From positions 1 through 26,490 of the IMG/VR virus record IMGVR_UViG_3300032722_000102: a DNA stretch of 26,490 bases, one strand, 5' to 3'. A program made the translations under genes and the position numbers. Shown in pieces: positions 1 to 26,490 of the stretch (the stretch's first letter is position 1; each line of letters begins with the position of its first letter). The notes under the pieces were generated by a model. That model was not told the DNA's origin. It was given only the letters and a program-made list of their open reading frames with translations, and ran no database searches. Source of the DNA: a virus.

Positions 1-23
1 GACTGTAACTGTTCTGGACTCAT
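1..23 (-). CDS. Start of a further leftward gene, cut by the window edge
   Basis: An ATG lies three bases after the stop codon of the i-spanin gene and opens a frame that runs off the window after seven codons (MSPEQLQ). The tight spacing fits the packed leftward operon. No clear Shine-Dalgarno is visible; the upstream bases are A-rich. The product cannot be identified from seven residues. An endolysin would be expected near the spanins and is not seen elsewhere in the window, but that is only positional inference. Confidence 0.35.
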
Positions 24-26
24 TTT

Positions 27-500
27 TTACTTTACGCTTAAGGCGTTATATTTTTCGATTACTTCGTTGCGCTCGGACTCGGTGATGGCGCATTGCTTTG
101 CAAACCCGATAAGAACTTCGACATCTGGTTCAAGTAATCTGAGTCCTTGACTTGGTACTGGAGTGGGGGCGGGTTGGTTGATTCCGCTGGTACTTGATTG
201 GCGCAACCCGATACCACGATACTGAGCAAGAAGGAGTTGATAATGATTTTCAATAGCTGCTTTTTCATCTTGTGCTTTCTTAGTTTCTTGTGCTTGTAAG
301 GCTACTACTTTCGTTTCATGGTCGAGCGCTTCTTGGGCTGCTGTCGCTTTATCTCTTTCAGTCTTTGCCACGTAGTCCAAATATCTTGCGTCACCAATCC
401 GAAACCCAACGTACCCAGCGCAAGCAAGAGCAATAACAAAAAGTCCGATTCGAATGATGTTTGCATAGGTACTAAAAAATCCAGTTATAGATGTCCACAT
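27..500 (-). CDS. Inner-membrane spanin (Rz-like)
   Basis: This 157-aa protein has one N-terminal membrane segment (about residues 15-34, IRIGLFVIALACAGYVGF). It is followed by a charged, Ala/Glu/Lys-rich predicted coiled coil (about 40-95) and a Pro-containing linker near 110-117. That is the architecture of phage i-spanins, which sit in the inner membrane and span the periplasm to fuse it with the outer membrane at the end of lysis. The assignment is strengthened by a lipoprotein gene wholly contained within it in another frame, the classic Rz/Rz1 arrangement. It starts two bases after the holin-like gene. Rz proteins are poorly conserved in sequence, so the call rests on architecture and context. 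Confidence 0.75.
   Translation of the reverse strand: MWTSITGFFSTYANIIRIGLFVIALACAGYVGFRIGDARYLDYVAKTERDKATAAQEALDHETKVVALQAQETKKAQDEKAAIENHYQLLLAQYRGIGLRQSSTSGINQPAPTPVPSQGLRLLEPDVEVLIGFAKQCAITESERNEVIEKYNALSVK
59..268 (-). CDS. Outer-membrane spanin lipoprotein (Rz1-like), nested inside Rz
   Basis: This 69-aa ORF lies entirely inside the i-spanin gene in a different frame. It has a lipoprotein signal: basic start (MKKQLLK), hydrophobic core, and a lipobox-like SIVVSGC with Cys at residue 22. The short mature part contains PPP and a Ser/Pro-rich tail. This is typical of o-spanins, which are anchored in the outer membrane and bind the C-terminus of the i-spanin. The ribosome-binding site is weak (AAGAAAG about 9 bases upstream), as may occur in nested genes. 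The signal peptide, Cys, Pro content and nesting together make a chance ORF unlikely. Confidence 0.72.
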   Translation of the reverse strand: MKKQLLKIIINSFLLSIVVSGCANQVPAESTNPPPLQYQVKDSDYLNQMSKFLSGLQSNAPSPSPSATK

Positions 501-502
501 TA

Positions 503-739
503 TTATTCCTTATTTTCGTCTGGTTCAGTACCAGCCTTAGCCCAAAGCGCCATACCATGCGCACCTACTACTGCGGCTAAACTCATATAAAGTTTTTCAA
601 TATCAATTACACCCGTTTGCACAGCATTCCAAATAGATGCACCAACAACTACAATCATACAAAATAGCCAAGAATGCCGACCCAAATCAGGGGTAGCATT
701 GTCTTTACCAGACATTAACTTGACGAAGTATTCTTTCAT
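503..739 (-). CDS. Small two-TM membrane protein, putative holin
   Basis: This 78-aa protein has two hydrophobic segments, about residues 24-40 (WLFCMIVVVGASIWNAV) and 50-67 (LYMSLAAVVGAHGMALWA), joined by a short loop, with a charged C-terminal tail. Small size, two membrane passes and a position directly before the spanin pair suggest a holin, which permeabilises the inner membrane at lysis. Its ATG overlaps the stop of the cupin-like gene by one base (TAATG), implying translational coupling. A second, XhlA-like membrane candidate lies at 12845-13093, so which protein is the true holin is unresolved. Confidence 0.5.
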   Translation of the reverse strand: MKEYFVKLMSGKDNATPDLGRHSWLFCMIVVVGASIWNAVQTGVIDIEKLYMSLAAVVGAHGMALWAKAGTEPDENKE

Positions 740-1020
740 TAACCCATACTTTCAGCAAATATATTTACAAACACTGTGCCGTCTTCTAGTGCTTCTATTT
801 CGTGATAATGTCCCGCCAAAAGATTAATAGGTGTTGAATCTTTATTTGTAATTACAAATTTATTATCTTGAGTTAGTTTGCAAGAGCCAGCCATACAAAT
901 AGTGGCGTGTGAATACTCATGGCTGTGCATAGGTATTCCTTCACCTTTATTGGCGTGATATGTCCTTACAACCGCTCCACCGTAAGTCATATCGTGTTTT
1001 GGGGGAACATTGATTACCAT
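739..1020 (-). CDS. Small cupin-like protein
   Basis: This 93-aa protein looks like a minimal single cupin barrel. Around residues 26-46 it has a motif-1-like pattern with G, H32, H34, E35 and H38 before a Gly. Around 64-82 it has a second pattern with P64, G70, H71, H73 and an Asp-Gly turn. Such His clusters normally bind a divalent metal. Its reaction cannot be told: cupins include isomerases, dioxygenases, sugar-binding proteins and structural proteins. It sits between the fibre-associated 105-aa gene and the holin-like gene, packed with 1-bp spacing or overlap. It could be a late accessory enzyme or a virion component. Confidence 0.55.
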   Translation of the reverse strand: MVINVPPKHDMTYGGAVVRTYHANKGEGIPMHSHEYSHATICMAGSCKLTQDNKFVITNKDSTPINLLAGHYHEIEALEDGTVFVNIFAESMG

Positions 1021-1021
1021 A

Positions 1022-1339
1022 TTAAGCTATTGTGGTTGTGCCTGTTGTTTGAGGCTGATTAGCTGCTGCGGTTTTTAATGGATGAGCAACATAAACTGGC
1101 TGTGTTTGTCCTGTTGATAATACGCTACCATTCCAAGTATACCCAATGGCACCAATACCCATAATTGACTCTAATACTGATGCTGTTGTAGCTGTTGGTG
1201 TAGTCCAAACCATTGTAGGAGTTGTATCTTGCTCTAATGCAATCATTCCATTTGGAACAGTCCAATCACTTGCACCATCCCAAACAACTACATTAGTAAC
1301 TACATTGTTTTCTACAAGTAAATATGTTTTATCTGCCAT
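1022..1339 (-). CDS. Small fibre-associated protein, function unknown
   Basis: This 105-aa protein begins MADKTYLLVENNVVTNVVVWDG. A start of the form 'vvenNvVtNvvvWDG' is familiar from short proteins encoded next to phage tail-fibre genes. The middle is Thr-rich and the C-terminus ends in TTGTTTIA. The start is supported by AAGGAAAATAAA just before the ATG. It follows the large glycine-rich fibre gene after 12 bases, so it may be a fibre chaperone or an accessory tip protein. That role is inferred from position only. Confidence 0.6.
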   Translation of the reverse strand: MADKTYLLVENNVVTNVVVWDGASDWTVPNGMIALEQDTTPTMVWTTPTATTASVLESIMGIGAIGYTWNGSVLSTGQTQPVYVAHPLKTAAANQPQTTGTTTIA

Positions 1340-1351
1340 TTTATTTTCCTT

Positions 1352-3532
1352 TTACCATTCGACTAAACAATAACCAGCAGAACCAGATTGGCCATGAGTT
1401 CCATAAGCTGCTCCAGTACCACCACTACCAATCGTAACGGCAATTATATTTCCTTGTGAAACTGATATGTACCCTGTTGCAACTCCGCCATTACCACCTG
1501 AACCGCCTTGTGCTACAAGTACATTACCTCCTGAGCAACCGCAATAGACATATTGCTGTCCTCCAGCACCAGCTCCGCCTCCATAAGCTAAAGGCGCTAA
1601 TGCAGAATTAAATGAAGAACCACCACCAGTACCATTTGTACCACTAGCCCCGTATAAAGGATTGCCGTTAGAGCCAGCGCCACCAGTACCACCAGTCGCT
1701 GATAAATACCCACCGAATGAACTTGTGCCACCAGTACCACCAGTAACGGTTCCTCCTCCTTGATACGCACTACCACCACCGCCACCACCGCCAATTATGG
1801 TTACTTTAAGAGAGGTAACACCAGTTGGAACTGTAAATGTTCCTGATGATGTAAAGACTTGACCAAAAATACCTTGATTACCAGCATTAGTTGCAAAACC
1901 AGCATTGGTTGCATAGCTAGCATTAGTTGCATTTGTAGCTGTAGCAGCATTACCACTAAACCCACTAGTACTAAATTGACCCACATTTTGCCCATTACAA
2001 GCAACATTTATTAAACCATCACCGGGATGATAGAAACCTGTATCTTGAGCGCCATCAGTATAAAAAGATAAACTAGGAGAGCTTACAGAACCATCTCCAA
2101 CTAAAACCCTACCATTACCGTTAACATTTGTGGCTGTTGTTGCATTTGTTGCATTTGTTGCATTTGTTGCATTTGTTGCATTTGTTGCATTTGTTGCATT
2201 TGTTGCATTTGTAGCATTTGTGGCGGTTGCTGCGTTTCCTGAAATATTTATTCCATAAGTTCCACCGTTGTTATAAACACCATTAGAAACGGTTGCGGCA
2301 TTACCAGTAATATTAATACCCCAAGTACCTGAAGCATTACCACCAGTTAAGGTAGGTGCGTAGGAGTTGTAATTGGCTGAGCTTAACCCAGTTATCCAAG
2401 GAGTCCAATTCCCTTCGTAATTAGTACGGTAATAGGGAGACGAATTTGTATTGTATGGGTAGAAAATTTGTGTAATAAAGTTTCCGCCACGCAAAACTTG
2501 AAGGTCGCCGAATGCATTTGACGCCGGTGGCGTATTTAATGTGCCAGAATAATTGCCCCAAACAACATCATAATAACCACCTGTTGTAGCATTATTAAAG
2601 TCTTGATTGTTCCCCGTTGGAAACTCACCTAATGATGCTAAATTGGAAGTACTTCCTGCAGACCCTGTAACATTAATACCCCAAGTGCCTGAAGCGTTAC
2701 CACCAGTTAAAGTAGGTGCGTATGAGTTATAGTTAGCAGCATCTAAAACTTGATTTGAACCTATGGTTAAATTTGAAAAATTGGTCTGAGATGTAGTAGA
2801 AGAATTACCTGCGCTAGTTGCGTAGCCTACTGAAAGCCCTGAGTTTGTTCCCGAAACTCCATTTACAGTTCCACCAGTAATTGCAACGCTATTAGCGTTT
2901 TGAGTAGACATAGTACCTAAACCGCCAGCTACTGTTTGAACGAATGCTGTTGTAGCTAACTGAGTAGTATTTGTACCCGGCGCAGCAGTCGGCCCGCTTG
3001 GTATGCCAACAAAAGTAGAGGCGCCTTCAACTGTCAAAGTTCCGTTTACTAGAGCATTCCCACCTACGCTAAAGTTATTAATTGCGTAGTTGCTATGGTC
3101 AAAAAAGTTAGTGCCATCAGAGTATATTGTGACTGTTGCGCCGTTTGGAATCGCTACGCCTGTACCGGCAGCTGTTGTATTACCGATTGTCGAGCTGTTA
3201 TATAAAGTGCATTGATACCCAGACTGATTGTTTATAATGTAAGTCTTTGATGCCGGCGGTGCAAATAAATTAAAGTTAGCCGCCACTGCACTAGCAGTTA
3301 GTTTTAAAGCGGCATAAACCGATTGGTTTACTGAGGCTGTGGTACTAGCGCCATTAATATATGTTAAAACTTGATTGTTTGACGTTGGTGCGATAGGCAC
3401 CGCTTGGTATCCAGCAATTGCCGACTCAAGTAAATAGGCGTCTGTATTATCTGTGGTTGTACCCCAAGTACCGGCTTGGTCGCCGGTGCCTATAAGCTCG
3501 ATGCGTAGATTGGGAGAGTATGTTGAAGCCAT
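1352..3532 (-). CDS. Tail fibre with glycine-rich receptor-binding tip
   Basis: This is a 726-aa fibre. The N-terminus (MASTYSPNLRIELIGTGDQAGTWG) is a type seen at the virion-attached end of phage fibres. About 189-199 holds TTQLATTAFVQ, a common fibre-shaft motif. The segment NYNSYAPTLTGGNASGTWGI occurs twice, with a shorter related segment after it. About 439-465 is an uninterrupted Asn-Ala-Thr tripeptide run. From about 555 to the end is a FTSSGTFTVPTG entry strand followed by many GGxGG runs, ending in GYCLVEW. A glycine-rich C-terminal domain of this kind resembles polyglycine-sandwich adhesin tips such as that of phage S16 gp38. The protein probably recognises the host surface. It follows the other large fibre gene after nine bases. 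Confidence 0.8.
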   Translation of the reverse strand: MASTYSPNLRIELIGTGDQAGTWGTTTDNTDAYLLESAIAGYQAVPIAPTSNNQVLTYINGASTTASVNQSVYAALKLTASAVAANFNLFAPPASKTYIINNQSGYQCTLYNSSTIGNTTAAGTGVAIPNGATVTIYSDGTNFFDHSNYAINNFSVGGNALVNGTLTVEGASTFVGIPSGPTAAPGTNTTQLATTAFVQTVAGGLGTMSTQNANSVAITGGTVNGVSGTNSGLSVGYATSAGNSSTTSQTNFSNLTIGSNQVLDAANYNSYAPTLTGGNASGTWGINVTGSAGSTSNLASLGEFPTGNNQDFNNATTGGYYDVVWGNYSGTLNTPPASNAFGDLQVLRGGNFITQIFYPYNTNSSPYYRTNYEGNWTPWITGLSSANYNSYAPTLTGGNASGTWGINITGNAATVSNGVYNNGGTYGINISGNAATATNATNATNATNATNATNATNATNATNATTATNVNGNGRVLVGDGSVSSPSLSFYTDGAQDTGFYHPGDGLINVACNGQNVGQFSTSGFSGNAATATNATNASYATNAGFATNAGNQGIFGQVFTSSGTFTVPTGVTSLKVTIIGGGGGGGSAYQGGGTVTGGTGGTSSFGGYLSATGGTGGAGSNGNPLYGASGTNGTGGGSSFNSALAPLAYGGGAGAGGQQYVYCGCSGGNVLVAQGGSGGNGGVATGYISVSQGNIIAVTIGSGGTGAAYGTHGQSGSAGYCLVEW
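2137..2208 (-). repeat. Nine-base tandem repeat encoding (Asn-Ala-Thr)n
   Basis: Eight perfect head-to-tail copies of TTGTTGCAT (plus strand) lie inside the fibre gene. A ninth copy with one change follows at 2209-2217, and degenerate copies flank the array. On the coding strand the unit reads AAT GCA ACA. Because the unit is three codons, slippage would change fibre length without breaking the frame. Confidence 0.95.
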
Positions 3533-3541
3533 TATGCGTCC

Positions 3542-6500
3542 TTATTGTGTATCATTAATGACCACCCAGTTAGGGTTTTGATCATCTATTATTTTAAACC
3601 AGCCACGACCTATTTGAGAATCTAAAACGGCCATACCTTCTACTTCAGCAGCGTTAAAATTAACTTGCACTGACGTTAAATCAGCTTCGGTAGACACCTC
3701 AGTAATACTACTAAATAAAATAGCGGTTCTATCTTCTGCCTCTGCAGAGGTGAGGGTTTCTGTTATGGAACGTGTAAATGTTGCAAGTCTATTTTCAGAA
3801 TCTGCTAAAGTGTTTGGCTCAACTATGGCGCTTTGAAAATTGGCTTGAACAGTCTCAATATCTAGTAAAGCTGTACTTTCTGTTGTAGAGGAATTAAAGC
3901 TAGCCTGCCCTGTTTCTACGTCATTTGAGGTTAAATTTTCAACTAAACCCCGATAAAAACTAGCTGTAAATGATTCGCTGTCCGCATAACCAGCGTTTTC
4001 CACAATGCTGCTACTGACTGAATTAAAACAGCTTTCGATATCAGCCAAAGTGCTTGGTTCTGTAATACTGCTGTTATAGTAAGAAGGAGATAAAAAGCTC
4101 CAACCAGTATTGTCGCCGTTGTTAGCAGAATATTGGGCTGTCCAAGTAGCCCCGCCAGTTGCATTAGAGTCTTGAATTTGCATGTAGGTTGCACTAACCG
4201 TACCACTAGCTTGACTAATTGTTGCCTGTGTGCCGGGTGTATCACTTATTAAATATTTTTGTGTTGTACCCGATGTAGCAAAAGTGCCGACTGCGTTGGT
4301 TGTGCCAGACTTAAATTGTAGTGTTCCGCTTGAAAAAGTTAGAGTTCGAGTCGAACCCATTGTCAAAGCATCTTGAAAAGCATATATTGCAGTGCCAAAA
4401 AAAGTAACTGGACTATTAATTGTTACACCACTATTGGTAATTGTCTGTGTTGTTGCAACAGTTCCAGCAAAAGTTAAACTTCCAACTACAGAAGTATAAG
4501 TGGTAATTCCACCTAAATTTAAGTTTCTATAAATATAGGTTACAAAGTTCCCTCTAGTAAGCGTTCCTGTAAAACCAGTAAAATTTAAAGTACCGACGTA
4601 GGTTGTTGTTGTAATGCTTACTGTGTCTGAACCCGCACTCACATAAAAATCGAGCGCATTAGATTCAGTTCCGCCTGTGCTTCCAAAAACAATGCCACGA
4701 GAGCCTGTTGAGCCGCTGTATGTACAATTAACTGTGGGAGTGCCAGTATAAGAAAAGTTTGTGGCAGTTCCCATACTTATAATATTGGTACTACTACCAG
4801 TTAAAGTAATATTTCCTGTACCAAATGCAATCGCCCTTGTATTGCTGTTTGACGCACTTAAAATATTGCAAGTTAAAGTGTAATTACCAGCACCATTATT
4901 TGTAAGGTCTAATGTTCCTGAAGTTAAAAAAAGTGTGCCTGAAGTTGTTAATGCGCCATTTAAAGCTACAGTTGAACCTGAAGTAGCTACTGCAAAACTT
5001 CCAGCAATAGTAGAGTTGCCATTAGTAGTAATAATTTGAGTGCCAGAAGACCCATTAAATGTATATGTTCCTGTTGAACTACTTAAAGTCATGCTACTAC
5101 TGAAAGTTAAATTTCCAGCTATAGTTTGACCTGTTGCGTTATTTTGAGAACCACTAAATCCAGTAAAATTTAAATTATTAAAATATGGAGCATTAGATAA
5201 GTTTATATTGTCAGAACCAGCGGAAATATTAAGAGTAAATGGATTTGATGATGTATTACCAACAATAGACCTTGCTCCTGTTGAGCCTGAATAAGTAGCA
5301 TTAAATACAGGAGTGCCAGTTAAAGTAAGTCCTGTTGCTGTTGTTGTTCCTAAGTTCACTACAGTTGCATTAGAGCCAGTTACAATAATATTTCCTGTAC
5401 CAAACAAAATAGAACGATTGTTGGTATTGTTTGCGTTAAATAAACCTGTTGTAAGAGTTAAATTATTGAGGTCTAATGTGCCGCTTGTAAGAGTAAATGT
5501 TCTAGTTGAGCCAATGGTTAGAGCATCTTGTAGCTGTAAAGTGTTTGTGGATGTGCCTGTGCCTACTGTTATTGGGAAATCAATTGTGCTATTGCCGTTT
5601 GTAGTAATTTGTTGAGAAGCTGACGCTGAACCAAATGTAGTTGCGTTTGTGCCTGACGATAATGTCATGCCACTAGAAAGCGTCAAATTCCCATAAATTG
5701 TTCTAACAAAGTTTGTAGCTGTCCCTGAAAAACCAGTAAAGTTTAAATTTTTTATTTGCTTTCCATATACACCAACGCTATCAGAACCAGCACTAATATT
5801 TACATTAAGTGCGTTTGTTTCTGTACCACCAGCAGTATTTGCAAAAGACATTGTTCTAGTGCCAGTAGACCCTGAATATGTAGAATTTACTGTTGGAGTT
5901 CCTGTATAACTAAAATTTGTTGCTGTATCTGTAGTCCAAATAGTAGTAGCAGAACCAGTTAATGTAATGTTTCCTGTTCCAAATAAAATAGAACGAGTAT
6001 TACTGTTTGACGAACTAAACAAACCACAAGTAAGTGTTTTGCTGTTTAAATCTAAAGTTCCTGAAGTTAAAGTAAGGTTTCGAGTAGAGCCAATAGTTAA
6101 AGCATCTTGCAGTTGAAGTGTATTAGTGCTTGTTCCTGTTCCTACTGTAATAGGAAAATCTAATGTTTGTCCATTAGTAGTAATTTTTTGCGTAGCTGAT
6201 GTAGCTAAAAAAGAAGTAGCATTTACACCAGCGGTATAAGTCACTCCAGCTACAGCGGTAAAATCACCAAAAATAGTTCTTGAGTTATTAGCTAACGTTC
6301 CAGCAAAACCAGTTAAATTTAAATTTTTTACGCCAGTATTAACTGTTGCTGTACCTGTTCCGCTAATAATATTAAAACTAATAGCATTTGCCTCTGTTAC
6401 ACTTCCAGAAGCAACGCTAATACCAATAGTTCCTGAAGTAGTGTTATTTATGTTAACAACAGGAGTTCCTGTTACAGACATGGTAGATGATTGTGTCCAT

Positions 6501-6760
6501 TGGTTTGCTGTTGTTAATACACAAGTAATATTTTGTGTACCAAAAGCAAGTGTTCCAGTAAATCCTGAGCAGTTAACAGCAGATACAGTAGGGTTAATTC
6601 CTAAAGTTACAGTATTTGCTCCTGAGTTGGCATCAAAATAAACTAAATCACCAGAACCAGGTACAGTTTGACCGCCAGTGCCACCAGAAGTAGATGCCCA
6701 TTTAGTGCCAGCAGTTGCATCCCAAGTTGCTGTACCACCTACCCAATATCTGTTAGCCAT
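3542..6760 (-). CDS. Very large repetitive beta-structured fibre protein
   Basis: This 1072-aa protein starts MANRYWVGGTATWDA, a start shared by many large phage fibre or adhesin proteins. Roughly residues 60-790 are made of about four or five copies of a long (about 190 aa) Ser/Thr/Asn/Gly-rich unit. Recurring landmarks are NLNFTGFSG, TRSILFGTGNI, FSYTGTPTVN, TYSGSTG and GSTRTFTLTSGTLDL, suggesting a beta-helix or stacked beta-solenoid shaft. After a motif ending ANNGDNTGWSF comes a C-terminal array of eight 20-residue repeats (listed separately). Cysteine is rare. No enzymatic domain is visible, so a structural or receptor-reaching role is more likely than a depolymerase. It is probably a virion appendage, not host-derived. 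Confidence 0.75.
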   Translation of the reverse strand: MANRYWVGGTATWDATAGTKWASTSGGTGGQTVPGSGDLVYFDANSGANTVTLGINPTVSAVNCSGFTGTLAFGTQNITCVLTTANQWTQSSTMSVTGTPVVNINNTTSGTIGISVASGSVTEANAISFNIISGTGTATVNTGVKNLNLTGFAGTLANNSRTIFGDFTAVAGVTYTAGVNATSFLATSATQKITTNGQTLDFPITVGTGTSTNTLQLQDALTIGSTRNLTLTSGTLDLNSKTLTCGLFSSSNSNTRSILFGTGNITLTGSATTIWTTDTATNFSYTGTPTVNSTYSGSTGTRTMSFANTAGGTETNALNVNISAGSDSVGVYGKQIKNLNFTGFSGTATNFVRTIYGNLTLSSGMTLSSGTNATTFGSASASQQITTNGNSTIDFPITVGTGTSTNTLQLQDALTIGSTRTFTLTSGTLDLNNLTLTTGLFNANNTNNRSILFGTGNIIVTGSNATVVNLGTTTATGLTLTGTPVFNATYSGSTGARSIVGNTSSNPFTLNISAGSDNINLSNAPYFNNLNFTGFSGSQNNATGQTIAGNLTFSSSMTLSSSTGTYTFNGSSGTQIITTNGNSTIAGSFAVATSGSTVALNGALTTSGTLFLTSGTLDLTNNGAGNYTLTCNILSASNSNTRAIAFGTGNITLTGSSTNIISMGTATNFSYTGTPTVNCTYSGSTGSRGIVFGSTGGTESNALDFYVSAGSDTVSITTTTYVGTLNFTGFTGTLTRGNFVTYIYRNLNLGGITTYTSVVGSLTFAGTVATTQTITNSGVTINSPVTFFGTAIYAFQDALTMGSTRTLTFSSGTLQFKSGTTNAVGTFATSGTTQKYLISDTPGTQATISQASGTVSATYMQIQDSNATGGATWTAQYSANNGDNTGWSFLSPSYYNSSITEPSTLADIESCFNSVSSSIVENAGYADSESFTASFYRGLVENLTSNDVETGQASFNSSTTESTALLDIETVQANFQSAIVEPNTLADSENRLATFTRSITETLTSAEAEDRTAILFSSITEVSTEADLTSVQVNFNAAEVEGMAVLDSQIGRGWFKIIDDQNPNWVVINDTQ
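3551..4079 (-). repeat. Eight 20-residue protein repeats at the fibre C-terminus
   Basis: The C-terminal part of the 1072-aa fibre divides into eight consecutive 20-residue units. The pattern is F-x-x-S-I-x-E-x-x-T-x-x-D-x-E-x-x-x-A-x, for example FQSAIVEPNTLADSENRLAT followed by FTRSITETLTSAEAEDRTAI. The units have diverged at DNA level but the period is exact, with no gaps through the array. The protein ends with one partial unit and NWVVINDTQ. Confidence 0.8.
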
Positions 6761-7005
6761 TAGGCACTCGCTGTAGTGTCAGGGTCTACTGGCGCTGGGT
6801 TAGGATTGGTAATAATGGCATACCAGTTGTTCCAACGCTGTGTTTGCATAGCTAAAATCTGATCTGATGTTAAACCATTAATAAAGTCAGCACTACCGAC
6901 AATAGCATCGGCAAATGTATATTTACCATCCGTTGCTGAAAAAGGCAAAGAAACAGAACCATCTGCATTATTTACTTGAGGAGAGCTATTATAAGTTACA
7001 GACAT
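6760..7005 (-). CDS. Small protein upstream of fibre gene, unknown
   Basis: This 81-aa protein has no recognised catalytic motif. The centre (KYTFADAIVGSADFINGLTSDQILAMQTQRW) looks alpha-helical and the tail is Pro/Asp/Ala-rich. Its stop overlaps the start of the 1072-aa fibre by one base (TAATG), so the two are probably translationally coupled. That suggests a partner or assembly helper of the fibre, by position only. Confidence 0.6.
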   Translation of the reverse strand: MSVTYNSSPQVNNADGSVSLPFSATDGKYTFADAIVGSADFINGLTSDQILAMQTQRWNNWYAIITNPNPAPVDPDTTASA

Positions 7006-7018
7006 AGTAACCCCTCAA

Positions 7019-7618
7019 TTATGAAGTTGCGGTTGTGCTATATGTTACGTTTAATTGGTCTGTAGAAGCAACAGTTTTGCTACCGCCTGTAAATGAGCCA
7101 GCGCTATACAAAGTACCAGTTGTATTATCAATAGCGGAAGAACCATTTATATTAATAAAACACCCAGCAACAGTACCAGAACCAGTAAACGTAAACACTA
7201 CGGCGGCTGAGGTAGCTTTGGTAGTTACGTTGCTTGGTGAAGAACCGCTAGAAGTTGCAGAGCTAAATGCTGGAGTTTTGCGAGTTCCAGAATAAGTAGG
7301 GGCATTAGCGCCACCAACTTCAGTCCAACCGGAGTGAGATGCCTGAGTATCAGTAGCCGCAAATGTAGGAGATGCCCCAACTAACCCCATAACAACAGTA
7401 GCTGTATAAGAAGAGCCAGCAAGTAATGTATCGAGCATTAGCTGCTTACCAACGGCAACAACTAAGTTATCAATAACATCTTCCCATTTGAGATTACCGT
7501 CTTTGTCGTAGCACTTAGCTACAAAACGGCCTTCCATGCCAACTACTTCACTGAAGTCAGCTCTTTTTACTAACGACGCGCTGCTAAAATCGCCAGTGCT
7601 TGTCATTTCATTGTGCAT
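7019..7618 (-). CDS. Beta-rich tail/virion protein
   Basis: This is a 199-aa protein. Residues about 26-60 (VGMEGRFVAKCYDKDGNLKW, then DNLVVAVGKQLMLD) match a pattern I recognise from environmental phage structural genes: a short strand pair followed by a 'NLVVNxG' segment and Ser/Thr/Gly-rich strands. The rest is low-complexity beta (SSATSSGSSPSN and similar). The start ATG has AGGAG five bases upstream. It lies in the tail block between the 141-aa tail protein and the fibre genes. It is probably a tail or fibre-base component; no enzyme motif is seen. Confidence 0.65.
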   Translation of the reverse strand: MHNEMTSTGDFSSASLVKRADFSEVVGMEGRFVAKCYDKDGNLKWEDVIDNLVVAVGKQLMLDTLLAGSSYTATVVMGLVGASPTFAATDTQASHSGWTEVGGANAPTYSGTRKTPAFSSATSSGSSPSNVTTKATSAAVVFTFTGSGTVAGCFININGSSAIDNTTGTLYSAGSFTGGSKTVASTDQLNVTYSTTATS

Positions 7619-7626
7619 AATTGCTC

Positions 7627-8052
7627 CTATTGAATCAAAATAACGGCAGTTGTAGATGTATCCGCCGGGAATGTTATTGTAAAGTTAGGTGACGTCTTAT
7701 CACCGCCAAAATAAAGAACTGCTACAGCCGCATTAGTTGTACTATTGTAAATCAAGGCGCCATTAGCTGTAAAGCCCGAATTGGGCCAAGTAACATTAGT
7801 AAATGACAAAAAGGCTGTATTGTTGCTATTATCTCCTTGAGGTGCAAGCGGAGTTAAAACCTGCCCACCTGCGGTATACCCTCCACCTGAAACTTCACCA
7901 GCAGTTGTATACGTAAGCGTGGTGTTATCCAGATTGGCTGTATTATTATATAGTGCTATCTTATAGACGTAAGGAGAGGTAGAGCTAAAGTTCTCCAATC
8001 CATTTAACAAGTTTTTTTTAAAGACAGTGCATTGCCCTTGAGCGATAGCCAT
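7627..8052 (-). CDS. Conserved phage tail-region structural protein
   Basis: This 141-aa protein begins MAIAQGQCTVFKKNLLNGLENF and contains YKIALYNNTANLD, GEVSGGGYTAGG, and a closing pattern GALIYNSTTNAAVAVLYFGGDKTS before a final hydrophobic strand. I recognise this order of motifs from a family encoded beside adaptor genes in environmental podovirus-like phages. It is predicted to be almost all beta strand. It starts exactly at the adaptor's stop (one-base overlap). A virion location, perhaps neck or tail hub, is likely but its precise role is unknown. Confidence 0.7.
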   Translation of the reverse strand: MAIAQGQCTVFKKNLLNGLENFSSTSPYVYKIALYNNTANLDNTTLTYTTAGEVSGGGYTAGGQVLTPLAPQGDNSNNTAFLSFTNVTWPNSGFTANGALIYNSTTNAAVAVLYFGGDKTSPNFTITFPADTSTTAVILIQ

Positions 8053-9056
8053 TATAGACCTTTATACGGTAAGCTAGTTTGACCACGGCGGTATGCATCA
8101 TTACGTTCCATACCATCGCCAAGACGTTTTAATTGGTTCATAGCTTCTTGATACTTTTTCTCGTATAGAGCAATCATATCCGCTTCACCTTTCATAAAAG
8201 TGTAAGCCTCAACAAGCGATCCATATAACAATACAGGAGAGTAGTTATCACCAAGCCAGCTTGTACCAGCAGTGTTATTAACCGTACTAATAGTTATAAA
8301 GAACGGTGTTGTTACCACGCCGCCAAGACTGGATGCAGGAGCGCTAAGGGTTTGCCCTGCGCTGAACAAAGAACCACCTTCAACAATACTTACGTTAGTT
8401 ACAACACCAGAAGAGCTAACCGTAATATCGGCTGTAAAACCAGTACCTTGGCCTCCTGTCATTGTAACGCTATAGTATGTACCCGGAACATAACCAGACC
8501 CTCCTGTCGTCAAGACAAAGGAATCAATAACACCTTGAACAATTGATGGTGGATAATAAAAGTAATGAAGTTCTACTGGGTAGTTTTGGTCAGGTGTAGG
8601 GCCTAGGATAAGGCTTAAATCGTTTATGCTTGAGTATTGAGATCCAAACAAAGCATAATACTTTGGCGTGCCTTGCGGGGTGCCTTGATACGTATTATTA
8701 GCTCCGATAACGCCAAACGGGTAAGACTCGCGAATGAAGTTAACATCTTTATTTAATAGGTAGTAGTATTGACCCGTAGTTGGATCTATTACCGCCACAG
8801 AATAAACTGACAAAAAGTCATCGGGGCACGAGAGGTATTGGTTTGCTGCTGTCAAAGTACCTGTAACATTTTTACGCAAAACTGGAATCTGAACTGTGTT
8901 GTAGATTCTGTCTTCAGCTTGCGTAATAAAAGTATTGATTTGCTGTGAACTTAACGCATTAACAGTAGTTGAGTCATCTGCACCAAGAAAAGACGTGGTT
9001 GGAAAGTCATTCTCCGTGTATGTCTTTATGGTATTTAGAAGCGTTGTATAGTTCAT
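8052..9056 (-). CDS. Head-tail adaptor / tail accessory protein with inserted beta domain
   Basis: This is a 334-aa protein. The N-terminal part (about 1-175) is helical with ITQAEDRIYNTVQIPVLRK, then YYLLNKDVNFIRE, GTPKYYALF and LILGPTPDQNYPVELHYFYYP. The C-terminal part (about 265-334) has SWLGDNYSPVLLYGSLVEAY, EADMIALYEKKYQEAM and a final helix. These motifs mark a conserved adaptor family found in podovirus-like phages, related in role to T7 gp11/SU10-type adaptors that sit below the portal. Between the two halves lies a Gly/Ser-rich beta segment (about 178-262, starting LTTGGSGYVPGTYYSV) that looks inserted. The family is normally shorter by about that length, to my knowledge. Confidence 0.72.
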   Translation of the reverse strand: MNYTTLLNTIKTYTENDFPTTSFLGADDSTTVNALSSQQINTFITQAEDRIYNTVQIPVLRKNVTGTLTAANQYLSCPDDFLSVYSVAVIDPTTGQYYYLLNKDVNFIRESYPFGVIGANNTYQGTPQGTPKYYALFGSQYSSINDLSLILGPTPDQNYPVELHYFYYPPSIVQGVIDSFVLTTGGSGYVPGTYYSVTMTGGQGTGFTADITVSSSGVVTNVSIVEGGSLFSAGQTLSAPASSLGGVVTTPFFITISTVNNTAGTSWLGDNYSPVLLYGSLVEAYTFMKGEADMIALYEKKYQEAMNQLKRLGDGMERNDAYRRGQTSLPYKGL

Positions 9057-9068
9057 TTTTTATTTGCT

Positions 9069-9365
9069 TTAAGCTAAAGGACCGCGTGATGTGAAGCCTT
9101 TAGTAGCAGCGCCAAAACCACGTTGTTTAACGCCTTCAGTTTTAGTGCCGGCAGATGGGCCTTTAGTTACGTTGCCATTAGAGATTTTCATCTCGTTCAT
9201 ATAGCTTGAGCCGTCTTGTGTAGACTCGGCGGGTAATCCTCCGCTCACTGGGTTGCCGCTCATATCATGCGGAGTAGCGTACTTTTCAGCTGGTAGCGTA
9301 TTCTTGTTGTTACCGACTTTAATCGCTGGGCTGTTTTTGCTTGTTGCTGGAGTCATTTTAGCCAT
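9069..9365 (-). CDS. Small basic conserved phage protein
   Basis: This 98-aa protein is rich in Lys, Gly, Asn, Ser and Pro and probably disordered. The C-terminus (GVKQRGFGAATKGFTSRGPLA) is a recognisable ending for small proteins in this region of environmental phages ('RGxGAATKGxxxRGPxA'). No catalytic motif or membrane segment is present. It lies between the adaptor and the 61-aa gene. It may be a minor virion component or nucleic-acid-binding peptide; the function is unknown. Confidence 0.65.
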   Translation of the reverse strand: MAKMTPATSKNSPAIKVGNNKNTLPAEKYATPHDMSGNPVSGGLPAESTQDGSSYMNEMKISNGNVTKGPSAGTKTEGVKQRGFGAATKGFTSRGPLA

Positions 9366-9367
9366 GA

Positions 9368-9553
9368 TTATTTTCCATTTGCTTTAATTTTAGCTTGGTT
9401 GCGCCCCATCTTGAGCATATCATCATTAGTCTTACCGCCAGCAATACCTTTAGCTGGTTTTTTACCGTTCTGAATACCTACGCTTGGGCCAGAATCACCT
9501 AGGTTTTTACCCTTAGTCTTGCCCTTACTTTCAATTCCTGTATCTCTTGCCAT
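9368..9553 (-). CDS. Small Lys/Gly-rich phage protein
   Basis: This 61-aa protein, MARDTGIESKGKTKGKN..., continues LGDSGPSVGIQNGKKPAKG and ends in a short helix (MLKMGRNQAKIKANGK). It is strongly basic and predicted disordered except at the C-terminus. I recognise similar sequences as a conserved small ORF in environmental phages near adaptor genes, without known function. It starts 10 bases after the zinc-ribbon gene, with GGAGCC upstream. Confidence 0.65.
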   Translation of the reverse strand: MARDTGIESKGKTKGKNLGDSGPSVGIQNGKKPAKGIAGGKTNDDMLKMGRNQAKIKANGK

Positions 9554-9563
9554 TTTTGGCTCC

Positions 9564-9941
9564 TTAACTAATTGTTACACTATTAACTACACCTTTGGCC
9601 GCTAAAGTATTTTGGGTTAAACCAAAGTCATACTTCATACCAACAGGGTTCCAACCCCATTCAATCTGCCTACTACCGCCAGCTGGAAAACCGTCAGCAT
9701 CTAAGCCTGATTGTACATAACTTAAGTCTCTACGTGGCTCACGAACTGCTTGTGGGTCATTAATAGGGTACATACCAAGTTGCAACTGAGGCTGATCAGG
9801 GTCCCAGCAGGTAGGACAGACTTTTAACTGATAAGGCTTAGTCTTGATAATTTCAATCTTAAGGTCTACCAGCTTATATCTAAAAGCACACCGATCACAC
9901 TCGGCAATCGCATATTTACCTGATGCAAACTTATTAGGCAT
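9564..9941 (-). CDS. Zinc-ribbon protein between the two connector genes
   Basis: This 125-aa protein has two Cys pairs, CDRC (15-18) and CPTC (42-45), separated by a Lys/Ile-rich stretch, which forms a probable treble-clef or zinc-ribbon site. It is followed by WDPDQPQLQLGMYPINDPQAV and REPRRD, motifs I recognise from a conserved environmental-phage family. The C-terminus (GWNPVG onward) is Gly/Thr-rich. It starts eight bases after the gp4-like connector and is co-oriented with the neck genes. A structural neck role with bound zinc seems likely; DNA binding is an alternative. Confidence 0.68.
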   Translation of the reverse strand: MPNKFASGKYAIAECDRCAFRYKLVDLKIEIIKTKPYQLKVCPTCWDPDQPQLQLGMYPINDPQAVREPRRDLSYVQSGLDADGFPAGGSRQIEWGWNPVGMKYDFGLTQNTLAAKGVVNSVTIS

Positions 9942-9949
9942 ATTCTACC

Positions 9950-10891
9950 CTAACCGCCGCCCAAAAACATCCTGCGGGGTACAAATCTAACAGGGGCTTT
10001 CTCGCGGTCTTCTTCAGCAGCTAACTGGAACTGCTGTTCATAATCTTGCTTCAAACCTAAAATACGTTGTGGGTCTACTCCCGGGAGCTTAACAGATAAA
10101 TAATAAGCCAATCCCGCAACCATCGGGGGGATAAACCTGAACGGTATATCGCCGACATTAACACCCGTGCCAGCGTCTTGAACGCGGCGTAATCTCCAGT
10201 AAACAAACTCATATGGGGTAGATCCATCTGGCGTTGGCCAAACAGTAACCGCTGGAAGATTTTGAACATAGATAGAAGCGCCGGGAGAATGGGCAGATGC
10301 AGTTGTATTGTTTTGACCACGAACGCAAGCATTGAGCGTATTGCCCTGAATGTTGCCGTAAAGAATTACTTCATTGTCAATTTGAATAAAACCGGTTGCT
10401 GCTAAGTTTACTGTAGAAGTAAGTGTGAGCGTTGTATCTGTGGCTGCTGCTGCGCTTGCTAGGGTGTACGTAGTGGCGTTTGTTTGGCCGGACATACGTT
10501 GTATCCAGACTTGGATTGGGCGCCCCTGAGCGAGCTTATTTGGGATCGTAGCATAGGTGGATACACTGATGCGCGAGATAGTAATATCTGTTTGATTCGA
10601 AGTGTTATTAGCGTTTGTGCGAATTTGATGCTCAAGTAAATCAATCGTATCTGTTGGCAGCGCATATGTGTTTTGACCTTGCACTAAGTTAATAGTACCC
10701 TGCTCAATAGTCCACATGTTAATACCGCGGTTTGCCCACTCTATTGTTAATAGGTTTAGGCTTCTTCGTGCCGTACGGTAGTCATACCCAGTACGCAGCT
10801 CTTGACCACAACGCTCGAAAGCGTCTTCGAGCATGTCATTCAAATCTAAATTAAATGACGTAGTGCCTGATGTGTACTGGGTAGTTGACAT
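9950..10891 (-). CDS. Head-tail connector (P22 gp4-like), with inserted beta module
   Basis: This is a 313-aa protein. Residues about 12-60 form helices with LNDMLEDAFERCGQELR and ARRSLNLLTIEWANRGINMW, then NTYALPTDTIDLLEH. Around 220-300 come VWPTPDGSTPYEFVYWR and a C-terminal helix LGLKQDYEQQFQLAAEEDRE. This is the pattern of gp4-like packaged-DNA stabilisation/connector proteins that bind under the portal. Between them, about 140-212, is a module with GFIQIDNEVILYG, then NTLNACVRGQNNTTASAHSPGA, a widespread phage tail module that seems inserted here. The ATG overlaps the preceding stop by one base. Confidence 0.72.
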   Translation of the reverse strand: MSTTQYTSGTTSFNLDLNDMLEDAFERCGQELRTGYDYRTARRSLNLLTIEWANRGINMWTIEQGTINLVQGQNTYALPTDTIDLLEHQIRTNANNTSNQTDITISRISVSTYATIPNKLAQGRPIQVWIQRMSGQTNATTYTLASAAAATDTTLTLTSTVNLAATGFIQIDNEVILYGNIQGNTLNACVRGQNNTTASAHSPGASIYVQNLPAVTVWPTPDGSTPYEFVYWRLRRVQDAGTGVNVGDIPFRFIPPMVAGLAYYLSVKLPGVDPQRILGLKQDYEQQFQLAAEEDREKAPVRFVPRRMFLGGG

Positions 10892-11106
10892 TACTTAATT
10901 TTTCCGTAACCACGTGTAGCTAGTTTACCTGCAACTTTTCCACCTTTTTTCATAGCTGCTGGGGAAACTGTTGGGGATGAGCCCGCTAAAGGTTTTGATT
11001 GTGTAGGCGATGAAGTCAACGTAGGAGTAGGTACAGTTTGCACAGTCTGCATTGCAGAGCTACGTGGATTCGCTTTTCGTGAAGCTAACAGTAAAGGGCT
11101 GGGCAT
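10891..11106 (-). CDS. KKGGKV-family small protein with Ser/Thr/Pro linker
   Basis: This is a 71-aa protein. Residues 1-50 are low-complexity Ser, Thr, Pro and Gln. The C-terminal 19 residues (KKGGKVAGKLATRGYGKIK) form a basic tag shared in part with neighbouring small proteins. No enzyme motif is visible. It overlaps its neighbours by one base on each side (stop/ATG), directly before the connector gene. The layout, a disordered spacer plus conserved basic C-terminus, suggests a binding tag for DNA, capsid or another virion protein. This is inference; the function is unknown. Confidence 0.65.
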   Translation of the reverse strand: MPSPLLLASRKANPRSSAMQTVQTVPTPTLTSSPTQSKPLAGSSPTVSPAAMKKGGKVAGKLATRGYGKIK

Positions 11107-11321
11107 TATTTTGCTTTCTTTTTAGCTACTTTTTTTACCGGTTGTTTTGTCGCTGGCTTTTTTGTAGCAGTTTTGCGTACATACTTGCGCTTTGGCTTCA
11201 CCGGTTTTTCTACCGCTTCGCTTTCTACAGGGAAAGGCCAAGACGAGCAAACAGCTGCTTCAAAACTAACTTCTTCAACAGGCTTTTTAAACAAGCCCAA
11301 AACCCAAGAAATTATGCTCAT
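11106..11321 (-). CDS. Small protein with hydrophobic start and histone-H1-like basic tail
   Basis: This is a 71-aa protein. It begins with a short hydrophobic/amphipathic segment (MSIISWVLGLFKKP), has an acidic-neutral middle with WPFPVE, and ends in a Lys/Ala/Pro/Thr-rich tail (KRKYVRKTATKK, then PATKQPVKKVAKKKAK). The tail composition resembles histone H1-type and bacterial AlgP-like DNA-binding tails. It overlaps the upstream gene by four bases (ATGA). It might bind packaged or host DNA, or a membrane through its N-terminus. Neither is shown by the sequence. Confidence 0.6.
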   Translation of the reverse strand: MSIISWVLGLFKKPVEEVSFEAAVCSSWPFPVESEAVEKPVKPKRKYVRKTATKKPATKQPVKKVAKKKAK

Positions 11322-11575
11322 TTTTTAAACCCCTTAAGGGTTTCCGCAAGCCTAGCCCGCTTACCCTCGACACCGGGTTTCTTTGTTGCTGCAGCTAGTT
11401 TGCTTGACGGAATCTTTTTGTCTTTTGCTACGCCCAATTCTTTTTTCAAAGCGCCGGGTTTCTTGATTGCGTCAGCAATCCAGTTCTTTTTAACCTTACC
11501 ACCTTTTTTCATGCCATCATCTTTACCCAAACGGTCTGTACCGGTTGGGCTTGGTTTCATACTAGAGCCAGCCAT
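11318..11575 (-). CDS. KKGGKV-family protein with conserved 'IKKPGAL' domain
   Basis: This is an 85-aa basic protein. After a disordered start comes GMKKGGKVKKNWIADAIKK, then PGALKKELGVAKDKKIPSSK, and a C-terminal GKRARLAETLKGFKK. The order 'W-I-x-x-A-I-K-K-P-G-A-L-x-K-x-L-G-V...K-I-P...R-A-x-L-A-x-T-L' is a motif I recognise in many unnamed small phage proteins. It is probably a two- or three-helix basic domain. The ATG overlaps the upstream stop by one base. Likely nucleic-acid or virion binding; function unknown. Confidence 0.7.
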   Translation of the reverse strand: MAGSSMKPSPTGTDRLGKDDGMKKGGKVKKNWIADAIKKPGALKKELGVAKDKKIPSSKLAAATKKPGVEGKRARLAETLKGFKK

Positions 11576-11895
11576 TATTTTTTCCTTTTCATTTGTTTTA
11601 CCGCCGAGATTTTACCGCCTTTTTTCTTACCTTGAAGAAAATCTGCCTGCCCTAAAGAAGCGTTATATGCGTCTCGCTGGGCTTGTGTCATTGATGCTGG
11701 ATCAATTTGCGCCACTAATGTTGCATTGGGGTCTGCGCCTGGAGTTGTAGAGCTAACCTGACTTTGGCCATCCGCACCGCTGAATTTTTTTACGGCCTTT
11801 TTTACAGCACCACCTTTTCTAAGCAGCACTGCTGATTTACCATCTTTAGGAATTTTATTAGGGGCAATAGCCCCCATTCCACGAGAGGCTTTCAT
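11575..11895 (-). CDS. KKGGKV-family protein with two basic tags
   Basis: This is a 106-aa protein. It opens with MKASRGMGAIAPNKIPK, a start typical of a conserved small environmental-phage family. It has a first basic tag at about 24-38 (LLRKGGAVKKAVKKF), an uncharged Thr/Ala/Asp/Gln middle, and a second tag at the C-terminus (GKKKGGKISAVKQMKRKK). The two copies of the tag within one chain make it the clearest bivalent member of the group. It shares one base with each neighbour. No catalytic motif is visible. Confidence 0.68.
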   Translation of the reverse strand: MKASRGMGAIAPNKIPKDGKSAVLLRKGGAVKKAVKKFSGADGQSQVSSTTPGADPNATLVAQIDPASMTQAQRDAYNASLGQADFLQGKKKGGKISAVKQMKRKK

Positions 11896-12089
11896 TACTT
11901 GCCTTTAGCCATTCCGCCGCCGCACATTTTTTCTACGTGGTCATCGTGAATCATATGACCAGCAGCGTGCTCACCAAAAACTTCTGCATGTGGCTTGTGG
12001 CCAGATGCGTGCATTTTTAATGCTTTAGCCATTGTTTCGTGCTTAATGTTTTCTACGCCTGTTTCTAAGGCTGGGTGATCGTTTTTCAT
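11895..12089 (-). CDS. Small His-rich member of the KKGGKV cluster
   Basis: This 64-aa protein contains nine His residues, most between 17 and 51, spaced as in HASGHKPHAEVFGEHAAGHM and HDDHVEKMC. It ends in CGGGMAKGK, a variant of the Gly/Lys tag seen in its neighbours. The His/Cys density suggests metal binding, though this has not been shown for related phage proteins to my knowledge. Its ATG overlaps the upstream stop by four bases (ATGA), and it ends one base into the next gene. Confidence 0.65.
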   Translation of the reverse strand: MKNDHPALETGVENIKHETMAKALKMHASGHKPHAEVFGEHAAGHMIHDDHVEKMCGGGMAKGK

Positions 12090-12571
12090 ACCATTTTTCC
12101 TTTGGTTAAACCTTTAGATGCAATACCACAGCCCCTTACAGAGCCACCTTTTTTAAGAGTGATTTTAGTACCTTTGCCACCCTTGTGTTCTTGAGCATCA
12201 TGCTCTTTGAACGCTTTCTTAATCATAGCGATGTCTTGCTTTTTATCTTTAGCTTCTTCCATGCGCTCTTCTGATTTCGATTCTTTATCAATCATACCGC
12301 CCTCTTTCTTTCCTTGATATTTTTTGAGCGGCATATTTGGAACATTCTTTTTGTAACCAAATTCGCTACCCATACGAGTCTCGTGTTTATTAACCATTTC
12401 TTCACTGCCCATTGTAATGCTTGGGCTACCACCTACACCAAATCTACGGCCTTTATCTGCTTCTAAAAAGTCTTTACCAACCGAAGGTTTAATACCAACC
12501 TTCTTAGCCATCTTGGGGTTATTAGCCACCATAGCCATAAAATTGTGTTGTTTTTTAGATACACTAGGCAC
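12086..12571 (-). CDS. Basic virion-associated protein with helical N-domain and Lys/Gly tags
   Basis: An in-frame ATG exists at 12598, but the GTG at 12571 has GAGG eight bases upstream and is my preferred start, giving about 161 aa. The N-terminal segment (SVSKKQHNFMAMVANNPKMA, then KKVGIKPSVGKDFLEADKG) matches a small helical domain ('SKxQxxxM...GIPxSVGxxFxxAD') common in phage and bacterial hypothetical proteins. The middle is a charged helix rich in Lys/Glu. The C-terminus carries ITLKKGGSVRGCGIASKGLTKGK, a KKGGKV-type tag. It overlaps the genes on either side by 8 and 4 bases. Function unknown. Confidence 0.68.
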   Translation of the reverse strand: MPSVSKKQHNFMAMVANNPKMAKKVGIKPSVGKDFLEADKGRRFGVGGSPSITMGSEEMVNKHETRMGSEFGYKKNVPNMPLKKYQGKKEGGMIDKESKSEERMEEAKDKKQDIAMIKKAFKEHDAQEHKGGKGTKITLKKGGSVRGCGIASKGLTKGKMV

Positions 12572-12845
12572 GAGTCTTACCTCGTTGTGCAATACCATCG
12601 TGATGGCGGAAAGTTTTTACCTTGCCCCCCTTACTGTAAACTGGTTTGGCTTGAGTTACTTTTGGGCCTTCGGTTCCTGATGGCGCTTGGTTACGTTTCA
12701 TCTGCTCGACTTTATCACTAACATCACTCCAAAGGTGGTTTTTATTGGCCACATCGCCAGCCATATTACCAGCCATCAAAGCTGCTGGCACGCCCAAAGC
12801 AAACGCTCCGGCTTTTTCGAGCAAATCTTTATCTTCGTCTTTCAT
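12564..12845 (-). CDS. KKGGKV-family protein with hydrophobic helix and DGIAQRGKT tail
   Basis: This is a 93-aa protein. Residues about 9-30 (KAGAFALGVPAALMAGNMAGDV) form an Ala/Gly-rich hydrophobic helix. A charged linker follows, then the C-terminal tag VYSKGGKVKTFRHHDGIAQRGKTRA. The ending 'DGIAxRGKTxg' is very common on small phage proteins encoded near head-tail connector genes. Its ATG overlaps the upstream stop by one base. The hydrophobic helix could touch a membrane or another protein. The role is unknown. Confidence 0.68.
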   Translation of the reverse strand: MKDEDKDLLEKAGAFALGVPAALMAGNMAGDVANKNHLWSDVSDKVEQMKRNQAPSGTEGPKVTQAKPVYSKGGKVKTFRHHDGIAQRGKTRA

Positions 12846-13093
12846 TATCTACTCCAAAAACCCTGAAACAAATTTGCCAAGATAGCACCGATTAAAGCAA
12901 AGGCACCGCCAACCATCATCATAGTTTTCCAACCGCCATGCGCATGAGCCAAGGTCTTTTCAATAGACTGAATTGCTTCCTTGATCTCTTGCATTTCTTT
13001 AACCATTTTATCCATATCAAGCTGTAAATGTTGGATATCGTTAGCATGGGTTGCTAGTTCTCGGGCTGTTGAAATAGGGTCTATATCGCTCAT
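12845..13093 (-). CDS. Coiled-coil protein with one C-terminal TM segment (XhlA/holin-like)
   Basis: An upstream in-frame GTG (13105) exists, but the ATG at 13093 overlaps the stop of the DUF6321-like gene (ATGA) and is preferred, giving 82 aa. Residues about 8-50 form a heptad-like amphipathic helix (LQLDMDKMVKEMQEIKEAIQ). One membrane segment follows near the C-terminus (MMMVGGAFALIGAILANLF) and then a short basic end. This matches the layout of XhlA/haemolysin-type phage membrane proteins, which assist lysis. It lies far from the spanin genes, so a different membrane or virion role is also possible. Confidence 0.6.
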   Translation of the reverse strand: MSDIDPISTARELATHANDIQHLQLDMDKMVKEMQEIKEAIQSIEKTLAHAHGGWKTMMMVGGAFALIGAILANLFQGFWSR

Positions 13094-13350
13094 TTGCAGT
13101 TCCACCGTTTTAAACTAGCAGCCTTCCTTGTAGGCTTACCGTTTTCATCTTTCATCGGGCCGGGCATACCAGACATCCTTGCACAGAACGACTTCTGCCT
13201 AGCACCACCTTGAGGTTGCGGAGCCTTTAAATTAGACCCCGTTTCCCTGTTGTACTTCGCACGGCCTTTGGCAGTAAGACCAGCCCCTTTCGAGACTGGA
13301 AGCTTCTCGCCTCTACCGACAGCTAGAGAGGGGCCTTTTTTCTTAGCCAT
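13090..13350 (-). CDS. DUF6321-like small phage protein
   Basis: This 86-aa basic protein starts MAKKKGPSLAVGRGEKLP. It then has SKGAGLTAKGRAKYNRETGS, NLKAPQPQGG, KSFCARMSGMPGPMKDENGK and a final SLKRWNC. This highly conserved Gly/Lys/Cys pattern is one I recognise as the DUF6321 family of marine and freshwater phages, with no assigned function. The two Cys residues are preserved near the end. It overlaps the preceding virion gene by eight bases and the next gene by four. Its conservation suggests an essential structural or packaging-related job. Confidence 0.72.
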   Translation of the reverse strand: MAKKKGPSLAVGRGEKLPVSKGAGLTAKGRAKYNRETGSNLKAPQPQGGARQKSFCARMSGMPGPMKDENGKPTRKAASLKRWNCK

Positions 13351-13852
13351 ACTGAATAGTTTGGAAGTTAATATTAGTCTGAGTTACGTAAACACCGTTT
13401 CTTGCTAACACGCCTTCACCCGAAAAAATAACTTGGAATGGTTGAACTGCGGTGCCTGTATTGTACCCAGCCATCCAACGTCCAGTTCCAGAATATATAC
13501 AAGCTGTACCAGTAGCAATCGTTCCAGAGTTAATATCCGTAATTGTAAAAGTATTAGCATCTACAACAGTAATTACATAGTTACCTGCAACTGGGGATAC
13601 ACCGCTAGCTGGGCTATAAGTAATACCTACATATTGCCCTGTTGTTAATCCGTGGGCTGTCGAAGTTACTGTGATTGTAGAACCTGAACGGCCGTAAGTG
13701 GCGCTAACTGGAGCTGTAGTGGTATCAAACAAGTCAATACCGCCGGCTGTACCGGTACCTAAATAAATTAGGTTTTTAAGGCGTACGCGCCCATTTACAG
13801 CAAAACCGTTACCGCTAAAATGGGCCGACTTTATATCATATTGCATTGTCAT
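13343..13852 (-). CDS. Virion protein with FCCH-like beta module
   Basis: The frame is open upstream to 13909, but the ATG at 13852 has TAGGAG nearby and reads into a natural protein start (MTMQYDIKSAHF), so about 169 aa is preferred. The centre contains TVTSTAHGLTTGQYVGI, then GNYVITVVDANTFTITDINS. This is the 'HGLtxGdxV...xGxYxVtxvdxxtFTI' pattern found as a repeat in many phage structural proteins and sometimes labelled FCCH-like. The end (EGVLARNGVYVTQTNINFQT) is also beta. A structured leader lies upstream (see terminator). It is likely a decoration or neck/tail component. Confidence 0.68.
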   Translation of the reverse strand: MTMQYDIKSAHFSGNGFAVNGRVRLKNLIYLGTGTAGGIDLFDTTTAPVSATYGRSGSTITVTSTAHGLTTGQYVGITYSPASGVSPVAGNYVITVVDANTFTITDINSGTIATGTACIYSGTGRWMAGYNTGTAVQPFQVIFSGEGVLARNGVYVTQTNINFQTIQYG

Positions 13853-13872
13853 AATTAATCTCCTAAATTTTA

Positions 13873-13931
13873 AAAAAGGGCGGTGTTGAGGACACTCGTT
13901 TAAGCGCAACTACCTTCAGCTGTGCGCCCCG
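13873..13931 (-). terminator. Possible structured terminator between two virion genes
   Basis: On the minus strand the 90-base gap has GGGCG (13931-13927) able to pair with CGCCC (13884-13880), immediately followed by six Ts. Smaller hairpins GCGCA/TGCGC and GTGT/ACAC lie inside. The next gene's Shine-Dalgarno (TAGGAG) is just past the T-run, so this may be a partial terminator or attenuator. The outer stem is only 5 bp, so it is weak evidence. Confidence 0.35.
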
Positions 13932-13944
13932 TTTATTCGATTAA

Positions 13945-14622
13945 TTAGTCAAAGTTACCGTATGGGTAAGCAGTTGTAGAACCGATTGAACCATCGAGCT
14001 GTGTATAACGAACTGTGATGTAGGCTTGACCAGCTGTTGGGCCACCAGTCATACCTGTGCCGTTAATAGCAAAAGTAAATACAACTTGTGACAAGAGGCT
14101 TGGCTCTGGAACGTTAGTAATATCGGCAGTTGTGGCTTGCCATGCAGCTAATTGAGTAGCAGTTAAAGTGATTGCGTTACGGCCGGTAGCCAAAGTAGCA
14201 ACAGAACCGTACTGAGCAGCAGAGCTAGTAGCAAAGCCGTTGGAAATATATAACGAAGTGCTGGTTGCACCAGTTTGGGTAGGAACAACACCAACGTCAA
14301 CAATTAAGTCTTCGATACGTGAGCCAGTTGGTAAATATGCTACAAAACCACGATAAACTGCAGTAGCGCTATCAGCTGTTGGGGTAGCCGCTACAGGAGG
14401 GTATACAGTAGAAGAAGGTGTGTAAACAACAGCATTGTTGTTAGGGATAGCGTTCGAACCAACGAATTGGCCAGAAGAACCAGCGTAACCGGCAGTATTA
14501 GCGGTTGTGTTTGTAAATGTTAAAGAAGCGAATTGGGCCATAGCTGCGTAGCCAATGTCACGCAAAGCACCAAAACGAGTAGAGCCGGCTAAAATTGGAC
14601 CGGAAAAAGTAGAACGTGACAT
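13945..14622 (-). CDS. Beta-rich virion protein
   Basis: An upstream TTG (14628) is in frame, but the ATG at 14622 has AAGGA nine bases upstream and is preferred, giving about 225 aa. It begins MSRSTFSGPILAGSTRFGAL, then LRDIGYAAMAQFASLTF. The rest is Ala/Thr/Ser/Gly-rich strands with GFVAYLPTGSRIEDLIVDVG in the middle. 'SRSTFSGPvlsGt...G.xRdxGyvxxxQ' is a pattern I associate with structural proteins encoded just after capsid genes in environmental phages. It is likely a capsid decoration or head-surface protein, inferred from context. Confidence 0.68.
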   Translation of the reverse strand: MSRSTFSGPILAGSTRFGALRDIGYAAMAQFASLTFTNTTANTAGYAGSSGQFVGSNAIPNNNAVVYTPSSTVYPPVAATPTADSATAVYRGFVAYLPTGSRIEDLIVDVGVVPTQTGATSTSLYISNGFATSSAAQYGSVATLATGRNAITLTATQLAAWQATTADITNVPEPSLLSQVVFTFAINGTGMTGGPTAGQAYITVRYTQLDGSIGSTTAYPYGNFD

Positions 14623-14628
14623 TATCAA

Positions 14629-14787
14629 TATCCTTATGCAAAAGAACTTACACCAATCGTTGCATCGTCTGCTGGGGCAGTGGCGGTGTAAGCAATCACC
14701 CAGTTAGTGCTAGTTTACACGTTTTTAACTTTTGTGCAACAGTTTTTAAGTAAAATAAGACAAAACAACAAATAATTTTGGGGGGCT
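14629..14787. promoter_or_regulatory. Divergent intergenic region with promoter-like sequence and direct repeats
   Basis: This about 160-base region separates the leftward virion genes from the rightward GNAT/HNH pair. A minus-strand promoter-like pair is visible: TTGCAC (14739-14734) and TAAACT (14717-14712), 16 bases apart. The octamer GTTTTTAA occurs at 14721-14728 and 14742-14749, an exact 21-base period, bracketing the putative -35. The rightward promoter is not clear; the region before the GNAT gene is A/T-rich. The leftmost 60 bases read as open minus-strand codons, discussed in findings. Confidence 0.4.
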
Positions 14788-14794
14788 ATGGAAA

Positions 14795-15283
14795 ATGAAA
14801 TTCACAGTAAGAAAAGTAGACATAAGAGATCCAGCAATTCAAAGCCTCCTTCTTTTCCTCCAGAGAAAAATTCTTCCATCGGATCAACCGTACGAACCGA
14901 CGAGAGGCCATTGGTGGATAGCTTATGCCGAATGTGGGAAGCCTGTCGCTTTTGCGGGTCTGGTGCGCTCGACGAAATGGACCGATACCGGCTACTTATG
15001 TAGAGCTGGTGTGATGGATGGGTTTACTGGACACGGTTTACAAAAACGTCTTATACTTGCACGAATCAAACAGGCTAGGAGTTTAGGATGGAATTGGCTC
15101 ATTACCGATACAACAAACAATCCAGCGTCATCAAACTCGCTTATCAATGCGGGGTTCAAAATCTATATACCCGCAAACAAGTGGTCGTATCGTAACGCAA
15201 TCTATTGGAAATATAAGGTAAACCAAGATGCCGTACAAAGACGAGAACGTAAAAAAAGAGTTTCACAAACAACAGAGCCGTGA
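14795..15283 (+). CDS. GNAT-family N-acetyltransferase on the opposite strand
   Basis: This 162-aa protein has GNAT features. Around 47-72 is a strand pair (GKPVAFAGLVRS... YLCRAGVMDGF). At 76-90 is the acetyl-CoA pyrophosphate-binding turn GFTGHGLQKRLILAR, and at 100-122 NWLITDTTNNPASSNSLINAG followed by FKIY, the usual 'N..S..ly.k.GF' end of the fold. It transfers an acetyl group from acetyl-CoA to an amine; the substrate is unknown. GGGGGG lies 9 bases before the chosen ATG. An overlapping frame with ATG at 14788 gives a non-protein-like product and is rejected. Running against all neighbours, it looks like acquired cargo. Confidence 0.75.
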   Translation: MKFTVRKVDIRDPAIQSLLLFLQRKILPSDQPYEPTRGHWWIAYAECGKPVAFAGLVRSTKWTDTGYLCRAGVMDGFTGHGLQKRLILARIKQARSLGWNWLITDTTNNPASSNSLINAGFKIYIPANKWSYRNAIYWKYKVNQDAVQRRERKKRVSQTTEP

Positions 15284-15578
15284 ACACTATTTAAGAAACC
15301 AAGCTGAAATAAAGACTCGCACTGCGGAAAGAAAGAAAAAATTTAAGGAAGAGTGGGCGCAATACAAAGCTACCCTGGCTTGTACGAAATGTGGGTTTAG
15401 CCACCCAGCCGCTCTTGATTTTCACCACGTAAATCCAGAAGAAAAAGAAGGAAACATACACCGCTTCCTATCAAATGGGCAACATACTAAACTAAAAGAA
15501 GAACTAAAAAAGTGTATTGTGCTTTGCGCTAACTGCCACAGGCTTCATCACTACAACGAAAAAAACCCCCCGGGGTGA
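15228..15578 (+). CDS. HNH endonuclease (zinc-finger type), opposite strand
   Basis: This 116-aa protein has a Lys/Glu/Arg-rich helical N-terminus (about 1-48) and an HNH domain. C52-x2-C55 and C100-x2-C103 form the structural zinc site. D64-F-H66-H67 with N69 supply the catalytic strand (LDFHHVNP), and N102/H107 lie in LCANCHRLHHY. HNH enzymes nick or cut DNA; in phages they are often homing endonucleases. It overlaps the end of the GNAT gene by 56 bases in another frame, with AAGGTA before its ATG. Its stop lies inside a hairpin that probably terminates the convergent minus-strand operon. Confidence 0.82.
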   Translation: MPYKDENVKKEFHKQQSREHYLRNQAEIKTRTAERKKKFKEEWAQYKATLACTKCGFSHPAALDFHHVNPEEKEGNIHRFLSNGQHTKLKEELKKCIVLCANCHRLHHYNEKNPPG

Positions 15579-15602
15579 GCATTGTTAAGAGGCTTGGGGG
15601 GT
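15559..15602 (-). terminator. Rho-independent terminator of the minus-strand operon
   Basis: On the minus strand ACCCCCC (15602-15596) pairs with GGGGGGT (15571-15565), and the T-run ends at 15559. The loop is long (about 24 bases), so it is weaker than the capsid-gene terminator. It lies just after the 64-aa gene's stop (15610) and overlaps the 3' end of the rightward HNH gene, so the two units converge here. Confidence 0.6.
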
Positions 15603-15609
15603 GTTGTTA

Positions 15610-15804
15610 TTACTTAGTTACTTCTTCAGCGTCACCAACGGTAAATGCGGATTCAACTGCGTGAACTACTTTATCTACAATTGCTTCTTCAGCTGGCGCT
15701 TCTACTACTGGGGCAGCTTCAACAACTGGTGCGGCAGGTTTAGCTGCAACAGCGCCATCATCAAAAGCTACTGTACTGGATTTAATTTGAAAACTGTCTT
15801 CCAT
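15610..15804 (-). CDS. Small acidic Ala/Pro/Val-rich protein
   Basis: This 64-aa acidic protein (MEDSFQIKSSTVAFDDG...) has a low-complexity centre, AAKPAAPVVEAAPVVEAPAEE, with two near-copies of APVVEA, and a charged C-terminal helix. It is predicted disordered. AGGAG seven bases upstream supports the start. It lies ten bases after the HNH gene and is followed by a terminator. No family is recognised; as a disordered acidic peptide it could be a virion linker or a partner of a basic protein. Confidence 0.55.
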   Translation of the reverse strand: MEDSFQIKSSTVAFDDGAVAAKPAAPVVEAAPVVEAPAEEAIVDKVVHAVESAFTVGDAEEVTK

Positions 15805-15813
15805 TTACTTCTC

Positions 15814-16374
15814 CTAAACTTTATTAGACTTCTTTAAATTTTCCTCTTGGGTAATAACACGCAGATTCCAAGGAACGTGTAATCCACAAACATTAACCCC
15901 ATGTAACGGTATTATATGATCAACTACATATTGTTCGCCAGTAGTTTTAGTCATAGTGATAGCGATTTGGTATAGCCCCATTATTTCGGTTTTTTGTTTA
16001 TAAGTAATCCACGATGGGGTTGCGTCTCTAAACCTTCGGCGGCGAAGACTTGTAAGTGTTTTGTATAAATCTGGATTTTCTTCTTTATATTTTTTCTTAT
16101 ACGCTTTTTTCTCCTCTGCAGGCCTAGCTTGAGCGCGTGCAATTACCATAGCCCTATTACGCTCGTAGTAGCGGCGCCCGGCTTCTTTAGCTGCTTCCGA
16201 CTTTGGCTTAAGACTTCGTTTGGCGTTGTCTTTTATCCACTCCTCCTTTAAACACTCTGTGCAAGCAGCTCTAAGGTTACGTAGCGCTTTGTGCCCACGT
16301 ATACAAGGCTGCCCTGTTAGGTAATATTTGCCACCTGTTTCTCTAGCTTCCTTGCGGGTTTTAGGATATTCCAC
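15814..16374 (-). CDS. HNH endonuclease with N-terminal zinc finger
   Basis: The open frame extends to 16416, but that part overlaps a promoter -10. The GTG at 16374, just after AGGAGGT, is preferred, giving about 186 aa. An N-terminal C-x3-H...C-x2-C finger (CIRGHKALRNLRAACTEC) is followed by a long Lys/Arg/Glu helix and the HNH core YVVDHIIPLHGVNVCG, then HVPWNLRVITQEENLKKSN. The D-H pair and the later Asn are the metal-site and catalytic residues. It directly follows the capsid terminator and has its own promoter, the usual setting of a free-standing homing endonuclease. Confidence 0.85.
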   Translation of the reverse strand: MEYPKTRKEARETGGKYYLTGQPCIRGHKALRNLRAACTECLKEEWIKDNAKRSLKPKSEAAKEAGRRYYERNRAMVIARAQARPAEEKKAYKKKYKEENPDLYKTLTSLRRRRFRDATPSWITYKQKTEIMGLYQIAITMTKTTGEQYVVDHIIPLHGVNVCGLHVPWNLRVITQEENLKKSNKV

Positions 16375-16400
16375 GGTACCTCCTGAGTTACGATACAGGT

Positions 16401-16409
16401 AGTATAGCA
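16401..16409 (-). promoter_or_regulatory. Extended -10 promoter for the HNH/64-aa unit
   Basis: On the minus strand the sequence TGCTATACT is a consensus-like extended -10 (TGn plus TATACT). It lies six bases past the T-run of the capsid terminator and about 27 bases before the preferred GTG start. No good -35 is visible, as expected for extended -10 promoters. Confidence 0.55.
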
Positions 16410-16414
16410 TAAAC

Positions 16415-16440
16415 AAAAAACCCCGCCTTGTGAGCGGGGT
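16415..16440 (-). terminator. Strong rho-independent terminator after the major capsid gene
   Basis: On the minus strand ACCCCGC (16440-16434) pairs with GCGGGGT (16426-16420) across a seven-base loop, followed by TTTTTT (16420-16415). It begins 27 bases after the capsid stop codon and should end the head-gene transcript before the HNH gene. Confidence 0.88.
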
Positions 16441-16466
16441 CTTGTACTACTAAGCCCTTGATTCTA

Positions 16467-17399
16467 TTAGAAAGAACCTGAAGAACCCCATACGCCCAGT
16501 GGATCACTCCAACCAAACGAGTAACGCTCACGGGATTTGTAGCGTACATTCCCGGTGTCAAAATCCCCGTCCATTGAATTCTGGAGAGGAGTACGTTCGA
16601 ACATTTTCAAACCGTTAGGAACATCAGTCAACAAGAACCATGCATTTACGTCGGTCAAGAAGTGGTTAACTGTGTAACCTTCTGGAACAGCGCCGTTGTT
16701 CTTAATTGCATTGATATCGTTGTTGTTTGTGCCAACGCGGAGGTTAGTCTCGAGCAAACGAGTAGCAACGAACATCAATGAAGGAGGAACAACTAACTTG
16801 CGTGGCTTAGCTGCGATCAAGAGACCGCGTTCATCAGTCCAAGCTGCGATTTGAATCACAGCTGCTTCCAATGAAGTTTCGTTCAAGTCAACAGGAGTTG
16901 TAGGAGCGTTGTAGTTAACACCACCAGAAACTAGTGAGTGACCTACAGCAGTACCTGAGCTGTTAACACCGAACAAAGAAACGTTATCACCACCTAAGTA
17001 AGAACCGTTGAAACCGTTGTTGAGAACGGAAGCACCTTTAACTTGCTTGGTGTATGACATGGCGCGAGCCAATGCTTTAGTGTAACGAGCAGACAAGCTG
17101 TCGTACAAGTTATCTTCAATCGCTTCTTCAGTGATCGAGAAACCTAAAGCAATAGTTTCATGTGAGTAGCGTGCAGTGAATGCTTCTTGTGCTGTATCGT
17201 AAGAAATAGCACCGCCTTCATTCTTAACTGGAGCTGCGGAGAAACCAGAGAGTTTGGTTTCTTCTTCGAATGAACGCTCAGAGCTTTCGATTTCAAAAAG
17301 TTCTTTGTGTTCTTCGCCGTAGCGCTTGTACTCTAATCCGAACAATGCGTTCAGTCCTGGGAGCAACTCTTTTAGGAGCTGCGAGCGTGAAATAGCCAT
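16467..17399 (-). CDS. Major capsid protein
   Basis: This is a 310-aa protein. The N-terminus, MAISRSQLLKELLPGLNALFGLEY, is typical of a major head protein group in environmental phages. The sequence then has an E-loop-like region (AISYDTAQEAFTARYSHETI), helices with ITEEAIEDNLYDS and ALARAMSYTKQVKGA, and a C-terminal GNVRYKSRERYSFGWSDPLGVW typical of capsid P/A domains. An HK97-type fold is expected for this family but cannot be proven here. Context is decisive: it follows the scaffold and two head genes, has a strong ribosome-binding site (AAAGGAG) and is followed by a strong terminator, as a highly expressed gene would be. No protease gene is seen nearby. Confidence 0.85.
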   Translation of the reverse strand: MAISRSQLLKELLPGLNALFGLEYKRYGEEHKELFEIESSERSFEEETKLSGFSAAPVKNEGGAISYDTAQEAFTARYSHETIALGFSITEEAIEDNLYDSLSARYTKALARAMSYTKQVKGASVLNNGFNGSYLGGDNVSLFGVNSSGTAVGHSLVSGGVNYNAPTTPVDLNETSLEAAVIQIAAWTDERGLLIAAKPRKLVVPPSLMFVATRLLETNLRVGTNNNDINAIKNNGAVPEGYTVNHFLTDVNAWFLLTDVPNGLKMFERTPLQNSMDGDFDTGNVRYKSRERYSFGWSDPLGVWGSSGSF

Positions 17400-17414
17400 T
17401 ATTTAGCTCCTTTA

Positions 17415-18071
17415 TTAGTTAGTTGTACCAGCAGACTGATAGTACTGATGCACGCCAAAGTTTAATTTAACGATGCAATCGGTATATGCGTCACCGGGGT
17501 TAGATGGGAAATTGCCGCCGAAAGTAGAGCTGGAGTTAACCAAGTCAACAATCTTAACAGCCAATGCATTGGTGTTAGCGATAGTAGCTGACAATGCAAC
17601 TAAAGAGTTACCAGAAGTTGTATTACCAGTTGCGCCGCCTGTACCAGCTGCAAAGTTTGCCAATGCAACAGTCTTACCAATAGAGCCATAGCCAACAGAA
17701 CCTAAGCTTTGAACTTGGTAGAGTTGATCTGGGTCTTCGATAACACGGATAAAAATGTTAGTGTAGCCAGCTGTAACAGCATTAGCAGGCAAGTACTCAG
17801 CATACAAAGGATAGCCGAGTTGCTGGCCAGATAACTGGTAGCGAACACCAACGCAAACACCAGCGATACCAGCAGAGCTAGTAGTTGGTGTAGAAGTTAC
17901 AACAGTAGGTTGTCCAGCTGCAGACGCGCCTAACTGCACCAAGTCGCCGGTAAAAATAGCGGCGCTATTGTTTGTGGTCAACAAATACTCACGGATTGTT
18001 CCGCCAGTAAAGGATTGACCGCCGATCAAACTGACCGGTTTAAGCCCGTACGGGGCCGATACTGTGCTCAT
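17415..18071 (-). CDS. Putative capsid decoration / minor head protein
   Basis: This is a 218-aa protein. It starts MSTVSAPYGLKPVSLIGGQSFTG; the phrase 'SAPYGLxPVxxiGGxxftG' begins a conserved family encoded next to capsid genes in many environmental phages. The remainder is Gly/Thr/Ser/Val-rich beta structure (IFTGDLVQL, AGVCVGVRYQ, IEDPDQLYQVQ) without catalytic motifs. AAGGAG lies six bases before the ATG, and 15 bases separate it from the capsid gene. Equal spacing and strong translation signals fit a protein made in capsid-like amounts, most likely decorating the head. Confidence 0.7.
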   Translation of the reverse strand: MSTVSAPYGLKPVSLIGGQSFTGGTIREYLLTTNNSAAIFTGDLVQLGASAAGQPTVVTSTPTTSSAGIAGVCVGVRYQLSGQQLGYPLYAEYLPANAVTAGYTNIFIRVIEDPDQLYQVQSLGSVGYGSIGKTVALANFAAGTGGATGNTTSGNSLVALSATIANTNALAVKIVDLVNSSSTFGGNFPSNPGDAYTDCIVKLNFGVHQYYQSAGTTN

Positions 18072-18093
18072 AAAAAGCTCCTTAGATTAGAAA

Positions 18094-18540
18094 TTATTTA
18101 CTGCCATTTCCAAAACCACCACGGCTTGTTGAACTTTTACGCTCGCTAAACAGAGGCATTCTTGGATCGTTGTTGCGCATGTAATGATTGTCCACAGAAT
18201 CCATTTGAGCCCTTGCTTGATTATCAAAGTACTGTTTTCTAGATTCCAAGTATTCGGTAGAGACCTTGCACAACATTAAGCCTCCAATTTCTACGTTGCC
18301 GTTTTCATTGCCTTGCACCATTAGTTCTGGATGGTCTGCAGCTTTTACTGGTTCCCAACCTTCACGGAAACGTGTTGAAACGTTTGTTTGGTTAGACTGA
18401 CCTAATATTGCTGTAGCAATCCATCTAAAACTATAGCCTGGTTCCGGTGTCGGATCAGGTAATGCGCTAGAAGGTATGTAAACGTTGCGGGTTGTTTTTT
18501 CACGAGTTTCAATCTCGCGTGGATTACGTGTATTAGCCAT
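18094..18540 (-). CDS. Conserved head-module protein, function unknown
   Basis: This 148-aa protein starts MANTRNPREIETREKTTR and has PEPGYSFRWI, then STRFREGWEPVKAADHPEL and VEIGGLMLCKVSTEYLESRKQY, ending in a helix plus DPRMPLFSERKSS. I recognise this as a conserved family always seen between scaffold and capsid genes in environmental podovirus-like phages, but it is unnamed. The late region (ARAQMDSVDNHYMR) is a coiled-coil candidate. It overlaps the scaffold's end by eight bases, so the two are co-translated. A head-assembly helper or minor capsid protein is likely. Confidence 0.7.
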   Translation of the reverse strand: MANTRNPREIETREKTTRNVYIPSSALPDPTPEPGYSFRWIATAILGQSNQTNVSTRFREGWEPVKAADHPELMVQGNENGNVEIGGLMLCKVSTEYLESRKQYFDNQARAQMDSVDNHYMRNNDPRMPLFSERKSSTSRGGFGNGSK

Positions 18541-19504
18541 TTTTGGCCTCCTGTTTTAAGTATTCTTGAGCATAAAGATCGCGGGGGATTCCTAACCTAT
18601 CGGCAAGTGCTGCTGCCGAAGCGGATATCTTGACTGACTTCTTGGCCCCCGTAGTACGAGTAGCAGAAGCAACAACCGTCGATGGCTTCTTAGCTGGTTC
18701 CGAAGTCTTGCGACTTTCAGGTTCCTGGAATACTTCCGGGAATACACTTTTTAAGCGGCCGTCAATGCGGTCGAAATATTCATCACTTCGAGGGTCGACA
18801 CCCGTCGAGACTAGCTTTTGGTGCAGTCCAAGAGCGAAGGCTGTCATATCTTCGTACCCCGGAGATCCGAACCACTGGTTTTTTGCTTGCCAGCGCAAGG
18901 TCTTTTCGTCGGTCTGGGGTGTATCTTGTCCCGATGTTTGTAGTTGTACAGGAGTTTCGTAGTTTTGTAAAGGGGTTGGCTTGAAATTTTTTGCTGCTTC
19001 TTTTTCAAACATAGCCTCAGTCAATGCCTCATTAGCTGCAATGATGGCATCAGTGTCGTAGGATTCCTGTGCTTCTTTCAATTTACGGCGCGCAGCATCG
19101 AGTTTATTCTCTGCTGCTGTCTTCATCATATCTTGATAGGTAACTTCGCCTGTCTGTACGTACTGCTTCAAGCGTTTGTTCTCTTCAAGGACTTGCTGTG
19201 CTAAACGTAAAGCCTCTTCCCGTTGACGTTCCGCTGCTTCTTTTGCACGACGTTCGTCGTGGCGAGCATGGGTCAGTTCTTTGATTCGGCCCTGCACACC
19301 TTTGGTGTAGCCTTCGATTTCTTCCTCAGAAGGATCTTCAACTTCACGGTTAAGCGGCTTGGCAAATCGGTCTTTCTCGGGGGTATCATCCTCAATAATG
19401 ATGTCTGTTTCTTCCCCTTCTACGGAAATATCCAGTTCATCTGTAGGATTATCCAGAGGATTTACGCTATCCACCTCATCTGGAAACTTAAATTCTTGTG
19501 CCAT
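18533..19504 (-). CDS. Capsid scaffolding protein
   Basis: This is a 323-aa protein. The first 65 residues are strongly acidic (EVEDPSEEEIEG and similar). About 65-175 form a long charged coiled coil (RRAKEAAERQREEALRLAQQ... ARRKLKEAQESYD). A linker with many Pro/Gln/Thr follows. The C-terminal part (about 205-323) has NQWFGSPGYEDMTAFALGLH and a basic, helical end (SASAAALADRLGIPRDLYAQ). Acidic start, coiled coil, basic C-terminus and a place between portal and capsid fit a scaffold that organises procapsid assembly. Confidence 0.8.
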   Translation of the reverse strand: MAQEFKFPDEVDSVNPLDNPTDELDISVEGEETDIIIEDDTPEKDRFAKPLNREVEDPSEEEIEGYTKGVQGRIKELTHARHDERRAKEAAERQREEALRLAQQVLEENKRLKQYVQTGEVTYQDMMKTAAENKLDAARRKLKEAQESYDTDAIIAANEALTEAMFEKEAAKNFKPTPLQNYETPVQLQTSGQDTPQTDEKTLRWQAKNQWFGSPGYEDMTAFALGLHQKLVSTGVDPRSDEYFDRIDGRLKSVFPEVFQEPESRKTSEPAKKPSTVVASATRTTGAKKSVKISASAAALADRLGIPRDLYAQEYLKQEAKNG

Positions 19505-19514
19505 AAACTACTCC

Positions 19515-19970
19515 TTAATAAGCACCGAAATAACGCTCGGTGTGTACGTTTGACTTGCGCCGGTTCCATTCGGCGGGTACTACTTGTAAGTTGCTAGCTA
19601 CGCTTAAACCGCCTTTTGACACAGGAACAATGTGGTCTACATGCCAAGAAAAGCCTGTAATAGCGCTGCGCTTACGCATAAGATCGACTGCTTCAGTAAG
19701 AACTAGCCTGTCAAACTCGGGTAAGTTCTTTTCAAAACTACGGCGAACTATCTGGTATCTAAGTTTTGCTTGTTTTCTAGCTTCAGAAAGCGGTTTAGCA
19801 CTTCTACGTTTTTCATATGCTGCCTTACCACCAGCTGCTACATAGGCTGCGTCTTCTTTCCGTTTTTGTGCTTTACCTTTTTCAGAAGAGTAATACTTTC
19901 GTTTAGCCGCTTTAACCTTTTCAGGGTTTGCGGCTCTCCAAGCTCTAAGATATTCAGTTCTAGTACGCAC
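19515..19970 (-). CDS. HNH endonuclease inside the head operon
   Basis: An upstream TTG (19997) is in frame, but the GTG at 19970 has AAGGGG eight bases before it and is preferred, giving about 151 aa. The N-terminus is a Lys/Arg-rich repeat-like helical region (YLRAWRAANPEKVKAAKRKY). The C-terminal HNH core reads SWHVDHIVPVSKGG, then LSVASNLQVVPAEWNRRKSN, with the D-H pair and Asn residues of the active site. It overlaps the GroES-like gene's end by 11 bases and lies 10 bases before the scaffold. An insertion between essential head genes fits a homing endonuclease. Confidence 0.83.
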   Translation of the reverse strand: MRTRTEYLRAWRAANPEKVKAAKRKYYSSEKGKAQKRKEDAAYVAAGGKAAYEKRRSAKPLSEARKQAKLRYQIVRRSFEKNLPEFDRLVLTEAVDLMRKRSAITGFSWHVDHIVPVSKGGLSVASNLQVVPAEWNRRKSNVHTERYFGAY

Positions 19971-20418
19971 GCGTGATTCCCCTTGGGTCCTCGACAACTG
20001 CTTCTACTTGGTCGTCGTTGATAATCCGAAACTCTTTTCCGTAAATCATTACACGGGTTCCTGAGTACGCCCGAGTGATAACAAAATCACCCTCTTTACA
20101 CCAAGCACCTGTTGGAAATTTTGTTTCGTCTTTATAAGCGAGATCGCCAATCTTTAAAACAAATAAAACTGGAGAAGTCTGTTCTTCGATCTTCATAGTT
20201 TCTTTTGCTTTTTTAATCAGTGAGTTCTCGAACTCGTCCTTAGCTTCAATCAGAGCGCATAAAATTTTCCACCCTTTTGGATCAGGTAGTTGTTTTGCTG
20301 CTTGCTCATTAGCGATATCTGCTTCGTCCATTGCTGCTTGCTCCGCCTGTGAAGTTGGAGATACTACGCCCGGTGGCAGGATTAACCCTTCCGGTGGTAA
20401 TGCGATGGTTTCACTCAT
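19960..20418 (-). CDS. GroES-like co-chaperonin
   Basis: This is a 152-aa protein. About residues 1-47 are a Pro/Ala/Gln/Glu-rich extension not seen in bacterial GroES. From 48 the chain follows the GroES pattern: a first strand (GWKILCALIE), a charged region where the mobile loop would lie (about 61-80, with FENSLIKK), then VLKIGDLAYKDETKFPTG, WCKEGDFVITRAYSGTRVMI and YGKEFRIINDDQVEAVVE. The last two match the GroES ending 'vGDxVlf.kysGteVkidgeeylilrEdDIlavvE' well. It would cap host GroEL for folding phage proteins such as the capsid. It overlaps the 69-aa gene by eight bases. Confidence 0.78.
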   Translation of the reverse strand: MSETIALPPEGLILPPGVVSPTSQAEQAAMDEADIANEQAAKQLPDPKGWKILCALIEAKDEFENSLIKKAKETMKIEEQTSPVLFVLKIGDLAYKDETKFPTGAWCKEGDFVITRAYSGTRVMIYGKEFRIINDDQVEAVVEDPRGITRAY

Positions 20419-20620
20419 CGTTGTCTTCTTTCAGTTTGTCAGCGAGGTCAAGTAAGTGGCGCTCTGCGAAAGCTAGACCTCGAATCACTCCGCAAAGCTC
20501 TTTGTACTGCTCAAAGCTAGAACACTGACCATTTGCCAAATCATCAGTGTAGTTGTTCATATCTGTGCGCAACTTGTCACGCATTGCGGCTACGAACTGA
20601 GCCGTTAGTAGATCGATCAC
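20411..20620 (-). CDS. Small helical protein coupled to the portal gene
   Basis: This 69-aa all-helical protein starts MIDLLTAQFVAAMRDKLR and contains YKELCGVIRGLAFAERHLLD. It begins with GTG overlapping the portal stop by four bases (GTGA), and GGAGG lies 10 bases upstream in the portal end. It has no enzyme motif. A small helical gene in this place is common in related phages. It could be a portal assembly partner, but its function is not known. Confidence 0.65.
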   Translation of the reverse strand: MIDLLTAQFVAAMRDKLRTDMNNYTDDLANGQCSSFEQYKELCGVIRGLAFAERHLLDLADKLKEDNDE

Positions 20621-23127
20621 TCTTCAGTGCCTCCTTCAGGGGTTTGGTGTTGCTGTAAAAGATTAGTCTGGTGCTTAAACAAATCCGCCGCGGTATCTAT
20701 CTGTTTGTGCTTATCCTTTTGAGCAATATCTGCAACTTTCAAAAGGCCTTGTGTAGCATTAGTACGGAAGGTATCGTGGTGCATTTGTTGCTTATCAATA
20801 AAGTCTGTAGCAACGCCAACAGCTTTTTGCACTTTTTCACTATGCATTTGCTGTGCCTTAAGTTGCAGTTCTTGTTCACGGAATGCATTATCAGCTGCGT
20901 CTTTTGCTTTCTTGCGTTCAAGTTCACCTTGTTTAACTTGCTGATCAATTAACTGTGCTTGTAGAACAGGGTCTTGGGCATTTTGCTGTGCTTGTTGCTG
21001 AGCAGCTGTAGCTTGGCTTTGGGCCAATACTTGTGGGGCAGCTTGGGCGACCAAACGAGAAATCTGAACTTCAAGGCTTTGTGGGATATCGTCTTCTGGA
21101 TCAGGTAACGGAGCGCCCAAGGCAGCTTCGATCTTAGCTCTATAAGCGTATCCAAGGTGTTCTGCAATATGTGATTCCATTGCAGCTTGAATGGCTTGTG
21201 CCTGTGGGTTCTGCCCAATCAACTGCATAATTAACGGGTCTTGCATAGCAGAAGTGTGGACCTTAATGTGCGCTTCGTGGTCCTGATACATAAACGCTTT
21301 CATTGGCTTACCTTTAAGGGCGGCCATATTTTCTGCTACAGGGTCACGGGGCTTCTGGTCATCATCCAAAGGAACAAGTTTGTCGGCATTCTTAATACCA
21401 ATAACATCAAGCATTTGCCGATGTAGCTGTGGAAGATTGTAGATTTGTGGTGCTGATTGCGCAAGCTGAATAACGGCTTGGTATTGGACTACCCGTTGTG
21501 ACAACGTAGCTGCATTAGGGTCTGAAACTGGGATTACATCAACCAAACTGTAGTCAGATTTTTTGGCAGAAACAGGGCCTTCTTCTGGTTCGTAGTTATA
21601 GTCTTCTTCAGTATAGTCGCGGATAATACCGGCTAGCAGTTTTAGTTCTTGGCGAAGTGCATAATGCACACGAGCCTGAACCGCGCTCATTACTTTCAGC
21701 GTTCTTTCCAGAATAGCCAATGTTGTACCGACAGGTGCGTTGGCTGACATGTCAGCAACTTGCATATCAGAAGTAGACGCAAAGCGACGACCTTCTTCAA
21801 TAATCTTATCCATCAAACCAGCTAATACTGCAGATGGCTCTTTGTAAGGAAGTGGCAGAATGTTGTCACGGATTGAACCAGAACCAACGTCAACGTCACG
21901 GAACTCGCCCGGCGCTATAGGAGTATCGTCGCCTTTGATTCTTAATCCGCGAGACTTAAGGCCACCTGGTAAATTGGAAAGAGTACCGGCATCAACCAAC
22001 TGACGCAAAATAGAAGTGGCTGACTTAGCAAATCCACCAATAAGGTGAAAAAGACCAAAGCCATAAGCGCCATATCCGGGGATGTATTGGTAATGTACGA
22101 AATGCTGCCTTTTAAGTTTAAGGTCATCATCTTCTTTCCAGTTTCTGCGAATTGCCAGAATCTTGTTTGAGCCGCGAATTAATGTAACTACGTAAGGCAG
22201 AGCAATTCCAGTTTTCTCTCCGTCTTCTTCATCTTCATAACCGGGCAAGTCTAAATCGACGTGGCACTCATACAACTCGTAGCGCTCGTCATGGGTTGCA
22301 GTAAATCCTGTTTCTTTGTCTTTCTTTTCCTGAATCTCTGTACGGAAACGCTGTGGCTCACCAACATCAATATCACGGTAAAAGCCAGCGTACATTAGTT
22401 TGGTCAGCTCATTCTTAGTCTTATACATGCGGTGCGTTACACGGTAGCATGATGCAATCTCACTGGCGCCATATGGAAGAATAATGTCTTCAGCAGGAAT
22501 AAAAATAGAAATCTGACGGCCAATACTTGGGTCGTAATAAACCTTCTTAAAAGCAGAACCAGCAGATGGTAAGTTCCATAGCATGCGTTCATGCTCATTA
22601 CGGAACTCAGGCATCTTTTCAGTCAGCTGGTAGTTCATGTCTTCTTCTACGCGCTGAGCAGCTTCAATTTTTTCTTGGCTATCTTTACCAATAATTGCCG
22701 CTTTAACTGGGCCTGACGCTGGGAAAGTTTCCATAATTGTTTCGGACTGGAAACGTACAACTGCTTCTGTAATCATTGGGTGGAATACACCACAAGCGCC
22801 ATCCCAAGGTTCTACGCGTTCTTCAAACTTCAGGCCAAGCAAAGTAATACCGTCTTTGTACATCTTCTCCCAGTCTTTGCGGGAGTTCAGGTCATTATCA
22901 ATATCGCCAGCTAATTCGGAAGCTAGACTCTCTAGCTCGCCTTCATCCATTTCTTCCGCTAAGTTAGTATCAAACTCTGGGTCTTCGGCTGGCTCAATAT
23001 CAATTTCCATACCGTCAATGCCAATATGAACGGCCTCCGGGTCTTCGATTTCAATTTCTAAATCGGGTTGCCCATCTTCTTCTTGTAATCCTTGCGGAGC
23101 ACGGTATAAACTTTTGTCGACTGCCAT
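20617..23127 (-). CDS. Portal protein
   Basis: This 836-aa protein is in the range of large podovirus portals. The first 70 residues are acidic. The region about 80-330 contains KDGITLLGLKFEERVEPWDG, EFRNEHERMLWNLPSAGSAF and IFIPAEDIILPYGA, sequences typical of the portal wing and stem entry in environmental podovirus-like phages. A central helical part follows (ASTSDMQVADMSANAPVGTT, then LAILERTLKVMSAVQARVHY). The C-terminal part (about 640-836) is Gln/Ala/Lys-rich helix, likely a crown or barrel. It is the channel for DNA entry, lies downstream of terminase as expected, and begins eight bases after the 2OG gene. Confidence 0.85.
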   Translation of the reverse strand: MAVDKSLYRAPQGLQEEDGQPDLEIEIEDPEAVHIGIDGMEIDIEPAEDPEFDTNLAEEMDEGELESLASELAGDIDNDLNSRKDWEKMYKDGITLLGLKFEERVEPWDGACGVFHPMITEAVVRFQSETIMETFPASGPVKAAIIGKDSQEKIEAAQRVEEDMNYQLTEKMPEFRNEHERMLWNLPSAGSAFKKVYYDPSIGRQISIFIPAEDIILPYGASEIASCYRVTHRMYKTKNELTKLMYAGFYRDIDVGEPQRFRTEIQEKKDKETGFTATHDERYELYECHVDLDLPGYEDEEDGEKTGIALPYVVTLIRGSNKILAIRRNWKEDDDLKLKRQHFVHYQYIPGYGAYGFGLFHLIGGFAKSATSILRQLVDAGTLSNLPGGLKSRGLRIKGDDTPIAPGEFRDVDVGSGSIRDNILPLPYKEPSAVLAGLMDKIIEEGRRFASTSDMQVADMSANAPVGTTLAILERTLKVMSAVQARVHYALRQELKLLAGIIRDYTEEDYNYEPEEGPVSAKKSDYSLVDVIPVSDPNAATLSQRVVQYQAVIQLAQSAPQIYNLPQLHRQMLDVIGIKNADKLVPLDDDQKPRDPVAENMAALKGKPMKAFMYQDHEAHIKVHTSAMQDPLIMQLIGQNPQAQAIQAAMESHIAEHLGYAYRAKIEAALGAPLPDPEDDIPQSLEVQISRLVAQAAPQVLAQSQATAAQQQAQQNAQDPVLQAQLIDQQVKQGELERKKAKDAADNAFREQELQLKAQQMHSEKVQKAVGVATDFIDKQQMHHDTFRTNATQGLLKVADIAQKDKHKQIDTAADLFKHQTNLLQQHQTPEGGTEE

Positions 23128-23135
23128 AATATGTC

Positions 23136-23684
23136 CTATTTAAAAGCTGGACCAGTTGCCCAGCATGTTGCTGTGTATCGTTTGCCTTTAGTAACTTCGG
23201 TAACGCGGTGCTCTAAAACGGAAGGAAAAATAATTATGCTTCCTTGTGGCAGCTTAGGATTTAGATTTGGGTTTATGGCCAGTTCTAAATTACCGCCTTC
23301 AAAACTATCCGGATTACTTAAGAATGCTATAGCCGATAGTTTACGCTGTTTATTCGCTTTATCGGGTGGAAAACTATCAATATGCCATTTATAATGTCCG
23401 CCGTTCTGGTATTTGGCTATCTGAATATCCTCTACCCCATCAATATCAAAGCGCCAATCTATCTTATTTACGGCGTTTATGTGGGTTTGAAGTACGCAAC
23501 CAATGATGCTCATGGGCGTTAGGAACGCTATATCTGTTTTACGAGTGGGATTTTCCACACGGTTTTCTTGGTCGCGCCCAACTTTGGCATTGTGCGCTTG
23601 ATCCCAAGGTGTAGTTTTAATGATGTATTCGCACATAGAACGTGGAATAACTTTCTCGGAGACGTAGTAGTAGTTGTTTAGCAT
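23136..23684 (-). CDS. 2OG-Fe(II) oxygenase (PKHD/prolyl hydroxylase-like)
   Basis: This is a 182-aa protein. Residues 97-103 read HYKWHID, giving the HxD iron-binding pair (H101, D103). About 150-170 read IIIFPSVLEHRVTEVTKGKRY, supplying the distal iron His (H159) and the 2-oxoglutarate-binding Arg (R169). FEGGNLEL lies between them, as expected in the double-stranded beta helix. All core residues are present, so it should be active. Such enzymes oxidise a C-H bond using O2 and 2-oxoglutarate; the substrate is unknown. It sits between large terminase and portal, sharing one base with the upstream gene (TAATG). Confidence 0.82.
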   Translation of the reverse strand: MLNNYYYVSEKVIPRSMCEYIIKTTPWDQAHNAKVGRDQENRVENPTRKTDIAFLTPMSIIGCVLQTHINAVNKIDWRFDIDGVEDIQIAKYQNGGHYKWHIDSFPPDKANKQRKLSAIAFLSNPDSFEGGNLELAINPNLNPKLPQGSIIIFPSVLEHRVTEVTKGKRYTATCWATGPAFK

Positions 23685-23971
23685 TATTTTGTTTTAGCTT
23701 GGTCTTCTAGTTCAAGGATCTTTATTTTTAGTTCGCGCACTTGGTCTTCTAAAGCAAAATTATGCTTAGCGACTTCTTCAACAAACTCAACCATTTTAGG
23801 GTAAACCCGCAGCGCTTCGTACGCAAACGCATCTTGCCAGTCTTTAAGAGTCTTACCATCGTTAGCTGTTCTAACATTTTTAAGCATTATCAGCTGGTCG
23901 CCGTACGCCTCAATACGTTTAGCCCGTTCAACGGCTTTATATAAAATCTCTAGTTTGCTTAGCATGTACAT
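23684..23971 (-). CDS. Small coiled-coil protein between terminase and oxygenase
   Basis: This 95-aa protein is all-helical, with a C-terminal coiled-coil stretch (LEDQVRELKIKILELEDQ) and a middle with DWQDAFAYEALRVYPKMV. The ATG overlaps the terminase stop by one base (TGATG) and AAGGAG lies nine bases upstream. No family is recognised. It may be a packaging accessory or a partner of the neighbouring oxygenase; this is inferred from the packing only. Confidence 0.55.
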   Translation of the reverse strand: MYMLSKLEILYKAVERAKRIEAYGDQLIMLKNVRTANDGKTLKDWQDAFAYEALRVYPKMVEFVEEVAKHNFALEDQVRELKIKILELEDQAKTK

Positions 23972-25488
23972 CAGTAGTAGCTCCTTCTCCGTCTATACTG
24001 CGCTGATTCTTCCGCCATATCAGAACTTAATGTTACAAACCCGCCCTGCCTATAGCGTAGCAAGGCTTGAGATACCGTATCCACATAGTCATCATGCTCG
24101 CCTACAGGGAACGCGGCAACTTCCTCAATCACATCTTTAGCCCAACGACGGTCAGGCGCCCACACAGCTCCAGAGGCAAACAAGTCACTGATTGCATTTA
24201 CACGGGCGATTTTATCATTACCTCGGCTTGGGTTGGTTTCTTGCACAGGTATGCCCATGCGTCTAAGTTCTTGAATCAACGGAGCACCAGACGCTTTTTT
24301 CTCGATGATGAACGCATCAGGGTCCCATTCTTTCCAGTGTTTGTACGCCGTAGCTTTTAGTTCTGGGAACGTCATCCGGTCTTTGAACGCATCTAATAGA
24401 ATCAACTGAGGGGCATTGCCTTCCTCCTCGTTGTACCAAACACCCCATGTTGTGCAGGCGCTATAGTCCGATGTGGTCTTAACTTCAAACGCCGTATCCC
24501 ATGACTGGATCACAAACTCAACGTCCGGTGGGGTTTCTTTCTCCCATATGCGCCAGTCACTTCTTTTAATCACGGCGCTTGTATCGCCTGTGGGGTTCTG
24601 CATGTACTGCGCGTTCCAGTACCGTGGGTCCATCTGAAGTTTTTTAGCTTCTAACTGCTCGAGTGGCCACTGCTCAGGCCAAAGACTTTTTCCGCTAGGC
24701 AGGATGGCTGGCAGCTCAACAACTTCCCAAGGTTCTGCTTCCGGGTTTTGTATAGTGAAGTTCACTAGCCGCCCAGTTAAATCTACCAAAGACCAGCGCG
24801 TCATAATAACAATGATCGCACCCCCCGGCATTAGTCGCTGCAAGGGACCGGTTTGAAACCAGCTCCACGCATTATCAAAGGTAGCTCTACTATTCGCTTT
24901 AATGTCTTGCTCGGAGTGGGGGTCATCAATAACGAACAAATCAGCACCACGACCGGCAAGAGCGCCGCCAACACCAACAGCGTAATACTGACCACCAGCT
25001 CCCGTCGACCACTTACCTGCTGCTTTTTGGTCGTCCGCGACAACCGTGTTCGGAAACACCTCTTTATATTCTTCGGATTCAATTAAATTCCTCACTCTTC
25101 GACCAAAGTCTTCAGACAAGCCCGCCGTATGCGTAGCCATAATGATTTTTTTAGTGGGGTCCTGGCCTAGATAGAACGCCGGAAACAGATAAGACGAGAA
25201 CTCAGACTTACCCATACGCGGTGCGATGTTAATAATCACCCGTTTTTTCTTGCCAGCCAATACGTCTTCAAAAATTTTAGCCAACTTGCGGTGGTGGGGC
25301 CCTACTTTAAACCCCGGATATACGTGTTTTGCAAAATCAATCGGATCTTGCTGGGCTTTTTTAAGACTGGCTCGGTTTTCCTGCTCTTCTAAGTCTGCTA
25401 AGAACATCGCTTTCTCAACAGTCGTCATGTCTTTGAGCGCCATCTGTGCAGCTAACGCTTCTTCTGGGGTTAAATAGTCCAGTTTCAT
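23971..25488 (-). CDS. terL: Terminase large subunit
   Basis: This 505-aa ATPase/nuclease drives DNA into the procapsid. About 82-95 hold IINIAPRMGKSEFSS, a Walker A of the P-R-x-G-K-S type (residues 90-95, R91 and K94). About 184-192 hold LFVIDDPHS, the Walker B with catalytic acid D188/D189. MTRW (229-232) is the coupling motif. The C-terminal RNase H-like nuclease has D331 (QSWDTAF), E396 (FIIEKKASG) and D466/D467/D470 (EHDDYVDTVSQAL). All motifs are intact. The start ATG overlaps the small-subunit stop by four bases (ATGA), showing coupling. Confidence 0.95.
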   Translation of the reverse strand: MKLDYLTPEEALAAQMALKDMTTVEKAMFLADLEEQENRASLKKAQQDPIDFAKHVYPGFKVGPHHRKLAKIFEDVLAGKKKRVIINIAPRMGKSEFSSYLFPAFYLGQDPTKKIIMATHTAGLSEDFGRRVRNLIESEEYKEVFPNTVVADDQKAAGKWSTGAGGQYYAVGVGGALAGRGADLFVIDDPHSEQDIKANSRATFDNAWSWFQTGPLQRLMPGGAIIVIMTRWSLVDLTGRLVNFTIQNPEAEPWEVVELPAILPSGKSLWPEQWPLEQLEAKKLQMDPRYWNAQYMQNPTGDTSAVIKRSDWRIWEKETPPDVEFVIQSWDTAFEVKTTSDYSACTTWGVWYNEEEGNAPQLILLDAFKDRMTFPELKATAYKHWKEWDPDAFIIEKKASGAPLIQELRRMGIPVQETNPSRGNDKIARVNAISDLFASGAVWAPDRRWAKDVIEEVAAFPVGEHDDYVDTVSQALLRYRQGGFVTLSSDMAEESAQYRRRRSYY

Positions 25489-26171
25489 TCGTCGGTGTCG
25501 TCAATGTGTTGTTTTGGCGCAACAATTTTCTCTACAACTTCAATTTCATCGACTTCTACCACCTCAGCCTTGCCCATGTACTTAGCCAACTTCTCCCGAA
25601 TGCGCTTTTCCAAATCTTCATCAGACACTTCTGTGCTTTTTACTTCAACGCGATCTGTAAACAGGGCAACTTCTGTTACCTTCCCAAGCAACTCCAAAGC
25701 TTTTAATCTGATTCGGGCATCAGGGTGGTCAGTTTCTTTTACTATTTTTGCTACGCTCATTGAACGTAGCTCGTTGGCCTGCTTTACAAACTCCCACTGA
25801 TACCCCGTCACCATAGCTACGGCATTAACAATTTCTTCTGGGGCTTGTAAGTTAAGCAGTTGGTTTTTTGCGTCGGGGGAATTAGTTGTTAGGGCCGCAA
25901 ACGCGTTGGCCACTTGTTGTTCCTGCGCTTTTGATAAGACTTCTTGGTCTTCTTCTTCGGAGGCAAACTGATTTAACCAGTCCGCCGTTTGCTTTTGCGC
26001 TCCAAGAGTTTGGGGCGCGTTGATTTTTTCTAAAGGTACGAAGCCCCCAGCATCTGACTGAACGTCAGGAGTAAAATCGGCTTCATCTGCTGAAACTAGG
26101 TGTTCTAGTAACAAAACTGTATTCCCTTTGGTTGCGTGGTTGGGGTCACGAATGTGTGTAGTATAGTACAC
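25485..26171 (-). CDS. Probable terminase small subunit
   Basis: The frame is open to a GTG at 26171 (228 aa), but no Shine-Dalgarno precedes it and a -10-like TATACTA overlaps its first codons. A TTG at 26114 with AAAGGG nine bases upstream is a reasonable alternative, giving about 209 aa. The protein is mostly helical and acidic. The centre has MVTGYQWEFVKQANELRSMS, then DHPDARIRLKALELLGKVTE and DRVEVKST, a helical pattern recognised from small terminase subunits and placed directly before terL. Small terminases bind pac/cos DNA and regulate terL. The assignment rests mostly on this position. Confidence 0.65.
   Translation of the reverse strand: MYYTTHIRDPNHATKGNTVLLLEHLVSADEADFTPDVQSDAGGFVPLEKINAPQTLGAQKQTADWLNQFASEEEDQEVLSKAQEQQVANAFAALTTNSPDAKNQLLNLQAPEEIVNAVAMVTGYQWEFVKQANELRSMSVAKIVKETDHPDARIRLKALELLGKVTEVALFTDRVEVKSTEVSDEDLEKRIREKLAKYMGKAEVVEVDEIEVVEKIVAPKQHIDDTDE
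26159..26165 (-). promoter_or_regulatory. Putative leftward promoter -10 for the packaging/head operon
   Basis: On the minus strand the sequence reads CTATACTAC, with TATACT as -10. The same nine bases occur at the extended -10 upstream of the HNH gene at 16.4 kb. No good -35 is seen. It overlaps the earliest possible terS start codon, favouring the later TTG start if real. Confidence 0.4.
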
Positions 26172-26187
26172 TTTTTTAGTTTTGCGT

Positions 26188-26194
26188 TATACTA
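26188..26194 (+). promoter_or_regulatory. Putative rightward promoter -10, mirror of the leftward one
   Basis: TATACTA on the plus strand is the exact inverted copy of 26159-26165, so the two -10-like boxes face apart with 22 bases between them. A rightward start near 26201 would give a short transcript that meets a terminator by 26295. Confidence 0.3.
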
Positions 26195-26200
26195 TGCGCA

Positions 26201-26295
26201 CGTATGGCTTTTCCTCCTTCGTTTGGGTCGTACGTAAATCTCCTTTGTTGTGATGGTTTAGCCCCCGGACTTAAAACGCCCGGGGGTTTTTTTTT
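26201..26295 (+). ncRNA. Candidate short rightward RNA ending at a strong terminator
   Basis: Between the rightward TATACTA and the terminator at 26262-26295 there is no protein-like ORF on the plus strand. A transcript would be about 95 nt, with pyrimidine stretches CCTCC (26213-26217) and TCTCC (26239-26243, reading atctcc), both complementary to Shine-Dalgarno sequences, and a 3' hairpin with a U-run. This is a small-RNA layout but is not proven; the stretch is also complementary to a possible terS leader. Confidence 0.25.
26262..26295 (+). terminator. Strong rho-independent terminator, rightward
   Basis: CCCCCGG (26262-26268) pairs with CCGGGGG (26280-26286) across an 11-base loop, and nine Ts follow (26287-26295). 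On the minus strand no U-run follows, so it works mainly for rightward transcription. Its T-run abuts the stop codon of the leftward 43-aa ORF. Confidence 0.8.
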
Positions 26296-26425
26296 ATTTG
26301 GCTTTTGGTTTTACGTATTGCTTTAAAGAAGAAATAAAGTGGTCTAGCCAAAACTGGTTACCTTGCGCAACAGCCTCAACTGTATCAATCCATTTCTTTA
26401 CCGCGGCTACATATTCGTCGTACAT
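26294..26425 (-). CDS. Small 43-aa ORF upstream of the terminase genes
   Basis: This ORF reads MYDEYVAAVKKWIDTVEAVA, continues QGNQFWLDHFISSLKQYVKP and ends KAK. AAGGA lies six bases before the ATG. The sequence is protein-like: an amphipathic helix with aromatic residues (W12, F25, W26, F30, Y37), unlike the shadow frames. No family is recognised. It lies about 120 bases upstream of terS with a hairpin between, so it may be the last gene of another leftward operon that begins beyond the window. Confidence 0.5.
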   Translation of the reverse strand: MYDEYVAAVKKWIDTVEAVAQGNQFWLDHFISSLKQYVKPKAK

Positions 26426-26490
26426 ATCGTTTCCTTTTAGTTATGGGGTACCCCCCGTTGATATATGCCTATTTTAGTTTGTTTTATTGT

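Follow-up and report, generated by a model that had tools for sequence, protein, structure and literature searches.

AbiF is a toxic protein of the Abi_2/HEPN type whose activity is restrained by the abiF RNA both in cis and in trans, as described in excerpts of PMC12373285. According to the same excerpts, mutations that weaken the stems of this RNA abolish neutralization, and excerpts of this paper and two others (PMC12737573 and PMC12948488) place AbiF among type III–like toxin-antitoxin systems and treat it as an ancestor of Cas13. The authors of the C. difficile study stated, in the portion consulted, that the anti-phage activity of their AbiF is still challenging to demonstrate (PMC12373285). 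In another system, the noncoding RNA pseudo-ToxI of phage PhiTE, which resembles a type III antitoxin, was reported to suppress a suicide defense (excerpts of PMC3475682). An abiF RNA has already been reported in one phage, and the excerpts of PMC9964418 and PMC12197685 that describe it give no decoy reading. A literature search, mainly of titles and the beginnings of abstracts, retrieved no phage abiF RNA described as an inhibitor of AbiF. Anti-AbiF DNA of Lactococcus phage sk1 is named in a title cited in excerpts of PMC12737573; a cmscan search of the sk1 genome gave no abiF RNA match, and sk1 was set aside as an earlier example.

The DNA analyzed here (the window), 26,490 bases long, comprises one entire IMG/VR virus record and represents an incomplete genome fragment of a freshwater-type phage. 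Searching the window with cmscan placed a single family over its cut-off, the abiF RNA (RF03085), at positions 15565 to 15601 of the minus strand, where it overlaps the last 14 nt of an HNH endonuclease gene. The match scores 55 bits against a cut-off of 37 and covers positions 1 to 37 of the 37 in the model, with the outer and inner stems paired, the conserved loop core present, and no broken pair marked in the alignment. By minimum free energy, the stretch folds no more stably than shuffled sequences do (z −1.0). The hairpin ends in seven T residues (15559 to 15565, minus strand), which, as read from the sequence, may form an intrinsic-terminator tail for leftward transcripts. An earlier note on this DNA described a convergent terminator and overlooked the RNA, which lies where the HNH gene ends; this terminator is in fact a full-length abiF RNA. 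No Abi_2 (PF07751) match was found in the record at E values up to 1, and the RNA is flanked by the HNH gene and by a small open reading frame (ORF) that begins at 15610. As far as the record reaches, the RNA is therefore an orphan rather than part of a toxin-antitoxin system. We put the probability at roughly 60% that it is an antitoxin decoy directed against a host AbiF, lying next to an unrelated homing-type GNAT–HNH pair in an insertion hot spot. These features suggest that the phage may use the antidote RNA without the poison to disarm a suicide defense of its likely host.

A stretch of 49 nt that takes in the T-run is unchanged between the window RNA and the RNA that precedes AbiF genes of Polynucleobacter (loci L280 and L305); with the RNA of Zwartia vadi, the identity extends over 46 nt. 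Among 151 Polynucleobacter genomes, RF03085 was found in 10; nine of these are over the cut-off, all with Abi_2 directly behind the RNA, and four of the nine carry the identical 37 nt. The tenth genome (G223) scores 36.4 bits, below the cut-off, and has no Abi_2 within the stretch examined. At the level of the family, 3 of 299 genomes had the abiF RNA, over the cut-off in 2. The resemblance to a host defense that characterizes an antitoxin decoy is found here in the 49-nt identity to the AbiF loci of Polynucleobacter, the presumed host. The window RNA is best identified as a copy of the antitoxin RNA of a Burkholderiales AbiF system, such as that of Polynucleobacter.

Among the matches listed, the 3′ linker of the window RNA, CACCCC, is present in 7 viral and 5 bacterial loci. 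The bacteria are two Polynucleobacter, Zwartia vadi, and a beta- and a "gamma"-proteobacterial MAG; the loci of both MAGs (L243 and L249) are without Abi_2. In a comparison over 39 nt with 69 bacterial AbiF RNAs, the nearest was that of Polynucleobacter, at a distance of 0, for the window copies L180 and L195 and also for L209, L189, L208, L221, and L233, and at a distance of 1 for L179. The RNA of mycobacteriophage LittleE (L214) is identical over 39 nt to the AbiF RNA of Gordonia effusa, and two further loci of mycobacteriophage type (L207 and L217) show 3 and 2 changes from Gordonia, respectively, a thin margin as a Parabacteroides RNA stands at 4. For Acinetobacter phage Acj61 and Roseobacter phage CRP-143, no close bacterial relative was present among 69 bacterial AbiF RNAs; this set is mostly Bacteroidota, so the missing match says little.

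Orphan abiF RNAs recur in unrelated phages. A search with the abiF core pattern retrieved 71 viral loci, two of which are near-copies of the window, and Abi_2 was found in 2 of the 71 viral records, leaving 69 without it. Duplicates are included in these counts: the 69 orphans represent 47 distinct 37-nt sequences, and 64 loci represent 51 distinct contexts. All 20 viral loci tested pass the Rfam cut-off, as do seven of eight named phages (Arthrobacter phage Mimi fails), and none of the eight named phages with the motif has Abi_2. Among the nearest same-strand ORFs of the viral orphans (53 of 59 distinct ones scanned), Pfam returned 24 families, none of which was Abi_2 and none of which occurred in more than two members. 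The ORFs adjoining the viral orphans are diverse phage genes (53 scanned; for PHROG, 25 of 69 families listed). A second form of the RNA, in which ATGCC..GCAC replaces AAGCC..GCTC, is shared by AbiF loci of Polynucleobacter and phages of Salicola and Aeromonas (L401 to L404, L356, L357, and L361). The search pattern misses this form, so the orphan counts are lower bounds.

The bacterial scan gave at least 119 loci (L234 to L352), with Abi_2 within 2.5 kb in 62 of those listed. When loci with at least 600 nt downstream were compared, Abi_2 was found near the motif in 2 of 64 viral loci versus 56 of 100 bacterial loci among the matches listed (Fisher p 1.4e-13), the search for bacterial Abi_2 having used a model built up from two viral AbiF proteins instead of PF07751, so that some toxins were possibly missed. 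The other 44 of these 100 listed bacterial loci have no Abi_2 close by, which means that lone copies are not confined to phages and weakens a purely phage reading. These toxin-less bacterial RNAs may be relics, anti-addiction copies, RNAs whose toxins were missed, or RNAs paired with another toxin; 13 ORFs behind bacterial orphans contained no Abi_2.

It is very unlikely that the window RNA belongs to a complete AbiF system that is aimed at rival phages and has its toxin gene in the unseen part of the genome. The record is an incomplete, 26.5-kb fragment and the longest records of its relatives reach 60 to 67 kb, so there is room for an AbiF gene elsewhere; moreover, Abi_2 does accompany the RNA in 2 of the 71 viral records, and C. 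difficile prophages carry AbiF according to excerpts of PMC12373285. However, the toxin gene starts less than 200 nt from the RNA on the same strand in both of these viral loci and in 60 of the 62 listed bacterial loci with Abi_2, whereas the flanks here are phage genes, and Abi_2 is missing from long viral records (up to 184 kb) that carry the RNA.

Another reading, which we consider unlikely, is that the hairpin is a relic or has been borrowed as a terminator: antitoxin and terminator of a host AbiF locus would have been captured by recombination and kept for termination alone. Such an origin would fit the Polynucleobacter match, which takes in the T-run, the existence of bacterial orphans, and the relatives in which the GNAT–HNH pair and the capsid gene converge (type a), most of which, among those inspected, have an ordinary hairpin where the window has the abiF RNA. 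Several observations speak against it. First, a covarying loop pair is not required for termination. Loop positions 15 and 19, which the search pattern left free, are nonetheless complementary in all 47 distinct viral orphans (C-G in 25, T-A in 19, and A-T in 3). The inner stem and the core were fixed by the pattern and are thus uninformative; in the outer stem, individual pairs are formed by 38 to 43 of the 47 orphans, with changed but matching pairs at several positions, when the 37-nt sequences are counted at fixed offsets and other linker lengths are scored as unpaired. These comparisons of sequences show that the abiF hairpin structure is kept, with covariation, in phages. Second, a T-run was scored in only 23 of the 71 viral loci, compared to 54 of the 62 listed bacterial loci with Abi_2. 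Third, three lineages of this phage family, represented by the window, L179, and L209, carry the RNA at one and the same place, the capsid-side intergenic region. The order in L179 is capsid gene, RNA, and a homologue of the gene at 13945, with GNAT and HNH absent; that in L209 is capsid gene, RNA, HNH, and GNAT (the last 57% identical to that of the window). Directly before the abiF RNA of L179, ARAGORN called a tRNA-Cys with an odd anticodon (266 to 339), and cmscan found no tRNA there. In the family of the window itself the abiF RNA is rare: it was found in 2 of 46 records gathered by GNAT or major capsid protein similarity, both of them near-copies of the window.

The decoy reading was further considered in the light of where other phages carry the RNA. 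In Aeromonas phages PT2 and T7-Ah, it lies just upstream of the scaffold gene, and in CRP-143, it lies between the scaffold and capsid genes. The copy of S-SZBM1 and the sub-threshold copy of Mimi are located between tRNA genes, those of Acj61 and Thibault are within about 2 kb of tRNA genes, and that of CGphi29 has no scaffold, capsid, or tRNA neighbor. The copy in the family of the window shares its hot spot with homing nucleases and an acetyltransferase. Most of these placements would fit an RNA that is produced in quantity. The chances are evenly balanced that orphan abiF RNAs are widespread inhibitors of AbiF in freshwater Burkholderiales phages, mycobacteriophages, cyanophages, and T4-like and T7-like phages, which would carry copies from their own host lineages among head genes or in tRNA arrays and make them abundantly. 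As a separate observation, tRNA gene arrays frequently contain viral abiF motifs or lie close to them: tRNA genes were also present in 7 of 20 viral loci scanned (L167, L171, L178, L183, L190, L206, and L227) and in four of eight named-phage loci (L354, L355, L358, and L360).

In the window, the site that holds the RNA is bordered on the right by the major capsid protein gene (16467 to 17399, minus strand; phrog_371, E 1.6e-18) and on the left by a gene of the structural region without a Pfam or PHROG match (13945 to 14628, minus strand). The earlier note had located the GNAT and HNH genes between head and tail genes; the capsid side of this statement holds, and the left neighbor has no family match to bear out the rest. 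It had also described two rightward genes among leftward ones, and indeed the GNAT and HNH ORFs are the sole long rightward ORFs taken for genes in their neighborhood, the long flanking ORFs taken for genes all being leftward. Two elements were absent from that account: an endonuclease VII/HNH-like gene (15814 to 16416, minus strand; phrog_1035 endonuclease VII, E 4e-12), which is a second endonuclease in the site, and a small Ala/Val-rich ORF of no Pfam or PHROG family (15610 to 15804, minus strand). A hairpin/promoter scan called a terminator-like hairpin 3′ of the capsid gene (16417 to 16443, minus strand). Since the capsid gene is separated from the RNA by this hairpin, a gene, and a small ORF, strong late expression of the RNA is not assured. 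The leftward run contains another endonuclease-like ORF (19515 to 19997, minus strand) similar to that at 15814 to 16416, and both match one place in G223.

The intergenic region to the left of GNAT (14629 to 14794) is divergent, as previously proposed. It contains, on the minus strand, the leader of the 13945 gene, which is conserved, and putative promoters for leftward and rightward transcription can be picked out by eye; a promoter scan called none within 14629 to 14794. The leader (14629 to 14707, minus strand) is probably a structured RNA with the core CTGCCCCAGCAGACGATGCAACGATTGG between complementary arms and is also present in relatives. A peptide-like reading of this segment as a gene remnant was rejected: its frame is broken in many relatives and its bases are conserved, which makes a structured leader the more likely interpretation. 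The Rfam scan of the window gave no match for the leader, which is a candidate for a new cis-regulatory RNA of a phage structural gene. Elsewhere in the window, positions 13090 to 13350 (minus strand) encode an 86-aa DUF6321 protein (PF19846) that is about 85–93% identical in many pair-bearing relatives; the homologues of the nearby 13945 gene are often 45–62% identical. The 1072-aa protein encoded at 3542 to 6760 (minus strand) had no PHROG match at E 0.1.

The GNAT acetyltransferase gene (14795 to 15283, plus strand) encodes 162 aa, the last 18 of them in the overlap with the HNH gene. Its assignment in the earlier note is borne out by a Pfam match to PF00583 (28.1 bits against a cut-off of 20.7) and by the GNAT fold of an AlphaFold2 model, which has a mean pLDDT of 87.2 and falls below 50 at residues 155–162. 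In a fold comparison with VIA-align, the best 50 matches gave Z scores of 15.8–17.6 and were nearly all titled acetyltransferases. The acetyl-CoA loop of GNAT enzymes has the form Q/R-x-x-G-x-G/A. Across 36 GNAT sequences, G79 of this loop is invariant, G81 is kept in at least 90%, and the first position is without Q/R (G76 in the window protein); 42 residues in total are invariant. The whole set comprised 58 distinct sequences among 84. In 30 representatives, the GNAT core has a pS of 0.71, near saturation, and a pN of 0.16, a ratio of 0.23. Synonymous differences near saturation, combined with the low pN and the 42 invariant residues, indicate that the enzyme has been maintained, and the gene is judged from these comparisons to be under strong purifying selection.

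Assignment of a substrate was attempted in several ways. A PDB sequence search gave a chance-like match alone (piggyBat transposase, E 0.04), NCBIfam had no family for the protein, PHROG gave no match at E 0.1, and no PADLOC model matched. By fold, the matches were tied among RimI, Naa50, AAC(2′)-Ia, and others, so no substrate is claimed. Searching 50,697 phage records with the GNAT gave a single match, in a Limnohabitans phage (43% identity), where the gene adjoins a winged-HTH gene and no HNH was detected in the 9.7-kb locus. A second relative, 50% identical and likewise lacking a nearby HNH match, is found in G223, a genome congeneric with Polynucleobacter genome G116. The acetyltransferase as such is real.

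The HNH endonuclease gene (15228 to 15578, plus strand) encodes 116 aa. Its identification as HNH is supported by strong matches to PHROG HNH families (phrog_2255, E 3.6e-25); in Pfam, PF01844 scores 16.5 bits, under the cut-off of 21.4. Across 28 aligned sequences, the catalytic HNH residues D64-F-H-H67, N102, and H104 and the zinc cysteines C52, C55, and C100 are invariant, and a fourth cysteine (C103) is not. PADLOC gave two weak matches (E 6e-4 and 0.026).

The two genes overlap out of frame by 56 nt, stop codon included (15228 to 15283, plus strand), exactly as the earlier note had it. Among 83 pairs including that of the window, the overlap is 56 nt in 78, 50 nt in 4, and absent in 1, the exception being L091 (GNAT 49% identical), which has a 119-nt gap; judged from this constancy, the overlap is not due to chance. 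Within the overlap, pN/pS in the 30 representatives is 0.94 in the GNAT frame and 0.48 in the HNH frame, and the HNH start, MPYKD, is identical in the five HNH-only loci compared. A frameshift fusion of GNAT with the HNH, which lies in the +1 frame, was rejected, since the stop codon varies and the GNAT tail is unconstrained: at the GNAT stop, 81 loci have TAA in 42, TGA in 34, TAG in 3, and no stop in 2. Overprinting therefore accounts for the fixed overlap, the GNAT tail being identified, from these substitution patterns, as an overprint on the 5′ end of the HNH gene. A putative ribosome-binding site for HNH, AAGGT, lies inside the GNAT gene (15215 to 15219, plus strand); AAGG occurs no more than 22 nt upstream of the HNH ATG in 68 of the 83 pairs, and the HNH start may use this site.

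The distribution of the pair was followed in a viral contig scan, which gave 130 stretches with a GNAT relative; 80 of the 130 were kept, and 81 loci were typed including the window. The pair and the capsid gene converge in 52 loci (type a); in 28 (type b), the pair directly precedes the terminase genes and shares their strand; one locus ends too soon. The opposite-strand layout stressed in the earlier note is accordingly not general. In the four type-b genomes that were followed further, the capsid-side site holds neither another GNAT nor another HNH. About 190 nt separate the capsid gene from the 13945 homologue in one of them, two have 0.6–0.7 kb without a matched 13945 homologue, and one has 3.7 kb of other sequence. 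When 80 capsid-centered loci were examined, both borders were visible in 18; 10 of these are empty (123–173 nt), as the earlier note had proposed to check, four have HNH without GNAT, and four have other inserts, that in L108 being, as read by eye, an endonuclease VII–like gene. In 21 further capsid-lineage records (13.7–67.5 kb), HNH was found in four and GNAT in none, the GNAT search having no positive among its records. Universal conservation in relatives, which the earlier note would have taken against its reading, is thus absent, and the empty sites, the HNH-only sites, and the two alternative genome sites agree with its earlier description as accessory cargo carried with a homing-type nuclease. 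It had also been suggested to be a moron: absence from relatives was seen, no sigma-70-like site was called upstream of GNAT, and a box resembling TAAAAT is seen there repeatedly among the type-a sequences inspected. The best explanation for the stretch between the capsid gene and its neighbor is an insertion hot spot for accessory cargo.

A role of the pair in the virion or in packaging, with GNAT acetylating a virion or terminase protein, is rather improbable. Terminase-associated HNH proteins occur in HK97-type phages, in the 28 type-b loci (L050 and L053 inspected) the terminase genes follow the pair and share its strand, and the GNAT core has a pN/pS of 0.23. Nevertheless, the pair is convergent with the capsid gene in the 52 type-a loci, relatives exist without it, and two GNAT homologues occur elsewhere without a detected HNH.

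That the two genes form an inseparable unit, which the earlier note had pictured as moving or evolving together, is not supported. HNH occurs without GNAT, and GNAT occurs without a detected HNH; given the weak correlation of their distance matrices (Mantel r 0.28, p 0.001, 56 pairs), the two are not simply evolving as one. This weak co-evolution, together with a protein tail that is overprinted and modeled with low confidence, would be in line with GNAT as a selfish passenger or an inactive remnant mobilized by HNH, which is nevertheless extremely unlikely given the pS of 0.71 and pN of 0.16 in 30 representatives and the 42 residues invariant in 36 sequences. Taken from these comparisons, the GNAT–HNH cassette is old, selected, and optional, dispensable to its carriers and found at two genome sites. 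Free-standing HNH homing endonucleases occur in intergenic sites of phages. The HNH gene resembles them in its HNH residues, optional presence, and empty sites, and in a hot spot with several endonuclease types. It differs in its companion, a GNAT gene that extends into the 5′ end of this predicted nuclease gene. By itself, the pair is an ordinary though well-conserved accessory cassette.

As an antitoxin decoy, the orphan abiF RNA, placed toward the end of the leftward (capsid-side) gene run, would be made by the infecting phage as the 3′ end of a transcript, complete with a terminator tail. In a presumed Polynucleobacter-like host, the hairpin would bind the AbiF HEPN ribonuclease as the cognate antitoxin does, and the bound toxin would stay inactive when the level of host antitoxin falls, protecting the infection. 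If phages do carry the host-matched AbiF antitoxin alone, this would provide evidence that AbiF-type systems counter phages in nature, and orphan abiF RNAs would be possible markers of host range.

Compared to known systems, the window RNA shares several features with each and differs from each. First, it belongs to the same RNA family as RCd22 of C. difficile prophage phi027 and is a full-length copy; unlike RCd22, which in excerpts of PMC12373285 has two motifs and lies in front of abiF, it has no toxin gene. Second, like the abiF sRNA of cyanophage S-CREM1, it is an abiF RNA found by an Rfam search, in that case in a lytic phage (PMC9964418 and the review PMC12197685). In the excerpts of these two papers, the S-CREM1 RNA is reported as an sRNA of unconfirmed role, with no link to AbiF neutralization or host matching. 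Third, RNA anti-CRISPRs (Racrs; excerpts of PMC10651486) are also solitary viral copies of a defense RNA and act as decoys; they differ in being CRISPR repeats rather than an antitoxin, and, according to these excerpts, those found did not include type VI. Fourth, pseudo-ToxI is likewise a phage-borne antitoxin-like RNA, one that can be acquired from a host locus by recombination (excerpts of PMC3475682). ToxI of ToxIN is a tandem-repeat RNA, whereas the window carries a single 37-nt abiF hairpin as a putative decoy for AbiF, a HEPN protein. By analogy, the decoy would work like pseudo-ToxI and, if so, would provide a second case, after ToxIN, of RNA decoys used against toxin-antitoxin defense.
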